Source: Chloroflexota bacterium (GTDB lineage: Bacteria > Chloroflexota > Chloroflexia > Chloroheliales > Chloroheliaceae). Taken from it: DNA of 64,000 nucleotides. The notes under the pieces were generated by a model. It made no database searches. It saw only the letters and a program-made list of their open reading frames with translations, and had not been told where the DNA came from. The translations under genes were made by a program, and so were the position numbers. The stretch spans positions 1 through 64,000 of the forward strand of contig JAQBPB010000041.1 in the NCBI GenBank assembly GCA_028287745.1, given 5' to 3'. Each line of letters opens with the position of its first letter. Positions within the stretch are counted from its first letter, which is position 1. Shown here piece by piece: positions 1-64,000 of the stretch.

Positions 1-2
1 TC

Positions 3-713
3 CTGGCCGCCGGTATTGTGCTCTGGCTGCGCCGGGAAAGCCGTAAGCAGGCAACTGTAATGTTAGCCGCTTTCTTGCTGGCGGTAGCCCTGGCGATTGG
101 CAGCTATCATTGGGTGACTATGCGCGATATGGTGCCGCAAGCGTTGGACTCTTTGAACAATAAAGTCCAGGGCAAACCGGAATTTACAGCCAAAAAAGAC
201 GATATACATGCGTTCTATGTCGGAGGCTCCGTGGGCGACCCTCGCCTGGGTCTGGTCAGGCGGCAGGGCGTGGATACCGTGGGCGAACTTATAACCGGTG
301 GGCTAAAAGGTTTCTGGAGTGAGGCCAGGGTCTATTACGCCGTATTCCCGTTGCTGATGCTGCCCTGGGGCCTTTGGTGGCTCTGGCGGTCCTCGCGCCA
401 GCGGGAGACAGGCCAGGAGGAGCAGGCAAACCGGGCAGCCCGGCGGCTCTTCTGGATAGGGCTGGTCTGGGTTGGCACGACGGTTGTTTTTGCCCTGGTG
501 GGCCTGTTGCTGAACCTGTACGTCCGTTACTCGCTTTTCTTACTGCCCATAGTCGCTCTTTGCGCGGGTCTTTTCCTGGACCGGTTGTGGGCCAGGCAGG
601 AACAGCGGGGCCGGGGTTGGACAGGTATGTTACTCACCGTTTCCCTGGGAAGCTGGATTACCATCGGCACCCTGGCGCTTTTCTTCGACCGGCTAATTTA
701 CTACGGACATTAG
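3..713 (+). CDS. Multi-pass membrane protein, C-terminal part (glycosyltransferase-like), 5' partial
   Basis: The reading frame is open from the left edge of the window, so the true start lies upstream and only about 237 residues are visible. The visible part has a membrane segment near its start, a soluble stretch of roughly 70 residues, then three hydrophobic segments (around VYYAVFPLLMLPWGLWWLW, a Val/Leu-rich one, and one near the C-terminus) separated by basic loops. This layout, and the similar large membrane gene 37 bases downstream, suggest the C-terminal half of a GT-C type glycosyltransferase or polymer-handling membrane protein. No catalytic motif is visible in this fragment, so the function is an inference from topology and context. 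Confidence 0.55.
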   Translation: MAAGIVLWLRRESRKQATVMLAAFLLAVALAIGSYHWVTMRDMVPQALDSLNNKVQGKPEFTAKKDDIHAFYVGGSVGDPRLGLVRRQGVDTVGELITGGLKGFWSEARVYYAVFPLLMLPWGLWWLWRSSRQRETGQEEQANRAARRLFWIGLVWVGTTVVFALVGLLLNLYVRYSLFLLPIVALCAGLFLDRLWARQEQRGRGWTGMLLTVSLGSWITIGTLALFFDRLIYYGH

Positions 714-750
714 TTTGTCCTTAAACCTATAAAGTTCAGGAAGCCAGCGT

Positions 751-3198
751 TTGGAAGACAATATTCGGCATAATATTCATCCCGGGGAGCTAGAGACCGG
801 AAGAGACCCCGAAAGTGCGGGCCTTCCCCAGGCCAAAGCTTATGCTTTGCTTAACCCCAAAAGGGGAGCCGGGCTGGGTTGTATTACCCTGGTTGCGATC
901 TTTTTTATTGCCGTTACTTCTTACGGTCTGGCCTACCAGACCCGGCCCTCGTATAAGGTAGATGTGGGCGACCGGCTGGACCGGCCCTTTGTCAGCAGCT
1001 TTAATACGCGTGAACCGGGCGAAAACACTCGTATCAGCACAACTACCCCCTGGGATGGCTTGAGCTACCGCTGGAGCGGGTCCGAAAGTAAGGTTGATTT
1101 CCCCGGCATTGGTTCGCAGCCGCTAACCGTCACTATCCGGTATAACACCTCGGCCAATATTAATAATCCTGTCCTCACCGTAGTAATTAATGACCAGCAT
1201 CCCGTAACGCTTCCGGCCCCACCCAAAGACAGTTGGGCCGAGCAAAGCTTTTTCGTGCCCGGGGAATGGTTCCGCAACGGGCATTTGCACCTGAAATTAA
1301 AGACGACTACTTTCCGCCCGGCAGGTGACCCGCGTGACCTGGGCGTGGCGGTCGATTGGGTGAAGGTTGACCCGGCCGAACTGGATAAACAGGCTTTTAT
1401 TCGCCCACCGGACGGTGATTTCTTACCGCTGGTCTTTACGGCGGTGCTTGGTGTATTAATCTTTATTTCAATCGGGGTTCCAGCTGTCTGGGCGCTGGTG
1501 GGCGGCGGGGTAATTGTCGCCGGTCTATCTTACTGGTTGATTAACGACCGGCTTAACCTGACCACTTTGATGGAACAGGATTTCATCCGGATTCTGTTTT
1601 TCATGTGGGTGGTAGCCTACCTGGCGGCGGAGTTTATACCGCGCCTTTTCCAGAAATTAGGCGTACCGACCACCCGCAACGAAGGGGCTATCCTGGCTCT
1701 ACTTTTCCTGATGCAGTTTGTAATCTTATATTTCTTCCAGCTGCATCCCCAGTTTATATCAAGCGATGTGGGCCTGAATATTCACCGCTTGCAAAGTGTT
1801 ATTGACGGCAGGTGGGTTTTCACCGAAGGTTTGCCCAACAACCGGGGCGCCGCGCCCTATCCACCCGGCCTATACTTTTTCCTGTGGCCCTTTACTATCC
1901 TGAGCGGCCTCAAGGACCAGGCCGTGGGTAATTTGATTCAACTGGCGAACTCAATCCTGGCGGCTACCGGCGTTTTCATGGTATTTTACCTGGCCAGCCT
2001 GTTGCGCCTGCCCGCCTACCACCTGGCTCCACGCAAAGACAGCCCTTTAAGATTGTCCCTGGTGCCAACTTTGCAAACCGGGACCAACTGGGCCGCCCTG
2101 ATTGCGGCCGCTTTCTATGCGATCAACCGCTTTCAATTCCAGATTTTCTCCCAGGGGAACCATGCCAACCTGTTCGGGGTCTGGACCTTCCTGTTGTTCC
2201 TGTGTGTAATAACCGGCACCCTGGACTATATGCGCCATATCAGCAGGCGTCAGATAACGGCCTTGCCGGTCAATACGGCTCCTATAACAGGGCCTGGCGG
2301 GGACGGGGCGGCCACCGGTGCTGATACAACTCACTTAAACCAGTCAGGCCCTGGCGATACAGACAACTCGGACGATACTGACCCGTTCGGCCTGGGCCAA
2401 CTCTCACGGTCCGGTTCAACGACTCCCAGCGCCCTTACCCGCTTCTTTATGCGGCAGACCGGACGCTGGAACAAACAGGTCTGGCCGCGCCTGGTGGTAG
2501 CCTTGCGCTACTTGCTGCCAGTAGCCTGCCTGCTGCTGGTATTCCTTTCTCACTACGGCACGTTCCTTTTCACAAACGTATTTATGGTCCTTTACATCGG
2601 GGTGATAAGCCTGTTGGGTGGTAAAGTGGCCCGGCGCGATGTTTTCTACCTGGCGGGCTGCTGGCTGATTGCTTTAATACTGGCTTTCATTCTGTATTAC
2701 TATAACCACGTCGGGCTGATTTTAACCCAGTTTACCGGTGGCATGGGGGCGAGTTCCGGCGGGGACTCGAAGCCTTCCTTTGACCTTTTCCAGACTCTCC
2801 GCCGCATATATACTGACTCGCGGGAATGGTTTGGGATGGTGGTTTTGCTGGCGACTCTCGGAGGGATAGCATTGTGGGTCTCGCGCCGCTGGCTGGGGAA
2901 AAATGAAATTCTGCAAAAGAACCTGGAACGCCCCTGGCAGCTTGGGCCGGTAGGTGGCGCGCTGCTGGCGCTGGGCCTGACCGGCCTGGCCTTTGCCCTG
3001 GCCGAGGGCGCGCAGGGGATCGAAAGCCGTTACCAGTTATATATTATCGTGGCCCTGGTAATCATGGCCGGCCGGTTCCTGGGGCGGCTCTGGCGGATTG
3101 GGCTGCCCGGTATGGTAGTAGTGCTGGCGCTGTTCGCCTTTCAGTTCCTGCATGCCCTTATTTTCTGGCTGGAACGCGTTACTTACTACTTTCTTTAG
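751..3198 (+). CDS. Large multi-pass membrane protein, GT-C glycosyltransferase-like
   Basis: An 815-residue protein starting at TTG (751), with a GGAAG-like ribosome site upstream. A short cytoplasmic head is followed by a membrane helix at about residues 37-60, then an exported beta-rich domain (about 60-220). The rest has more than ten hydrophobic segments, interrupted by a Gly/Asp/Thr-rich soluble loop near residues 495-565. The motif YPPGLYFFLWP in a membrane-proximal loop is typical of lipid-sugar-dependent GT-C enzymes. The extra-cytoplasmic domain after the first helix could bind glycan. It follows the partial gene by 37 bases on the same strand, so the two are probably co-transcribed. 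The acceptor is unknown and membership of a specific GT family is not proven by the visible motifs. Confidence 0.6.
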   Translation: MEDNIRHNIHPGELETGRDPESAGLPQAKAYALLNPKRGAGLGCITLVAIFFIAVTSYGLAYQTRPSYKVDVGDRLDRPFVSSFNTREPGENTRISTTTPWDGLSYRWSGSESKVDFPGIGSQPLTVTIRYNTSANINNPVLTVVINDQHPVTLPAPPKDSWAEQSFFVPGEWFRNGHLHLKLKTTTFRPAGDPRDLGVAVDWVKVDPAELDKQAFIRPPDGDFLPLVFTAVLGVLIFISIGVPAVWALVGGGVIVAGLSYWLINDRLNLTTLMEQDFIRILFFMWVVAYLAAEFIPRLFQKLGVPTTRNEGAILALLFLMQFVILYFFQLHPQFISSDVGLNIHRLQSVIDGRWVFTEGLPNNRGAAPYPPGLYFFLWPFTILSGLKDQAVGNLIQLANSILAATGVFMVFYLASLLRLPAYHLAPRKDSPLRLSLVPTLQTGTNWAALIAAAFYAINRFQFQIFSQGNHANLFGVWTFLLFLCVITGTLDYMRHISRRQITALPVNTAPITGPGGDGAATGADTTHLNQSGPGDTDNSDDTDPFGLGQLSRSGSTTPSALTRFFMRQTGRWNKQVWPRLVVALRYLLPVACLLLVFLSHYGTFLFTNVFMVLYIGVISLLGGKVARRDVFYLAGCWLIALILAFILYYYNHVGLILTQFTGGMGASSGGDSKPSFDLFQTLRRIYTDSREWFGMVVLLATLGGIALWVSRRWLGKNEILQKNLERPWQLGPVGGALLALGLTGLAFALAEGAQGIESRYQLYIIVALVIMAGRFLGRLWRIGLPGMVVVLALFAFQFLHALIFWLERVTYYFL

Positions 3199-3728
3199 TT
3201 AGGGCTTATTTCGATGTGGTAGGGCTGTCCTTTTGTGACCGGTTTGGGCGGGATGAACCGGATAGAGCCGAGCATATATTCAAGAACCGGGATATTATCC
3301 GTTTCAAACTGCTGGAGGGTATAGCCGTGAATTTCGCAGACCGTATCCGGCGAAATCTTGACCAGCAGGTCGAGTTGGGTCAGGGCTAGACGGGCACCCG
3401 CTTCTTCGCCCACCCATTTCATGCGGGCCTGAAAAGCCTCTAACCCGTCCAGGGTAAATTTGGCGTTTTCGACCATCTGAAATTCCTCAAACGAATTTTC
3501 CATACGGCCGCTGAAGTAAGAGGCGTTTATCAGGTTATCAAAGCTGTCCGGCGTGGCTAAAGTTAGCCGGTGCAGGTTGAAGCCGAGATTAGTCCGGTAA
3601 TTGGATACCTCCGGGCCAAAGAGGGCCAGGATAGTATCCGGCATATTAGCCCTGGCCCAATCTTCCGGCACTTCCAGCGAGAGCATCAAGGGTTTGTGAA
3701 AGTAACTCACCATGTGCGGTAAGGACAT
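3195..3728 (-). CDS. Mog1/PsbP/DcrB-like protein (second of a tandem pair)
   Basis: A 177-residue soluble protein without a clear signal peptide. It has the pattern of the Mog1/PsbP/DcrB fold (DUF1795-like): an N-terminal strand with the phrase LSLEVPEDWARA, a central TLDGLEAFQARMKW strand pair and a C-terminal helix ending in MLGSIRFIPP. The neighbouring upstream gene on the same strand has the same architecture, so the pair looks like an old tandem duplication. Its stop codon overlaps the stop of the convergent glycosyltransferase-like gene by three bases. The family has no single biochemical role, so no function is assigned. Confidence 0.6.
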   Translation of the reverse strand: MSLPHMVSYFHKPLMLSLEVPEDWARANMPDTILALFGPEVSNYRTNLGFNLHRLTLATPDSFDNLINASYFSGRMENSFEEFQMVENAKFTLDGLEAFQARMKWVGEEAGARLALTQLDLLVKISPDTVCEIHGYTLQQFETDNIPVLEYMLGSIRFIPPKPVTKGQPYHIEISPN

Positions 3729-3743
3729 CGGAAGCCTCCCAGT

Positions 3744-4223
3744 CTAATCTTCATCTACCATTGAAATAAAGCGAATCGAACGCATCGCGGCGTTGATTAC
3801 CGACAGGTACTTATCGGCCTGTTCGGGCGTTACCAGCCCGATAATCGGGAAAATATAGGCGTCTACCTGGACTACGGCCACGTGCTGGATTACGGTCCGG
3901 CCGGTGGTTTTATCCTGCCAGGAGGCGGTGAAAATTATCGCCGGATACCCGTCCAGGGTTGATTCGGCCTGGTACAGCTGTTTGAAGTTTTGCAGGGGTA
4001 CTTCTTGCAACATCTGGGCGACCTGGCGGTAGGCCTGGGGTGCTGCTTCGCCGCCGGGAAAGACCTGGATGCCCAGGCTGGGCGAAGGGTTTTGTTCGGC
4101 GGTACTCTGGTAGGAAGCCGCGAAACCGGGCCGCTGCACTTCTCGCCAGTCTTTCGGCAGGATCAATGATACACCGGTCTGGTAGCTGAAATGACTTTTA
4201 AGGTTTGGATCAGTCTTTATCAT
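3744..4223 (-). CDS. Mog1/PsbP/DcrB-like protein (first of a tandem pair)
   Basis: A 159-residue protein beginning with an ATG. The N-terminal motif SLILPKDWREVQRPGFAAS and the central STLDGYPAIIFTASW and C-terminal INAAMRSIRF blocks match the DUF1795/PsbP-like layout of the gene that follows 15 bases downstream. The two are very probably one transcript. No signal peptide, lipobox or catalytic motif is seen. Proteins of this fold are often accessory or stress-related, but nothing in the sequence fixes a role. Confidence 0.6.
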   Translation of the reverse strand: MIKTDPNLKSHFSYQTGVSLILPKDWREVQRPGFAASYQSTAEQNPSPSLGIQVFPGGEAAPQAYRQVAQMLQEVPLQNFKQLYQAESTLDGYPAIIFTASWQDKTTGRTVIQHVAVVQVDAYIFPIIGLVTPEQADKYLSVINAAMRSIRFISMVDED

Positions 4224-4416
4224 TCTTGTTCCTGTCCGCTATTTAACTGCCTGGTTATGCAAATATATGAGGTAAGGTGTGGTTCTTTCTGCTTAAAAGT
4301 ATGGCATAGACTTTTAATAAATGCAAGGTTGAAAAACAAAAAATATCCAGCCGTTTTGGCTATCTTCTCTTTGTTTTATAATATTAATCAATGTAATACC
4401 AACCTGGGTAAGCCGG

Positions 4417-4445
4417 TGGACAAAAGGATTTAATTGAGCTAAAAT
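4417..4445 (+). promoter_or_regulatory. Sigma-70 type promoter of the pheST leader
   Basis: TGGACA (4417-4422) and TAAAAT (4440-4445) are separated by 17 bases, each one mismatch from consensus. The predicted start near 4452 places the whole T-box downstream. A second TATAAT at 4377-4382 has only a 15-base-spaced weak -35 and is less convincing. Confidence 0.6.
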
Positions 4446-4451
4446 ACACTG

Positions 4452-4900
4452 GTGCCCGGACTGAAATAATTCCAGGCCTGTAGTAACAATTCCCAAAGGC
4501 AACGACGGAGAGAGTAATCCGGCAAGAACTGGCAGGGAGAAGCGGTCGGAGACTGAAAGCCGCTTCCAGGAAAGACCGGACGAAGTTCACTCCCGAGCCG
4601 ACAGGTCAACACTTGAACCCGGCTTTCGCTATTGAGCTTTAAAATTGCACGCAATCAACCGGCTCAAATTCGCTCGAAAGTCTTCAAGTAAGTAGCCCGC
4701 TCCGGTAGCTCCCGTTATAGAGCGTATGGGCCCTTCGCCGGGCCGGAATGAAGCGGCTTTTGATACTTTATGTAGTATCAGGAGCAAGCAGGGTGGTACC
4801 GCGTGGTGGTGCTGCGTTGAGAGCAATTATTTTTTCCAGTTGTCTAAATTAATTTGACTGGTTAAAGTGCTGTCAGCCAACCGCGTCCCTGTAAGATTTA
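4452..4900 (+). promoter_or_regulatory. T-box leader (tRNA-Phe sensing) upstream of pheST
   Basis: The canonical T-box sequence AGGGTGGTACCGCG lies at 4790-4803. Upstream, a stem I starts near 4495 with GGAGAGAGTA (AGTA side of the S-turn) and a distal hairpin GAAGCGG/CCGCTTC. The returning strand carries GAAGTTCAC, in which TTC at 4586-4588 sits in the specifier position and is a phenylalanine codon, matching the downstream genes. TCCCGTTAT (about 4709-4717), a common T-box linker element, follows. The conserved CGTCCCTG-type arm lies unusually far away at 4884-4891 (CAGGG of the T-box can pair with CCCTG) and has no clear U-run behind it. Uncharged tRNA-Phe should favour expression of pheST. 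Confidence 0.88.
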
Positions 4901-4953
4901 CAGTGGATGCATGGTTTTTGGCCTGGCAGTTTTTTGATTCTAAGGAGAAGGAA

Positions 4954-5982
4954 ATGACAATTCAAAACCAGGTTGCCGAAATGCAGCAGCGGGCGCTGGG
5001 CGAACTGGGTACGGCCAGTGACCTGGTAGCTCTCGACGAATGGCGCCTGAAATACCTGGGTAAGAAGGGCGAGCTAACCGGGTTCCTGCGCGGTATGGGC
5101 CAGCTCCCGCCCGAAGAAAGGCCGATCGTGGGCCAGGTTGTGAACGCCGCCCGCAAAGCCCTGGAAGAAGCCGACGCTACCCGCCTGATTGGTTTACAGG
5201 CCGCCGCCCTTAACCAGCGCCTGGCTAGCGACCAGGTGGACGTCACTTTGCCGGGCCGCCCGGTGGAGACCGGCCGGGTCCATATTATTACCCGGACCAT
5301 GCGCGAAATTGTTGCCGCTTTTACGGCGATGGGCTTCCAGATTGCCGAAGGCCCGGAAGTTGAGCTGGATTACTACAACTTCGAACAACTCAATATGCCG
5401 CCCGGCCACCCTGCCCGGTCAATGCACGACACTTTCTATTTCAGCGAGTCGGTTGTGTTGCGGACCCATACTTCACCCAACCAGATCCGGGTGATGGAGA
5501 AACAAAAACCGCCTATCCGGGTAATTGTGCCCGGTAAGTGCTACCGCAGCGAAGCCACCGACGCCACCCACGACTTTATGTTCTACCAGGTAGAGGGCCT
5601 GGCCGTTGACCAGAATATTACCCTGGCCGACCTGCGCGGCACCCTGACCGATTTCGCCCGGCGGTTATTTGGCCCGGAACGCAAAGTACGTTTTCGTAAC
5701 GACTACTTCCCTTACGTAGAGCCCGGTGTAGACCTCTCGATTGACTGCATGCTGTGCGACGGCAAAGGGTGCCGGGTCTGTAAGTATAGCGGCTGGTTGG
5801 AAATCCTGGGAGCCGGTATGGTGCATCCCCAGGTCTTGCGCAATGTTGATATTGACCCCGAAAAATACAGCGGGTTCGCTTTCGGCATGGGGCCTTCCCG
5901 GATTGCACTTTTGAAATATGGGATTGATGATATCCGCCAGTTCTTCCGTAACGACCTGAGATTCCTGGAACAATTCGCCTAG
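4954..5982 (+). CDS. pheS: Phenylalanyl-tRNA synthetase alpha subunit
   Basis: A 342-residue class II aminoacyl-tRNA synthetase subunit that charges tRNA-Phe as part of the (alpha-beta)2 cytoplasmic enzyme. The ATG at 4954 is preceded by AAGGAGAAGGA and matches the usual N-terminus; a longer frame upstream has no ribosome site. Residues 1-90 form the coiled-coil arm. The catalytic core contains GPEVELDYYNFEQLN, the RTHTSPNQIRVM block, a motif 2 region (GKCYRSEATDATHDFMFYQVEG) and the C-terminal Gly-rich motif 3 region (FAFGMGPSRIALLKYGI). A CxxCxGxxCxxC-like cluster near LCDGKGCRVCKYSGW is common in this subunit. It is followed by pheT after 15 bases and controlled by the Phe T-box. Confidence 0.97.
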   Translation: MTIQNQVAEMQQRALGELGTASDLVALDEWRLKYLGKKGELTGFLRGMGQLPPEERPIVGQVVNAARKALEEADATRLIGLQAAALNQRLASDQVDVTLPGRPVETGRVHIITRTMREIVAAFTAMGFQIAEGPEVELDYYNFEQLNMPPGHPARSMHDTFYFSESVVLRTHTSPNQIRVMEKQKPPIRVIVPGKCYRSEATDATHDFMFYQVEGLAVDQNITLADLRGTLTDFARRLFGPERKVRFRNDYFPYVEPGVDLSIDCMLCDGKGCRVCKYSGWLEILGAGMVHPQVLRNVDIDPEKYSGFAFGMGPSRIALLKYGIDDIRQFFRNDLRFLEQFA

Positions 5983-5997
5983 CAAAAGGAGCCTTAA

Positions 5998-8652
5998 ATG
6001 ATAAAAGTGCCACTGAGCTGGCTAAGAGACTACGTTAACCTGACCCTTTCGCCGGAAGAACTGGCGGCTGGACTGACCCTGCGCGGCCTGGAGGTGGCTG
6101 AAATTATCCGGGTCGGGCAGGATTGGGATAAGGTTGTAGTGGGCCAGGTCGAGAAAATTGAGAAACATCCCAACGCGGACCGCCTGGTAGTCTTACAGGT
6201 AACCGATGGTAATGAGGTTTACCAGGTCGTCACCGGAGCCTTCAACCTGAAAGAGGGCGATAAAATCCCGCTGGCACTGCCGGGCGCGAAACTAATTGAC
6301 GGCCATAAACTGGTTGATGAGCACGCTGCCGGAAAGCGTACCGAGCCCCTGCTGGAGTCGGGCGAATTGCCCTACTTCACCGTCAAGGCCGGGAAGATGC
6401 GCGGCGTGGATAGCAACGCCGTAGCGGTGGCCGCCCTTGAACTGGGTATTTCGGAAGACTTCGATGGTATCGTTGTCCTCAACTCCGAATTCCCGGTCGG
6501 TGAAACCCTGGCGGCGGTCCTGGGTGATGTAATCCTGGATATCGAACTCAGCCCGAACCTGGGCCGGGCCCTTTCCATGGTAGGCGTGGCCCGTGAAGTG
6601 GCCGCTATGACTGGCGAGAAAGTTTACCCGCCCGAAATCCGCGTGGTCGAAGATGGTTCGCCCATAAACGAAAAAATTAGCGTTAAGATTGATGACCCCG
6701 ACCTCTGCGCGCGCTACAGCATGATGGTTATCGAAGGCGTCAAAATCGGCCCCAGCCCGGACTGGATGCAGAACCGGCTGTCGGCGGTAGGTATTCGCCC
6801 GATTAACAACATTGTTGACATAACTAACTATGTCATGCTTGAAATCGGCCAGCCTTTGCACGCCTTTGATTATGATGAATTGCAGGGCAAGCAGATAATT
6901 GTCCGGCGGGCCAGGCCGGGCGAGAAGATGCAAACAATCGACCACAAAGAACACGAACTCACGCCGGAGATCCTGCTGATCGCCGATGCCAACAAGCCTA
7001 TCGCGATGGCGGGGGTTATGGGCGGTGCCGAGTCCGAGGTTAAGGATACGACGGTTAATGTGGCCCTGGAAGGGGCGAACTTTGATCCGGCTAACATTCG
7101 CAAGACCGGGCGCGGCCTTTTCAGTACTGTCAGTGAAGCGGCCAAACGCTTTGAGCGGTCGGTGGATATTGAGCTGACCGTGGCCGGGGTCCGGCGCGGC
7201 ATGCAGTTGATGCAGGAGATTGCCGGGGGCAAAGTTAGCCGGGGAATAGTGGATGTCTACCCGCAAATCCGCTCTCCGCATATCATCGAGCTGCCTTTGA
7301 GTGAGATACCGCGTATCCTGGGTCTGACTATCCCGCGCGATGAAGTGGTCAAGATGCTGGAAGCGCTGGAATTCGAGATTGCCGAATTGCGGCCGGACGG
7401 TTCCTTCCAGTTCCGTAACGACAACAAGCAGTACACCATTATGGTCAGCGAAACGATTTCCAGCCAGGACATTTTAATGGTGCGGGTGCCAACCTACCGC
7501 AACGATGTAACTATCAAAGCCGACCTGATTGAAGAAATCGCCCGCCAGTACGGCTACGATAAAATCCCCGAATCACGGCTACAAGGCGAACTACCGCCGC
7601 AGGTCCCTAACCTGGCCTACGAGTTCGAAGATAAACTGCGGGAGATTCTTACCGCCAGCGGCTTGTTCGAAATCATCACTTACCCGCTGGTGAGCATGGA
7701 CAGCCTTAAAAACCTGCACGCGGCCCTTGGCGAGTCAGTGGCGCCCCCGACCAACCCCGGCGGCCCGCACCTGCACAGCCTTCACTGGACCGACCCGGCC
7801 CACCTGTTGACCCTGGCGAACCCGTTGTCCAGCGAACACGAGGTAATGCGGCCGACAATGCTTGGCTCCACCCTGGAAACGGTGGCTGAGAACCGCCGGT
7901 TCGTGGACCGGGTGCCGGTTTTTGAAATCGGCCGGGTATACCATAAAATAGAAGGGGAACTGCTGCCGGATGAACGCCGGACCCTTTCCCTGGCTATGGC
8001 CGGACGGCGCGTGCCTCTTTCGCGCTTCAACCCTAAAGTAACCGAAAACGACCGGATGGATTTCTTTGACCTCAAAGGGGTTGTCGAGCACCTGCTGGCG
8101 CGGCTAAACCTGGCTCAAACTGAGGTCCAGTTCGAGCCGGTCACGGCGGGCTACCACCCGGCACTGCACCCCGGACGGGCGGTTGATATCTTCGCTAAAG
8201 CACCTGGTAAAAATGGCGAAAGCAAGCGCCTGGGCTATATCGGGGAAGTCCACCCCCGGGTCGCCGAAGCCTTCCAGCTTGACCCGATGGAACGGATTGT
8301 CGTTGGGGAACTGGACCTCGAACTGCTGTTGCCGCTGGTTGAGCGCGAGCGTTACCAGGCTGTCACCCGGATGCCGGTAGTTACCCAGGACATGGCAATC
8401 GTGGTTGGCGATGAAGTCGCGGCGGGACGGGTCCAGAAGCTTATCCAGGAAACCGGCGGCAAACTTTTGAAACAGGTCACCCTGTTTGATATCTACCGGG
8501 GCAAACCTGTACCGGAAGGTAAAAAGAGCCTGGCCTTCCGGCTGGCTTTCCATCCCCAGGATAAGAACCTGACCGAGGAAGAAGTCAGCAAACTGCGCCA
8601 GCGCATCGAGGGACGCCTTGTCCGAGAAGTTGGAGCGGAAACCCGGGCCTAA
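5998..8652 (+). CDS. pheT: Phenylalanyl-tRNA synthetase beta subunit
   Basis: The 884-residue partner of PheS, at the longer end for the family. It starts at ATG behind AAAGGAG. Domain order is standard: N-terminal B1 part, an EMAP/OB tRNA-binding domain (about 40-150, with VEKIEKHPNADRL), B3/B4 editing domain (INNIVDITNYVMLEIGQPLHAFDYD region), B5 DNA-binding-like domain, inactive class II core, and the C-terminal FDX-ACB anticodon-binding domain (MPVVTQDMAIVVGDEV to the end). The editing domain hydrolyses misacylated Tyr-tRNA-Phe. It is co-transcribed with pheS and ends before a strong terminator hairpin. Confidence 0.97.
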   Translation: MIKVPLSWLRDYVNLTLSPEELAAGLTLRGLEVAEIIRVGQDWDKVVVGQVEKIEKHPNADRLVVLQVTDGNEVYQVVTGAFNLKEGDKIPLALPGAKLIDGHKLVDEHAAGKRTEPLLESGELPYFTVKAGKMRGVDSNAVAVAALELGISEDFDGIVVLNSEFPVGETLAAVLGDVILDIELSPNLGRALSMVGVAREVAAMTGEKVYPPEIRVVEDGSPINEKISVKIDDPDLCARYSMMVIEGVKIGPSPDWMQNRLSAVGIRPINNIVDITNYVMLEIGQPLHAFDYDELQGKQIIVRRARPGEKMQTIDHKEHELTPEILLIADANKPIAMAGVMGGAESEVKDTTVNVALEGANFDPANIRKTGRGLFSTVSEAAKRFERSVDIELTVAGVRRGMQLMQEIAGGKVSRGIVDVYPQIRSPHIIELPLSEIPRILGLTIPRDEVVKMLEALEFEIAELRPDGSFQFRNDNKQYTIMVSETISSQDILMVRVPTYRNDVTIKADLIEEIARQYGYDKIPESRLQGELPPQVPNLAYEFEDKLREILTASGLFEIITYPLVSMDSLKNLHAALGESVAPPTNPGGPHLHSLHWTDPAHLLTLANPLSSEHEVMRPTMLGSTLETVAENRRFVDRVPVFEIGRVYHKIEGELLPDERRTLSLAMAGRRVPLSRFNPKVTENDRMDFFDLKGVVEHLLARLNLAQTEVQFEPVTAGYHPALHPGRAVDIFAKAPGKNGESKRLGYIGEVHPRVAEAFQLDPMERIVVGELDLELLLPLVERERYQAVTRMPVVTQDMAIVVGDEVAAGRVQKLIQETGGKLLKQVTLFDIYRGKPVPEGKKSLAFRLAFHPQDKNLTEEEVSKLRQRIEGRLVREVGAETRA

Positions 8653-8664
8653 AGCCTGAACCTA

Positions 8665-8722
8665 AAACCGGCTCAACCAGGCGGTAAGCAAATTCTGTTG
8701 CTGCCTGGCTAAGCCGGTTTTA
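8665..8722. terminator. Bidirectional terminator between pheT and the chemoreceptor gene
   Basis: AAACCGGCT pairs with AGCCGGTTT and the inner CCAGGC pairs with GCCTGG. The flanks are A-rich on the left and T-rich (TTTTATTATT) on the right, so it can stop pheST on the plus strand and the convergent gene on the minus strand. Confidence 0.8.
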
Positions 8723-8804
8723 TTATTGTGAGATTATTGCAATTTACTAATCGACACGGCAAGCTCCTTTTAGGAATGCCATTCCGGAAAATAAGCCGTT
8801 TAGC

Positions 8805-10493
8805 TTATTTACCGTTTAGCTCAGGTCTCGCGGTCTGCAATTCGTTAGCTACAAACTCTAGCTCGGCTGAAGCTTTGGAGAAAGAGCTGATTCTATCGGC
8901 ATTCTGGCTAATGCGCGAGGCCACGTGGTGGATGCTGGAAACTACCTGTTCGCTCGCGTTGCGCTGTTGTTGGGTTGCCAGAGAAATAGCAGCGGCGGCC
9001 TGGGCGGTATGCTCGACCACACTGATGATTTCCTGGTTGGCTTTTTCGGAGTGGGAGGCCAGTTCCACGCTCCGCTCCATCCGGCTCAACCCTTCTATAG
9101 TCGCCCGCTGCGAGCTGCTTGTGGCTGCCTGAATTTCGGCAATAATTTCTTTAATTTGCTTCAAGGCTTCCCGGCTGCGGTCGGCAAGCTGGTTTACCTC
9201 GTTGGCGACAACCGCAAACCGGCGGCCAAATTGCCCGGCCCCGCTGGCTTCAATGGTGGCGTTAAGGGCCAGCAGCCTGATTTCCCCGGCAATTCCGTTT
9301 ATGACCGTCACAATCTCGCCAATACGTTCGGATTTGCCGCCTAATTCGCTGATTTTATCGGCAATTTCCTGTACTTTCAGGCGCACCTCATTTATCGCTT
9401 CAATCGTGGCATTAACCGCCTGCTGGCCGCTGTCGGCGGCTTCGCGGGCCTGGTCGGCGGCTGAAGCGACATTGTCCGCTGACCCGGCAATCTGGTTGGC
9501 AGTCCGGCTCAATTCTTCCATAGTAGTCGCAATCTGGGCAATAGCGGTTTCCTGGTCGTAACTGGTCCGGCTGTAATATTGGACCAGGGGTAAAAAACTG
9601 GCTAGAGTCTGGTTGATGCGCTCGCCCAGGACGCGCTGCCGTTCATTCTGGCGGGCCAGTTGTTCGTTTAACTCACGGACCAGCCTGAGCTGCTGGCTTT
9701 CTTTCTCTTTGGACCCGAATGCCTGGTTAATAATAATGCTAACAATAACCACGGTCGTGCAGCTAAATCCGAATACGATTAACCCGTTGCCTGTTTTAAG
9801 CATCGCGATCAGGACCGCAACCGGCAGTAAAACCAGGTAAATTACACTTACCCGGTATAAATGCGCCATGCTGTCCCTAAGAGTGTTGCCGAGGAGAACC
9901 AGGTTAGCACAAATTATGGCTTCGTTTATGGCCCGGACGACCAAATAGCAGCCCAGGGTTGGCACAAGCATGTTCAGGCTAAAGTCGCCTTTGAAAGTCT
10001 GAACACCTAATGATTCATAGACCTGGTAGCCAATGGTAATGGCAATGGCATACATGCCGCAGGTCTGGGCCGCAAAGGCTGGCCCTCTTTTTAAAACAAA
10101 AAATTCTGTTACGGCTGAGGCAATAACCGAAACAAGCGCGGCCGGGACCGCCGGGAGGATAAAAATTGAGGCCAGGTAAAGCGTCATTGAGAGGGATAGG
10201 TACAGGCCGGACTGGACCTTAAACAGAAAGCAATTGCAGATACAACTGGCTATAACCAGCAAGAATAGCGCGCAGAAAGGGTCGGGTTTAACTATTTCAC
10301 TTAAATCTTGCGGGCTTGCCAGGCTGAACCCCACCAGGAAAAACAGCCCTACCAGGCCCACCAGGTATTGAAATATAACAATGGTTTTTGGGCTAACCAA
10401 AGGGGGCCGGGTAACCGGCCCTGGTTCCCTGGCAAGAACTTTTTTTATCCCGGTTACATCGGTAGGAGAAGAAGGCTCGATAGTGACATTCAT
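8805..10493 (-). CDS. Methyl-accepting chemotaxis-like protein with N-terminal multi-TM sensor
   Basis: A 562-residue protein. About residues 35-260 contain six to eight membrane helices with short loops, resembling MASE-type integral membrane sensors rather than a periplasmic ligand pocket. A coiled-coil linker (about 265-310) leads into the cytoplasmic MCP signalling domain, with the tip sequence LALNATIEASGAGQFGRRFA. Compared with the usual LALNAAIEAARAGE tip, the Glu after AG is Gln, while the following VVANEV is kept. The domain ends near AELEFVANELQTAR. It lies 37 bases downstream of the LCP gene on the same strand and could share its transcript. No che genes are in view, so signalling may be to another pathway. 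Confidence 0.8.
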   Translation of the reverse strand: MNVTIEPSSPTDVTGIKKVLAREPGPVTRPPLVSPKTIVIFQYLVGLVGLFFLVGFSLASPQDLSEIVKPDPFCALFLLVIASCICNCFLFKVQSGLYLSLSMTLYLASIFILPAVPAALVSVIASAVTEFFVLKRGPAFAAQTCGMYAIAITIGYQVYESLGVQTFKGDFSLNMLVPTLGCYLVVRAINEAIICANLVLLGNTLRDSMAHLYRVSVIYLVLLPVAVLIAMLKTGNGLIVFGFSCTTVVIVSIIINQAFGSKEKESQQLRLVRELNEQLARQNERQRVLGERINQTLASFLPLVQYYSRTSYDQETAIAQIATTMEELSRTANQIAGSADNVASAADQAREAADSGQQAVNATIEAINEVRLKVQEIADKISELGGKSERIGEIVTVINGIAGEIRLLALNATIEASGAGQFGRRFAVVANEVNQLADRSREALKQIKEIIAEIQAATSSSQRATIEGLSRMERSVELASHSEKANQEIISVVEHTAQAAAAISLATQQQRNASEQVVSSIHHVASRISQNADRISSFSKASAELEFVANELQTARPELNGK

Positions 10494-10530
10494 AATTTGA
10501 TTTTTGCTTGCTTGGACTGTGTTTTAACGT

Positions 10531-12162
10531 TTAGCCAGGGATATTCAGGTCTTCACCGCAAATTACTTCTATATCTATTCCCGGTTTTCCACCTTCGGAT
10601 TTGAGTTTAATTGCATCTGGTTTGATGCCAAGGGTATTGGCGAGTTCGGTTGCGATTTCCTGCTTGCCGTTATAGACGTTTATAACGGTTTGCATGTATC
10701 TACCGGCGTCCGTGGCCTGGCCCACGCCGTCAATCGTAAAGCCTTTGCCCAGGAGAAATTTCTGGGTGCGCGCTGCCAGGCCTTCGGTATAGGTACCATT
10801 ATAGACAAAAACTTTAGCCGCCGCTTTACTGGAAACAGGGGCCGGTGGGGCCGCCGAGGTCTGGAAGTCTTGCAGCAGCTTGGTAAGCGCCGCCGGGTCG
10901 GCCTGTAGGACATCTTGCCCGTTAATGACTACATTCTTGGCGATGTTGGCGTCCAGGGAGAACTGTTTAATTGTTTCTTTCTTCATCCCGACCGCCACCC
11001 GGCCCAGGGCCAGCATATCGGCCGGGGTCAGGTCGGTCCTGATAGCACCCTGCAAAGCGGCCTGTAACTGGCTGTTGGTTAACAGGCCCAGGTTAATACC
11101 CTGCTCCCGGACGGCCAACAAAACCTCTTGCTGGCGCTGGTTGCGGCCCAGGTCACTATCGGCATGGCGGCTCCTGGCATATTCAAGGGCGGTCTGGCCG
11201 CTCATCTGTTGCAGGCCCGCCGGGATATAAATTCGTTTGATACCATAATCTTCGGTCGGGTATTCATTATCGAGCAGCGGTTTTTTAACATCAACGGTAA
11301 TACCGCCAATAGAGTCTATGATGGACCGGAAGCCGTCAAAGTTAATTTCGGCAAAGTAATCAACTTTAATCCCGAAATTTTGTTGAATGGTTTCTTTGAC
11401 CAGGGGCGGACCGCCTTTACCTGGCCGGTCCAGGTCGCCAAAAAAGTAGGCCGTATTGACCCGGTTATTGCCGTGGCCCGGTATCTTTACCCACAGGTCC
11501 CGAGGTACCGAAAGCAAGTTGGCCGTCCCGGCATCCTGGTCAACGCTGACAATAATCAGGGTATCGCTGCGGGTGCCTTCATTGTCGTTAGGCCGTTGGT
11601 CCAGACCCAGCAGGACAATGTTTAACCGGCCGTGACCGGAAACGGAAGTACCGGTAATGACCTGCCCTTTGGTATCTTCGCGTTCGACCGTGATATTGCC
11701 CAGGAAATTAAACAGACGAGTGGCACTGTACAAAGCTATGAGGGTTCCAACCACAACCATTATCAACACCGAGTAACCCAGGACAATTTTTACCGGGAAA
11801 TGGCGGGGCTCCGGGCGGGTCCGGGTGGGGCTGGCCCAGGAACGTACCGGCTCTGCGGGCGCATAATTGGACAGGCGGGGATTTGCCCGGCTGGCTGGGT
11901 CGGGCGGTTGGGCCGGACGAGGATTGCCGCGATTGGGTGCGCCAGGTGTAGGTCTGAAAGATTGGTTAGGCCGGTTAGAGTTGGGTGGTTGGGTGAAATC
12001 CGGTCTTCCGGAAGGAGCCCGGGGAGGCAGTGGTTGATAGGACCGCCCATCAGAGTTAGCCGGATACCGGTCGGGTGGGACTGGGTTTTGGTCTGGGTCG
12101 GGCCGGTTAGGGTTCTGCCGTCCGCGCGGTTGATTATCGCCAGGTGGGTATTGTCGGGACAT
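10531..12162 (-). CDS. LytR-CpsA-Psr (LCP) family cell-wall glycopolymer ligase with LytR_C domain
   Basis: A 543-residue membrane-anchored enzyme. Residues 1-120 are a Pro/Asn/Arg-rich cytoplasmic tail, followed by one helix (about 123-150, IVLGYSVLIMVVVGTLIALY). The LCP catalytic domain spans about 175-345, with the family blocks LDQRPNDNEGTRSDTLIIVS, LLSVPRDLWVKIPGHGNNRVN and ALEYARSRHADSDLGRNQRQ, carrying the Arg and Asp residues that bind polyprenyl pyrophosphate. A LytR_C domain covers about 445-535. LCP enzymes move undecaprenyl-linked glycopolymers onto peptidoglycan or another envelope acceptor. The long disordered N-terminal tail is unusual in length and may be a regulatory or phosphorylation region. 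Confidence 0.88.
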   Translation of the reverse strand: MSRQYPPGDNQPRGRQNPNRPDPDQNPVPPDRYPANSDGRSYQPLPPRAPSGRPDFTQPPNSNRPNQSFRPTPGAPNRGNPRPAQPPDPASRANPRLSNYAPAEPVRSWASPTRTRPEPRHFPVKIVLGYSVLIMVVVGTLIALYSATRLFNFLGNITVEREDTKGQVITGTSVSGHGRLNIVLLGLDQRPNDNEGTRSDTLIIVSVDQDAGTANLLSVPRDLWVKIPGHGNNRVNTAYFFGDLDRPGKGGPPLVKETIQQNFGIKVDYFAEINFDGFRSIIDSIGGITVDVKKPLLDNEYPTEDYGIKRIYIPAGLQQMSGQTALEYARSRHADSDLGRNQRQQEVLLAVREQGINLGLLTNSQLQAALQGAIRTDLTPADMLALGRVAVGMKKETIKQFSLDANIAKNVVINGQDVLQADPAALTKLLQDFQTSAAPPAPVSSKAAAKVFVYNGTYTEGLAARTQKFLLGKGFTIDGVGQATDAGRYMQTVINVYNGKQEIATELANTLGIKPDAIKLKSEGGKPGIDIEVICGEDLNIPG

Positions 12163-12427
12163 ATGTTAGTTTTAAATCCTCCAGTTGCTGATCGGGCCTA
12201 ACCTAAGTCAAATCTTAATTTAACTTCACCGGGAAATCTACCAAACCCGAAAATCACCGGCCGGATGAAAGCCAGTAGTTTAGCCAGATTATATCATAAA
12301 AATCTTCATTGAGGCCCAAAAGCTAAAGTCGTTATAAATACCTATAATTTGACTATTCAAAGTTACGTTATATATTGTAAAATACATTAAGAACATTACC
12401 TATCGGTTCACTGAGAGGAAAAAAATA

Positions 12428-14578
12428 ATGGAACTGGTTATTAAAGAAGGTACCCAGGCGGGGAAAACGCTGACAGCGGAATCCGGTAAGCAAGTTTTAT
12501 CGCTGGGTCGTAACAGCGATAACGATCTGGTCATTCCCGATACAATGGCCTCCCGCCACCATGCCAGAATTTTACTTCAGGGAACCGATATTATCCTCGA
12601 AGATAATAATTCGGCCAACGGATTGCTTTTGAATGGGCAGCGCGTTACCGGCCCGGTCTCCCTAAAAAATGGCGACCTGATAAAAATCGGCCAGACCGTG
12701 ATGGAAGTCCGGGGCCTGGAGCCCGTGGCTTTGCCGGAGGTTGATAATACCCAGCGCGTCAATATGTACGGGGCGTCCGAAGTGACCCAGGTTGTTCCAA
12801 ACCAGCCGCACACCCTTGCTCCAACCGAAAGCTACTCGGCCGGGACCGAAGCCGCCCTGCCTTTGGTGGATCGTGGTTATAACAATCCGGCTCCGGCGGA
12901 AAACGCCGGTAAGCCGGGCATCTTCGCGCAAAGCGCCGGGAACACCGGTCAAAACTTTTCCAATGAGCCCAGCGAAGTAACCGAAGTGGTAGATTACCGC
13001 CAGCCTACTAACCAGAACCAGGACCCGGCTTATGAGCCGACCCAGTTCGCAGGTTTTCGACCGGCTTCCGCTCCTGAATCGGTGTCGCCTGCAGTCCCGG
13101 CGGCAGCCTGGGTGGCAGGGCAAATTCCACCGGCAACCACGCCTGGTTATACTCCGCCTTCTTATAGCAATAACCAGTACCAATCACCTTATGGCACACC
13201 GGCGGTAACCAGCCCTTCTCATAACCAGCCCTATACCCAGCCGACCCAGGGCTATACCCAACCGGCCTACACCCAGCCAACCCAGAGTAATGCTACACCG
13301 GCCCCGGGTTATACCCAACCGGCCTATACCCAGCCGACCCAGAATTTTAACACCGGAACGCCGGGCTATAACCAGGGGACCCCGCCGGGCTATAATCAGG
13401 CCCCTTATTATGCGCCTAACGCACCCTTACCGTCCCAGGCACCGCCTCCGCAGAAAAAGACGGGGCTGTGGTTGTCCATACTCGGAATTCTAGCCCTGGT
13501 TATTATCGTGATCACTTTGCTGGTCCTGGTGCTTAATAATAACAATCGCACCCAGGTCTCGGTCGTTCCGACCGCCACTGTTGGAAGTAGTACCAGTGGG
13601 GCCACAACAACCTCCGGCAGCACCACGCCTTCAGTAGCGGCAACTACCGGTCCGGCTGCGACCTCAAGCGTTGTTACCACCAGTGCGGCATTGCCGACCC
13701 CTACTACCTCTACCACGACTGCCGCACCTACAACCGCTGCGGCAACTGTCACCAGGGCGGTGACACCGACCAGGGCTGCCACCCCGACCAGGGCGGCTAC
13801 TCCGACCCAAAATTCTACCACGCAGGCCAGCGCCCTGAGTAAAGAAGCTGACAGCCTTTTTGATAGCGGTAAATATGCCGAGGCGCTTGCTAAATACAAG
13901 GAGGCCAGCGCCCTGGAACCTAAAAACCCGGTTTACCATAACCTGGCCGGTTTTACTTTAATCCGGTTAAAGCGCTATGCCGAAGCGGTAACGGAATTGA
14001 AGGCTGCTTCTGACCTGGACCCGAATGACGCCCGTTATCTGGGGGACCTGGGCTATGGCTACTATGTTAACGCCCAGTATGATGACGCTGAAAGGATACT
14101 CCTGGCGACGATTCAGAAGGACCCTACCCGCGCCCTGGCTTATAACGACCTGGGCCTGGTTTACTCGGCCCGCCAGCAGTACAGTAAAGCGGTGGACCAA
14201 TTTCTGAAAGCCACCCAGTTAGCTCCGAACAAATCGGAGTACTATGTCGCCCTGGGGAGCGCTTATTACCGGCTCCAGCGCTACCCGGCAGCCGATGACG
14301 CTTTCAAGAAAGGGGCTGAACTTGATCCCAAGAACGCCGAAGCTTTTAATGGCCGGGGCAACGTATCGTACAGCCTGGGCAACAACCAGGACGCCCTGAC
14401 TTACTATCTCCAGGCCATTAACCTTAATCCCAATAAAGCGGTCTATTACACCAACCTGGGAGATACCTACCTGAACCTGAAAGACCTGCCAAACGCCCGC
14501 AACGCTGCCCGGAAAGCCCTGGCCCTGGAGCCAAATAACGCCGATGCGCAGAGTATTCTAAAAAAGGCGGGCGGTTAA
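12428..14578 (+). CDS. FHA domain - transmembrane - TPR repeat protein
   Basis: A 716-residue protein with an N-terminal FHA phosphothreonine-binding domain (about 1-97; LGRNSDNDLVIPD, SRHHARI, NSANGLLLNG). It continues with a Pro/Gln/Thr-rich linker containing repeated YTQPAYTQPTQ units (about 100-345), one membrane helix (about 347-368), a Thr/Ser-rich exported stalk (about 370-465, TRAATPTRAATPTQ) and at least six TPR repeats (about 470-716). The FHA part should be cytoplasmic and the TPR part outside, so it could couple Ser/Thr-kinase signalling to an envelope assembly. GAGAGG upstream of ATG 12428 is the likely ribosome site. It is divergent from the LCP gene across a 265-base gap. Confidence 0.82.
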   Translation: MELVIKEGTQAGKTLTAESGKQVLSLGRNSDNDLVIPDTMASRHHARILLQGTDIILEDNNSANGLLLNGQRVTGPVSLKNGDLIKIGQTVMEVRGLEPVALPEVDNTQRVNMYGASEVTQVVPNQPHTLAPTESYSAGTEAALPLVDRGYNNPAPAENAGKPGIFAQSAGNTGQNFSNEPSEVTEVVDYRQPTNQNQDPAYEPTQFAGFRPASAPESVSPAVPAAAWVAGQIPPATTPGYTPPSYSNNQYQSPYGTPAVTSPSHNQPYTQPTQGYTQPAYTQPTQSNATPAPGYTQPAYTQPTQNFNTGTPGYNQGTPPGYNQAPYYAPNAPLPSQAPPPQKKTGLWLSILGILALVIIVITLLVLVLNNNNRTQVSVVPTATVGSSTSGATTTSGSTTPSVAATTGPAATSSVVTTSAALPTPTTSTTTAAPTTAAATVTRAVTPTRAATPTRAATPTQNSTTQASALSKEADSLFDSGKYAEALAKYKEASALEPKNPVYHNLAGFTLIRLKRYAEAVTELKAASDLDPNDARYLGDLGYGYYVNAQYDDAERILLATIQKDPTRALAYNDLGLVYSARQQYSKAVDQFLKATQLAPNKSEYYVALGSAYYRLQRYPAADDAFKKGAELDPKNAEAFNGRGNVSYSLGNNQDALTYYLQAINLNPNKAVYYTNLGDTYLNLKDLPNARNAARKALALEPNNADAQSILKKAGG

Positions 14579-14604
14579 AGGTTAAAGACGGGCCGTAAAA
14601 TTCA

Positions 14605-14638
14605 AAAGGGAGCTACCTCAACGGCAGCTCCCTTTTTT
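14605..14638 (+). terminator. Rho-independent terminator after the FHA-TPR gene
   Basis: AAGGGAGCT (14606-14614) pairs with AGCTCCCTT (14625-14633), followed by a run of T. The A-run on the left side may also allow use by the convergent minus-strand gene. Confidence 0.88.
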
Positions 14639-14655
14639 GTAGCTTAAAATGTCCT

Positions 14656-14958
14656 CTAGGCTACAACCCGGCGTCGGCTGGCAAAGATTACCACGCCAAT
14701 TAGCCCGAAAATTAACCCGCCAATGATGGCTTCGATCAGTGGGACTCCGTAAAAATGGGTATCTCCCAGGACCTGAAACCGCAAAATGCTGGCAAAGAAC
14801 CAGGCTCCGATAGCAGCCAGGAGGAAAGTTCCAAAGTAACTTCCAAAATAGCGCAAGCGGGCCAGGCCGCCAATTAACAGGGCTACTACCAGCCCAATTA
14901 CAACATAGACCAGCAACTGTGCCGGATCAGGCAAAGTGAAATTCAACGTTACATTCAT
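14656..14958 (-). CDS. Small membrane protein, GlsB/YeaQ/YmgE-like
   Basis: A 100-residue protein with three hydrophobic segments (about 14-34, 40-60 and 72-93) and a short basic tail (SRRRVVA). Repeated Gly patterns in the helices (IGLVVALLIGGLARL, AIIGGLIFGLIGVVIF) resemble the transglycosylase-associated/GlsB-YeaQ stress membrane family, which has no known reaction. A ribosome site AAAGGAG precedes the ATG at 14958. The start and size look complete. Assignment to the family is by pattern only. Confidence 0.55.
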   Translation of the reverse strand: MNVTLNFTLPDPAQLLVYVVIGLVVALLIGGLARLRYFGSYFGTFLLAAIGAWFFASILRFQVLGDTHFYGVPLIEAIIGGLIFGLIGVVIFASRRRVVA

Positions 14959-15272
14959 TCGGTCGCTCCTTTCCTGGAGTTCTACACTAAAAATTTATCC
15001 CTGGTTATGCTATGAATTTATTCAGCCGTGATAACTTAGCTCGTTAAGCCCTTTTAGCAGGCTGCAATAATAAAATCGGTCCCGAGTTCGTTTCGCAACA
15101 ATATATACCGTTCGTAATCTCCTTCTCGTACTAGAGGTCTACGCAAAAATCGGGCCAACCTTCTTAACATAAAAAAAAGCCAGTGTGGTTTCCGGGTGGT
15201 TTTGGCCTGGAAGTAATCAGGCTGCGTAGAAAGCTTTAATAATAGGTGCCGGTTAAATAGGAATATCGGCTA

Positions 15273-15301
15273 TTGCGAAAGTGTTTTACCCGGCATATAA
15301 T
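15273..15301 (+). promoter_or_regulatory. Promoter upstream of the zinc-ribbon membrane protein gene
   Basis: TTGCGA (15273-15278) and TATAAT (15296-15301) are spaced by 17 bases. The 448-base gap 14959-15406 otherwise shows only AT-rich sequence and short inverted repeats, with no recognisable RNA gene. Confidence 0.6.
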
Positions 15302-15406
15302 CAGGCTAGTTAAGTGCCAGGATTTCGAAAAGAATTTTTTTACCGCCTGATTCAGGCTGTTGATGCCAGGTTATTTTAGGTTAACCGGCCGCCGAGGTTT
15401 AGTGTA

Positions 15407-16231
15407 ATGTCCACCCAGAACTCACTTGAAGATAATACTCCCGATCCTTCCAGCAGCCAAATTGCCCTGCGAAACTGGCAGCAAAGCCTGATGGAGGAAA
15501 ACGGCACACCCGCCGGGCAGACCGGCATTATCCGTCCGGCTGTTGCGGAAGAGATGGAGGAGCCGGAAGAGGAGAGCGACTTGCTGGCCTGTAACCTGTG
15601 CTACCGGCCCTTTCAACCGGACGAGTTGACCGTTGCCTCCAACGAGCGCTTCAACTGGGAGGCGGCGGTGGTGGTCTGTAAAGAATGCCTGACCGAACTC
15701 AAACTGGAAATGCGCGCCAAAAGCAGCGGGCCTGACCTGGTGCTGGGGGTTGTCTGGGCGGCGATTGGCTTTGTACTTACCACAGCGGCCTTTTCGCTGG
15801 CTATCTGGTCGGTCAAGACCAACCAGGCATACACTTTCTGGCAGTGGATTGGCAGTTATTTTGCCTTCGTGCCGGGTTTTATTATCGGGCGGCTGGTCCG
15901 GTACGGTGTAGGGCGGCGGCAAAGCCTGGAACAGCAGCTAATCGCGATCTTTTTTACCCTGGGCGCGGTGGTGCTTATAGCTTATGTCGGGTTGCTGGCC
16001 GACAATAATAACTTTATGGATACGGTTATGCAGACTACCGCCCACCGTATCGCGATAATAGATTTCTGGGTCTTTTTGACGGTCCGTTTCTGGCCTGCCC
16101 TGACTACCTTGAATTTTCAGGACAATTTCCTGATGCACCTGGGGATTATTCTTGGGACTATTGCAGGGATATTGGCGGCTTACTTTAGCAGCGAAGGGGC
16201 CAGGATTTACACCCGCCCCTTCGTGCGTTAG
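15407..16231 (+). CDS. Membrane protein with N-terminal Cys-pair (zinc ribbon-like) domain
   Basis: A 274-residue protein of unknown family. Residues 1-60 are acidic and polar. A CNLCYRP...CKEC pair (about 62-95) looks like a treble-clef or zinc-ribbon site. Four hydrophobic segments follow (about 112-134, 146-163, 178-200 and 233-262). The Cys pairs suggest a cytoplasmic metal-binding head on a membrane protein. It ends 12 bases before the convergent threonine synthase stop. No homologue was recognised, and the call is descriptive only. Confidence 0.55.
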   Translation: MSTQNSLEDNTPDPSSSQIALRNWQQSLMEENGTPAGQTGIIRPAVAEEMEEPEEESDLLACNLCYRPFQPDELTVASNERFNWEAAVVVCKECLTELKLEMRAKSSGPDLVLGVVWAAIGFVLTTAAFSLAIWSVKTNQAYTFWQWIGSYFAFVPGFIIGRLVRYGVGRRQSLEQQLIAIFFTLGAVVLIAYVGLLADNNNFMDTVMQTTAHRIAIIDFWVFLTVRFWPALTTLNFQDNFLMHLGIILGTIAGILAAYFSSEGARIYTRPFVR

Positions 16232-16243
16232 GTCATTCTTCGT

Positions 16244-17512
16244 TTAGATCTGGTCCAACCACTTCTCAAAGACACTCAATTTAGGCGCAATTGGCTGGGG
16301 CAGCGGGATTAAGCCGTCAAAGGCGCTCTGGGTTTTAAGCCCGTTCCCGGTAATGTACACCACCGTCAGTTCGTCGCGGCCGATTTTGCCCAGTTTGGCA
16401 AGCTTGCGCAGGGTTGCCAGGGTCACGCCCCCGGCCGGTTCGGTAAAGATACCTTCGGTCTGGGCCAGCAGTTTAACCGAGTCCAGAATCTCCTCGTCAG
16501 TGACCTGCTCGATGGTCCCACCGGTCCGCTGGGCCACTTTCAGGCTGTAATAACCGTCGGCGGGGCTGCCAATCGCCAGTGAGTGGGCAATAGTAGTCGG
16601 CTGTTTAACCGGCTGAATTTCGGTAAGACCGCCCGCGAAAGCCGCCGCCACCGGGTTGCAACCGTAAGCCTGGGCCCCGGAAATTGCCGGTAGCGCCTGG
16701 TCCTTGACCAGCTTGAGCTGGATTAACTCCTCAAAACCTTTAGTTACCTTGGTATATAACGAACCGCTGGCAATCGGGATAACTACATGGTCCGGCAGCC
16801 GCCAGCCGAGTTGCTCGGCGGTTTCATAAGCCAGCGTCCGGGAACCTTCACTGTAGAACGGCCGCATATTGATATTTACAAAGGCCCAGCCGTATTCATC
16901 GGCTACCTGGCTGGCTAACCGGTTAACATCGTCGTAAGTGCCATCAATTGAAACGATAGTCGCCCCATAAATGCTCGCCGCCAGGATTTTACCCGGTTCG
17001 ATATTGCTAGGGACAAATACGTATGTTTTCAGTCCGGCCCTGGCTCCGGCGGCGGCGACTGCCCCGGCCAGGTTTCCGGTAGAGGCACAGGCAATCGTAT
17101 CAAAACCGAATTCAATGGCTTTGGCGACTGCGATAGCTACCACCCGGTCCTTGAAGGAGTGAGTCGGGTTTACCGCGTCATTTTTAACATAGAGTTCGTT
17201 CAGGCCGAGCTGCTCGCCCAGGTTATAGGCGCGCTGCAGGGGCGTAAAACCGACCCCTTCCAGGCTGCGGGCGTAAGGTTTGGCTGGCAGTAAAGGAGCG
17301 TAACGCCACAGGTTAACCGGCCCGGCTTCAATCTGGGCTTTCAAGGTATCCGCATTTAAATGGCTGAAATCATATTCGACTTCAAGCGGCCCAAAACAAC
17401 TGTCACAAACGTGCGTGGCCGCCACCGGAAAGCGTTCGCCACATTCTTTACATTTTAGTGCTACGGCGGCAGTCTGGTTTGTCTGATTGGTTGATTCTAA
17501 TAGCTGGGTCAT
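16244..17512 (-). CDS. thrC: Threonine synthase
   Basis: A 422-residue PLP enzyme that converts O-phosphohomoserine to threonine and phosphate. An N-terminal CKEC...CDSC knuckle (Cys21, 24, 36, 39) precedes the PLP fold. Lys121 in NPTHSFKDR is the expected Schiff-base lysine, and the ACASTGNLAGAVAAAGARAG block forms the phosphate-binding loop. The length fits the short (class II) synthases. AAGGAG lies before ATG 17512. Directly upstream on the same strand is a SAM-I riboswitch with its terminator, so transcription should fall when SAM is abundant. That is unexpected for a threonine branch gene. A paralogue with a role in the methionine branch is a possible alternative. Confidence 0.92.
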   Translation of the reverse strand: MTQLLESTNQTNQTAAVALKCKECGERFPVAATHVCDSCFGPLEVEYDFSHLNADTLKAQIEAGPVNLWRYAPLLPAKPYARSLEGVGFTPLQRAYNLGEQLGLNELYVKNDAVNPTHSFKDRVVAIAVAKAIEFGFDTIACASTGNLAGAVAAAGARAGLKTYVFVPSNIEPGKILAASIYGATIVSIDGTYDDVNRLASQVADEYGWAFVNINMRPFYSEGSRTLAYETAEQLGWRLPDHVVIPIASGSLYTKVTKGFEELIQLKLVKDQALPAISGAQAYGCNPVAAAFAGGLTEIQPVKQPTTIAHSLAIGSPADGYYSLKVAQRTGGTIEQVTDEEILDSVKLLAQTEGIFTEPAGGVTLATLRKLAKLGKIGRDELTVVYITGNGLKTQSAFDGLIPLPQPIAPKLSVFEKWLDQI

Positions 17513-17578
17513 TTCTAAATTCTCCTTTTCCAGTAAACGGTTTTTGTTGGTAGAAACAATGCTCAGGTAAACCGGGCA

Positions 17579-17614
17579 ATAAAAAAACCCACTTACCTGA
17601 ACAAAGATAAGGGG
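17579..17614 (-). terminator. SAM-I riboswitch expression platform (terminator)
   Basis: Read on the minus strand, ACCCCTTATCT pairs with AGGTAAGTGGGT and is followed by a T-run. The left arm CCCTTATCTT is also exactly complementary to AAGATAAGGG at the 3' end of the aptamer (17674-17665). This gives the usual switch between anti-terminator and terminator. Confidence 0.85.
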
Positions 17615-17664
17615 TCAATATTTAAAAACTTGCCCGGAGAAAAACCGTTACCGGAAAACAAGTT

Positions 17665-17789
17665 CCCTTATCTTGCGCTAACTAGCCTTCTAGTAACGCT
17701 GGAATTGGCACCTTACGCATATTTTTTTCTGATTGCGCTGGTTGCCGGGCTTCACAGGGCCGTATACCCTCCACCTCTCTTGATAAGAG
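17665..17789 (-). promoter_or_regulatory. SAM-I (S-box) riboswitch aptamer
   Basis: On the minus strand it begins CTCTTATCAAGAGAGGTGGA, continues with GGCCCTGTGAAGCCCGGCAA, and later carries AAGGTGCCAATTCC and the closing AGATAAGGG. These are the conserved P1/P2, J and P4 elements of the SAM-I class in the correct order. The aptamer sits between a consensus promoter and thrC. Open reading frames on the opposite strand here are shadows of this RNA. Confidence 0.95.
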
Positions 17790-17835
17790 CCTATTCACTT
17801 TTTAATGAAAAGCAAGTCAGTTGCTTTACGGGTTA

Positions 17836-17864
17836 AGAATAACCCACTCGCTCAACTTTGTCAA
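17836..17864 (-). promoter_or_regulatory. Promoter of the SAM-I/thrC transcript
   Basis: On the minus strand, TTGACA (17864-17859) and TATTCT (17841-17836) have a 17-base spacer. The predicted start near 17829 is about 40 bases before the aptamer. Confidence 0.65.
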
Positions 17865-17907
17865 GTCCGAAATTAAACCGGTTTTCAATGACAGGTCCGG
17901 CTATCTA

Positions 17908-18768
17908 TCAACCCAGGGCTAAAGCGACCACCCCGATTACCATTCCCAGGGCGGCGGGCAGGCGGCGCCGCCCATCAGCTTCCGCCAGCAGCCGGGTACC
18001 CATAATTGTGCCGATTAAAATGCTGATCTCCCGGGCCGGGGCGACATAGCTAACCGGCGTAAAGACCAGCACCGAGAGAATAAGAAAATAAGAAATTGTG
18101 CTTAACAGGGCTACCCCAACCGCCTCAAAGCGGTGGTGGTCCCATTCAAACCGGACCTTATCGCGCATATGCCAGGCATAGGGACATAAAATTAACACGC
18201 GGACCATTACGGACCCATAGTAAAACAACAAAGGTGGGATGCCGTAGGCGCTGACGGCCTGTTTATCCCAGAGGGTATACCCGGCTATGAATACTCCGGT
18301 TAGGAGGCCATACCCGACCGCCCAGCGCGCTCCTTTTCCGGCCAGCTTACCGGGGCCGCCGGTCAGCGCGAAAACACTGGCCGCGACCAGAAAAGCTCCC
18401 ACAATTGCCAGGAGGCTGGGCCTTTCACCGAGGATGATTATCGCGACGATTGTCGAAAGCACCGGGCCGGTGCCCCGGGCCAGCGGATAGACCAGGGAAA
18501 GGTCGCCAATCCGGTAGCCCCGCTGCAACAGGATAAAATACGCCAGGTGCAGCCCCGCGCTGACTACCATAAATCCCAGGGCTCCCAGGCTGAATTCGTA
18601 GGAGACAAAGAATAAACTCACCAGGATTACCGGGGCGAAGATGACCAGGGTCAGTGCGTCGAACAGCCAGACCAGAGGCGCGCCACCACCGGCCCGTTTA
18701 GCCAGCAAATTCCAGCTAGCGTGCAAGAAAGCCGAAGCCAGGACCAGCCCAATCGCTATACCGGTCAA
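17908..18768 (-). CDS. EamA/DMT-family transporter (second of a pair)
   Basis: A 286-residue protein with about ten hydrophobic helices in two EamA-type halves (for example IGLVLASAFLHASWNLLAKRA at the start and SVLVFTPVSYVAPAREISIL near the end). Such carriers usually export metabolites or amino acids. It begins at TTG, whose bases overlap the TGA stop of the upstream transporter gene (TTGA), so the two are translationally coupled. The pair may act as a heterodimer or have related substrates. Control is probably by the ykkC-family riboswitch ahead of the first gene. The substrate is not visible from sequence. Confidence 0.85.
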   Translation of the reverse strand: MTGIAIGLVLASAFLHASWNLLAKRAGGGAPLVWLFDALTLVIFAPVILVSLFFVSYEFSLGALGFMVVSAGLHLAYFILLQRGYRIGDLSLVYPLARGTGPVLSTIVAIIILGERPSLLAIVGAFLVAASVFALTGGPGKLAGKGARWAVGYGLLTGVFIAGYTLWDKQAVSAYGIPPLLFYYGSVMVRVLILCPYAWHMRDKVRFEWDHHRFEAVGVALLSTISYFLILSVLVFTPVSYVAPAREISILIGTIMGTRLLAEADGRRRLPAALGMVIGVVALALG

Positions 18769-19763
18769 TTAATTTCTCCCTGGCCGGGTTTGTCGCTCAT
18801 TTTCCCGGCAATCCTTTCTTCTCGGGCTAATTCTGGGGCCGGTTTAAGCCGTTTTGGCCTGAAGAACTTAAGGTCCAGGCGCAACTGGACCAGCAGGCCC
18901 CCAAGCCCAACCATTAGCAAGCCCGGGATTTCCAACCCGGTAATTTCTTCGCCCAAAAACAGCCAGGCCAGCAAGGCGATCTGGACCAGCATCGTGTTAT
19001 TAATCAGGCTGGATTCCATCGCCGAAAGGGTCCTCAGGGTGCTGTTCCAGAGGGTAAAAGCAAACGCGGTATTGACCAGGGCCAGCCATCCTACAATCGC
19101 CCAGCTACCGGGAGTCAGGGCCGGGAATGGCTGGCTATTCAGCCCGGTAAGCAAAAGGACCGTCCCACCAATCCCCATACTGACAGTGGTGATGGTCAGC
19201 GGAGAAAGGGTGCCTCTGCGGTTAATACCCCGGCCCAGGATAGCTGAAAAAGCGTTGGCGATCAGGCCTACCAGCATTATAAGCAGGCCGGTTAGCTGGT
19301 TGCCGGAAGGCAGCGCCCCGCTAAAGTAAAGCCCCATTCCGGCCAGGCACAGGCCCATCCCAGCCCACTGGCCGGGTGTAGGTTTCTCGGCCAGGATGAC
19401 TATACCCAGGAGGGCCACTGCCGGGGCGGTCAGGTTTAACAAAAGGCTGACCGTAACCGCCGGAAGGTAGGACAACCCCAGAAATTGGGTCCCCTGGGTT
19501 ATAGCATAATAAATCAGACCGAGCGCGGCCAGGGCCAGCCAATCCCGGTGCGAGAGTTTCTTCAAAACCGCCAGGCCGCCAAACCTGAGAAACAGTGGCA
19601 GCAAGCACAGAAAAGCCAGGGTATAGCGCAGCCCGGCAAAAGTCAGGGCCGGAACATCGTGCAAGCCAAGTTTTATTAAGACCCAGGAAAGTGACCACAG
19701 GAAAGTTACAAACAGGGCCTGGCAGACTGCTGGCAGGTGGGCCGGTGGATTTCTAAACATCAC
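18765..19763 (-). CDS. EamA/DMT-family transporter (first of a pair)
   Basis: A 332-residue carrier with two EamA repeats and about ten helices, starting with VCQALFVTFLWSLSWVLIK and containing the typical LAALGLIYYAITQGTQFLGL and FLGEEITGLEIPGLLMVGLG segments. A 50-residue basic cytoplasmic tail follows. Its ribosome site GAGGAG lies just behind a hairpin that forms the end of the ykkC-type leader, so its expression is likely ligand-controlled. It overlaps the next transporter gene by four bases. DMT carriers are relatives of the SMR guanidinium exporters that commonly follow ykkC RNAs. Confidence 0.87.
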   Translation of the reverse strand: MMFRNPPAHLPAVCQALFVTFLWSLSWVLIKLGLHDVPALTFAGLRYTLAFLCLLPLFLRFGGLAVLKKLSHRDWLALAALGLIYYAITQGTQFLGLSYLPAVTVSLLLNLTAPAVALLGIVILAEKPTPGQWAGMGLCLAGMGLYFSGALPSGNQLTGLLIMLVGLIANAFSAILGRGINRRGTLSPLTITTVSMGIGGTVLLLTGLNSQPFPALTPGSWAIVGWLALVNTAFAFTLWNSTLRTLSAMESSLINNTMLVQIALLAWLFLGEEITGLEIPGLLMVGLGGLLVQLRLDLKFFRPKRLKPAPELAREERIAGKMSDKPGQGEIN

Positions 19764-19773
19764 AGCTCCTCAG

Positions 19774-19823
19774 AATAAAATTGGGATAGTTAATGGGCGC
19801 AAAAATACGCCGCAACCTATCCC
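19774..19823 (-). terminator. Hairpin of the ykkC-type leader (expression platform)
   Basis: On the minus strand, GGGATAG (19823-19817) pairs with CTATCCC (19789-19783), and an inner GGCG/CGCC stem closes the loop. AATTTTATT follows, then the GAGGAG ribosome site of the transporter gene. It can act as a weak intrinsic terminator or mask the start region. Confidence 0.65.
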
Positions 19824-19933
19824 CTCTAGCATTTTATTCCGTGAGGTGCCTGCTGTTCGACAGCTAATGTAGCGCTCGGACCACAGGCCCGGTCCGGCTG
19901 GTCCGGCGGAACCCTAGCTACCCTTCAGTTGAC
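19824..19933 (-). promoter_or_regulatory. ykkC-family riboswitch (guanidine-I or a subtype 2 relative)
   Basis: Read on the minus strand, GTAGC-TAGGGTTCCG and TGGTCCGAGC-GCTAC form the diagnostic ykkC arrangement, with GTAGC pairing to GCTAC. A GCTGTcgaACAGC hairpin follows, then CACGGAATAAAATGC, close to the conserved ACGG...ATAAAAGCC block. Subtype 1 RNAs sense guanidine, while subtype 2 RNAs sense ppGpp, PRPP or nucleotides; the subtype cannot be settled by eye. It controls the two EamA genes. Confidence 0.83.
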
Positions 19934-19939
19934 CATTTA

Positions 19940-19968
19940 ATAATATGCCCGGGCCCGGTAATAGTCAA
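19940..19968 (-). promoter_or_regulatory. Promoter of the ykkC-EamA transcript
   Basis: On the minus strand, TTGACT (19968-19963) and TATTAT (19945-19940) are spaced by 17 bases. The predicted start near 19933 is immediately before the riboswitch. Confidence 0.75.
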
Positions 19969-19974
19969 TTACCG

Positions 19975-21993
19975 TCAGGACTGCCAGTCTATAGTTATCC
20001 CATTGGAGCCATCCGGCAGGGTGGCCCGGCTCCAATCCGGCGACCGCGCCCAACCCAGGTAGATTTTGAGGGTATCGTTATATTTATTTAGCTGGTCTAA
20101 CTGCCAATCCTGCAGGTGAAAGGTACGCTCGTCTTTAATCAGTTCGCCGGGCTGCCACTTAAAGGTCTGGTAAAGGCCGCCTCCCGGCGGGCCATCGTTG
20201 CGGTCCAGCACCTGGCTGCTGCTGGCAAGTTGCGTGTAACTGACCCAGTTGTCTTTCATGGGCTTCTGGTTCATGTTTCGCCAGTACAAGGTAACTTTAA
20301 GCTTGCCGGGCTTTATTTTTGTACGGTGTGGTGGGTCAAGGGTATAGCCTTCCAGCTGCATGGCCGGTTGAAAGCGCGGCCTTTTGGGTGGTTTTATGGC
20401 GTTGGGTGGCAGGTTTTTGACCACATATTTTTCTTTAATCAGGGTTAAAGGTAGATAGGCCGGGCCGATTATGTCGTTGACTGCGTGCAAATTTAGCCAG
20501 CTAAAGCCAATCAACCAGGCGCTGACCAGTATCCAGCCCCCGGTTTTATAGACATTTCCCGGTACAGCCAGCAGCCTGACCAACCCGAGCAGCCAGGCCA
20601 GGCCGCTGCTAAAGACCAGGGCCAGCGGCACAATTGCCGGGAATAGATAGCGCCCCTGGGTCCCCGCATCACCAAAAGTCACGGCATAGTTGAAAGCCGA
20701 AATGACCACCAGGGCGATAGCCAGCCCGCAAAAGAGCAAGCCCGCGCCGGTACGCCGGTCGTACCCGCCTATCTTCATGTTTATAGGGTTCAAAACAGGG
20801 TATTTCCGGTCCAGGCCACCGGCCACCAGGGTCAGTACCAAACCTATTATCCCCAGGCCGATTATTGCCGACAGGCGGGCCAGCCATTTGTACACTTCCG
20901 GCTCCAGCGGCAGGTTAAACCAGCCAAAATAGCCCCAGAAGGAATTGAACCAGCGCGACCATGTATGGTTCAGGAATTGCCAGGTAAGTTGAAACTTATC
21001 ATCCTGTTCTATCGAGCGGAAACTGCTGCGCCACATTCCCCAACCGGCCGGGTCACCATAAAGGAGTTGTGACCGTAAAAACCACCAACCGGCTATTGCC
21101 ACGCAAACTCCGCCGCTTATAAAGCTGCTTTTCCAGAAATAAAGCCAGCTGCGCTGCTTCCAGGCGGCCACGCCCAGGGCCAGGCCGACCAGCGGTATGT
21201 AAACCACCTCGTTATATTTGCTTAGGAGACCTAAGCCGACTACCAGTCCAATCAGGGCGAAAAAGGGCCAGGTCCGCTCCTTACCAGCCATCTCGGCACC
21301 GCCCGGCGGTAGGAGAATCAGCCTCAGACACAGGTAGAGCGTGAAAGCGCAAAAAAAGATAACCGCGTTATCATTGTTGGCCGCTGCACTAAGAAAGTTA
21401 AACTGGGGCAGGGTAGCTACTATAACCGTCGCTAAAAGAGCCGGTAACCGTCCGCCCATGGCCCATTCCCAGCCTTTGCCGCCAAATAAAGTCAGGCCGG
21501 AAAGGTAAATTATTAACAGGGTTCCGGCCCCGAAGAGGGTTGAAATCAGGCGCATTAGCTGGACAGCGGCCAGGGTATTGGGATAGGCGGTGGACTCGTT
21601 TTCGTGGTCGAACCGGTTTACGCCGCCATCGTTATTTGCAAAACTAAAGTAAGGGTTTGGCCGGGCCCGGTGAAAATCTGTCACATCGAGCGGTAACGCA
21701 ACCGCCGCCGCCAGGTAATAATAAAGGGGCGGGTGGTGGCCGGTCTCGACCTGGTTTTGGCCTTCCTCAAAGCTCTGGATGGGCGGGCCACCCCGGGTCT
21801 TAATGTGGTGGGTATAAGCAAAGTGGGCCGGTTCATCGGGGGCTTCCCATACCGGCACATTAAAGCTATAATTCAACGTAATAGCGAAATAGACTGGTAA
21901 AATTACCAGAAAGGGCCAATGCTGCTTTAAAATCGTTAACCGGTTTCTAGTAGGTTTGGCTGGATCATCGTTAACCGGGGACTCTTCAATCAT
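19975..21993 (-). CDS. Membrane glycosyltransferase-like protein (GT39/DUF2142-like)
   Basis: A 672-residue multi-pass protein. After a first helix, the first outer loop carries WEAPDEPAHFAYTHHIKTRG, whose Asp-Glu-Pro-Ala-His motif is typical of DUF2142/PMT-like lipid-sugar glycosyltransferases. A later HHPPLYYYLAAAVALP motif is also characteristic. About eleven hydrophobic segments follow. The last 150 residues form a soluble exported domain (from about 530, with a beta-rich QLEGYTLDPP to IYLGWARSPDW region). It probably adds a sugar to an envelope lipid, glycan or protein; the acceptor is unknown. It is upstream of, but promoter-separated from, the ykkC-EamA unit. Confidence 0.75.
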   Translation of the reverse strand: MIEESPVNDDPAKPTRNRLTILKQHWPFLVILPVYFAITLNYSFNVPVWEAPDEPAHFAYTHHIKTRGGPPIQSFEEGQNQVETGHHPPLYYYLAAAVALPLDVTDFHRARPNPYFSFANNDGGVNRFDHENESTAYPNTLAAVQLMRLISTLFGAGTLLIIYLSGLTLFGGKGWEWAMGGRLPALLATVIVATLPQFNFLSAAANNDNAVIFFCAFTLYLCLRLILLPPGGAEMAGKERTWPFFALIGLVVGLGLLSKYNEVVYIPLVGLALGVAAWKQRSWLYFWKSSFISGGVCVAIAGWWFLRSQLLYGDPAGWGMWRSSFRSIEQDDKFQLTWQFLNHTWSRWFNSFWGYFGWFNLPLEPEVYKWLARLSAIIGLGIIGLVLTLVAGGLDRKYPVLNPINMKIGGYDRRTGAGLLFCGLAIALVVISAFNYAVTFGDAGTQGRYLFPAIVPLALVFSSGLAWLLGLVRLLAVPGNVYKTGGWILVSAWLIGFSWLNLHAVNDIIGPAYLPLTLIKEKYVVKNLPPNAIKPPKRPRFQPAMQLEGYTLDPPHRTKIKPGKLKVTLYWRNMNQKPMKDNWVSYTQLASSSQVLDRNDGPPGGGLYQTFKWQPGELIKDERTFHLQDWQLDQLNKYNDTLKIYLGWARSPDWSRATLPDGSNGITIDWQS

Positions 21994-22233
21994 GTAGACC
22001 TCTAAAGTCCTTTATTTATTTTATATTTATTTTCGCAGTGTAATCTATGCTGGCCTTCTAAAACCGTTATTCAAGGTTTACATAAACCCGGCAAATTTGC
22101 CCCCTATCCGGTCAGGACAATTAACTACCTTTGCCTGGGTAATTACGCGATCCCTAACAGGTTAAATCATCTTTTTTATTGCCAGCCGAGTACCCTTTGA
22201 GAATTATTTCAAGCATAACATTTAGGAGAATGG

Positions 22234-23481
22234 ATGACAAGTTTTATGAAAAAAAAGCAGGCTAAACTCTCAACCTTTATGCTCATAATTTTCTCAGGAT
22301 TGTTGCTGGCCGGTTGCGGTGGGGAAGCTTCAATCACGCCCGGGGTTACACCGGGCCTGACCGCGACCGGCCAGGCTCAACTTACATCTACCCGGGCCAG
22401 TACTGTTGCGGCCACCGCCAGTACCACCACAGCCGTTGCGCAGTTACCCACCACAGCGGCCTCCCCAACGGCGCTTCCGGCGGCGGGTGCAACGGTCCAG
22501 GCAACAATTGCGCCTGCTACCACTACCGCCGGGGCGGTTTCTCCAACGGCGCTGCCGCCCACCCAGACACCCCAGGCCAGCCCGGCCGCGGTCCTCCCAA
22601 CCGCTACGGTTCCACCGGCCAACCTGCCGCCGCGTTATATTCAAGCCCTCCGGAACCGTACTTTTTCTTCAGAAGATATTCAGATTGACCGGCTCTACGA
22701 AAAGACCGCCGCCTATACCGCTAACCTTATTTATTATAAGAGTGACGGGCTGCGCATTAGCGGTCTCATGATGATTCCTAACGGTTCTAAAGACCAAAAG
22801 TTCCCGGTTGCCCTGATTAATCACGGGTATTTTGACCCGCCTGAATATAATAGCGGCTGGGATACCTTGCGGGAGTTGCGCTTCTTTGCTCAAAACGGCT
22901 ATATCACAATCGCCAGCGACTACCGGAATTATGCCCGGAGCGACAAAGGCGATAATGACCGTGAACCCGGTTACACTATAGACATTCTAAACCTGATCGC
23001 GGCGGCCAAGCGGTTGCCCCAGGCTGACCCATCAAAAATAACCCTTATGGGTCATAGTATGGGTGGCGAGATTGTTTTAAATTCGCTGGTTATCAGCAAG
23101 GAAGTAAAAGTCGCGGCTTTATTCGGATCGATGAGCGCGGACGCAGCGGATAATTTTTATGCGCGGCTGAAATGGCGTGGTGGCGAAACCGCTGAAAAAA
23201 GAATCTATGGGGACGCGGCCCAGAACCCGGAAACCTACCGCCAGATGTCACCTCTGACCTTTTTCCCGGATATTACGGCCCCGGTAATCATTCATGTAGG
23301 CTTGAATGATACTATAACACCGCCGGAATGGTCGGAGAAGATTTACAAAGGCTTGCAAACTTTGCGTAAGCCGTCTGAATATTACACTTATCCGGGGCAG
23401 GGCCATTCACTAAACGGGGATGCCTTTAATAGCGCCATGAACCGCACCCTCGGTTTTTTCAATAAAGCCCTTGGACGGTAA
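22234..23481 (+). CDS. Exported lipoprotein alpha/beta hydrolase
   Basis: A 415-residue protein with a lipoprotein signal peptide (FSGLLLAGCGG, lipid-modified Cys near residue 28), a Thr/Ala/Pro stalk up to about 135, and an alpha/beta hydrolase domain of the prolyl-oligopeptidase/dienelactone-hydrolase type. The nucleophile is Ser275 in GHSMGG, with Asp359 (GLNDTITPP) and His391 (GQGHSLNGD) completing the triad. It should act on the outer face of the membrane as an esterase or peptidase of unknown substrate. TAGGAG precedes ATG 22234; the second ATG four codons later is an alternative start. The 240-base gap upstream contains a 12-base palindrome at 22090-22101 and no other clear element. 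Confidence 0.85.
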   Translation: MTSFMKKKQAKLSTFMLIIFSGLLLAGCGGEASITPGVTPGLTATGQAQLTSTRASTVAATASTTTAVAQLPTTAASPTALPAAGATVQATIAPATTTAGAVSPTALPPTQTPQASPAAVLPTATVPPANLPPRYIQALRNRTFSSEDIQIDRLYEKTAAYTANLIYYKSDGLRISGLMMIPNGSKDQKFPVALINHGYFDPPEYNSGWDTLRELRFFAQNGYITIASDYRNYARSDKGDNDREPGYTIDILNLIAAAKRLPQADPSKITLMGHSMGGEIVLNSLVISKEVKVAALFGSMSADAADNFYARLKWRGGETAEKRIYGDAAQNPETYRQMSPLTFFPDITAPVIIHVGLNDTITPPEWSEKIYKGLQTLRKPSEYYTYPGQGHSLNGDAFNSAMNRTLGFFNKALGR

Positions 23482-23502
23482 TTGGTTAGTGTAATTATTT
23501 AG

Positions 23503-23538
23503 TGGTAGAGCCAGCCTAATGTGTAAACTGCTCTACCA
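23503..23538 (-). terminator. Hairpin overlapping the end of the single-domain response regulator
   Basis: TGGTAGAGC (23503-23511) pairs with GCTCTACCA (23530-23538) across the stop codon of the minus-strand gene. The minus-strand tail is ACTAAATAATT, which is only weakly U-rich. Confidence 0.5.
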
Positions 23539-23887
23539 TATCCAGAAGGTCCAATAGATCGAACGGCTTCGGAAGATAGTTGTCAGCTTTAATTTGAGCT
23601 GCAAATTTAGCCGGGTCGGTTGCGGCTGTAAGCACTATTATAGGGACCTTCTTGCCAGGAAGGTCTCTATATGCCTTGGCAAATTGCCAACCATCTAAAA
23701 TTGGCATCCTCATATCCAATAAAATGAGGTCGGGCTGATAAGATGCTGGGCCGGTCAAGAGTTGAAGTGCAACCGAACCATTTTCGGCAGTAATAACCGC
23801 ATAACCTTCGCCCTCAAGGGTAGCTTTAACAAAATCCCGGATAGGGGCGTCATCATCGACCACCAGCACATGAGTAACTGGCTTCAT
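23516..23887 (-). CDS. Single-domain response regulator (REC only)
   Basis: A 123-residue receiver domain without an output domain. It shows the acidic pair DDD near residues 11-13, the phosphoacceptor Asp in DLILLDMRMP (about residue 57), Thr/Ser in IVLTAATD and the conserved Lys in YLPKPF. It probably acts by protein contact or in a phosphorelay, like CheY or Spo0F-type proteins. No histidine kinase is adjacent. The chemoreceptor-like gene is 13 kb away, so no link can be claimed. It starts at ATG 23887 behind GGAAGAA. Confidence 0.9.
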   Translation of the reverse strand: MKPVTHVLVVDDDAPIRDFVKATLEGEGYAVITAENGSVALQLLTGPASYQPDLILLDMRMPILDGWQFAKAYRDLPGKKVPIIVLTAATDPAKFAAQIKADNYLPKPFDLLDLLDMVEQFTH

Positions 23888-24325
23888 GATTTTTTTATTC
23901 TTCCTTTTCCCTGGTTAGTTAATTGTAAACCGGTACTTTTCCCTACAAAGTTAAAAGTAACTTTAAAGCAGCCAATTCTACCGGTAACAATTTTGGAAAA
24001 TCCGAAAACCACGGCTTACCCTCGTTCTAATGAAACTATCTGCTTTAAGGTTAGACAGGCAACCTTAATAACAGGGGCTAAAAAACGTGGCTTATCGTAT
24101 TAAATTACTCCTCTAATAGTGGGAAGGGTTGGTTATGGTTACAACTGGTAGTAAGTAAAATATTATTTTGCCCTTTTACCATCCCTAAACTATTCAGTTT
24201 ATTCAGAAATCGCTCAAAGTGGCAGGAATAGCCAAACAGATGTTACGAGTATAATAACTTTATTTGTAAAAGTCAACGATTATCTTTTGAATACGGTATT
24301 GTTATCCTGATTCTACCTTGTTACT
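23888..24325. other. Intergenic region without a recognised gene
   Basis: 438 bases of mostly AT-rich sequence between the response regulator and the DsbA/FrnE-type gene, both on the minus strand. No RNA gene, repeat or convincing terminator was recognised. Small open frames here have no coding signature. Confidence 0.5.
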
Positions 24326-24925
24326 TTACAATCCTTCGGATTTGACCCTTTCAGTTACCTGTACCAAAGTTTCATAGGGTTGGGCACCTGAAACCAGATA
24401 TTTTTCACCGAATACCAGGGCCGGTACACCGTTGAATTGATTATCGTAGGCTTCATCCAGATCGGACTGAAAGGCCTTGACGTATTCCGGGTTTTCCAGT
24501 ATTTGGTCCAGGTCGGTTATTTCCAGGCCAATTTGCCGGGCGATATCCTTTAGGACGGCTGTATCATCAATAGCCTGGCCTTTTTCCCAGTAAGCTTGCA
24601 TGGCGGCTTCCTGGTACTCTTTTCCCAGTCCCTGGGCTTCGGCATATTTTGAAAGAATATGAGGCTGAATACTGTTAACTTCAAAGGGGCCGGGATGCAT
24701 TTCTATCCCATAATCTTGCCGGACTCTTTCGGCAAACTTTGGCCGGGAAGCTTCGATTTGCATCTTCTTGGCCGGAGGCATTGGGGGTGACCCGGGGGGC
24801 CGCAATAAAAAGGATTTCCAGTGAATTTCAACATCATGGGTTTTTTCGAGTTTCTTCAAACTGAAGCTTACAAGATAGCAGAACGGTCAAACAAAATCAG
24901 ACCATACCTCTATTTTCACAGTCAT
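24326..24925 (-). CDS. DsbA/FrnE-family oxidoreductase with in-frame TGA at the catalytic Cys (probable selenoprotein)
   Basis: Read from ATG 24925 (ribosome site GGGGAG), the protein begins MTVKIEVWSDFV, followed by TGA (24889-24887), then PFCYL. The frame continues without another stop for 186 codons (199 in total). The TGA stands exactly where FrnE-type thioredoxin-fold oxidoreductases have the first Cys of the CPxC active site, so the predicted motif is Sec-Pro-Phe-Cys. The rest is typical of the family: RPPGSPPMPP loop, a helical insertion, and the cis-Pro region GVPALVFGEKYLVSGAQPYE. A short hairpin with a G-first loop lies 25 bases after TGA. Ordinary prediction would wrongly start at TTG 24859 and lose the active site. 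The alternative is a nonsense mutation in a pseudogene, which I consider less likely because everything else is intact. Confidence 0.72.
24854..24889 (-). promoter_or_regulatory. Candidate bacterial SECIS element
   Basis: On the minus strand, after TGA and a 20-base spacer, CTTCA (24866-24862) and TGAAG (24858-24854) form a five-pair stem with the loop GTT. A G in the first loop position, a stem of at least four pairs and 25 bases from TGA to the loop all agree with the known loose rules for bacterial SECIS hairpins. Short stems like this also occur by chance. Confidence 0.5.
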
Positions 24926-25000
24926 TTTATCTCCCCTATCACTTGGCATGCCAGGTTAAATTTTCGGCTGGGGCAATCCGCCCCTGCTTGATTGGGGCGC

Positions 25001-25029
25001 ATTATATCATAAAGAAAAGAAAGCATAAA
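25001..25029 (-). promoter_or_regulatory. Promoter of the probable selenoprotein gene
   Basis: A perfect TATAAT (minus strand, 25006-25001) with a weak TTTATG -35 at 17 bases. The leader of about 70 bases contains a GGGGC/GCCCC hairpin near 24970-24984. Confidence 0.5.
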
Positions 25030-25130
25030 TTTTCTGCTATGTAGCTCGTTTTGTTTATCAATATGCTTTAATCTCACTTATATAACCGGGTTTATTGCTG
25101 TTTTTAATTAAGCTTTGCCGGGTTATTCAA

Positions 25131-25442
25131 TTAATTTTTATGTCTGTGGTGTTCAAAAAGCTGGCTGACTTCAGTAAGAGCATCCAATTTGCCGGTCCAA
25201 TAGGTTTTCTGCGCAGGGCTTAAATCTCGCAGCAATTGGGCTACCGCGTCGGCATGGAGCATCTCAATTTCCGAGCCGAATTTACCTAATATTTTTGAAC
25301 ATACGCCAATAATTAACTCTTGATGGACCCCCGGAACCTGTTCCCAGGTATCAAGCAGATAACCGGGGATTTGTTCACGATATATTGGAGCCAAATTCTC
25401 AAATGTTTCACCAAAGTGTCCGGCTAGTTCCGTAGTTTTCAT
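25131..25442 (-). CDS. Hypothetical small soluble protein
   Basis: A 103-residue, mainly helical, acidic protein with no signal peptide or membrane segment. Several short amphipathic helices are separated by Gly/Pro turns. A single Cys (VCSKILGKFG) and a His-rich C-terminus (FEHHRHKN) are visible. The ribosome site GAAAGGAAA precedes ATG 25442, and an extended -10 (TGCTATAGT) lies at 25482-25474. It was not recognised as a known family. It lies about 200 bases upstream of the selenoprotein candidate and has its own promoter. Confidence 0.6.
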   Translation of the reverse strand: MKTTELAGHFGETFENLAPIYREQIPGYLLDTWEQVPGVHQELIIGVCSKILGKFGSEIEMLHADAVAQLLRDLSPAQKTYWTGKLDALTEVSQLFEHHRHKN

Positions 25443-25848
25443 TTAATTTCCTTTCCAGTCTGGCCTATACTTAACTATAGCAGGAAATCACAGTAAAAAT
25501 ATTAACAAAAGGCTAAATAAATCAAAACCTTTTTGTAGAATTGTAACTTTTTCGCTCAGGCCACCGGCCTGCCGCTAGATACCGCCAGGAGCCGGTTAAG
25601 ACAAGGTTTGCTCAAGCTTAAAGTACAATTGGATACCAGGAAGTTTGTAGAAGTTTATACTGCTGCGGACCCTTATACGAGGGTAAGGCAAGCAATTCCA
25701 GTGAAGATCCAGGAAGCCTGGCTCTTATATAACTTGATACGAGATTTGCAAAGTCCCGGCACCCGGCCTGGACAGTGAAGGGCCGCTTTTGTTGTAGCGC
25801 GCTATTAAGTAAATTCTTAAGAAGAAATAGATTTGCCTTTAAGGGTAT
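25443..25848. other. Intergenic region with one promoter-like site
   Basis: It contains the extended -10 at 25474-25482 (minus strand). The remaining sequence shows no RNA gene or conserved coding frame. Confidence 0.45.
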
Positions 25849-25878
25849 GAAAAAAGCCAACCGTTCTGGGTTGGCTTA
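25849..25878 (-). terminator. Terminator of the NarL-type regulator gene
   Basis: On the minus strand, AAGCCAACC pairs with GGTTGGCTT around a short loop and is followed by TTTTTTCAT. Confidence 0.9.
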
Positions 25879-25906
25879 CCGGGTAGCAAGTCCGATTAAG
25901 GAGAAC

Positions 25907-26674
25907 TTAGATACTAATCCAGCCGTTGCGGATACCGGTAATAACGGCCTGGGTGCGGTCATTGGCGTTTAGTTTTCTTAAAATATTTGTTATATGGTTT
26001 TTAACAGTCTGGTCACTGATTACCAGTTCTATCCCTATTTCTTTATTGCTGTTACCACGGGCAATCGAGTCCAGAATGGCAATTTCCCGCCCGGTCAATG
26101 GCGCGAAGATATATTTTATCTCATTTTCTTCTGTGCCAATCAATTCATTAAACTGCTGCAACACCCGTTTGGCTACCACAGGTTTCAAAATTACCTGCTC
26201 ATTAATTAAATAGTTACCTTTAACTACTTGTCGTACTATTTCAATTAGCTTGACGGAGCTGATATTTTTATCAAAATAACCGGCCGCCCCGGCTCTGAGG
26301 GCCGAAAACAACTGCTCGTCATCATCCGTTTCGCTAAAAAGGATTACCGATGTCTGGGGCAGCCTGCGCCGAATAGCCCGGCACACTTCAAGTCCTCCAA
26401 TATCAGGCAGGTTTATACTGCACAATATTACATCTGGCAATAAATTCTCGGCCTCAATTAAGGCTTGTTGCCCATTTAAGGCTTCCGTAACCAGCCCGAA
26501 TTCCGCGCTTTCTTTCAAAATCAGGTTAACCCCTCTTAAAAAGAGCGGTTGCGAGTCAACCACCAGTACCCTGGGCTGGTCAACAATACCAATTGACCGG
26601 ATACCTTTATTACCGGTGGCGGTCCTTTCAGGATTAAATTTCAGGTCAGTAACATCGGGGTCATTATTATTCAT
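25907..26674 (-). CDS. NarL/FixJ-family response regulator
   Basis: A 255-residue two-domain regulator. A 30-residue polar extension precedes the receiver domain (about 32-150; VLVVDSQPLFLRG and VILCSINLPD, with the phosphoacceptor position holding Ser-Ile-Asn instead of the usual Asp-Xaa-Xaa). A LuxR-type HTH follows (about 190-250; LTGREIAILDSIARGNSNKE). Because the alignment puts Ser or Asn where Asp is expected, phosphorylation may be lost and the protein may be an atypical regulator. No kinase is adjacent. ATG 26674 follows an A-rich stretch without a strong ribosome site. Confidence 0.87.
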   Translation of the reverse strand: MNNNDPDVTDLKFNPERTATGNKGIRSIGIVDQPRVLVVDSQPLFLRGVNLILKESAEFGLVTEALNGQQALIEAENLLPDVILCSINLPDIGGLEVCRAIRRRLPQTSVILFSETDDDEQLFSALRAGAAGYFDKNISSVKLIEIVRQVVKGNYLINEQVILKPVVAKRVLQQFNELIGTEENEIKYIFAPLTGREIAILDSIARGNSNKEIGIELVISDQTVKNHITNILRKLNANDRTQAVITGIRNGWISI

Positions 26675-26990
26675 TTAATTTTCTTTTTCACTATATACCT
26701 GGAATGCAAAGGAAAAAGGGTGTGCCGGTAAGGCATCACCTCATCTTAAAGCCTGGCAAGAATCAAATTGAAATGACCCGCTAACCAGGCACTTAATTCA
26801 GTATAAGTTATCCGGTGAACCTGGTCTGTTTGGTAGCACACATAAGCTGGCAGTAATATTTTTTGACAGTGGAATTGAGGTCTATAGAAACTTGAGTTCT
26901 CTATCTAAAAGGTGCCCTGTTTTAAGATAGCCTCCAGGTTTGAGAAACAGTTATGCCCTGACGCCAGGCGCTAAGCGGTTGGTGCCAGAT
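26675..26990. other. Intergenic region without a recognised gene
   Basis: About 316 bases upstream of the NarL-type gene. No RNA motif, promoter pair of good quality or coding frame was recognised. Confidence 0.4.
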
Positions 26991-27041
26991 AAAAAGGCCC
27001 GGGCTAATTCAGAAGAGAATTAGTAGCCCGGGCCTTTTTTA
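26991..27041. terminator. Strong bidirectional terminator after rfbB
   Basis: GGCCCGGGCTAATTC pairs with GAATTAG-TA-GCCCGGGCC, flanked by AAAAA on the left and TTTTTT on the right. On the minus strand it ends the rfbA-rfbB transcript. Confidence 0.92.
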
Positions 27042-27060
27042 TTTCAGATAATTTGCGGTA

Positions 27061-28074
27061 TTAACGTTTGACGTACTGGCGGTCGTAGAACTGCTGGAAC
27101 TCGCCTGCCTTGAGTGACTGCCACCATTCTTTGTTGTTAAGGTACCATTCCACCGTCTCGCGCAAGCCGGTTTCCAGGTCTTTCTGCGGTGCCCAACCCA
27201 GGGCGCGCAGTTTGGTTGTATCGAGCGAATAGCGGCGGTCGTGGCCTGGGCGGTCCTTGACATAAGTTATCAGGGTTTCCGGCTTACCGAGCAGTTTCAG
27301 GACGGTGTCGGTAATGAACAGGTTGGTCCGTTCGTTGCCGCCGCCCACGTTATAGGCTTCGCCCGGCTGGCCCTTATGCAGGGCCGTATCAATCCCGGTG
27401 CAGTGGTCCATAACATAAATCCAGTCCCGGATTTGCTGGCCATCGCCGTAAACCGGCAGCGGTTTGTCCTCAAGGGCGTTTGTGATAAACAGCGGGATTA
27501 ACTTTTCGGGATACTGGTACGGCCCGTAGTTGTTGCTGCCCCGAGTGATGATTACCGGCAAACCGTAAGTAATGAAGTAGGCGTTCGCAATCAACTCGCC
27601 CCCGGCTTTGCTGGCGCTATAAGGGCTGCGCGGCTCGGTCTTATCGGTTTCGACCGAAGAACCGTCCGGTACGTGGCCGTAGATTTCATCGGTCGAAACT
27701 TGCAGGAAGCGCTCGACCCCAATCTGGCGGGCTTCTTCCAGCAGGATATAAGTGCCGTAGACATCGGTAAGGATAAACTGGCCCGGTTCCTCAATGGAGC
27801 GGTCAACATGGCTTTCGGCCGCAAAGTTCAAGACATACTTGCTGCCGGCCATCGCTTCTTTGACCGCCGCCGGGTCCGCGATATCGCCTTTTACGAAGCG
27901 GTAGCGGCCTTCGGGTGCGTATTTTTCTTCGACATCGGCCAGGTTAGCCAGGTTCCCGGCGTAGGTCAGCTTGTCCAGGACCGTGATACTGTATTCCGGG
28001 TATTTTTCCAGCATGTACCGTACAAAGTTAGAGCCAATGAAGCCCGCTCCGCCGGTGACTAAGATTCTTTCCAA
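27061..28074 (-). CDS. rfbB: dTDP-glucose 4,6-dehydratase
   Basis: A 337-residue short-chain dehydrogenase-type enzyme of the dTDP-rhamnose pathway. It converts dTDP-glucose to dTDP-4-keto-6-deoxyglucose with bound NAD. The Rossmann motif TGGAGFIGS starts at residue 7. The catalytic STDEIYG segment and YSASKAGG (YxxxK) are present, as is the substrate loop RGSNNYGPYQYPEKLIP. It starts at TTG 28074 behind AAGGAG. It follows rfbA by 16 bases in one transcript. The later steps rfbC and rfbD are not in the window. Confidence 0.96.
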   Translation of the reverse strand: MERILVTGGAGFIGSNFVRYMLEKYPEYSITVLDKLTYAGNLANLADVEEKYAPEGRYRFVKGDIADPAAVKEAMAGSKYVLNFAAESHVDRSIEEPGQFILTDVYGTYILLEEARQIGVERFLQVSTDEIYGHVPDGSSVETDKTEPRSPYSASKAGGELIANAYFITYGLPVIITRGSNNYGPYQYPEKLIPLFITNALEDKPLPVYGDGQQIRDWIYVMDHCTGIDTALHKGQPGEAYNVGGGNERTNLFITDTVLKLLGKPETLITYVKDRPGHDRRYSLDTTKLRALGWAPQKDLETGLRETVEWYLNNKEWWQSLKAGEFQQFYDRQYVKR

Positions 28075-28090
28075 TTACTAAACTCCTTAT

Positions 28091-29173
28091 TTAGCACAGG
28101 ATGCCAACTTTACTGTTATCACCCAACAAAAACTTATAAGCTTTTGGTTTTATCGGTGATTTCTCGACTACAACATTGCGGCCTATCAAACTATCTTCAA
28201 TGCGCCCGCTGATATCCAGGACCTGGCTGTTCTCCAGGATGATCGAATGTTCTATTTCGCTATCGGTTATGGTGCAGTGGTGGTTAATGGATGTGAAAGG
28301 GCCGATGTAGCTGTTGACCACCCGGCAGTGTTCGCCAATAATGGCCGGACCGCGTACCACGCTATTAATGATTTCGGCGGTCTTTGCCACAATCACTTTA
28401 CCGTTTACCGAGCTATCCCGGTCTACCACGCCTTCTACCTTGCGTTCGACCCGGTCCAGGATTAGCCGGTTAACTTCCAGCATATCGGCCTGCTTGCCGG
28501 TATCGACCCACCAGCCTTTGACGATTTTGGGCCGGACATTATAGCCCTTATCAACCAGGTACTGGATAGCGTCGGTTATTTCCAGCTCGTTGCGCCAGGA
28601 GGGTTTGATATTGTTAACGGCTTCAAAGATATGGTGGTCAAACATATAGATACCGACCAGGGCCAGGTCACTCTGGGGCTCACGGGGTTTTTCGACCAAC
28701 CGGACCACTTTTTCAAGGTTAGACGGGTCAAGTTCGGCCACGCCGTAGCTTTCGGGGTTCGGGACCTGCTTGAGCAGGATCTGGCACTGGTAAGTGCTAT
28801 CCCCGGTTGAAAACTCCTCCACCAGCGGACGAATACTTTCTTCAATCATATTATCGCCCAGGTACATCACAAAGCGGTTGTCGCCCAGGAAGTCTTCGGC
28901 GATTTTAACCGCGTGCGCCAGGCCGAGCGGGGCTTCCTGGGGAATATAGGTGATGTTTATATCCCAGCGGTCGCCTTTGCCCACCGCAGCTATAATTTCG
29001 TCTTTAGTATCGCCCACAATAATACCTATATCGCGGATACCTGCCTCGACCAAAGTTTCTATTGCATAGAACAGGACAGGTTTGTTTGCCACTGGCACAA
29101 GTTGTTTGGCGCTGGTATAGGTAAGCGGGCGCAGGCGAGTACCTTTACCTCCGCTGAGGATCAGTCCTTTCAC
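28091..29173 (-). CDS. rfbA: Glucose-1-phosphate thymidylyltransferase, long form
   Basis: A 360-residue nucleotidyltransferase that makes dTDP-glucose from dTTP and glucose-1-phosphate. The signature LSGGKGTRLRPLT is at the N-terminus and YLGDNMIEESI is the metal-binding segment. The last 110 residues form a left-handed beta-helix with hexapeptide-like repeats, as in the long RmlA forms. It starts at GTG 29173 behind AAAGGAG. It forms an operon with rfbB and supplies dTDP-sugars for the glycosyltransferases of the envelope. Confidence 0.94.
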   Translation of the reverse strand: MKGLILSGGKGTRLRPLTYTSAKQLVPVANKPVLFYAIETLVEAGIRDIGIIVGDTKDEIIAAVGKGDRWDINITYIPQEAPLGLAHAVKIAEDFLGDNRFVMYLGDNMIEESIRPLVEEFSTGDSTYQCQILLKQVPNPESYGVAELDPSNLEKVVRLVEKPREPQSDLALVGIYMFDHHIFEAVNNIKPSWRNELEITDAIQYLVDKGYNVRPKIVKGWWVDTGKQADMLEVNRLILDRVERKVEGVVDRDSSVNGKVIVAKTAEIINSVVRGPAIIGEHCRVVNSYIGPFTSINHHCTITDSEIEHSIILENSQVLDISGRIEDSLIGRNVVVEKSPIKPKAYKFLLGDNSKVGILC

Positions 29174-29479
29174 TCGGAGAATACTCCTTTCAAAACCAAC
29201 AAAGTTTAGAATATAGATTGTTTTAATTACCTGACACTGAGAATAGCATAACTGTTAGTAGCGGGCAAGTTTGGCTTAACCCCGGCTAAAATCATCCTGA
29301 ATAGTGCCACCAAAATGGTACCTGGCAATCAGACGCCTATATGTGTTAAAATATTGAGGTTATTGGGTAAGTTGGAAAGCCCGGATGCTTTTCCATATTT
29401 AATAATGGTTGAGGCTGCTAATTTGTTGCCCTGGTAAAAGCAGGCCCGGTCTTAATAGAAGGATGAGCGGTTAAAGGTT

Positions 29480-30553
29480 ATGACGGAAGCATTAGGAAAG
29501 CGCGGGTCGCGCTCCGACAAAGAGTCCGGTTCGTCTGAAAACGGGCCAGCTTTTCCTCATCAGCAATATCTTGAAAAACGAGACGGTCAGCCTTACCTGC
29601 CTTTGAAATGGCGGTTGGCCTGGCTGCGGTCCGACCATCCCCAGGCTAAAATCATCACGCGCCTGGCGAGCCACGAGAACCAGGTTGCGGTCTTTGTTGC
29701 CGAGGTGCAATTGCCCGAAGGGGCCACTGCTACCGGCTGGGGCGCTAAATCTAACCAGGAACCGGCCAGCGGTAATTTTGAGAACGACGGCCTGGATTAT
29801 TTGATTGCCGCCGAGAACCAGGCGTTGAGCCGGGCCCTGGCTGCCCTGGGTTACGGTACCGAGTACGCCCTGGATTTTGACCCACCCGCCGAAAACCAGC
29901 CTATCCCGCTGCCGGAAGGGTCATCTTATGGGCAGGCCCAGGATGACGAGCCGGGAATTGAAGTGCCTATGGTGGAAGAACCCCGGCCGCTTCGCCGCTC
30001 GACACCTACACCTGTCCTTGAAGAAATCGAACCGGACGAGTCTGACCTGGAAGATTACAATGACGATGATGACGATGATTCGGTCGAATTCCCAGGCAAG
30101 CCGCTGCCGGTAAACGCCCCTAAAGGGGAAGTACGGGCTCTCTTTGAGAAAAGACCGGCCCCTAATTTGCACCAGGTACGGGAAACGCCCGAAAAGCGGC
30201 CCGTTAGATTGCCTGATACCGCGCCCGATGAAGCGGTAGAACCGGTCAGCTTTAATCCGGCCCGGGCGGCCCAGATGGCAACACCTGCACCGGTCCAGGC
30301 CGGGGCGGTGTCTACACCAACGCCCGGAAATGCTGCCGTTGATGAACGCTTAAAGAATGTGCGGGATGAGGGACTGCGGATGAAGATCAAAATGATCTAT
30401 CACGAAGCCCGTCAGCGCTTTAAATACGATGAGGACCGGGTAGATACTCGAAGCCAGGACCTTTATAAAAAACCGGCCTTTGAGCTTGATGCCGACCAGG
30501 CCGATAACTATTACGAGCGGATTCTCAACGCTCCCATCCCAAAGAGGCGATAA
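29480..30553 (+). CDS. Hypothetical protein with single-strand annealing-like N-terminal domain
   Basis: A 357-residue protein. Residues about 30-135 contain the pattern YLPLKWRLAWLRSDHPQAKI and AAENQALSRALAALGYGTEY, reminiscent of Rad52-like annealing proteins of phage and bacterial origin (the EAETKAIGRALAxLGYG pattern). The rest is a long acidic and Pro-rich, probably disordered, region, including a DYNDDDDDDS run near residue 195, and a conserved helical C-terminus (RLKNVRDEGLRMKIKMIYHE). The weak similarity to an annealing domain is pattern-based. A role in DNA repair is therefore speculative. Confidence 0.5.
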   Translation: MTEALGKRGSRSDKESGSSENGPAFPHQQYLEKRDGQPYLPLKWRLAWLRSDHPQAKIITRLASHENQVAVFVAEVQLPEGATATGWGAKSNQEPASGNFENDGLDYLIAAENQALSRALAALGYGTEYALDFDPPAENQPIPLPEGSSYGQAQDDEPGIEVPMVEEPRPLRRSTPTPVLEEIEPDESDLEDYNDDDDDDSVEFPGKPLPVNAPKGEVRALFEKRPAPNLHQVRETPEKRPVRLPDTAPDEAVEPVSFNPARAAQMATPAPVQAGAVSTPTPGNAAVDERLKNVRDEGLRMKIKMIYHEARQRFKYDEDRVDTRSQDLYKKPAFELDADQADNYYERILNAPIPKRR

Positions 30554-30583
30554 CAAAAGCCATATTATGGAAGGATGCCTGGC

Positions 30584-30646
30584 AGGCCGGTAGAAATATT
30601 TAATAGTTATAAAAGAAAGCAAAATCCTTTATAACCTGACCGGCCT
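30584..30646 (+). repeat. Two-storey hairpin before the transglycosylase gene
   Basis: AGGCCGGT (30584-30591) pairs with ACCGGCCT (30639-30646), and inside it GTTATAAA pairs with TTTATAAC. There is no T-run, so it is not a normal terminator. It may be an mRNA stability or attenuation element between the two same-strand genes. Confidence 0.45.
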
Positions 30647-30678
30647 GAATTTAAGTGCATCCTTTCAGAAAAGAGCCC

Positions 30679-33306
30679 ATGTCTAATCCTTTAAAGTTAC
30701 AAGAAACATCAGAACAAAAATCGACAAATCTTCCCAGTAGTAGTAAAACCACCCAAACTGGCCCTGTCACCCACCGCAAACGTTTTAACCTGGTTCTCGC
30801 TATTACAGCTCTTCTAACAAGCCTTGCCCTGGTAGCCCTGGGCCTATTTTTGTTCCTGGGAGGCGATAAAGCCACCCAGACCAGTATCCAGAGTACAGCG
30901 GCGGCGGCCGGTAGGACCCCGTCCTCTGCCAGAGATGAAGTATACCCAACGCCGGACTTTACCGGGTTTGGCTTTAAAACCGATGCCGGGCCGACCCCTA
31001 CGGCTATCCCTGTGACCAATGAGGCCGCCCGGTTGCGCAAGTTGGCCGATGAATATTACCAGGAAGGCCGCCCCCTGGAAGCGGCCGCCCAATACCGCCT
31101 GGTGCTGGACCGGTTTGGCAGCAGCCCGGAAGCTTCGTGGGCCCTATTTGGCCTGGCCCGGAGCAGTGTGCAGCGCGGACGGTATGCTGAAGCGGCCGAT
31201 AACTTCAAGAAATTTCTAACCACCTACCCTAACGACCCACTGCGGCGTTATAGCTATTTTTACCTGGGCCTTGTCAACAAAAACCTGGGCCAGTGGGACG
31301 AAGCCCTGACCTATTTTAAAAAGTACCAGGACGAGCAGCCCGGCAAGATGCCGCTGGATGGCTATGCTTCCTATGAGATTGCCGAAACTTACGCCAATAC
31401 GCTCAAGACAAACCAGTCGTTCGATACTTATAAAAAAGTTGCCGATAGCAATGTTACAAACCTGACCAGGGTTACGGCCATGGAGAAAGTCGGGGACGAC
31501 TATTCAAAGGCTAATGATCCGGCCAACGCGGCAAACTGGTACGGCCGGGTGCTAGAGATTGCTAAAGTGCCGGAATACCGCGCCACCCTGATGAGCAAGC
31601 AAGCCAGGGCTCTGGAAGCAGCCGGTCAAACGGCTAACGCGACCGCTCTCTACCGCCAGATTCTAGATGAGTTGGTCGATACTCCGGCTGGTTTTAATAC
31701 GCTTAAAACCCTCTATAACAACAAATCTCCGTTCCTGACCGACTATTTTAAAGGTTTGTACCTTTTCAAGGCCGGAGTACCCGACCAGGCGGTCGCGGCC
31801 CTGAGTAGCTTTCTGGGACGGCCGGACGAAAATGCTGCCCAACCGGCCACACCGCCCAACCTTTCCGGCGGGGGTCAAGAACGGTTCGTGCGGGCCTGGT
31901 TCCTGCTGGCTAATTCGCTGGAAAATAAAGGCGACCCGACCAGGGCGGCCAACGAATACCGCGACCTTTTAAGCCGCTTTCCCCAGTCCAAAACCGCCCC
32001 TGAAGCGCTTTTCCGTCTGGCCCGCCTGGTTGAAAAAGCCAACGGTGCTGATGAAGCCCTGAAAGTCTATGGGCAACTGGTCCAGAACTACCCGGCCGAC
32101 ACGCTGGCGGAAGATGGGCTGGTCAACCAAATCCGGCTGGCCCAGGCCAAAGGCCCGGAAGTGGCCCAACCCTATGCCGACCTGCTGGCCAAGAAGTACC
32201 CGGCCAACAACAACCGCAGCCGGGTTTTTTACGAGCTAGGCAAAGCATACCAGCTTAAAAATGACACCAGCGCGGCCCGGGAGGCTTTCCAGAAAGCCTC
32301 AGAAGCACCCACGGTTGATTTCTATACCGTAAGGGCCGGGGAACGCATTAAAAATGCCTACGACCCTAACCAACCACCGTCCTCCAACCCGTCCTCCCAC
32401 CCGGCGGTCTACAGCCCGAATACTTTTACCGCCGATATGGAACGTGACCGCACGGCTATTGAAAGCTGGCTACCTACCTGGGCCAAACTGACTACGGCCG
32501 CCGGAACTACGCCCGGCACGACAGCCGCCAGTCAGGCGGCACCTAACCCGTTGCAGGTGGCCCGGACAAACCTTAGGGACGACCCCGGCTTGCGCCGACT
32601 GGTTGATCTCAGGATTGTCGGCCTGGATGATTGGGCCAGCCGGGAAGCTAAAGAACTGGTTGACCGCTATTACGATAGCCCGCTGGAACTCTATTACGTG
32701 GCGCTCAATCTCAGCGAGCAGGGCGAGTATTATTATTCGGTGACAGCCGCCAAACGCTTGCTGGCCCTTTACCAGCAAAAGAACCCGACCGTTGGGTTCT
32801 TACAGGTGCCGCTGCTCTTACAGAAGTTAATCTTCCCGTTACCTTACCAGACAATCATCCTGGAGCAGTCGCGCCGACAGGGTTTTGACCCGCTGTTGAT
32901 GATTTCGCTGGTTAAACAGGAGTCTTCTTTCGACCAGGACGCTACCAGCAGCGCCGGGGCACTGGGCCTGACCCAGGTTATGCCGGAGACCGGCAAGGGC
33001 ATAGCAACCGCCCTGGATAAACCGGTATTCCAGACGAAAGACCTTTACCGGCCTTATACGGCCCTGGAGTTTGGGGCTTTCTACCTGGGTAACCAGATAA
33101 CTTCTTTTGGCGGCAATGCTTACCAGGCGCTGGGTGCTTACAACGGTGGGGCGGGTAATGTTTACCGCTGGAATAAAGAAGCCTCCTCCGCAAAAAACTT
33201 TGACGGTTGGGTGGAAAACATTGACTTCCCCGAAACCCGGGGTTATATCCAGATTATCTATGCCAATTACTACCTTTACCGTCAGATATATGCCGCGAAA
33301 AGGTAA
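30679..33306 (+). CDS. TPR-containing lytic transglycosylase (Slt-like)
   Basis: A protein of about 875 residues from ATG 30679 (an in-frame GTG at 30655 is possible but has no ribosome site; AAAAGAG precedes the ATG). A membrane anchor (about 45-65, LVLAITALLTSLALVALGLF) is followed by many TPR repeats (about 115-600). The C-terminal lysozyme-like SLT domain has Glu748 in the QESSFDQDATSSAGALGL signature, followed by TQVMPETG and ALGAYNGG. It should cleave peptidoglycan between MurNAc and GlcNAc outside the membrane. The architecture resembles Slt70 but is much richer in TPRs. Confidence 0.88.
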   Translation: MSNPLKLQETSEQKSTNLPSSSKTTQTGPVTHRKRFNLVLAITALLTSLALVALGLFLFLGGDKATQTSIQSTAAAAGRTPSSARDEVYPTPDFTGFGFKTDAGPTPTAIPVTNEAARLRKLADEYYQEGRPLEAAAQYRLVLDRFGSSPEASWALFGLARSSVQRGRYAEAADNFKKFLTTYPNDPLRRYSYFYLGLVNKNLGQWDEALTYFKKYQDEQPGKMPLDGYASYEIAETYANTLKTNQSFDTYKKVADSNVTNLTRVTAMEKVGDDYSKANDPANAANWYGRVLEIAKVPEYRATLMSKQARALEAAGQTANATALYRQILDELVDTPAGFNTLKTLYNNKSPFLTDYFKGLYLFKAGVPDQAVAALSSFLGRPDENAAQPATPPNLSGGGQERFVRAWFLLANSLENKGDPTRAANEYRDLLSRFPQSKTAPEALFRLARLVEKANGADEALKVYGQLVQNYPADTLAEDGLVNQIRLAQAKGPEVAQPYADLLAKKYPANNNRSRVFYELGKAYQLKNDTSAAREAFQKASEAPTVDFYTVRAGERIKNAYDPNQPPSSNPSSHPAVYSPNTFTADMERDRTAIESWLPTWAKLTTAAGTTPGTTAASQAAPNPLQVARTNLRDDPGLRRLVDLRIVGLDDWASREAKELVDRYYDSPLELYYVALNLSEQGEYYYSVTAAKRLLALYQQKNPTVGFLQVPLLLQKLIFPLPYQTIILEQSRRQGFDPLLMISLVKQESSFDQDATSSAGALGLTQVMPETGKGIATALDKPVFQTKDLYRPYTALEFGAFYLGNQITSFGGNAYQALGAYNGGAGNVYRWNKEASSAKNFDGWVENIDFPETRGYIQIIYANYYLYRQIYAAKR

Positions 33307-33318
33307 CCATTTATGCTA

Positions 33319-33346
33319 TTGACAAGCCTAAATGGGCGTGTAATAA
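33319..33346 (+). promoter_or_regulatory. Promoter upstream of the MA-type peptidase gene
   Basis: TTGACA (33319-33324) and TAATAA (33341-33346) with a 16-base spacer. Confidence 0.5.
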
Positions 33347-33464
33347 TTTTTTGAGTGTCCAGATATCCTTAAATTCGTCCAACTATCTTTAAGCAACCCC
33401 GGTTGCCGGATACAAGGTTCTCCCACCCAACTAATTATTTACCGCGTTTTCGGCAAGGCTTAAA

Positions 33465-35210
33465 ATGACCCCTTTTTCACCAAAACTCAGTTTCAGACTA
33501 TTCCGGGCCATTATTTTGGGCCTCCTGGGGCTGAGTCTTTTGGTAGGGTTGGCATATGCTTTAACCTTAGGGACCAGGGCCCAGACCGGCCCCATAGTTG
33601 TACCGCTAAACCAGGCCCAGGTACGCTATCGCGAAGGGGTCGAGTTTAAGGTTAACGCCACTATCAGTGGTAGCGAGGTAAACCGTGCCCAACTCAAAGT
33701 AAAGTATGGTAAAAGAGGGCGCGAAGAAACCTATACCGCTAAAATTGCCAGCGGTTCCGCCACTTATATGATTTATGATGAGGCCCAATCGCTGGCAAGT
33801 GGAATGCCTTTAACTTATTCCTGGATTCTCAGTGATGGGCAGGTCCAGCTTCAAACTAACCCCCAGACTGTCATTTATGAGGATACCCAGCGCACCTGGT
33901 ATCAGCGGGAAGGCCCCCAGGTAACGATCCGCTGGTATAACGGCGATAACAGCTACGGTAACCTGATGTACCAGTTGGCCGCCGACACGCTGGGCACCTA
34001 CAAAAGACGCTTTAATATCGATCCCCAGGACCAGATTTACATTACCATCTATGGCAGCAGCGCTTCCTACCACTCGACTTTCCCGGATGTGCCGGAGTGG
34101 AGCGGTGGGTTTAGCCGCTATGGTGGGGTTGAAATTGTCGCTATCGCGCCCCAGGACCATAATTCCAGCATTTTCATTGGCGAAGGTATTCCGCACGAAC
34201 TGTCCCACGCGGCAATTTACCAGTTCTTACAAACTCCCGCCCCCCGCTGGCTGGATGAAGGCTTCGCGGTCTATAACCAGAACATCATCAGTATTAAAGA
34301 ATACGACCATATGTTGCAGCAGGCTTACCGGACAGATACCCTGATACCCCTGAGCGAGTTGAACAATCGCTGGCCGCTGGATGAAACAATGGCCCGCCTG
34401 GCCTATGCCGAAGGGCGAAGCATTGTAACCTTTCTGATCAACAGTTACAGCAATGAGGTTTGGAGCAACATACTGGACCAGTTGCGCCGCCAGCCGGTAG
34501 ACGGCGCTTTTATTGAGGTCTTTGGGGTCACCCTGGCCCAGATGGAGGATATCTGGAAGAGCAACGTACTAGGTGGCGGACAGTTGCCTTTACCGGCCGC
34601 CCGCAGGACCGGCCCGGTACACAGCCAGCCCACCGCCCAGGACTTCGCAGCCAAAAGCGCATCTAACCAGGCTCAATCCCAGGTTAAAAAACCCGTTCAG
34701 GCGGATGACGGGCTCCTGCTGATGCTATTGGGTATTGCCCTGGGCGGCGTGTTGGTGCTGGTGGTACTTTCGGTTATCGTGGTAAGAAACCGGCACCGGG
34801 AGGCCGCTCTTTACCGGTTCATGCCGCGCCCGGTAGAAAACGAGAATTATCATAGAATTGCCGCTGGAGTTTACCCGGCAAACCTGCCACCGGCCCTACT
34901 GCCGGTAAGCGGCCCTCTCCCCCATTACCAGCCGGTTATTTACCCGGCAGGGGTGCCCCACCCCGTTGGCTATTCCCCGCTTTCCCAGGGATTTAACATT
35001 TCACCGCCACAAACACCCTATGCTAACTTAAATTCCAGCCTGGTTCCCGCGAGCAGTTCCGACCCTTTTGATTTTATCAGCGCCCGGTTTGACCCCAAAA
35101 CGCCGGGTTCTACCAATTATTCCGCCGGGGCCTTTTTGAACCTCGACCCTTACGGCCTGAATTTTGATAAAATTGAAGCCGAAGGGGAAAGTAAAAAGCG
35201 GCCTGTTTAA
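33465..35210 (+). CDS. Membrane-anchored MA-family metallopeptidase
   Basis: A 581-residue exported protein. The N-terminus has a signal anchor (about 10-35). A beta-rich domain (about 45-140) precedes a peptidase MA-like gluzincin domain with the zinc motif HELSH (His244, Glu245, His248) and Glu265 in WLDEGFAVY as third ligand. A second helix (about 418-440, LLLMLLGIALGGVLVLVVLS) is followed by a Pro-rich cytoplasmic tail. It is predicted to cleave peptides on the outer face of the membrane. It lies downstream of the transglycosylase and may work in envelope turnover, though it has its own promoter. Confidence 0.82.
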   Translation: MTPFSPKLSFRLFRAIILGLLGLSLLVGLAYALTLGTRAQTGPIVVPLNQAQVRYREGVEFKVNATISGSEVNRAQLKVKYGKRGREETYTAKIASGSATYMIYDEAQSLASGMPLTYSWILSDGQVQLQTNPQTVIYEDTQRTWYQREGPQVTIRWYNGDNSYGNLMYQLAADTLGTYKRRFNIDPQDQIYITIYGSSASYHSTFPDVPEWSGGFSRYGGVEIVAIAPQDHNSSIFIGEGIPHELSHAAIYQFLQTPAPRWLDEGFAVYNQNIISIKEYDHMLQQAYRTDTLIPLSELNNRWPLDETMARLAYAEGRSIVTFLINSYSNEVWSNILDQLRRQPVDGAFIEVFGVTLAQMEDIWKSNVLGGGQLPLPAARRTGPVHSQPTAQDFAAKSASNQAQSQVKKPVQADDGLLLMLLGIALGGVLVLVVLSVIVVRNRHREAALYRFMPRPVENENYHRIAAGVYPANLPPALLPVSGPLPHYQPVIYPAGVPHPVGYSPLSQGFNISPPQTPYANLNSSLVPASSSDPFDFISARFDPKTPGSTNYSAGAFLNLDPYGLNFDKIEAEGESKKRPV

Positions 35211-35297
35211 TCCTGAAAATAAGCTTAACAACCCACACCAATCCATTTCAGGCATGGTTAAATGCCGTTTCTTGTAAGCTAACCACCGGGCGAAATG

Positions 35298-35306
35298 TGC
35301 TATAAT
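35298..35306 (+). promoter_or_regulatory. Extended -10 promoter before a hypothetical gene
   Basis: TGCTATAAT is a perfect extended -10, with no good -35. It is about 105 bases ahead of the ATG at 35411. Confidence 0.45.
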
Positions 35307-35410
35307 TCAGCACCAACCTGAAGGTTACCGCTTATTTCTAGAAGCCAGGTCCAAATTGAGGCCATATAGGCAGGAACTTCCCCGCAATTTTAATTTAGAA
35401 AGAGTAAAAG

Positions 35411-35791
35411 ATGGGTGGCGAAGAAATATATCACTGGTTTGAAAATGAACTAAAGCAGGCAATTCCCGAATTTGACCGGAAACTGGTCCTGACCTATGAA
35501 CCGACCGTTACGCCGGGTGTTTTCCTGGGGAAAGTAGCGGCTGTCCAGGCTCCTAACCGGGCCCTGGTAAAGTCCGATATCCGGCCCGAAGGGGTCAGGC
35601 TGCATTTTCCGGTGACCTGGGGTGATGAATTGAGCGAATGGTTGGGTGTGCCACCGGCAGAGGCTTACCGGCTGAAATCCAACTGGGTCAACCAGCCCAG
35701 CATCGGGGTGGGTGCCAGCGATTTTGACCCCTATTTCAAGCAACTGGCCGCTAAAGTAATCGAGTTACTGAAGACTAAAACGGCCGCTTAA
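35411..35791 (+). CDS. Hypothetical soluble protein
   Basis: A 126-residue protein with alternating helix and strand and no signal or membrane segment. Conserved-looking patches include KLVLTYEPTVTPGVFLG, RLHFPVTWGDELSEWLG and GVGASDFDPYFKQLAAK. AAAGAG precedes ATG 35411. It is convergent with cdd, with only four bases between stop codons. I do not recognise the family, and no role is assigned. Confidence 0.6.
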   Translation: MGGEEIYHWFENELKQAIPEFDRKLVLTYEPTVTPGVFLGKVAAVQAPNRALVKSDIRPEGVRLHFPVTWGDELSEWLGVPPAEAYRLKSNWVNQPSIGVGASDFDPYFKQLAAKVIELLKTKTAA

Positions 35792-35795
35792 AGAA

Positions 35796-36212
35796 TTAAT
35801 TTTTGGACTGAGATTTATAGGTATCGTTATCGAAGGCTTTTGGCAGGAGTTCGGCTACCGTTACGGTGTAAAAGACTTCGGTCTGGTTGGCGACAACTAC
35901 CTTGAGGTCAGGGTTAAATTCAGCCAGGAACTGGCGGCAAGCGCCACAGGGCGAGGTTGGCCGGGTAGTATCCGCGACCACGGCAATTTCTTCCCAGTCC
36001 ATCTCACCGGCCGCTACCGCCGTGACTGCGGCGCTGCGTTCGGCGCAAATAGTCAGGCCGATAGAAATATTTTCAACGTTACCTCCCCGGAAGACCTTAC
36101 CACTTTTAGTCCGCAGGGCCGCGCCAACCTTAAAGTTAGAATAAGGCGCGTAGGCCCGTTGCCGGGCCTTTCGCGCCTCTTCCACTAATTTCGCATCAAA
36201 TTCTTGAGCCAA
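35796..36212 (-). CDS. cdd: Cytidine deaminase
   Basis: A 138-residue zinc-dependent deaminase that converts cytidine or deoxycytidine to uridine in pyrimidine salvage. The catalytic CAERSA motif contains Glu and the first zinc Cys, and PCGACRQ provides the other two Cys ligands, as in the homotetrameric class. GNVENISIG forms the substrate pocket. It lies 21 bases after tatC on the same strand, so it is likely transcribed with the Tat genes, although the functions are unrelated. Confidence 0.96.
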   Translation of the reverse strand: MAQEFDAKLVEEARKARQRAYAPYSNFKVGAALRTKSGKVFRGGNVENISIGLTICAERSAAVTAVAAGEMDWEEIAVVADTTRPTSPCGACRQFLAEFNPDLKVVVANQTEVFYTVTVAELLPKAFDNDTYKSQSKN

Positions 36213-36233
36213 TTTACTTTTCTTCCTGATTGT

Positions 36234-37109
36234 TTAAGCGAAACGGGCGAACAATACTCCCAACCAGAACAAGCCGTAGACCGGGATTGAAATAATCGCC
36301 TGGCTAAAAAGCTCCGGGCTGGGTGTGATAAAGGCTGCCGCTACCAGGGAAAGGACCAGGGCCCATTTCCAGAAACTGGCCATCTTGCGCCAGGTGACAA
36401 TCCTGATTTTTGCCAGTAAAAACATGAAAATAGGCAGTTCAAAGATTAACCCTGACCAGAACATTACCTTTGCCATAGTAGAAATATAAGGCTTAACGGC
36501 CGGGATAGACTTAAACTGGCCTTCGCCAAATCCCAATAAAAACTTCACCGCGTTGGGCAGGATCAGGTAATAAGCAAAAGCAATACCGATCAGGAAAAAG
36601 ACCGCGACAAACGGGACGAAATAGACCAGGCTGCGGCGGATGGAACGCAGCATTTTAACTTCTTCCTCGTGGCCGGGTTCGCCGGGCTGCGTTTCCGGTT
36701 CAAGGGCCGGGGCCATAAAGGCCAGGATGTGGTATACCAGGACCGGGCTAGCCAGCAATAACCCGGTCTGCAAAGATAAATCAAAATAGACCTGGAAGTT
36801 GCCGACTAAATCGGTTTGAACAAATTCCGGCGCCGGGAAACCCTGGGCCTTGATAGAAGCAATCGCCGGGTTAGCCAGGTCAAGGAAAGCCTGTAAAATA
36901 TCTTTACTGAAGATCCAGGCGGCTGCGGTACAGATAACAATCGCTATGGATGACCACATCAGACGGTTACGCAACTCACCCAGGTGTTCAAAGAAAGTCA
37001 TCTGGGTGGCGACTGGTTTAGGCTGCTTTACTTTTTTCGGTTTGTTCGACCCGGAACGGCGGAGCCTGATCGCTTTTATTCCACCGGGTTTCCGGTCTGT
37101 ACTCGCCAT
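36234..37109 (-). CDS. tatC: Sec-independent protein translocase TatC
   Basis: A 291-residue membrane protein with six predicted helices and the family N-terminal motif FFEHLGELRNRLMWS (about residues 39-53). A 35-residue basic extension (KAIRLRRSGSNKPKKVKQPK) precedes it. The LSLQTGLLLASPVLVYHI and ALVLSLVAAAFITPSPELFSQ segments are typical. It binds twin-arginine signal peptides together with the TatB-like protein encoded five bases upstream. The substrates are folded proteins crossing the inner membrane. Confidence 0.95.
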   Translation of the reverse strand: MASTDRKPGGIKAIRLRRSGSNKPKKVKQPKPVATQMTFFEHLGELRNRLMWSSIAIVICTAAAWIFSKDILQAFLDLANPAIASIKAQGFPAPEFVQTDLVGNFQVYFDLSLQTGLLLASPVLVYHILAFMAPALEPETQPGEPGHEEEVKMLRSIRRSLVYFVPFVAVFFLIGIAFAYYLILPNAVKFLLGFGEGQFKSIPAVKPYISTMAKVMFWSGLIFELPIFMFLLAKIRIVTWRKMASFWKWALVLSLVAAAFITPSPELFSQAIISIPVYGLFWLGVLFARFA

Positions 37110-37114
37110 AAAAT

Positions 37115-38095
37115 CTAACCTCCTTGTTCCTGGTGGGCCCGTATAAACTGACTGGCCAGGAGTTTTTCGACCCGGTCCATCCGTTCGATTAACTGGCTTT
37201 CGAGTTTATCCACTCGCTCGTTTAATTCTTGCCTGGTTTTCTCCAGACTTGCCTCCAACTCCTGGGCAGTTGGCGCGGCTGCCGCCGGAGGTGTGGCCTC
37301 GGCAAAGGTTGCCGCCGGTGTGCCGTAGAAAGAGTAACCGGGCGTTTCTTCAGTAGTGCCGTTTGAGACGCCGTTAGCAGTCTGGGTTTCAGCCGTACTG
37401 TTGGTTGCAAGGGATACCGTCTCCTGGCTGTCAGGCTCGATCGCGCTCTCTGCAGGTGTCATATAAAGGGACTCGGTGGCGCTTAAAGTGCCGGTATCGG
37501 CATCTACCACCTGGGCGATATCCGCGTCCATTGGCCGGGCTGGTTTGATTACTCTTAAACCAGGGTCAGTCGTGGTGCTATCAATGACGCCGGTATCTTC
37601 ACTATTGGTAGTCACAGAAAGGACTTCGGTAGCAGTGGCCGGGTTATTTTCTACGGCATCCTGAATAATGGTCTCGCGGGTAATAGTTTCTTCAATTTTA
37701 ACGGCGTCCGTACCATCAGAAGCTTGCGCGTCCGTCACCTGGTAAGAATATTGCTCTCGCTGGGTAGCCATTGTATTACCGGCATCATCCCGTAAAGTTA
37801 TTTCCTTGGCGATATCCTGGAAATCTTTGGTAATACCGGAAGCAGTGGCGGTCAAATCATTTTTGATGTTCATTAAATCGGCTTTAACCGAATTTAAGTC
37901 GTCCCGGATGTCTAATTCCCTGGTAAGATTTTGAATTTCACCACGGGCATCCTGGGTCAACCGGCGCAGTTGATTGACATAACGACCGGCCTGCCGTGCC
38001 ATACCAGGCAAACGTTCCGGCCCAAAAACAATCAAGGCGACCAACAAAATCAACATTATTTGAGGGAAGCCAATTCCAAATAAACTAAAATCCAT
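37115..38095 (-). CDS. tatB: TatA/TatB-like translocase subunit with a long extension
   Basis: A 326-residue protein whose first 60 residues match TatA/B: a short outer tail, one helix (IMLILLVALIVFGPERLPG) with the FGPERLPG hinge and an amphipathic helix. Instead of the usual 40-110 residue tail it carries a very long acidic Thr/Glu/Ala-rich region and a C-terminal coiled coil (LEKTRQELNERVDKLESQLI). The Glu-Arg hinge and operon position favour TatB. It is first in the tatB-tatC-cdd transcript. No separate tatA is in the window. Confidence 0.85.
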   Translation of the reverse strand: MDFSLFGIGFPQIMLILLVALIVFGPERLPGMARQAGRYVNQLRRLTQDARGEIQNLTRELDIRDDLNSVKADLMNIKNDLTATASGITKDFQDIAKEITLRDDAGNTMATQREQYSYQVTDAQASDGTDAVKIEETITRETIIQDAVENNPATATEVLSVTTNSEDTGVIDSTTTDPGLRVIKPARPMDADIAQVVDADTGTLSATESLYMTPAESAIEPDSQETVSLATNSTAETQTANGVSNGTTEETPGYSFYGTPAATFAEATPPAAAAPTAQELEASLEKTRQELNERVDKLESQLIERMDRVEKLLASQFIRAHQEQGG

Positions 38096-38325
38096 TTTCG
38101 ACCATTTTCAGTGGCATGAAGCTAAAAGTTAAAATGTAAAAATTACACAGATATAACTGACCAGACAAAAACCGCCCATCGCCCTTTCTTACGCCTAATA
38201 GAATATACTTTTTTGATAAATGGTGCAACCATTATACCTAAAATGAAACGTCTAAACTCCTCATTTGGATTGCATTAAAGCCAATCCTAATAATGATTTA
38301 ATACAGGAATTTGAGGTCTTTCATT
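38096..38325. other. Intergenic region upstream of tatB
   Basis: AT-rich; on the minus strand a TATAAT is present at 38236-38231 but without a good -35. No RNA gene was recognised in the full 38096-38440 gap. Confidence 0.4.
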
Positions 38326-38358
38326 AAAAATCCCGGCCAGTCCTGGGTGCCGGGGTTT
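38326..38358 (-). terminator. Terminator downstream of greA
   Basis: CCCGGC (38332-38337) pairs with GCCGGG (38349-38354), with A-rich sequence on the left and TTTT on the right. On the minus strand it ends with GGGATTTTTAA. Confidence 0.7.
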
Positions 38359-38440
38359 TGAGATTTATTTAAGGCTTTCAAAACAAGCTACCAAGCTATC
38401 ATGAGGGCGGTCCGGTTGAAAGCTTGGCTGGTGGCCGGGG

Positions 38441-38920
38441 TTACTCGACCCGGACCACCACAAATTTTAACTTCGCGCCGGTAGGCGTCGAAACCTGGAA
38501 ACTGTCGCCCACTCTTTTGCCGTTAATGGCCTGGCCCATGGGGGCGGCTATCGAAAGTAAAGTTTGATTGGCTTTGCGGCCCTTGCCGGTTTCCGCTTCA
38601 CTGACCAGCAGATATTCTTCTTCTTCGTCAAAACCATCTTCTTTAACCACTACTACCGAACCAAGCCTGGCCCGGTCGCCACCTTTAGTAGAAACCACTG
38701 TCGCGTTAGCGAGGGTTTGCTTTAGTTCAGAAATACGGCCCCTGAGCATACCCAGTTCACGGCGGGCATCGTGGTAGGCGAAATTCTCCCTTAGGTCACC
38801 CTGGGAGGCCGCTTCTGACATTTGCGACAGCGTTTCAGGTTCTTCTACTTCTACCAGGCGTTTTAATTCCGCTTCCAGGGCTGCTTTACCCTCGGCGGTT
38901 ACTTCTACTTTTTGAGCCAT
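38441..38920 (-). CDS. greA: Transcription elongation factor GreA
   Basis: A 159-residue protein with the N-terminal coiled-coil (about 1-75; containing the family-typical region around DLRENFAYHDARRELGMLRG with the acidic tip residues) and the C-terminal FKBP-like domain (about 80-159; SIAAPMGQAINGKRVGD, then a VSTP-type motif). It rescues backtracked RNA polymerase by stimulating transcript cleavage. ATG 38920 is preceded by AAGGAGACAGGGAG. It is monocistronic, with the terminator on its 3' side. Confidence 0.96.
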   Translation of the reverse strand: MAQKVEVTAEGKAALEAELKRLVEVEEPETLSQMSEAASQGDLRENFAYHDARRELGMLRGRISELKQTLANATVVSTKGGDRARLGSVVVVKEDGFDEEEEYLLVSEAETGKGRKANQTLLSIAAPMGQAINGKRVGDSFQVSTPTGAKLKFVVVRVE

Positions 38921-39136
38921 ACTCCCTGTCTCCTTAAACCTTTTAGGACTTACGTCTTTTATTGAGCGTTAAATTACAACCGTTGCACATAAAATGGTAA
39001 CGCAACTTCATTTTATATTTTCATATAGAAATGCTAATTTTATTGCTTTATGACACGTTCAACCTTAAACGTTCTATTATGTATGGATCTATTATACTAC
39101 AATCGACGGCCTAATTTATAGTCAGCGAAATTTACC

Positions 39137-39195
39137 CGGCATTGCCGGGAACCATGTACTACCCGCCTTTTTCCCGTTATGGACTGGCAATGCCG
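39137..39195. repeat. Interrupted inverted repeat, possible structured RNA
   Basis: CGGCATTGCC (39137-39146) is exactly complementary to GGCAATGCCG (39186-39195). Inside it, GGGAA pairs with TTCCC, or alternatively CCAT with ATGG. It is about 200 bases before the marR start and has no T-run. The 470-base gap 38921-39390 contains no gene. Confidence 0.5.
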
Positions 39196-39264
39196 CATAT
39201 ATTGGTTTGAATACGCTTTTTCAGGCCGGGCTTTCTCCTTGCGTAAGGCCGGGTGCGATGTGGA

Positions 39265-39294
39265 TTGACAAGGCTTTTGCCGAAAGACTATATT
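39265..39294 (+). promoter_or_regulatory. Promoter of the MarR-type gene
   Basis: TTGACA (39265-39270) and TATATT (39289-39294), with an 18-base spacer. Confidence 0.65.
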
Positions 39295-39390
39295 AACTCA
39301 AATTCAATGGTCGCTATCCGGTTTAAGTCAATATGATAAACACCTGGCCTTTTGAACTTGTAAGCCCAAAAGCAAAGATGAGAAAGCGCT

Positions 39391-39960
39391 ATGATGAGTG
39401 TGGGTTCTAAGACATCTTCCACAGCGGTTGAAAAACGGCAAACAGCGGGAGATAAAATAACTGAAATTTTTGATATGGACCGGACTGAACTGGAACACCG
39501 CTGCACCCAGGCTCTTTTGATTATCCTGCCACAGATGCGCCAGCTCATAAACCGCGACCAGGACCGGGAGAGTGATGGCTCCGGCATTACGGTCCAGCAG
39601 TATAGCGTCCTCAAAGCCCTCCAGGACCAGAAGCGCCTGATAAGCGAGCTGGCGGAAATGCTAAAAGTCAGCCGCCCGACGATGTCCCGGATAATTGATG
39701 GCCTGGAAGGGCGGCGCAAAACCGCCGGGCCGGTCAGGGAAAGTCAGCGGCCTAAATTAGTGGAGCGCATGGCCTGCCTGGACGACCACCGGCTGGTTTA
39801 TGCCCGTATTACCGAAGAAGGCCGGGTCATTCTTCAAAAGTACCATGCCAAGGCCGAAGGTAACATCATCAATATCCTGGAAAACTTGCCGCCTGCAGAG
39901 TTAAGTAACCTCTTACAAAGCCTCGAAGTACTGGCCGGGGCCATCAAATCTAAAAGCTAA
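39391..39960 (+). CDS. MarR-family transcriptional regulator
   Basis: A 189-residue winged-helix regulator, longer than typical MarR because of a 35-residue polar N-terminus and a basic insertion (GLEGRRKTAGPVRESQRPK). Helices ITVQQYSVLKALQDQKRL and LAEMLKVSRPTMSRIIDGLE form the DNA-reading region, and the wing is in VYARITEEGRVIL. No effector pocket can be read by eye. It precedes an amidohydrolase gene by 40 bases and may regulate that transcript or itself. Confidence 0.85.
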   Translation: MMSVGSKTSSTAVEKRQTAGDKITEIFDMDRTELEHRCTQALLIILPQMRQLINRDQDRESDGSGITVQQYSVLKALQDQKRLISELAEMLKVSRPTMSRIIDGLEGRRKTAGPVRESQRPKLVERMACLDDHRLVYARITEEGRVILQKYHAKAEGNIINILENLPPAELSNLLQSLEVLAGAIKSKS

Positions 39961-39999
39961 CTAATGACCCTCTGTTTAAATGTCCAATTTTAAGTCCTG

Positions 40000-40863
40000 A
40001 TGATAATTGACGCCCATACCCATATAATGTCCCCGGAGATCGCTTCGGCCAAACTCTCCTACCTGGAACGGGATGGCTGGTTCGATGAGTGTTATCGCGA
40101 CCCTAAAGCCCGCTTCGCTACAGTTGAAAGCCTGATTGCCAGCATGGATGCCGCCGGGATTGCCAGGTCGGTCGTAACTGGCTTTGCCTTTGCCGACCAA
40201 TCGCTATGCGCTGCATCTAACGATTACCTGATTGACGCCGTCGGGCGCTTTCCGGACCGGCTGATCGGGCTGGCCGCCGTCCAACCTGACGCCGGACAAG
40301 CGGCGGTCTACGAACTTGAGCGCTGCCTGGCGGCGGGCCTGGCCGGAGTCGGTGAACTTTTGCCGGACGGGCAGAAATTTGACCCGACCAGCAAAGATAG
40401 CCTGGCACCGCTGGTGACCACCCTCCAAAAATATGACGTGCCGATGATGATTCACACAAGTGAACCGGTCGGGCATCTCTACCCCGGCAAGGGTCGGACC
40501 TGGCCGCCCAGGATTGTAGATTTAGCCATTAATTTCCCGGACCTGAAGATTATTGCGGCTCATTGGGGCGGCGGCCTACCTTTTTATGAGCTTATGCCGG
40601 AGGTAAAACTGGCCCTTAGCAATGTTTACTATGATACGGCAGCGACAACTTTCCTGTACGACTTCAAGGTTTTCCGGACGGCCATAACAGCCAGCAATGT
40701 CCGGAAGATTTTGTTCGCCAGCGACCATCCTTTGCTTAAACAGGACCGGCTGGTAAGGCGAATTTCGCTGGAAGCGGGGCTGACCGGGGAGGAATTGCAG
40801 TTGATATTGGGCGGAAATGCGGCCCGGCTTTTTAATTTAACAGGACCGAAAGCGGTAATATGA
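40000..40863 (+). CDS. Amidohydrolase-2 family metal-dependent hydrolase
   Basis: A 287-residue TIM-barrel hydrolase. Metal-ligand patterns are DAHTH (His6, His8), IHTSEPVGH, AAHWGGG and the late FASDHP Asp. The family includes decarboxylases and lactonases such as ACMSD and PDC/LigI-type enzymes, which act on aromatic or carboxylic substrates. The start ATG at 40000 has no strong ribosome site. Its stop overlaps the ruvA start (ATGA), so the two are coupled, although a functional link is not evident. Confidence 0.82.
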   Translation: MIIDAHTHIMSPEIASAKLSYLERDGWFDECYRDPKARFATVESLIASMDAAGIARSVVTGFAFADQSLCAASNDYLIDAVGRFPDRLIGLAAVQPDAGQAAVYELERCLAAGLAGVGELLPDGQKFDPTSKDSLAPLVTTLQKYDVPMMIHTSEPVGHLYPGKGRTWPPRIVDLAINFPDLKIIAAHWGGGLPFYELMPEVKLALSNVYYDTAATTFLYDFKVFRTAITASNVRKILFASDHPLLKQDRLVRRISLEAGLTGEELQLILGGNAARLFNLTGPKAVI

Positions 40864-41474
40864 TAGCAGCGGTGCGCGGCAAGCTTGAGTGGATGGGGCC
40901 GGATAGCATTTTAATAGATATAAGCGGCGTGAGCCTGCGCCTGTTTGTGCCAGGCGCTATCCTGAATGACCTGGGGCCTATAGGTGGTGAAATCAAGCTT
41001 TATACCCATCTTTATGTGCGGGAAGACCAGCTCACTTTATACGGCTTCAAAAATCAAGAACAGTTAGCCCTGTTCGACCTACTGTTAAGCGTGGCCGGGG
41101 TTGGACCCAGGGCGGCCCTGAATGTCTTGAGCAGGGCCAGTACCGAGTCGGTCCACCTGGCGATAGCCCAGGGCGATGTCGATTTCTTGAAGAAGGTGCC
41201 CGGAATTGGCGTAAAGACGGCCAGCCGGATAATTCTTGAACTAAAGGGGAAACTGGTCGAGCCTACCTCCGCTTCCCGCTCGGCTGCCGGGAAGAATGCT
41301 AACGGCCAGGCCAGCCCTGAAAAAGCCCTGGAACGGCTGCGGATAACCGAGGCGTTAAACGGCCTGGGCTATACCTCGGCGGAAATCCAGGCCGCATTGG
41401 CCGCTTTGCCCCAGGAAGAGAAATTAAGCCTGGAAGAACAGGTCCTGGCCGCCCTGCGCTACCTCGGACAATAG
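40860..41474 (+). CDS. ruvA: Holliday junction branch migration protein RuvA
   Basis: A 204-residue protein with the three RuvA domains: an N-terminal OB fold (about 1-65), two helix-hairpin-helix motifs (VAGVGPRAALNVLS and VPGIGVKTASRIILEL), and a C-terminal UBA-like domain (about 155-204) joined by a flexible Ala/Ser linker. It binds Holliday junctions and loads RuvB. The start overlaps the upstream amidohydrolase by four bases. ruvB and ruvC are not in the window. Confidence 0.96.
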   Translation: MIAAVRGKLEWMGPDSILIDISGVSLRLFVPGAILNDLGPIGGEIKLYTHLYVREDQLTLYGFKNQEQLALFDLLLSVAGVGPRAALNVLSRASTESVHLAIAQGDVDFLKKVPGIGVKTASRIILELKGKLVEPTSASRSAAGKNANGQASPEKALERLRITEALNGLGYTSAEIQAALAALPQEEKLSLEEQVLAALRYLGQ

Positions 41475-41592
41475 TTCACCCCCTTATCCAGGAAATATGA
41501 CCCTCCTCATACCTTCGTAACCAATTTGCGATTTCTTTGTTTTGTTTTATGAGCTTTGTAAATTTAGAAGTTGCACGAAAGGTTGGACATAC

Positions 41593-43371
41593 ATGGGTGG
41601 GATATTGATTTTCAGGTTACAGGGTTTCCTGGTTGGCTGCCTGATTATGGCCGGGTTGCTGCTGGCGGCCTGCGGTGATAATACGGCTTCCACGGCCCAG
41701 TTACAGCCTACAACCACCCCTCCTACATCAACTCCTCAAATTTCCGCCGCGCCTACGATTACCCCTGCCGCTTCACCTACCCCGGCCCAACCGGCCCAGG
41801 TGATTGCTCCGGTTACTGTCACACCGGTGAACAACCCAAAATCTGACCCTACTACGGTGGCGGCTACGACCGCTTCTACCAATCAGACCCCGGCTTCGCC
41901 GCCTGCCGCCAGCACATCCGCGAGTGTCCCCGCGACGGTTGCGCCTTCCCGGACAGCGGCTCCTGTACCGACCACCGCCCCGGCGGCTGTTACCGCCGCC
42001 CCGGTTAAAAGCAGCAACCTGATTTTCTACCTTAAAGACAGTGAATTAATGGCGGCTTTGCCGGGCGAGGCAACACCGCGCCGGGTTGCCCGGAACGTTT
42101 TTAGTTACACCCGGGCCGGGGATGACCGGGTGGTCTTTTTGCAGCAAACTGGCAGCGGGCCGGACCGGCTGGTCCAGCTAAAGCTGGCAAAGTTAGCCGG
42201 TACTCAAATCCAGGAAAGTTTGCTGGATACCAGGCTGTTTGTAACCCTCCCGGCCAACCAGCAAAATGACCTCCCGGCCGGGTTATTCGGCCTGGACACC
42301 CGGGCAATGGGTGATATGGCAATTTCGCCTGATGGACGCCAGGTGGCCTATAGCAAAGCAAACATGGGCGGCCCGACTTTTGATGGAATGTTTGAAAATG
42401 AAAGGCCGACCGAACTCTGGCTGGCAAACCTTGACCCGGCTAACCCCGGGCCACGCCGCCTGGTCGCTAACGATAAGGATTACATCGTCCAGCCGCTCTG
42501 GAGCAGTGATAACAGCCGGATTGCCTTTATACGGACAGCAGGGTTTGGGACCGGCGCCGGGTATCAAACGGCCCTGTGGTCGGTCTTCCGGGACGGTTCA
42601 CGGCTGGCTTTCCTGACCGGGCCGGACCTGGGCAAGGTGAACGGTAAGGCCTTCTCAGCCAGTCCGGCCTATAACTTGCGCTGGGTTGGGCCGATGTTGC
42701 TGGGTTTCCAGGCAACCAACCAGGTCAATGACCCGATTTTCTTGCACGACCTGAACCAACAAAGTGATTTCCCGGCCGCTTTAGCCAGCGATGCCGCCTC
42801 AAACGCGGTCTACTGCGCCCAGGCCCAGCATTATGTATACATAAAACAGGGGGTGGGGGGTGCCGGTACAGCGGGTGCCTATTCGGTAAGTGTGGCAAAG
42901 TCGGCTAAAGGCACTGCCTTACTCGACAAGGATGCGGTTGAACTTTTCGGCTGCGAGGGTAACAGCCTGCTGTACCGGACCGGCCAGGGCCAATTAGTTT
43001 TAGCCCGGATAAATCCTGATGGAACCCTTACGGCCACCAAGAATTTTAAACTTGAAAATAATTCGGAGGGTGCGGTGGAAGCCAGATTGGCCCCTGGTGG
43101 TAACCAGGCGGTGTTCCAGCACGGCCGGACTACCCGGCTTATTAATAGCAGTGGGCAGGAAACCGAGCTTAAGACCGGCCAGGTTAAATATGAAACCCTG
43201 TTGCTGTCGTGGGTTTCGGATAACAGCCTGATCGGCCTGGCTTTTACGCCCGGCCAGACCAGTCAATTATTAGTTTTGAATATTGGGGGTGACCAATCCT
43301 TCATGCCGCTGGATGCCGGGAAAGTATTTTCACAGGCGGAACCCGGTCAGAGCGGCAAAGGTGAACTATAA
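41593..43371 (+). CDS. Exported lipoprotein with TolB/WD40-like propeller
   Basis: About 592 residues from ATG 41593; the longer in-frame TTG at 41542 has a weak ribosome context. A lipoprotein signal peptide ends in MAGLLLAACGDN. A Thr/Pro/Ala-rich stalk of about 115 residues follows, then a beta-propeller-like region with repeated strand blocks (for example DMAISPDGRQVAYSKA, DNSRIAFIRT, PGGNQAVFQHG). This resembles TolB or PD40-type propellers found in protein-binding or sensor lipoproteins. No catalytic residue is seen. The ligand is unknown. Confidence 0.75.
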   Translation: MGGILIFRLQGFLVGCLIMAGLLLAACGDNTASTAQLQPTTTPPTSTPQISAAPTITPAASPTPAQPAQVIAPVTVTPVNNPKSDPTTVAATTASTNQTPASPPAASTSASVPATVAPSRTAAPVPTTAPAAVTAAPVKSSNLIFYLKDSELMAALPGEATPRRVARNVFSYTRAGDDRVVFLQQTGSGPDRLVQLKLAKLAGTQIQESLLDTRLFVTLPANQQNDLPAGLFGLDTRAMGDMAISPDGRQVAYSKANMGGPTFDGMFENERPTELWLANLDPANPGPRRLVANDKDYIVQPLWSSDNSRIAFIRTAGFGTGAGYQTALWSVFRDGSRLAFLTGPDLGKVNGKAFSASPAYNLRWVGPMLLGFQATNQVNDPIFLHDLNQQSDFPAALASDAASNAVYCAQAQHYVYIKQGVGGAGTAGAYSVSVAKSAKGTALLDKDAVELFGCEGNSLLYRTGQGQLVLARINPDGTLTATKNFKLENNSEGAVEARLAPGGNQAVFQHGRTTRLINSSGQETELKTGQVKYETLLLSWVSDNSLIGLAFTPGQTSQLLVLNIGGDQSFMPLDAGKVFSQAEPGQSGKGEL

Positions 43372-43378
43372 GGGGTGA

Positions 43379-43579
43379 TTAATAACGGGTCCGGTTGGTG
43401 CCTAAAAACTTAAGTAACAGCCAGATGCCAATTCCAATGGCAACCAGCGTCATCACTGAAACCGCCACCGCGATTACGGTTTTAGCAACGGCTGCCAGGA
43501 TAAATAGCGCTACCAGAAGGACAACGCCTTTCAAAATCAGGGATGTCAGTCCCGAACCGCCACTACTATAGTTTCGCAT
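43379..43579 (-). CDS. Small membrane protein
   Basis: A 66-residue protein from ATG 43579 (a TTG four codons upstream is an alternative). It has a short Ser/Gly-rich head, two adjacent hydrophobic segments (about 12-32 and 36-56) and a basic end (FLGTNRTRY). It is convergent with the lipoprotein gene and seven bases from its stop. The family was not recognised. Confidence 0.5.
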   Translation of the reverse strand: MRNYSSGGSGLTSLILKGVVLLVALFILAAVAKTVIAVAVSVMTLVAIGIGIWLLLKFLGTNRTRY

Positions 43580-43743
43580 ATCAATTCTCAACTCTCTACC
43601 TTACTCTAGCCTTAGATTAATTGTGTGGTGTATATTCCAGTAGTCCGGTTGAGTAATTTTTCTGTCCTTAACCGGCTGCTTACTTTACGCATACCGGCCT
43701 GCTTTTGTTTCGAGATTGTCAGTGCGGCCTTTTGGGGAACAAC

Positions 43744-43770
43744 CCGGCTTAAGCCCGCTGGTTAAGCCGG
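43744..43770 (-). terminator. Hairpin across the K+ channel stop codon
   Basis: CCGGCTTAA (43744-43752) pairs with TTAAGCCGG (43762-43770) and includes the stop codon on the minus strand. No U-run follows (GTTGTT only), so termination strength is uncertain. Confidence 0.45.
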
Positions 43771-45743
43771 TAAACTTTAAGCATTTCATAGGGAGAGCCG
43801 ATTAAATAGACGGTATCGCCGCTGGTTAAAACAGTATTGGGTTTGGGATACAGTTGGATATGCCCGTCAACGGCCCCGTTAATATGGCCGGTTTGACCAA
43901 TTACACCAGCCAGTACATGCATCTGGGTAGCCTCATAAAACTGCTGGACCGTTTGGCCGGTCAAGGGGCAAGCGGGGTTTATTACCAGGCGGGCTACAAT
44001 AAATGGCTGGCGCCGCAGGTAAAAGGTACTGATTACTTCGTATTCCAGGGCGGCTCCCACGAAATAAGGGGCGGCCAATCCGGAGGCACTGTAACTGGTC
44101 TGTATATTAAAAGTTTCCGCGACCCGTTCGGCCAGGTCCAGGTCAAACAGGCGCAGGACAACGTGCAGCGGTTGATCCCCGGGATGCAAGCTGGCGAACT
44201 CGGCCCGGGCGCTCAGGGCCGCTTTCAGGTTGGCCAGGTCATCGCCGGTTAACAGGGCCAGGGTGCTGGCCTGCCGGACGTTCGCCGCCCTGAGGGTTTG
44301 GGGCTGGCTAATATCTCCAAAGATAAGTGGAATGCCTAACCGCTGGATATCCAGGTTAAAAGCGCCTTGATCACTTTTATCAACCGCTACCACCTTTACC
44401 CCTTGCCGGTTCAGGCTCTGGACTACTTCAAAACCAAGCGCTCCCAGGCCGCACACAATTACATGGTCATTCAACTCCGTAGCCTGCTCGCGGCCCAGTG
44501 TCTGGGCTAACCGCCGGGTGATAATAAAATTAGCCACAAAAGCATACAGGACCGAGGTTGAGGCGACGCCTAACAGAATCAGGAGGATGCCAAAAATTTT
44601 CATCAGGCCGTCTTGCTGGGCAAAGTTGTGATCGCCAAAGCCGACTGAAGTTACGACCGTGATAGTAAAATAGAGGGCATCCAGGAGGGAAAATTCCAGC
44701 ACGTTACCCTGCGTGTCGGTAACGTTATTGCGGTAAAATCTCCAGAGTAACAGGGTGCTGAATACAACTATCAGGCCCAGCGCCCACAGGGCATAGCGAA
44801 ATGGTCCCTTAAGTTCATTAAGAAGCTGGTGCAAGATTGCCTTGACCTGCGAACTCAGCCGGGGGTTGTTAGATTTGTGTCTGGGCGGGTGGGTGGAAGT
44901 CTGGTGTTTGTAACGGGCTAAAGTTTCCAGGACCTCTTTTTCGTTCAGTTCTACCCCCGGCAGTTTAATCAGGTCGTCAATCCGCCCCGCCATAGTTACA
45001 TATTGACCGGGTAGGATAGTTTGCTGGTCGCCAGGGGGAACTTCGAGCCAGGCCGGTTTGTCGTCCGGCCGATCAGAAGCCGTTTTAGACAGGCTGGGCA
45101 AATTATCGGTGTGCCATACGAACAGGGGTAAAACTTTGGTGGAAATCTGGGCCAGCGAGGTCGGCCGGGTAAACCTGGCCTTAACTACGGCCATTTCGTT
45201 TTCACCCAGGGTATAGAAGTCGAGGATGCTGGATGAAAGGCAGGCATCGGCAAAAGTTGGCCCAGCCTTCTGGGGCAAGCTCAGGACACTAAGCGTTTCT
45301 ACCGCCTGGTCAAGTTCAAGGCCCAATTGCGGATCGGCAAAGTTTGCAACAATCCGCAAGTCCTCACATAACCGGCGGGCTTCCAGGATAATCTGTAAAT
45401 TTACCAGGTCATTTTTGCCGCAGACTATCAGGGCGGCGGCATGCTCCAGTCCGGCCTGTTGCAGGGTTTCCGGGTCGCGGGCGTCCCCTTCAATCAGGGT
45501 GACATTCAACCTTTCGGCCTGGTGGATCAGGTTGTGGGTTTTCCTGACTTCTATCGCCACCACTTCCAGGCCCACCGCCACCAACTGCTCCGCCACTCTA
45601 AGACCCAGGGTCTGCAATTCACAGACGATGATATGGTCACGCCAGGGCACCTCGTTCGCGGAAACATGATGGCTGTCCGGTCCCGGGTAATAGTTAGTAT
45701 AATCTTTGAGGGCATTATCCGCTTTATTTTTACTGTTATCCAT
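43749..45743 (-). CDS. Potassium channel with two RCK/TrkA modules
   Basis: A 664-residue protein of unusual order. An N-terminal TrkA_N/RCK domain (about 33-150, DHIIVCELQTLGLRVAEQLV) is followed by a 170-residue region. Two membrane helices then flank a pore (about 330-425) with the filter TSVGFGD. A second TrkA_N domain (about 430-545, DHVIVCGLGALGFEVVQSL) and a TrkA_C domain end it (about 575-660). NAD(H) or nucleotide binding is expected from the GxGxxG-like turns. It should assemble as a tetrameric gated K+ channel. The N-terminal RCK before the pore is less common than a single C-terminal one. Confidence 0.85.
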   Translation of the reverse strand: MDNSKNKADNALKDYTNYYPGPDSHHVSANEVPWRDHIIVCELQTLGLRVAEQLVAVGLEVVAIEVRKTHNLIHQAERLNVTLIEGDARDPETLQQAGLEHAAALIVCGKNDLVNLQIILEARRLCEDLRIVANFADPQLGLELDQAVETLSVLSLPQKAGPTFADACLSSSILDFYTLGENEMAVVKARFTRPTSLAQISTKVLPLFVWHTDNLPSLSKTASDRPDDKPAWLEVPPGDQQTILPGQYVTMAGRIDDLIKLPGVELNEKEVLETLARYKHQTSTHPPRHKSNNPRLSSQVKAILHQLLNELKGPFRYALWALGLIVVFSTLLLWRFYRNNVTDTQGNVLEFSLLDALYFTITVVTSVGFGDHNFAQQDGLMKIFGILLILLGVASTSVLYAFVANFIITRRLAQTLGREQATELNDHVIVCGLGALGFEVVQSLNRQGVKVVAVDKSDQGAFNLDIQRLGIPLIFGDISQPQTLRAANVRQASTLALLTGDDLANLKAALSARAEFASLHPGDQPLHVVLRLFDLDLAERVAETFNIQTSYSASGLAAPYFVGAALEYEVISTFYLRRQPFIVARLVINPACPLTGQTVQQFYEATQMHVLAGVIGQTGHINGAVDGHIQLYPKPNTVLTSGDTVYLIGSPYEMLKVYRLNQRA

Positions 45744-45793
45744 TGTCTACCATAGGAATTTAATAACCTTTACAATTTCCGGCTGCCTGGCCC

Positions 45794-46465
45794 TTAATCT
45801 TGGAGTTGTTTATCCAGCCAGCCGACAACTTCCTTCAGGCTTTCCCGGCTAATTTCATGGGCCATGTTATATTCCCGGTAAGTCAGGTCGGTCCCCAGGC
45901 TTGCCAGGTAGTCCCGGCTGGCCTGGCCGTTACTGAGCGGCAGCACAGCGTCCCGGGTGCCGTGGACAATAAGAAAAGGCTTTCCGGCTAATTTTTCGGG
46001 TGGCGCTGCCAGGGGCTTTATCTCCGGTAGAATCCGGCCGCTCATCAGCCCGGCCCCGGCCACCAGGTCAGGTTCAGTTAAAGTTATGCTGGCGCTCATT
46101 ATGGCTCCCTGGCTGAAGCCAAGCAGGTAGACTTGCCGGGGGTCAGCCTGGTACGCCTCCACCGCTTCCCCGATAAACTTGATTAACTGCTGGCGGCTGG
46201 CTTCGGCCTGTTCGAGATTGGGCCGGTTGCCGTCGGGCCTGAATTCAACCTGGAACCAGCCATACCGGCCGGGACCAAGTCCGTTAGGGGCGCGGGCACT
46301 CAACACGGTAAAGCGCGAATTAAAGGCCGGGGCCAGCTGGAACAAATCCTGTTCATTGCTGCCGACTCCGTGTAATAAAATTAGCAGCGGGGCAGCGGTT
46401 GGCGGGCTGCCTGCGGTGGGAGGCCGCACCAGGTGTAACAGGGACAAATTATTTTCCAGGGACAT
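45794..46465 (-). CDS. Phospholipase/carboxylesterase family hydrolase
   Basis: A 223-residue alpha/beta hydrolase of the carboxylesterase/acyl-protein thioesterase group (PF02230 type). The nucleophile elbow is GFSQGAIMS, the Asp is in HGTRDAVLPL, and the His is in MAHEIS. The motif LLHGVGSNEQDL forms the oxyanion region. It hydrolyses short-chain esters or thioesters; the true substrate is unknown. It lies between the channel and tautomerase genes on the same strand. Confidence 0.87.
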   Translation of the reverse strand: MSLENNLSLLHLVRPPTAGSPPTAAPLLILLHGVGSNEQDLFQLAPAFNSRFTVLSARAPNGLGPGRYGWFQVEFRPDGNRPNLEQAEASRQQLIKFIGEAVEAYQADPRQVYLLGFSQGAIMSASITLTEPDLVAGAGLMSGRILPEIKPLAAPPEKLAGKPFLIVHGTRDAVLPLSNGQASRDYLASLGTDLTYREYNMAHEISRESLKEVVGWLDKQLQD

Positions 46466-46517
46466 AAATGATCCTCTTAAGTATATCTACCGGCTATTAA
46501 TCGCCGGAGCTTTACAG

Positions 46518-46715
46518 CTACTTTTCCTCTAAACGGCGCGCCACGGACTTACCGGCGATGCCCCAATGAGTTTTTGGTAGTTCATAGAGTAATACCCGGA
46601 CCTGTTCCGGTGCAACTCCCAGGGTATCGACTACGGTGTCAGTCAGGGCCGCAATAAGCTTTTCTTTGGTTTCAGGCGGGCGACCCTCCTGGATTTCCAC
46701 CCGGATAATTGGCAT
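46518..46715 (-). CDS. 4-oxalocrotonate tautomerase-like protein
   Basis: A 65-residue small protein. After Met removal, Pro1 in MPIIRVEIQEGR is the general base of the tautomerase superfamily. The AALTDTVVDTLGVAPEQVRV helix-strand unit and the expected length agree. It probably isomerises keto-enol or unsaturated oxo-acids as a hexamer. AAAGGAAC is upstream of the ATG. It lies next to an esterase gene but without a complete catabolic pathway. Confidence 0.9.
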   Translation of the reverse strand: MPIIRVEIQEGRPPETKEKLIAALTDTVVDTLGVAPEQVRVLLYELPKTHWGIAGKSVARRLEEK

Positions 46716-46771
46716 AAAAAAAGTTCCTTTCTGGCTTTTGCCGGTTAACGGACGTTCGGGTAAACGGCATA

Positions 46772-47476
46772 TCAGGCGCTGGCAACACTGACCTCAAAAA
46801 AGGTTGTAACATCATCTTTACCGGGACGCTGGACCAGCACTTCGACCCTGTACTTTCCAAACATGCTTAGCATCTGGAGTTTGTCGTCCAGGCCGCTGTA
46901 TAGGCCCGGTTGGTCGGGTCCGGCCGGTTTTAAATCGAGCCGGGCAATTCCCATATCCATGTCCATCGAAGTTACCGCCAGCCGGACCGCGCTGGCATCC
47001 GTAACAGCCAGGTTACCATTTTCGGAAAGGGTGATGCTGTAAGTGTTGTCCCCGATATGCCCTGGACTTACCAGTATATCAAATTTCAAACCACTTTCGA
47101 TTTTAGTTATTCTTATACCTGGCCCGCCCGGCCCGCCCGGGTTAATTGTCCGGGCCGGGGTAGGAGCTAAAGTGGCCGCTACCGGATTATTAGCGGCTAT
47201 TGCGGTGGGTGTAAGCAAAGGTTTAGTGGGCGATGCGGCAGGGGTGATAGTGGGAACAGGGGTGGGGCTGTCTGAAACGGCCCTGGCTCCGGCCGTTACC
47301 CGGACTATACTGACCGGGGTGCGGGTGGGCGAGGGTTGGTTGACCGGGGTGGGACGGCCCAGGTTAGCTATCACCAGGATAAGGCCGATGCACAACAGGG
47401 GCAAGCTTAAAAAAATCAGTTCAATCGGACTGATTTTAGTTTTGCCTTTACTTATTTGTTGTTTCCAGGACGGCAT
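46772..47476 (-). CDS. Membrane-anchored FixH/YtkA-like protein
   Basis: A 234-residue protein with a cytoplasmic basic head, one membrane helix (about 19-40), a Thr/Pro/Ala-rich stalk (about 42-110) and a C-terminal beta-sandwich-like domain (about 118-234). The motifs VRLAVTSMDMDMGIARLDL and PGLYSGLDDKLQMLSMFG resemble the YtkA/FixH-type domain that is also fused to copper proteins (CopC/YcnJ group). Met-rich MDMDMG could bind a metal. No partner gene is adjacent, so the role is uncertain. Confidence 0.6.
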   Translation of the reverse strand: MPSWKQQISKGKTKISPIELIFLSLPLLCIGLILVIANLGRPTPVNQPSPTRTPVSIVRVTAGARAVSDSPTPVPTITPAASPTKPLLTPTAIAANNPVAATLAPTPARTINPGGPGGPGIRITKIESGLKFDILVSPGHIGDNTYSITLSENGNLAVTDASAVRLAVTSMDMDMGIARLDLKPAGPDQPGLYSGLDDKLQMLSMFGKYRVEVLVQRPGKDDVTTFFEVSVASA

Positions 47477-47778
47477 TGGCTATTTTTTACTTTGAATGTA
47501 CCGGGTTTGGCAAACGGGCTTACATTATTAATACGGCTTTATACCGGGACTGGTGTAAGGTTTTGCAAACTTCGTTAAAAAGACTTTTTGCGCAACTGCG
47601 CCCGCTGTTAAGGGGTGCGCCGGGAGGAAGCCTGAACGGTCAGAAAGTTATGCCAGGATAGGTATAAATCGGGAAATCAAAGGTAGTGCGTAAGATTAGT
47701 TAAACTGGTGGCAGTTCAACTCAAAAGTTAAAACCAGGGAAGACTATTTGCAGGCGTCAAAAGGAATTTTGAGCCTTA
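47477..47778. other. Intergenic region before a hairpin
   Basis: About 300 bases between the FixH-like gene and ygiD. No promoter of quality, RNA family or coding frame was recognised. Confidence 0.4.
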
Positions 47779-47811
47779 AGCCCTGATAAAAATTTATTTT
47801 TTATCAGGGCT
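47779..47811. terminator. AT-rich hairpin downstream of ygiD
   Basis: AGCCCTGATAAAAA pairs with TTTTTATCAGGGCT around a short AT loop. It is 60 bases past the minus-strand ygiD stop. The T-rich sequence is inside the stem rather than after it, so termination is plausible but not classical. Confidence 0.55.
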
Positions 47812-47869
47812 ATCGCCCGCCACCCTCCCCTGCTTTTGACTTAAAAAGAAAGTCTAAAGCCCAGGGCTT

Positions 47870-48703
47870 TTAGTTGGCCCTTCCAACCAGGACCGACCGC
47901 ATCGACAGCGAACCGGCAATTAGCACATCGTTAAAGAAGCTGGCCCGGTCTTGCTCCTCCTGTAAGCCAAGAATGTACAGCAAGGGTAGATAATGCTCGG
48001 CGGAATTAACTGACAACAGGGCCGGGCGGCCAAGTTTCTGGTAATCTACCGCATCGGTATGATTGCCGGTCACGATTGATTCTTTAATCGCTTCGTCAAA
48101 TTCAACGGCCCAGTCGTGACCTTTGCGAATATTGAAGTTCCGGCCTTCCATACTAACCATACGCAAATTATGGACAATATTTCCGCTGCCTATAATCAAT
48201 ACGCCTTGCTGGCGTAAGGCCCGCAACTCTTTTCCGAGCGCGTAATGGTACTCGGGGCCTTTAGTCTGGTCCAGGCTCATTTGGACTACGGGGATATCCG
48301 CCTGGGGGTAGAAGTGCGCCAGTATTGACCATGTACCGTGGTCCAGGCCCCACCGGTGGTCGGGCTGCACCTTGCTTAACTTCACGGTATCCCCGATCAT
48401 TTCGACCAGTTCGGGTGAACCAACGGCCGGATACTTGTACTCGGAAAGCTGGCGGGGAAAGCCGCCAAAGTCGTAAATGGTGCGCGGGTTGGGCATAGCC
48501 GTTACCTGGGTACCGGCGGTTTCCCAGTGGGCGGAAATAACCAGGATGGACTTTGGACGGGGTAAATTCCGGCCCAATTCCCGCCACGTCAGGCTGAACT
48601 CGTTTTCTTCAATGGCATTCATAGGGGTGCCGTGGCCCACAAAAAGGGCTGGCATAACCTGGTTGGTGGTAGAAGAAGCCTGTTTATCTGGATTGAGTGT
48701 CAT
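47870..48703 (-). CDS. ygiD: DODA-type extradiol ring-opening dioxygenase (YgiD-like)
   Basis: A 277-residue class III (LigB-like) dioxygenase. Metal-site regions are VGHGTPMNA near residue 23, ISAHWET and GLDHGTWSILAHFYPQADIP. Family members (YgiD of E. coli, plant DODA) cleave 4,5-DOPA or other catechols using Fe(II) or Zn(II). The physiological substrate in bacteria is usually not known. ATG 48703 lies after an AAGAAGG-type ribosome site. Confidence 0.88.
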   Translation of the reverse strand: MTLNPDKQASSTTNQVMPALFVGHGTPMNAIEENEFSLTWRELGRNLPRPKSILVISAHWETAGTQVTAMPNPRTIYDFGGFPRQLSEYKYPAVGSPELVEMIGDTVKLSKVQPDHRWGLDHGTWSILAHFYPQADIPVVQMSLDQTKGPEYHYALGKELRALRQQGVLIIGSGNIVHNLRMVSMEGRNFNIRKGHDWAVEFDEAIKESIVTGNHTDAVDYQKLGRPALLSVNSAEHYLPLLYILGLQEEQDRASFFNDVLIAGSLSMRSVLVGRAN

Positions 48704-48855
48704 GTAATACCTTCTTATAATAAGTGTGTTTTATTTTTAGTAGCTGAAACGGTTCGTGGTCAGGTTTAGTGAAAATCTTTTTTTGCTTTTCGCCCACCAC
48801 TGGGACAGGTCCCAATTTACAGGCGCTCCCCATCCGGGTCTCATTTACCGGCTAT

Positions 48856-48864
48856 ATTATAACA
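48856..48864 (-). promoter_or_regulatory. Extended -10 promoter candidate for ygiD
   Basis: On the minus strand TGTTATAAT gives an extended -10. The gap 48704-49141 holds also a GAAACGGTTC palindrome (48746-48755) and no recognised RNA. Confidence 0.4.
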
Positions 48865-49141
48865 CCGGCCCTTCTTTTATTAATGCCCGGCCCAGGTTTT
48901 TAAACAGATTCTAAGGCCCGGTAATCAAGTCTGTGTCGGAAACGACAATCATCCTGTGTACCATTTAAGCGGAATCGGACATAAGCTTTTCGGATTTATA
49001 TCTGGATTACTCACGCTTCATATTATATAGTACATAAAGAAAAAGAAACGCAACTTTTTTGCCCTTGCCTAAAATAACTACCGGACCACAACTTAAAGAG
49101 GAGCCTACCTTTTTTACAGGGATGTGAAAGGAAGTAAGGTC

Positions 49142-49963
49142 TTGATTACTTATCAGAATGAAACTCCCCAAATAGATACCGGTGTTGAAAAAAAGTATTT
49201 ATTAACGGCTAAACAAATGGCCCGGTTTGTTACTGAAGGTTTTCTGATGGTGCCGGACCTGGTGCCGGAAGACCTCAACCAGGCGGTTTACCAGGACCAG
49301 AAGGACCTGGATATTGGCGGTTCCAGGATCTGGAGCGATTCCCGTAACCTCCGGGCGGTCTTTGACCTGCCCCAGGTAAAAGGGGTTATCCAGTCACTGG
49401 TCGGTATAAACCCGGTCTACGACCATTCATCTTTGCATATAGTCCGCGCTCATTATCTAAAGGCCCAGAACTGGCATGCCGACTCGGTAATTGACCTGCG
49501 GCCGCTGGCTTTTGATATCCAGGCTTTTTACTTCTCTCACGATACGCCGCGCGAGATGGGACCAACCCTTATTCTGCCCGGTTCGCACCTGCGCAAGGCC
49601 AATACCGAAAGCCTCGGCCGGTACAAGAATATAGTCGGGCAGCGCCAGCTTGAAGCAAAAGCCGGGACGATAGTTTTCATGCATCACGGCATCTGGCACT
49701 GCGCCCAACCAAACTTCACTGACAAGACGCGCTATGTCTTCAAGTTGCGGCTGCGGCCGGGCCAGGAACAGCGCGGCCTGTTTAACCTGGACGGTTATAA
49801 AGAACTGGAAGTTGACCAGGTTATTTACAAAGGTTACCAGGAGTGGCAGGGTAACGAAGCCCGGATTGAGCAGAATATGCGGGCCAAACTCTGGCGTTAT
49901 GTTACCGGGGACGACAGCGTTGATGCTACATTTGAACAGAATCTTCACCGGATGTCGTTGTAA
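49142..49963 (+). CDS. Phytanoyl-CoA dioxygenase (PhyH) family protein 1
   Basis: About 273 residues from TTG 49142, chosen because AAAGGAAGTAAGG is directly upstream; an in-frame GTG at 49124 would add six residues. It is a cupin-fold Fe(II)/2-oxoglutarate oxygenase: His112 and Asp114 (NWHADS) and His186 (GIWHCAQ) form the metal triad, and RYVFKLRL after it carries the 2-oxoglutarate-binding Arg. The DTPREMGPTLILPGSHL loop is typical of PhyH. Substrate unknown. It heads the region that also includes a GH31 enzyme and a second PhyH gene. Confidence 0.87.
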   Translation: MITYQNETPQIDTGVEKKYLLTAKQMARFVTEGFLMVPDLVPEDLNQAVYQDQKDLDIGGSRIWSDSRNLRAVFDLPQVKGVIQSLVGINPVYDHSSLHIVRAHYLKAQNWHADSVIDLRPLAFDIQAFYFSHDTPREMGPTLILPGSHLRKANTESLGRYKNIVGQRQLEAKAGTIVFMHHGIWHCAQPNFTDKTRYVFKLRLRPGQEQRGLFNLDGYKELEVDQVIYKGYQEWQGNEARIEQNMRAKLWRYVTGDDSVDATFEQNLHRMSL

Positions 49964-50001
49964 GCCTGGCTTCCTGGGAACATAAAAGGTTGGTTCCTTG
50001 A

Positions 50002-50073
50002 CTGACCTGGCGAAATAGGCGTGCTGTCCTGGACAGGTACAAAGGCATACTGATTTCGCCAGGTCAGGTTTTT
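50002..50073 (+). terminator. Long-stem terminator after PhyH 1
   Basis: CTGACCTGGCGAAAT (50002-50016) is perfectly complementary to ATTTCGCCAGGTCAG (50053-50067). A smaller TGTC/GACA hairpin is in the loop, and GTTTTT follows. The gap to the GH31 gene (49964-50276) has no other recognised element. Confidence 0.85.
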
Positions 50074-50276
50074 GTATTGCCAGGCCGGGTAAAAGGACTG
50101 CCAGGACTTAGAAAGTTTCATTTTTAGAAAAACCGGGGTTTCAAAGCGGTTTTGATTGATTTCCGTTTTACTTTCAACTACAGTTGGGGTGCTTAACCCC
50201 TTCAAAGTACCTTCGGTATACAAAGCGCCCTTATTGGTTTTAATTTTTACATAAGACTTGGACAAGAGAGAACACG

Positions 50277-52595
50277 ATGAAATTTAGAGATGGCTACTGG
50301 CATATGCGGCCGGGTGTCACGCCCTATTTTGCGGCTGGGGCGCATGAAGTTGTGGTCGAGGCGGAAGCCATGACGGTTTACGCCACCACCAAACGGGTAG
50401 TCCAGAGGGGTGATACCCTGAACCACCCGCTGGTTACCGTCCGGTATTCTTCGCCTATGCCGAATGTTATCCGGGTGAAAATGTATCACTTCAAAGGCCG
50501 CAAACCTAAAAAACCGGAGTTCGAAATTAAGGCTCAACCGCCAAACCGGGTTGAAATCCAAAACGAGGTTGAGTTCGCCAGCCTGACCAGCGGCCAGTTG
50601 ACCGTGCGGGTCAAAAAGACCGGCCCGTGGTCGGTTGAGTTTTTGGATGGCGAGAAAATTATAACCAGGAACGCCGGGCGCGGGACAGGGTACCTGGATA
50701 CTCCCGAAGGCCGTTTTGTCGCCGAGCAGTTGGGTTTAAGTGTGGGCGAATGTGTCTACGGCCTGGGCGAACGCTTTACACCCTTCGTCAAGAACGGCCA
50801 ATCGGTGGACCTCTGGAACGAGGATGGCGGTACCAGCAGCGACCAGGCCTATAAGAATGTACCGTTTTACATGACCAACCGGGGCTACGGGGTCTTTATC
50901 AACCACCCGGAGCGGGTTTCTGTAGAAGTCGCCTCAGAAATAGTCGAGGGAGTCCAGTTCAGTGTGCCGGGCGAAAGTATGGAATACTTTATAATTTACG
51001 GCCCAACACCCAAAGAAGTATTGGAACGCTATACGGCGCTGGTCGGGCGGCCTGCCTTGCCACCGCCCTGGTCGTTTGGCCTCTGGCTGACCACTTCTTT
51101 TACCACCAACTACGATGAAACGACGGTTACCAGCTTTATCCAGGGCATGGCTGACCGCGATATTCCCTTACATGTATTCCACTTCGACTGCTTCTGGATG
51201 AAAGAGTTTCACTGGGTAGACTTTTTGTGGGATGAACGGGTCTTTCCCGACCCGGTAGGTATGTTGCGGCGGCTGAAGGAGCGGGGTTTGCGCATCTGCG
51301 TCTGGATTAATCCCTATATTGCCCAGCAGTCGGTTATGTTTGATGAGGGCATGGAAGGGGACTTCCTGGTAAAACTGCCGGACGGCGATGTATGGCAGTG
51401 GGACAGGTGGCAGGCCGGAATGGCCCTGGTTGACTTCACTAACCCGGCGGCCTGCCGGTGGTTCGGCGACAAGCTGCGCGGCCTGGTCGAAATGGGTGTG
51501 GATTGCTTCAAGACCGATTTTGGCGAGCGTATTCCAACCGATGTGGTCTACCACGATGGGTCCGACCCGCACAAGATGCACAACTATTACTCCTACCTCT
51601 ATAACAAAACCGTATTCGAGGTCCTGGAAGAAAAGCGCGGCAAAGGAGAAGCAGTCGTCTTTGCCCGGTCTGGAACGGTGGGCGCCCAGGAATTTCCGGT
51701 CCACTGGGGCGGAGACAGTTCCGCTTCGTTTGAGTCGATGGCCGAAAGCTTGCGGGGCGGCCTATCGCTGGGCCTTTCGGGGTTTGGCTTCTGGAGCCAC
51801 GACATCGGCGGCTTTGAGAATACGGCGCCCGCCGAAGTGTATAAACGCTGGTGCGCTTTCGGCCTGTTATCCTCGCACAGCCGCTTGCACGGCAGCCAAT
51901 CCTACCGGGTGCCCTGGTTGTTTGACGAGGAGTCAGTCGATGTCTTGCGGTTTTTCACCAAACTAAAGTCGCGCCTGATGCCTTATCTTTTTGGTAGTGC
52001 CCTGGAAGCGCACCGGCAGGGTACGCCTGTCCTGCGGGCGATGCTGTTGGAGTTCCCTGACGACCCGGCCTGCGATTACCTGGACCGCCAGTATATGCTT
52101 GGCGACTCGCTCCTGGTGGCCCCGGTCTTTACCCCTGAAGGCACGGTAGACTATTACCTGCCGGAAGGGCGTTGGACCAACTTCCTGACCGGACAGGCCG
52201 TTCAGGGCGGCCGATGGCTGCGCGAAATTCACGGCTACCAGAGTTTGCCTTTAATGGTCCGGCCCAACACAGTGATTCCGGTGGGTTCTAACGAGGAACG
52301 GCCCGACTACGATTACACCGACGGCCTGACCTTTCACGTCTTTGACTTTGAAGACGGGGCGGTTCGCCGGGTGATTGTCCCGGCCCAGGATGGTGAGGTT
52401 ACCCTGACCGCCACCCTGAAACGCGAAGGCGCGGCCATTCAGTGTGAGTTGGAGGGTGCGGCTCGGAACTGGTCAGTCTTGCTGCGAGGCATCAACGAAG
52501 TTCAATCGGTGAGCGGTGGCAGCCATGCAAGTCACGAGTCTGGCACCATGGTCGTGCCCGAAGCGGGTAAGAGCAGCCTGACCATCAATTTGTAA
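50277..52595 (+). CDS. yicI: GH31 alpha-xylosidase (YicI-like)
   Basis: A 772-residue cytoplasmic glycoside hydrolase matching the YicI type in length and order: N-terminal beta-sandwich, (beta/alpha)8 barrel (about 265-600), and C-terminal beta domains. The nucleophile is Asp414 in FKTDFGERIP and the acid/base is Asp480 in HWGGDSSASF. The FKTDFGERIP form is diagnostic of alpha-xylosidases, which release non-reducing alpha-xylose from xyloglucan oligosaccharides or isoprimeverose. No signal peptide is seen, fitting action after import. It is 30 bases before the LLM oxidoreductase gene on the same strand. Confidence 0.95.
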   Translation: MKFRDGYWHMRPGVTPYFAAGAHEVVVEAEAMTVYATTKRVVQRGDTLNHPLVTVRYSSPMPNVIRVKMYHFKGRKPKKPEFEIKAQPPNRVEIQNEVEFASLTSGQLTVRVKKTGPWSVEFLDGEKIITRNAGRGTGYLDTPEGRFVAEQLGLSVGECVYGLGERFTPFVKNGQSVDLWNEDGGTSSDQAYKNVPFYMTNRGYGVFINHPERVSVEVASEIVEGVQFSVPGESMEYFIIYGPTPKEVLERYTALVGRPALPPPWSFGLWLTTSFTTNYDETTVTSFIQGMADRDIPLHVFHFDCFWMKEFHWVDFLWDERVFPDPVGMLRRLKERGLRICVWINPYIAQQSVMFDEGMEGDFLVKLPDGDVWQWDRWQAGMALVDFTNPAACRWFGDKLRGLVEMGVDCFKTDFGERIPTDVVYHDGSDPHKMHNYYSYLYNKTVFEVLEEKRGKGEAVVFARSGTVGAQEFPVHWGGDSSASFESMAESLRGGLSLGLSGFGFWSHDIGGFENTAPAEVYKRWCAFGLLSSHSRLHGSQSYRVPWLFDEESVDVLRFFTKLKSRLMPYLFGSALEAHRQGTPVLRAMLLEFPDDPACDYLDRQYMLGDSLLVAPVFTPEGTVDYYLPEGRWTNFLTGQAVQGGRWLREIHGYQSLPLMVRPNTVIPVGSNEERPDYDYTDGLTFHVFDFEDGAVRRVIVPAQDGEVTLTATLKREGAAIQCELEGAARNWSVLLRGINEVQSVSGGSHASHESGTMVVPEAGKSSLTINL

Positions 52596-52625
52596 TGCTG
52601 TAAAAGCGGGAATGGAAATAAGCCA

Positions 52626-53543
52626 ATGATCGAAGTTGCCATTATGGTAGAAGGCCAGAATGGGCTTAACTGGCCACGTTGGCAGCGCCTTGCCCGGGCG
52701 GTGGAAAGCCTGGGGTTTGCCGGGCTTTATCGTTCCGACCACTATACCAACCACGAACCGCCCGACCTGGACTCGCTTGAATTGTGGGTATCACTGACCT
52801 GGCTAGCCAGCCACACCAAAAGGATCGAGTTTGGCTCGATGGTCAGTCCGATGACCTTTCGCCACCCGACCATGACCGCCCGGATGGCAAGCGCGGTAGA
52901 TGACCTATCCGGCGGGCGTTTAACGCTTGGCCTGGGCGCGGGCTGGCAGGCGCGAGAGCATGCCAATTACGGTTGGGATTTGCTGCCGGTCCCGCAGCGC
53001 TTCGACCGCTTTGAAGAGGGCCTGGAGGTAATTACCAGGCTGCTCAACAGCGACGGGCCGGTTGACTTCGCAGGGCACTATTTTCAGCTTAAAGAGGCTA
53101 TCTTGCTGCCGCGCCCGGCCCGGACAGGCGGCCCGAAGATTTTAATCGGCGGCACCGGGCCGAAACGGACCCTGCCGCTGGTAGCCCGTTACGCGGCCGA
53201 ATGGAACGGTAATGTTATTCCCCCGGCTGAATTCGCCCGGTTAAATGCCGAACTTGACCGCTTATTGCAGGAAAATGGCCGGGAGCCGAAAGCGGTCAAA
53301 CGCTCCCTGACGACAAATATTGTCTACGGCAAAGTCGCCCAGGTTTTGCGGCAGAAGGTACAGATGATGGGCGGGGATGCCAGCCGTCTCAAAGAGCGCG
53401 GTCTTCTTGTGGGGACAGGCAGCGAAATTATTGAGCAACTGGGAGGGCTGCAGGAAGCCGGGGTGCAGCGTGTAATGCTGCAATGGCTGGACCTGGACGA
53501 CCTGGCCGGTCTGGAAGACCTGGCGAAAGATATTTATAACTGA
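52626..53543 (+). CDS. LLM-class (F420-dependent type) oxidoreductase
   Basis: A 305-residue luciferase-like TIM barrel. The N-terminal EVAIMVEGQNGLNWPRW, the conserved RIEFGSMVSPMTFRHPTM strand and DDLSGGRLTLGLGAGWQARE are typical of F420-dependent members. Cofactor (F420 or FMN) and substrate cannot be read directly. It follows GH31 by 30 bases and is followed by PhyH 2, suggesting one transcript. A role in oxidising a sugar or aglycone is an inference. Confidence 0.87.
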   Translation: MIEVAIMVEGQNGLNWPRWQRLARAVESLGFAGLYRSDHYTNHEPPDLDSLELWVSLTWLASHTKRIEFGSMVSPMTFRHPTMTARMASAVDDLSGGRLTLGLGAGWQAREHANYGWDLLPVPQRFDRFEEGLEVITRLLNSDGPVDFAGHYFQLKEAILLPRPARTGGPKILIGGTGPKRTLPLVARYAAEWNGNVIPPAEFARLNAELDRLLQENGREPKAVKRSLTTNIVYGKVAQVLRQKVQMMGGDASRLKERGLLVGTGSEIIEQLGGLQEAGVQRVMLQWLDLDDLAGLEDLAKDIYN

Positions 53544-53610
53544 GTCCTGAGAATTTTAGGTTTAAACCGGGCTTTTTGCCTGGTAGGGGCATTTATTCTG
53601 GAGGTACTTG

Positions 53611-54396
53611 ATGGGCATTACGACATCAACAAAAATTACCAAAATAGAAGAAGCTTTAGCTTTCTTCGGGGTAACCCAAACGACTTTAAGCAGCGAGGAA
53701 AAGCGCAGCCTGGACGAAATGGGCTATATTATTTATCCGAATTTGCTGGATAAGGCCTGGGTTGACCGGTTGAGAGAAACTTTCGAGCGGTTGGTGCGGG
53801 AAGAAGGCGCCAGGGCCGGTTCGGAATTTAACCAGGAAAACGGGGCCTGCCGGTTAGCCGACCTGGTAAATAAGGGCGAGATCTTTGACGGCTCCTATAC
53901 CCATCCGAAGGTGCTGGCCGCCGCTTATCACGTTATCGGGCGGGCTTTCAAGATAACTTCTATAAACGGGCGGGATGCTTTACCAGGCAGCGGGCATCAG
54001 GCGCTCCACGCCGATTGGGGACCGCGCAATTTAATTGAACCCTATCATATTTTGAATTCAGTCTGGCTGCTGGATGACATGAACGCCCGTAACGGCGCGA
54101 CCAGGCTGGTTCCCAGGACTCACCTGCTGGCCGGACGCCCCGCCGATTATCTAGAGGACCCGGCAGCCACCCACCCTGACCAGATTCTGTTTGAAGCCCC
54201 GGCCGGGAGCGTCCTGGTCTATAATGCGCATGTCTGGCACGGCGGGACTCAGAACACCAACGGCCAGCCCAGGAGGGTCTTGCACTCGGCTTACATCGCC
54301 CGCGAACACCCGCAGCAGTTGGACCAGCGAAAATTTATTCGACAATCAACCTATGACCGTATCTCACCGGCCGCAAGGTATCTGGTGGATGTTTAA
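53611..54396 (+). CDS. Phytanoyl-CoA dioxygenase (PhyH) family protein 2
   Basis: A 261-residue Fe(II)/2-oxoglutarate oxygenase from ATG 53611 behind GGAGGTACTT. Metal ligands are His133 and Asp135 (ALHADWGPRN) and His210 (VWHGGTQN), with the later Arg in QPRRVLHSAY. The LLDDMNARNGATRLVPRTH segment is typical. It differs clearly in sequence from PhyH 1, so the two are not a recent duplication. It closes a run of four same-strand genes; the next gene is on the opposite strand. Confidence 0.88.
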   Translation: MGITTSTKITKIEEALAFFGVTQTTLSSEEKRSLDEMGYIIYPNLLDKAWVDRLRETFERLVREEGARAGSEFNQENGACRLADLVNKGEIFDGSYTHPKVLAAAYHVIGRAFKITSINGRDALPGSGHQALHADWGPRNLIEPYHILNSVWLLDDMNARNGATRLVPRTHLLAGRPADYLEDPAATHPDQILFEAPAGSVLVYNAHVWHGGTQNTNGQPRRVLHSAYIAREHPQQLDQRKFIRQSTYDRISPAARYLVDV

Positions 54397-54572
54397 CTGT
54401 TTCCGGTAGGATGAGTTTTTAGCATTTATGGCTGGTGGTGCAAAAAAGCCCCACCAGCTTTTTGTAAATCTCGCAAAACTACCCGCAATCCGGCCAGGTA
54501 GTTGGTTGGTGCAACTCCGGCCTCGTCCAGAGACCGCCTCCCATAGATGCTTTAAAACCTGACCGGCGGCTG

Positions 54573-56600
54573 CTAGTCGTGGGCTACAATCAGGACGCCT
54601 TTGGCCGGAATTTCCAATAACTTTGAAACCTGCTTGTTTGAAATTAGTTCCACTCCCTGTATGTTACCCAGGTTGATGGTTTCAGGCTGCCCATTATGGT
54701 TCAGGATAAACAGGAACGACCGGCCATCTCTGGTACGCCGGGTAACTTCCACGCCATTAGGAGTTTGCAATACAGGCTCAATCTGGCGGCTGGCGGCCAG
54801 GTGGCCCATAAGGCCTTTCAGGAAGTCCTGGTCTGGGCTCGAAGCTACATACCAGGCATGACCCTGCCCGAAGCTGTTTTTGGTGACTACCGGCCTTCCC
54901 TGGTAAAAGTCAGTCCCATATTCGGCAATGACTTCAGCGCCCTCGGTATTCAGCAAATCGCAGAGCAGATTGCAGCTATATTCGCCTTGCAGTCCGTCCA
55001 GCGCCTGCTTCATCACAATCCGGTTCTGCTGGTCCGGGAACAGGGCGTCTATTTCCTCGACCCAGATGCCCAGTAACGAGCGGAGTTCTCCCGGGTAGCC
55101 TCCCAGCGTTACCTTGTCGGTCTCGTTGACAATGCCGCTAAAAAAGGTGGTCAGGAAGGTTCCACCGTTTTCTACAAACTTCTCCAGCCGGCTGGCGTAA
55201 CCGGGTTTAACCATGTACAGGACCGGGGCAATAACAATATCGTATTTTGAAAGGTCGGTATCCACGCCGATCAGGTCGGTCTGGATATTCAGGTCATACA
55301 ACGCCTGGTAATACTTGTGGACTTCGTCAACGTATTTCAGGTCAATGGTTGGGCCGCTTGAATATTCGATAGCCCACCAGTTATCCCAGTCAAAGACAAT
55401 ACCCACCCGCGATTCGACCCTGGCATCCAAAAATTTATCGCCCAATTGCTGTAACTCCCGGCCAAGCTGGGCGCATTCCCGGAAAACTCGTGTATTTTCA
55501 TGCCCGGCATGTTCGATGACCGCGCCGTGGTATTTTTCGCATGCGCCTACCGAGCGTCGAAGCTGGAAGAACAGGCTGCTGTCCGCGCCCCTGGCAATCG
55601 CCTGATAACTCCACAGGCGCATTACACCCGGCCGCTTCAGGGAGTTATAAGCCTGCCAGTTCTGCTGGCTGGGGGTCTGCTCCATAAGCATAAAAGGCAG
55701 GCCATCCTTCAGGCCGCGCATAAGGTCGTGGCGCATAGCGGTAAGGCTTACAGGGGTATCGGCGGCCGGGTAGTTATCCCAGGAAACCACGTCCAGGTAA
55801 TTGGCCCACTTGAAATAGTCGAGTGGTTTATAGGCGCCCATTAGATTCGTGGTAACCGGGATATCAGGCGTGTACTTTTTAATTTCTTCGTATTCGTCCA
55901 GGTAACATGCCAGCAAGCTGTCGGAATTAAAACGGGCATAATCAAGAGAAATACTTTGAAAATTGGTGCGGTTGGGCGCAAAGTGCTCGCTCAGGGCGTT
56001 TGGCGGCACAATCTGTGACCAATCGGTAAAAGTATGTCCCCAGAAAGAGGTGGTCCAGGCCGAATTGAGGTTTTCGAGCGATTTGTAGCGGTCTATCAAC
56101 CAGTCCCGGAAAGCCTGGGCGCAATTATCACAATAACAACTGCCGCCGAACTCGTTCGAGACGTGCCAGACCACCAGGGCCGGATGGTCCTTGTAGCGTT
56201 CGGCCAGCTTGCCTGCCAGCCGCCGGGCGTACTTTCGGTAGGTCGGGCTATTCGGGCAGGAATTGTGACGCATACCAAACTTGTGCTTGCGGCCTTCAAA
56301 ATCTACTCTTAAAACATCGGGGTATTTTGTAGCCATCCAGGCCGGGTGGGCCCCGGTACTGGTCGCCAGGCAGATAAAAATACCGTTGCGGTACAAGTTA
56401 TCAATAATTTCGTCTAACCATTCAAAATTGTAAGTGTTCTCGTCCGGCTGGTTCAGGGCCCAGGAAAATACGTTAATGGTAGCGGTATCTATTCCCGCTA
56501 GTTTGAACATGCGCGTATCTTCGTTCCAGGTATCTTTATCCCATTGTTCAGGGTTATAATCCCCACCATAAAAAACTTTGGGCAGCTTTGAATTAATCAT
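54573..56600 (-). CDS. GH42 beta-galactosidase
   Basis: A 675-residue beta-galactosidase of family 42. Barrel start YGGDYNPEQW, acid/base Glu150 in WHVSNEFGG, nucleophile Glu in FMLMEQTPSQQNW, and the zinc Cys cluster (Cys115, 155, 157, 160) are all present. The trimerisation domain and a C-terminal beta domain complete it. No signal peptide, so it acts in the cytoplasm. It removes terminal beta-galactose, for example from xyloglucan side chains after fucose removal. It follows the LacI gene by 36 bases and is probably co-transcribed with it. Confidence 0.95.
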   Translation of the reverse strand: MINSKLPKVFYGGDYNPEQWDKDTWNEDTRMFKLAGIDTATINVFSWALNQPDENTYNFEWLDEIIDNLYRNGIFICLATSTGAHPAWMATKYPDVLRVDFEGRKHKFGMRHNSCPNSPTYRKYARRLAGKLAERYKDHPALVVWHVSNEFGGSCYCDNCAQAFRDWLIDRYKSLENLNSAWTTSFWGHTFTDWSQIVPPNALSEHFAPNRTNFQSISLDYARFNSDSLLACYLDEYEEIKKYTPDIPVTTNLMGAYKPLDYFKWANYLDVVSWDNYPAADTPVSLTAMRHDLMRGLKDGLPFMLMEQTPSQQNWQAYNSLKRPGVMRLWSYQAIARGADSSLFFQLRRSVGACEKYHGAVIEHAGHENTRVFRECAQLGRELQQLGDKFLDARVESRVGIVFDWDNWWAIEYSSGPTIDLKYVDEVHKYYQALYDLNIQTDLIGVDTDLSKYDIVIAPVLYMVKPGYASRLEKFVENGGTFLTTFFSGIVNETDKVTLGGYPGELRSLLGIWVEEIDALFPDQQNRIVMKQALDGLQGEYSCNLLCDLLNTEGAEVIAEYGTDFYQGRPVVTKNSFGQGHAWYVASSPDQDFLKGLMGHLAASRQIEPVLQTPNGVEVTRRTRDGRSFLFILNHNGQPETINLGNIQGVELISNKQVSKLLEIPAKGVLIVAHD

Positions 56601-56636
56601 TTTTCTCCCAATCTTTTAAGTTATTGAAAAATAAGG

Positions 56637-57674
56637 TTACAGCCTTGTCCCGTGTATGGGTAGCACCGGCCGTGGAAGCGACGAACCCCGGACGGTCAGG
56701 GTTGCGGCCAGCAGTACTTCCTGGCGGCTTTCGATGGCCGGGTTTTGTAAGTGCTGGTACAGTCGCAGGAAAGCGGCGCTCCCAAGCTCGTATACCGGTT
56801 GGGTTACGGTTGTCAGGGAAAGTTCGTCTAGCGACGACCAGTAAGTTTCATCGTAGCCGACCAGCCCTATGTCGCCGGGCACTTTCAGGTTATGGGCGTG
56901 GATAGCTTTCCAGGCCCCCAGGGTCAATAAATTATTACCCAGGAACAGGGCATCAATGGGCGGGCTTAGTTGGAGAAGTTCTCCGGCCAGTTTTTGCCCG
57001 GTCGCCACATCGAAATTGCCGGAACGTTCCAGGGCGGGATCATTGTAAATCCCGGCATCTCTTAAAGCCTGGCGATACCCTTCCAGGCGGTCCCGGCCGG
57101 TAGTAACCGTAAGGGGGCCGGTAATCGCGCCAATCCGGTGGTAGCCATTACTTACCAGGTGGGCTACCGCCTCATACGCTCCCCGGACATTATCTACCAG
57201 CACAGCGTCAACATGCTTATCTTTTACCCGCCGGTCAACCACCACGATGGGGACATTGCGTTCTTTGAACTTATTTAAGGTCACTACATCAAGCCGTTCG
57301 CGGGTCGGTACAATGATTGCACCGGCCACCCGCTCGGAATAAAGTACTTCAAGGTACTGTTGTTCCCGCTGAGGATTTTCGTTTGAGTTACACAAAATTA
57401 AGCTATAGTCATGGCGCTGGGCTTCATCCTCAACCCCCTGGATTAGTCTCATAAAAAAGGGGTTTTGGATGTCAGAAATGAGCAAACCAATGATTCTTGA
57501 ATGGTTGGTGCGCAACGAACGGGCCGCCGGATTTGGCTGGTAATCAAGAGCCTGGATAGAGGCTTCCACCCTCTTTTTGACCTCGTTATTAACCTTTGCC
57601 GTGCCGTTAAGGACCCGTGAAACCGTTGAAATTGAAACACCGGCCTGTTTCGCCACGTCTTGAATGTTCGGCAT
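56637..57674 (-). CDS. LacI-family transcriptional regulator
   Basis: A 345-residue repressor with the N-terminal HTH (NIQDVAKQAGVSISTVSRVLN), hinge (about 45-60) and a periplasmic-binding-protein-like sugar-sensing domain (about 62-335). It is first in the transcript with the GH42 gene and divergent from the ABC importer. Palindromes of LacI type lie near both divergent promoters, so it likely represses the local sugar genes and itself until an oligosaccharide or sugar is bound. Confidence 0.94.
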   Translation of the reverse strand: MPNIQDVAKQAGVSISTVSRVLNGTAKVNNEVKKRVEASIQALDYQPNPAARSLRTNHSRIIGLLISDIQNPFFMRLIQGVEDEAQRHDYSLILCNSNENPQREQQYLEVLYSERVAGAIIVPTRERLDVVTLNKFKERNVPIVVVDRRVKDKHVDAVLVDNVRGAYEAVAHLVSNGYHRIGAITGPLTVTTGRDRLEGYRQALRDAGIYNDPALERSGNFDVATGQKLAGELLQLSPPIDALFLGNNLLTLGAWKAIHAHNLKVPGDIGLVGYDETYWSSLDELSLTTVTQPVYELGSAAFLRLYQHLQNPAIESRQEVLLAATLTVRGSSLPRPVLPIHGTRL

Positions 57675-57898
57675 AAGTTTGCGCGCCCCTCGTTTAGTTC
57701 TTAATCCTCAAATGTAAGAAACATAATAATTACATTTCTCACAAGTAATATTCACTACACGAAAGCAATGTTATAACTAAATAATCGTGTTGAATTACAA
57801 TTACATTATTCTCAAAAAATACTCAATCTTTATGCAAATATCCGGACAATCAGGAAGTCTGGTGAAAGTTCAATAGTGTACAACTTAACCAATTTGCC

Positions 57899-57912
57899 TG
57901 GAAATGGTTTCA
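57899..57912. promoter_or_regulatory. LacI-type operator candidate (lacI-GH42 side)
   Basis: TGGAAATGGTTTCA fits TGnAAnTGnTTnCA. It is about 27-40 bases downstream of the predicted minus-strand transcript start. Confidence 0.55.
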
Positions 57913-57945
57913 TAAAATCATTTAGATAGAATATCTATGCAGTTT

Positions 57946-57974
57946 AATATATATAGGAATTATAGCTTAGTCAA
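57946..57974 (-). promoter_or_regulatory. Promoter of the lacI-GH42 transcript
   Basis: On the minus strand TTGACT (57974-57969) and TATATT (57951-57946) with a 17-base spacer. It implies a leader of about 265 bases before lacI. Confidence 0.65.
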
Positions 57975-58035
57975 TAGTTTTCTACCGGATTTACTTAAAT
58001 TGAATTAGATTTACCAAATTTATCCAAATAACATC

Positions 58036-58064
58036 TTGACAAAAGTTTTTGCTTATTGTACTAT
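58036..58064 (+). promoter_or_regulatory. Promoter P1 of the ABC importer operon
   Basis: TTGACA (58036-58041) and TACTAT (58059-58064) with a 17-base spacer. A LacI-type palindrome follows at the start of the transcript. Confidence 0.7.
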
Positions 58065-58076
58065 CAGCTCACAGTA

Positions 58077-58090
58077 TGAAATTGATTTCA
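58077..58090. promoter_or_regulatory. LacI-type operator candidate (importer side)
   Basis: TGAAATTGATTTCA is a near-perfect palindrome of the same TGnAAnTGnTTnCA form, about 6-19 bases downstream of the P1 start, a classic repression position. Confidence 0.65.
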
Positions 58091-58354
58091 CAAGATTTAA
58101 GGTTAGAGTTGTGACTTCAAAAAAAATACAGACTGTTCTGTATAAATAAACGCACAGATGCGCAGCTTAACCTCATCTTCTCATATATCCTTACCGTCAA
58201 TGAGAAGGCCGCACATCTAAATTTCTATTAAAAATTACATTAAAATAAAGTATTCCTGGTTCTGACCCGGGTTAATTTGGTATACCTACGGGACAGGTTA
58301 TTTCCGATACGTTGGCGACAATTTAAGACTTAACAAAGTATCTAATACAAATTG

Positions 58355-58387
58355 TGTGTTGACACATTGTTTACCTGTACTTATAAT
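58355..58387 (+). promoter_or_regulatory. Promoter P2 of the ABC importer operon with overlapping palindrome
   Basis: TTGACA (58359-58364) and a perfect TATAAT (58382-58387) with a 17-base spacer. The palindrome TGTGTTGACACA (58355-58366) covers the -35 and may be an operator of another regulator. The full gap 57675-58497 is AT-rich and has no gene; 58091-58340 shows no recognised RNA. Confidence 0.75.
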
Positions 58388-58497
58388 GTTTACCAGCGAA
58401 TAAACCCACCGTAAACCACAACTCAAATTAAATTTCATCCTTTTACACAATGACTATTGTTGCTCCGTTGCAGCAATAAAAATCAAAGGAGGATCTG

Positions 58498-59463
58498 TTG
58501 AGAACTATAGAAGTAGGTTTACCTACCAAACAGCCCTCGACTCTAAAATCAAGTCAGTTTCATCTTGCCAAAAAAAGTGTTAAAAGACATTGGCAACTAT
58601 ACTTACTGATATTTCTGCCTGTCCTGTACTTTATTGTATTTAAATATATTCCGATTTCCAATGCTGTCATCGCGTTCAAAGAATATAACGTAGTCCAGGG
58701 TATCTGGGGTAGCCAATGGGTCGGTTTTGCCAACTTCCAGGCTTTTTTCTCCAACCCGGTATTCTGGACATTACTGCAAAATACATTCTTTCTGAGCCTT
58801 TACTCAATAGTGGTGGGGTTTCCTATTCCGATTATTCTGGCGCTCTGCTTGAACGAAATCCGCCAGGGCTTTTTCAAACGCACGGTTCAAATGGTGACCT
58901 ATGCGCCTTACTTTATCTCAACCGTAGTAATGGTCTCGATGATAATTCTCCTGCTCTCTCCTCGCCTGGGCATTATCAATCAAGCAATTGGGGTCTTTGG
59001 CATTAGCTCGGTTGACTTTTTGGGCAACCCGGACATGTTCCGCCATATCTACGTCTGGTCGGACATCTGGCAGACTGCCGGGTATGCCGCCGTGATTTAC
59101 CTGGCGGCGCTGGCGGGCATTGATCCAACCCTGTATGAAGCGGCTAAAGTCGATGGTGCCTCCCGGTTTCAGAAAATTATCCATGTCGACTTACCGGGCA
59201 TCATGCCGACAGCGGCCATAATCCTGGTCTTAGGGGTTGGCAATATTATGGCAGTCGGTTTTGAAAAAGCTTACTTGCTTCAGAACCCGCTTAACCTGTC
59301 CAATTCCGAAATTATTTCGACTTACGTCTACAAGACCGGTTTGTTGAATGCCGATTATAGTCTTGCGACTGCCGTAGGGCTATTTAATTCCGTAATCAAT
59401 CTTACCCTGCTACTGATGGTAAATTCCTTTATCAAGCGAATTTCCGGCAATGGTCTGTGGTAA
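58498..59463 (+). CDS. ABC sugar importer permease (LplB-like)
   Basis: A 321-residue inner-membrane permease with six predicted helices and the EAA-type loop (YEAAKVDGASRFQKIIHVDLPGIMP) that contacts the ATPase. The start is TTG 58498 behind AAAGGAGG, 9 bases upstream. The sequence resembles LplB/YtcP-type permeases of the complex-carbohydrate importers (CUT1). It follows the double promoter region, and the second permease follows after 40 bases. No ATPase gene is in view, as is usual for this class, which shares an MsmX-like ATPase. Confidence 0.93.
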   Translation: MRTIEVGLPTKQPSTLKSSQFHLAKKSVKRHWQLYLLIFLPVLYFIVFKYIPISNAVIAFKEYNVVQGIWGSQWVGFANFQAFFSNPVFWTLLQNTFFLSLYSIVVGFPIPIILALCLNEIRQGFFKRTVQMVTYAPYFISTVVMVSMIILLLSPRLGIINQAIGVFGISSVDFLGNPDMFRHIYVWSDIWQTAGYAAVIYLAALAGIDPTLYEAAKVDGASRFQKIIHVDLPGIMPTAAIILVLGVGNIMAVGFEKAYLLQNPLNLSNSEIISTYVYKTGLLNADYSLATAVGLFNSVINLTLLLMVNSFIKRISGNGLW

Positions 59464-59503
59464 CGAAGATTAACGGTAAAGGCAAAAAGAAAAGGGGGTT
59501 TTC

Positions 59504-60430
59504 ATGTTAGGTATACAGGCCCGTAAGTCGAACCAGGTAAAGTCAAACCGGGTAAAAGAGTCGATAGGGGACCGGATTTTCCTGGGCGGTATCTATCTAT
59601 TTTTGTTATTACTGCTGGTGATCATTTTATTTCCTCTGATATATATTGTCAGCTCATCTTTTAGCAGCGCGCTTGCCGTGTCTTCCGGGCGTGTATTCCT
59701 GTTTCCGGTTGAATTCTCACTGCGCGGCTACGAAGTGGCTTTGAGTAATCCCCAAATCGTCACCGGCTACGCAAATTCATTGTTTTACACATTCTTTGGA
59801 ACCATTATCAGTGTAACCCTGACTATTGCGATTGCCTACCCGCTTTCACGCCGGACCTTTTACGGCCGCAACATCCTGATGGCCTTCCTGGTTTTTACAA
59901 TGTTGTTTAACGGCGGTCTAATTCCGACCTACCTGGTGGTTAAGACCCTGGGAATGCTGGATACCCGCTGGGCGCTTTTGATACCGGCTGCAATGGGCGT
60001 CTGGCAGATAATTATCGCCCGGACCTTCTTTCAATCAAGCATCCCGGATGAACTGGCCGAAGCGGCTGAACTGGATGGTTGCGGTGACCTGCGCTTTTTG
60101 TGGTCAGTGGTGCTGCCGTTGTCCAAACCGATTATTGCCGTATTGATTTTAATGTACGCCATTTTCCAGTGGAATTCCTACTTCGATGCCCTTATTTACC
60201 TCAAATCCACCGAGCTTTACCCGCTGCAACTGGTTTTGCGGGGAATACTCATTCTAAATACTACCGCCAGTGGCTCAATGGATGCCCAGACGATGCTTGA
60301 ACGGCAACAAATGGCCGATCTATTGAAATATTCGTTGATCGTGGTTTCAAGTCTCCCGGTTCTGATTATCTATCCTTTCGTGCAGCGTTACTTTACCAAG
60401 GGAATTTTAATTGGCGCAGTTAAAGGCTAA
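59504..60430 (+). CDS. ABC sugar importer permease (YtcP/LplC-like)
   Basis: A 308-residue partner permease with six helices and the loop DELAEAAELDGCGDLRFLWSVVLPLSKP (EAA motif). ATG 59504 follows a GGGGG-type ribosome site. The end PFVQRYFTKGILIGAVKG is typical of CUT1 permeases. It forms a heterodimer with the upstream permease. The substrate is probably an oligosaccharide of the same polymer handled by the nearby glycosidases. Confidence 0.93.
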   Translation: MLGIQARKSNQVKSNRVKESIGDRIFLGGIYLFLLLLLVIILFPLIYIVSSSFSSALAVSSGRVFLFPVEFSLRGYEVALSNPQIVTGYANSLFYTFFGTIISVTLTIAIAYPLSRRTFYGRNILMAFLVFTMLFNGGLIPTYLVVKTLGMLDTRWALLIPAAMGVWQIIIARTFFQSSIPDELAEAAELDGCGDLRFLWSVVLPLSKPIIAVLILMYAIFQWNSYFDALIYLKSTELYPLQLVLRGILILNTTASGSMDAQTMLERQQMADLLKYSLIVVSSLPVLIIYPFVQRYFTKGILIGAVKG

Positions 60431-60585
60431 CCCGGTTCGGTACATCTTTTTGCTTTGAAATGGTAGCAAGAGGATTCTAATTGGAAGGGGGTGGTAATGC
60501 CCTTATCCCTTTTCTGAAAAGAGAAGGTAGGGGACTGCTTTATACGATTCCAAGGTTTTACCTGGAGTTTATTGAATTGTAAGAA

Positions 60586-60601
60586 CTTGGTCTACACCAA
60601 G
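60586..60601 (+). promoter_or_regulatory. Hairpin just before the ribosome site of the binding protein
   Basis: CTTGGT pairs with ACCAAG around CTAC, directly before GAGGAGG. A second hairpin (CCCTTTTC with GAGAAGG) lies near 60509-60535. Such hairpins may protect the mRNA and raise the level of the binding protein over the permeases. Confidence 0.5.
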
Positions 60602-60616
60602 AGGAGGAAAGTTAGC

Positions 60617-62398
60617 ATGACAACGCTTATGTCAGCAAAAAAGCCACAGATGGCTTTAATGGCATTGCTGATTATACTTAGTACACTTCTGGCAGCTTGT
60701 GGTGACAGTACCGCGACAACTGCTCCCCAATCCGCAACGACTGCTGCCGCCGGAGCCGCAACGACTGCCGCCGCCGGTGCCGCAACGACTGCCGCCGCCG
60801 GTGCCGCAACTACCGCCGCTGCTGGCGCCGCCGCTGCAAGTGGACCCGCAGTCAAAATAAATGTTTTCAGCCCGCAGTTCCCCGACCAGGACCTGGCGAC
60901 CAACGCCTTTTCCAAGGAAATCAGCCAGAAATTCAATATTCAATTTAACTGGCAGACCACTACCCTTGACGGCGGCCCGGCCAAAGAAAAACGGCAAATT
61001 TCGCTGGCTAGCGGCGACTACCCGGACCTTTACTTGCTGATTCCCTGGGTTGACCAGTTTACCCAGGCTGACTTGCTCAAGTTTTCCAAGCAGGGTATCG
61101 TATTGCCTTTGAATGATCTGATCAAGCAGTATGCTCCCAATATTCAAGCGACCCTGGATAAAAACTCCAACTATAAGGCTATGGCGACTGCCCCGGATGG
61201 CAAAATTTATGGCCTCCCGCAGCTTGTAGAATGCTATCACTGTACTTACCAGGGTAAGCTCTGGATGAATAGCGACTGGCTCAAGAAGCTGAACCTGAAA
61301 CAACCGACCACCACCGAGGAAATGAAAGCTGTCCTGACCGCTTTCAAGACCAAAGACCCGAATGGTAACGGCAAGGCGGACGAAATTCCTTTGAGCGCCG
61401 ATGTTCGCGATGTGCTGATTCCTTACTTCATGAACTCGTTTATCTACGACCCGCAGGGTACCAGTGGTAACAACCAGAGCACCCTGGTGTTAAACAATGG
61501 AAAAGTTGAAATCCAGGCCAATAAAGATGGCTGGAAGCAAGGTCTGGCCTTTATCCGGTCCCTGTATGAAGCCGGTTTGATTGACCAGGGCGCTTTCACC
61601 CAGAACGCCGATGCCTTGAAGAAGCTTGGTGACAATGCCGGCACGGTCATTCTCGGTAGCGCTACCGTATTGCACCCTTATATTTTCGTGACCGGCGGTT
61701 CCCCGGATGGCCGTGACAAGCAGTATGATGCTGTCCCGCCGCTGAAAGGCCCCACCGGCTTAGCCCATACCGGTTACAATTTCCCGGCTGCGCCTGGTGC
61801 CACTTTTGTACTGACTAATAAGGCCAGCAAAGAAGTCCAGGTAGCAGCGATTAAGATGCTGGACTACATTTTTACCACCGAAGGCGAAATTAAGGGTGTG
61901 TTTGGCACCGATGAGCGGACCGTTGTAAAACCAGGCCCGAATGATATCCCGCTTGAGCAGGGCGCAACTCCCCTTTACAAGCAGGTTCAGCGCCCTACAG
62001 GGGTACCGGCCTATAACACCAACTGGAGTGCATTAGCTCAATACAACAACAATGCTGCCTTCCGGGCTGCCGAAGCGGTACCTACCGATATCTACAGCCG
62101 GGAGGGCTATGAGCGCCGTCTTTATGATGCAACTAAACTGTATGAAGGGAAAGAAGACAAATCCCTGATCTACCCTTACTGGGGTGTCTGGATTGACCCG
62201 GCCCTGGGCAGTGAAGTAGCCACTTTGCAGACGAACATAGAAAACTATGTCGCTCAGAACTCCCTCCAGTTCATTACCGGGTCCAAAAGCCTGGATAAAG
62301 ACTGGGACTCCTATGTCAAAGGGTTGGACCAATTGGGTTTGAAACGCTACCTCGAGATCCAACAACAAGCTTTTGATAAATCTTCTTACAAGAAGTAA
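60617..62398 (+). CDS. Extracellular substrate-binding lipoprotein of the ABC importer
   Basis: About 593 residues from ATG 60617 behind GAGGAGGAAAG (a longer in-frame start at 60572 lacks a ribosome site). The lipoprotein signal ends in STLLAACGD. A linker made of TTAAAGAA repeats joins the signal to a large binding domain of the LplA/family 1 type (about 75-593). It should catch an oligosaccharide outside and deliver it to the two permeases. The length above 550 residues is characteristic of the complex-glycan LplA subgroup. Confidence 0.93.
   Translation: MTTLMSAKKPQMALMALLIILSTLLAACGDSTATTAPQSATTAAAGAATTAAAGAATTAAAGAATTAAAGAAAASGPAVKINVFSPQFPDQDLATNAFSKEISQKFNIQFNWQTTTLDGGPAKEKRQISLASGDYPDLYLLIPWVDQFTQADLLKFSKQGIVLPLNDLIKQYAPNIQATLDKNSNYKAMATAPDGKIYGLPQLVECYHCTYQGKLWMNSDWLKKLNLKQPTTTEEMKAVLTAFKTKDPNGNGKADEIPLSADVRDVLIPYFMNSFIYDPQGTSGNNQSTLVLNNGKVEIQANKDGWKQGLAFIRSLYEAGLIDQGAFTQNADALKKLGDNAGTVILGSATVLHPYIFVTGGSPDGRDKQYDAVPPLKGPTGLAHTGYNFPAAPGATFVLTNKASKEVQVAAIKMLDYIFTTEGEIKGVFGTDERTVVKPGPNDIPLEQGATPLYKQVQRPTGVPAYNTNWSALAQYNNNAAFRAAEAVPTDIYSREGYERRLYDATKLYEGKEDKSLIYPYWGVWIDPALGSEVATLQTNIENYVAQNSLQFITGSKSLDKDWDSYVKGLDQLGLKRYLEIQQQAFDKSSYKK
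60732..60831 (+). repeat. Tandem 24-base repeat in the binding-protein linker
   Basis: About four copies of a 24-base unit encoding TTAAAGAA form the lipoprotein stalk. The copies are nearly identical in DNA, so copy number could vary by slippage. Confidence 0.85.
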
Positions 62399-62436
62399 AT
62401 CATGACTATAACCTCAAGGTAAAAGTCTGGTAACGG

Positions 62437-62490
62437 GGCGGGCCACCTGATAACTGAGAAATCAGTGCTATAGGGTGGCCCGCCTTTATT
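62437..62490 (+). terminator. Terminator after the binding protein gene
   Basis: GGCGGGCCACC (62437-62447) pairs with GGTGGCCCGCC (62474-62484), followed by TTTATT. Confidence 0.88.
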
Positions 62491-62665
62491 GGGCCCGGCC
62501 AGGGTTAGCCAGCCAGGAACTGCCCTATACCAGGGAGCGGATTTCACTGGAATCCAGACTTGATGGGCCATAACCGGGAACGCGATTCAAGAATATCGAC
62601 AACCTGCTTGAACCAAAGGTATTAAAACAAAGATTAGTTAATTACCTGATTGAAGGAGCATAATA

Positions 62666-64000
62666 TTGTCAGATCAAATTGAGGATGACGCAGCCTGCCA
62701 GCCCCATCAAGATAACCCGGCCAACCCGCTTGTGCTCTGGTATGAGAACCCGGCTGTCAGATGGCACGAAGCCCTGCCGTTGGGTAATGGCCGCCTGGGC
62801 GGGATGGTCTTTGGTGGAGCCGCCACCGAAAAAATCCAGCTTAATGAAGATACCCTGTGGTCGGGTTTCCCACGCGACCACAACAATTATGAAGCACTAA
62901 ACCACCTGGAAGAAGTCCGGGATTTGGTCTTTGCCGGGAAGTTCACTCAGGCCGAAAAAATAGTTGAAAAGTACATGCAAGGCCCTTGGAATGAGTCCTA
63001 TTTGCCCATGGGCGATTTCGACCTTAATTTCAAAGGCGTTGGAGAGGTCAGCGGGTACCGCCGCCAGCTGGACCTGACTACCGCTACCACATCTACCCGG
63101 TTTGAAAGCGACGGAAGGATTTTCACTCGTGAAAGTTTTATTAGCGCGGTGGACCAGGTACTGGTAATTAACCTGGGCTGCGATAAGCCCGGCCAGCTTT
63201 CGCTGACAGTTTCTTTAAGCAGCCAGCTACCCGGCCAGTCCCACAAAACGCCGGACGGTAAACTTTCCTTCAAAGGAAGTGCCCCGGCCCATGCCGAGCC
63301 CAGCTATGTTACGCACCTCGAACCGATTATTTATGCCGAGGGCCAGGCAATTGTCTTTGAAATCCAGGTGCAGGCCGTTACCAGAGGCGGTCAGGTCAGC
63401 TTTAACGGCAAAAACGAACTTGAAATAACGAATGCCGACCATGTTACCCTGTACCTTACGGCGGCCAATAACTTCGAGGGCTTTGATAAACAGCCGGGCC
63501 AATCCCGGAAAGACCCGGCCGGGAAATGTGAAAAATGGCTGGCCGGGGCGGCTAACTCGACCTACCAGGAGGTATATGCCCGCCACCTGGCCGACTTTCA
63601 AAACCTCTTTAATAAAGTTGACCTTTTCCTGGGTACAAGTGAGATGGCGTCCCTTCCGACCGACCGGCGCTTGCACGAATTGCAGGCGGGAAAAGAGGAC
63701 CTGCAGTTCTTCACTCTGTACTTTCAATATGCCCGCTACCTGTTGATTACCAGTTCCCGTCCCGGCACCGAACCGGCCAACTTGCAGGGTATCTGGAACA
63801 AAGAGTTAATGCCGCCCTGGAGCAGCAACTATACCGTCAACATCAATACTCAGATGAATTACTGGCTGGCTGAAGTTGCGAACCTGGGCGAGTGCCATAT
63901 CGCCCTGTTTGAAATGCTGGAAGAGCTGCAAGTCACCGGGCAAAAGACCGCTGAAGTTCACTATAACAGCCGGGGCTGGGTGGCCCACCACAATGTAGAC
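62666..64000 (+). CDS. GH95 alpha-L-fucosidase/galactosidase, 3' partial
   Basis: The frame from TTG 62666 (ribosome site GAAGGAG) stays open to the right edge, giving about 445 residues. It shows the family 95 N-terminal domain: LWYENPAVRWHEALPLGNGR, GGMVFGG, LNEDTLWSG and, later, NLQGIWN and PPWSSNYTVNINTQMNYW of the start of the catalytic (alpha/alpha)6 barrel. The family cleaves alpha-1,2-fucose (or alpha-L-galactose), for example at the tip of xyloglucan side chains. No signal peptide is seen at this start. The catalytic Asn/Asp/Glu residues lie beyond the window. Confidence 0.9.
   Translation, partial: MSDQIEDDAACQPHQDNPANPLVLWYENPAVRWHEALPLGNGRLGGMVFGGAATEKIQLNEDTLWSGFPRDHNNYEALNHLEEVRDLVFAGKFTQAEKIVEKYMQGPWNESYLPMGDFDLNFKGVGEVSGYRRQLDLTTATTSTRFESDGRIFTRESFISAVDQVLVINLGCDKPGQLSLTVSLSSQLPGQSHKTPDGKLSFKGSAPAHAEPSYVTHLEPIIYAEGQAIVFEIQVQAVTRGGQVSFNGKNELEITNADHVTLYLTAANNFEGFDKQPGQSRKDPAGKCEKWLAGAANSTYQEVYARHLADFQNLFNKVDLFLGTSEMASLPTDRRLHELQAGKEDLQFFTLYFQYARYLLITSSRPGTEPANLQGIWNKELMPPWSSNYTVNINTQMNYWLAEVANLGECHIALFEMLEELQVTGQKTAEVHYNSRGWVAHHNVD

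Follow-up and report, generated by a model that had tools for sequence, protein, structure and literature searches.

A DsbA/FrnE-Like Protein of a Chloroflexota Bacterium with an In-Frame UGA Probably Read as Selenocysteine

An In-Frame UGA at the Active Site of a DsbA/FrnE-Like Protein

Analysis of a stretch of 64,000 nucleotides from a Chloroflexota bacterium (contig JAQBPB010000041.1, positions 1 to 64,000; here termed the window) revealed a minus-strand coding sequence at 24326–24925, whose in-frame UGA is, overall, best explained as a selenocysteine (Sec) codon in a cytoplasmic DsbA/FrnE-type thiol/disulfide oxidoreductase, a reading to which we assign a probability of about 95%. The frame extends from an ATG at 24925 to a TAA at 24328–24326, encodes 199 residues, and contains a single TGA (24889–24887), which corresponds to codon 13 and is followed by 186 codons. 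The N-terminal part of the protein reads MTVKIEVWSDFV-U-PFCYLV, so that Sec would be the N-terminal residue of a UPFC motif in the context WSDFV-U-PFC. An earlier note on this DNA, made from the sequence alone, had described the frame WSDFV-TGA-PFCYL and its open continuation in the same way, and both were confirmed here. The read-through protein matched the Pfam domain DSBA (PF01323) with an E value of 5.3e-36. Its sole cysteine, Cys16 (TGC, 24878–24880), is the resolving cysteine of UPFC and occupies an invariant alignment column. Pro168 in the motif GVPA (24422–24424) is likewise invariant in the homologue alignments and is a candidate for the cis-proline facing the active site, the role of which is established for DsbA-fold enzymes.

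The AlphaFold model (pLDDT 95.8, pTM 0.90) displayed a DsbA-type thioredoxin fold, with Sec13 located at the start of helix 1. Since strand 1 begins at residue 3 and thus leaves no room for a signal peptide, the protein is predicted from the model to be cytoplasmic. FrnE of Deinococcus radiodurans was the best match by sequence profile (9e-37) as well as the best PDB match by fold (E 6e-14, TM 0.83), which upholds the DsbA/FrnE assignment of the earlier note. Another branch of the DsbA fold has to be considered here, namely that the UGA is indeed read as Sec, but in a selenium analogue of 2-hydroxychromene-2-carboxylate isomerase or of GST-kappa that is no disulfide reductase. Both match the model by fold (TM 0.81 for the isomerase and 0.73–0.77 for GST-kappa), but both are surpassed by FrnE in this respect and also by profile, where the corresponding value was 7e-13, and the UPxC or CPxC motif with its invariant second cysteine is a redox motif. 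2-Hydroxychromene-2-carboxylate isomerase is not known to have a CxxC pair. Altogether, we regard this alternative as unlikely.

Translation table 11 lists one open reading frame in this region, which starts at an internal TTG (24859) and comprises 177 amino acids without the active site, as the earlier note had anticipated for standard annotation. Such a frame would be in line with two products, i.e., termination at the UGA together with internal initiation at this TTG, giving a truncated protein with a function of its own. However, no ribosome site was seen upstream of the TTG on reading the sequence, the TTG itself lies inside the hairpin described below, and the product would lack strand 1 in addition to the active site. 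A strong Shine-Dalgarno sequence (AGGGGAG, 24931–24937, minus strand), already proposed in the earlier note, is located 5 nt upstream of the ATG at 24925, and residues 7–19, as judged from the homologue alignment, are among the best conserved of the whole protein. A scheme of two products is thus very improbable.

No NCBIfam model matched the Sec protein at E 0.001; other thioredoxin-like models gave no more than weak cross-matches that stayed well under their cut-offs. Together with the late starts that standard gene calling sets downstream of the catalytic residue, this means that a sizeable group of redox enzymes in Chloroflexota is probably mis-annotated. Scans for promoters and terminators around the gene gave results at chance level, and no conserved operon was found among its neighbouring genes. 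Upstream, a 103-aa open reading frame (25131–25442, minus strand) without a Pfam match was observed.

Homologues and Selection Downstream of the UGA

The phylum was sampled with 400 genomes, and matches at E 1e-20 or better were counted from the result table: 59 genomes contained a homologue, 40 of them with exactly one TGA and 19 with none. All 23 TGA loci that were read in this sample carry the TGA at the first position of UPxC. A second search was directed at named genomes using an alignment in which X stood for Sec, which resulted in 360 matches, while a query with the single protein retrieved no relatives. Among 80 loci of named genomes, the position in UPxC was occupied by TGA in 47 and by a Cys codon in 33; these 47 TGA loci and the 23 of the phylum sample have a few genomes in common. 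The TGA loci of named genomes belong mainly to Ktedonobacterales, Anaerolineae, Thermoflexales, and Caldilineae, whereas Herpetosiphon is among the carriers of a Cys codon. Thus, the in-frame UGA of the window stands where every homologue checked has either TGA or a Cys codon, which is the alignment result that the earlier note had asked to be looked for. The Sec orthologues (n = 48, window included) are 38–51% identical, and in a quick tree the window protein groups with the Sec members of the orthologue clade.

The orthologue was not found in two congeneric and two confamilial genomes, though tRNA-Sec and selA are present there, which indicates that the gene is either dispensable or horizontally acquired. 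This absence, together with the truncated frame as the only one obtained with table 11, is what could be put forward for a pseudogene that arose by a nonsense mutation at the active-site cysteine of a DsbA-like gene. On the other hand, dozens of distant genomes share this TGA, and the frame is otherwise intact; the frame damage in other strains that would point to a pseudogene according to the earlier note was not detected in any of the Sec relatives. For the codons after the TGA, seven pairs of related Sec orthologues gave dN/dS values of 0.06–0.16, similar to the value of 0.098 for a Cys pair, showing that the region downstream of the UGA is translated and under purifying selection. This effectively excludes both a pseudogene and a sequencing error.

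A SECIS Hairpin with Conserved Pairing

The G-first hairpin that had been suggested 25 bases after the TGA is present at 24854–24866 (minus strand) and consists of a 5-bp stem and a triloop, CUUCA-GUU-UGAAG, in which the loop G (24861) lies exactly 25 nt after the UGA. Its stem on its own yields only −1.6 kcal/mol, stretches of 49–62 nt starting from the UGA fold at −5.9 to −6.3 kcal/mol with z about 0 for the single sequence, and the lowest-energy fold of the window sequence favours an adjacent hairpin with the loop GAAG. It is therefore the comparative evidence, not the folding energy, that marks the hairpin as more than chance. The full set of five pairs forms in 45 of the 48 Sec orthologues, whereas none of the 15 Cys orthologues has it; within the 13 nt aligned to 24866–24854 of the window, the 3-nt loop starts with G in 48/48 Sec orthologues.

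Counted from the loop, concerted changes on both sides of the stem were detected for pair 2 (C-G/G-C), pair 3 (C-G/U-A), and pair 4 (U-A/G-C/C-G), which require at least three changes on the tree for pair 3, one for pair 2, and four for pair 4. Most of the orthologues have C-G at pair 3, but the window has U-A there; one arm of the stem thereby encodes Phe instead of Ser and the opposite arm Lys instead of Glu, which means that pairing has been maintained across two amino-acid changes. When the letters of the 3' side were re-dealt, the observed pairing was matched in 0 of 2000 trials, a procedure that does not remove the relatedness of the sequences. RNAalifold, run with no structure supplied, returned this hairpin alone for the Sec set (−5.16 kcal/mol) and nothing for the Cys set, while codon-order shuffles gave a mean of −0.14 and were as low as −5.16 in 0/200 cases.

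Published criteria for bacterial SECIS elements (PMC13188914) comprise a loop of 3–9 nt with a G as its first or second base, an upper stem of 4–16 bp, and a distance of 16–37 nt from the UGA, along with a free energy not above −7.5 kcal/mol. With its 5-bp stem, its 3-nt loop GUU led by G, and its distance of 25 nt, the window hairpin agrees with this geometry, and its loop starts with GU as in the published pattern. It falls short of the energy value alone, which is a search threshold and not a statement on mechanism. The hairpin is intact in the window and follows the TGA rather than the Cys codon, and the TGA recurs in assemblies made independently, among them the complete Ktedonosporobacter rubrisoli genome (CP035758). 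A sequencing or assembly error that turned TGC or TGT of a Cys enzyme into TGA therefore has a negligible probability, even though a Cys codon is just one base away.

Selenocysteine Machinery of the Host

The host genome of the window (6.3 Mb) possesses the complete set of genes that the earlier note had named for checking, i.e., selA (592 bits), selB (341 bits), selD (355 bits), and a tRNA-Sec with the anticodon UCA (67 bits with Infernal/Rfam), which was also called by ARAGORN. The selD frame (G000:C20:66257-67204; L019 1501-1600) has an in-frame TGA of its own (TSLAACAGUAAKMGPKDL, active site AACAGUAAKMG), so that besides the DsbA/FrnE-like protein the host very probably makes a second selenoprotein, a Sec-containing selenophosphate synthetase. 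Across the phylum sample, selA was detected below E 1e-80 in 38 of the 40 TGA-bearing genomes. As selA is present in 321 of all 400 genomes (80%), its co-occurrence with a TGA-containing homologue is weak evidence by itself and only mildly informative. Taken together, 24925–24326 is a genuine gene, and the results strongly support its reading as a selenoprotein.

Relation to Known DsbA-Like Proteins and Proposed Action

DsbA-like selenoproteins of the UxxC type (COG2761/PF01323) were described in 2005 in the Sargasso Sea selenoproteome (PMC1088965) and have appeared in later surveys (PMC1794560, PMC9312934, and PMC13188914, there as ‘DsbA-like protein form 1’). The gene of the window shares with them the Pfam domain, a UxxC motif with Sec first (UPFC), Cys homologues at the Sec position, and a bacterial SECIS element downstream. 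The published proteins, to which it is likened here by description, derive from metagenomes and scattered genomes, whereas the gene of the window is a member from Chloroflexota. It represents a new member of these DsbA-like selenoproteins, one that is probably un-annotated; thus, the ‘new selenoprotein’ of the earlier note is new as a gene, but its family is not.

FrnE of D. radiodurans (DrFrnE, DR_0659; PDB 5cnw, 5co3, 5coh, 5cp1, and 5xwh) is reported to be a cytoplasmic disulfide reductase, and its loss to make cells more sensitive to cadmium and diamide (PMC8945050). It is 31% identical to the Sec protein, is cytoplasmic as predicted for the latter, and has CPWC at the place of UPFC. Besides Sec instead of the first cysteine, the major difference is the C-terminal CxxxxC pair, which occurs in many but not all FrnE proteins and has been proposed to regenerate the active site in DrFrnE (PMC8945050). 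As the Sec protein lacks this pair, its regeneration must differ from that of DrFrnE. No Sec homologue had the pair, as against 18 of 43 Cys rows. Its absence as a consequence of Sec was considered and rejected, since close Cys orthologues lack the tail too and the pattern follows the tree more than the Sec or Cys state. Among these are the orthologues of Herpetosiphon (e.g., H. aurantiacus, CP000875), which are 42–44% identical to the Sec protein (WSDFVCPFCFLV), of equal length, and without the CxxxxC tail, but have a Cys codon for the UGA and no SECIS hairpin, though genomes of this group (f3/g5) have selA and tRNA-Sec. The host genome also encodes an FrnE-type paralogue (G000:C79:47396-48025) with a DSBA domain and 31% identity to the Sec protein, which with its CPWC active site and CEGDSC tail is an ordinary Cys enzyme.

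Based on these features, a course of action can be proposed. At the ribosome, SelB with GTP and Sec-tRNA-Sec (UCA) would bind the hairpin CUUCA-GUU-UGAAG, and Sec would be inserted at codon 13 in place of termination. The selenolate of Sec13 would then attack a substrate disulfide presented by Pro168, Cys16 would resolve the mixed selenenylsulfide, and the enzyme might be recycled by a cytosolic thiol system, either thioredoxin or low-molecular-weight thiols. By analogy with DrFrnE, we lean towards a reductase or isomerase in protection against disulfide stress rather than a disulfide maker.

Exchange and Origin of Selenocysteine

The distant Sec homologues (27–34% identity) revealed a hairpin in another register (L039, L041-L049, L051-L054, L120, and L122). 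In the orthologue clade, the loop is GUY (3 nt) with the G at 25 nt, while the distant clade has a 6-bp stem and a 5-nt loop of the GGUCG type, whose G is located 20 nt after the UGA, i.e., 5 nt nearer to it. This suggests either a migration of the hairpin along the coding sequence or independent gains of Sec. Nine exchanges between Sec and Cys were counted on the quick tree, of which well-supported branches force only two. We put forward tentatively, and consider rather doubtful, that this Chloroflexota family acquired Sec at one and the same active-site position on at least two occasions, a separate SECIS hairpin coming with each gain, along with repeated switching between Sec and Cys. The register of the distant homologues was the less expected result. 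Because Sec and Cys orthologues in this group are close relatives and its SECIS element is short and well resolved, the group offers a good natural series for studying the benefit of Sec to a disulfide enzyme, and also how a SECIS element emerges or shifts within coding sequence.

Some further observations were made among the loci compared. In five genomes (L059, L067, L069, L091, and L110), an open reading frame called by eye as serine-recombinase-like ends 15–233 nt upstream of the Sec gene; it is not found beside the gene of the window, but the five include the nearest tree neighbours of the window protein. The Cys-type FrnE of a Thermoactinomycetaceae MAG (L132) has CPFC and, a short way downstream of this motif, an in-frame TGA (KRRUEQ) at a position that is Leu or Met in its relatives; this TGA is attributed to frame damage or a sequencing error rather than to Sec. 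Finally, the Sec protein of a Pleurocapsa minor MAG (L105), whose cyanobacterial label may be due to a binning error, and the Cys protein of Chloroflexi OLB15 (L112) adjoin each other on the tree, pointing to a recent switch between Sec and Cys.
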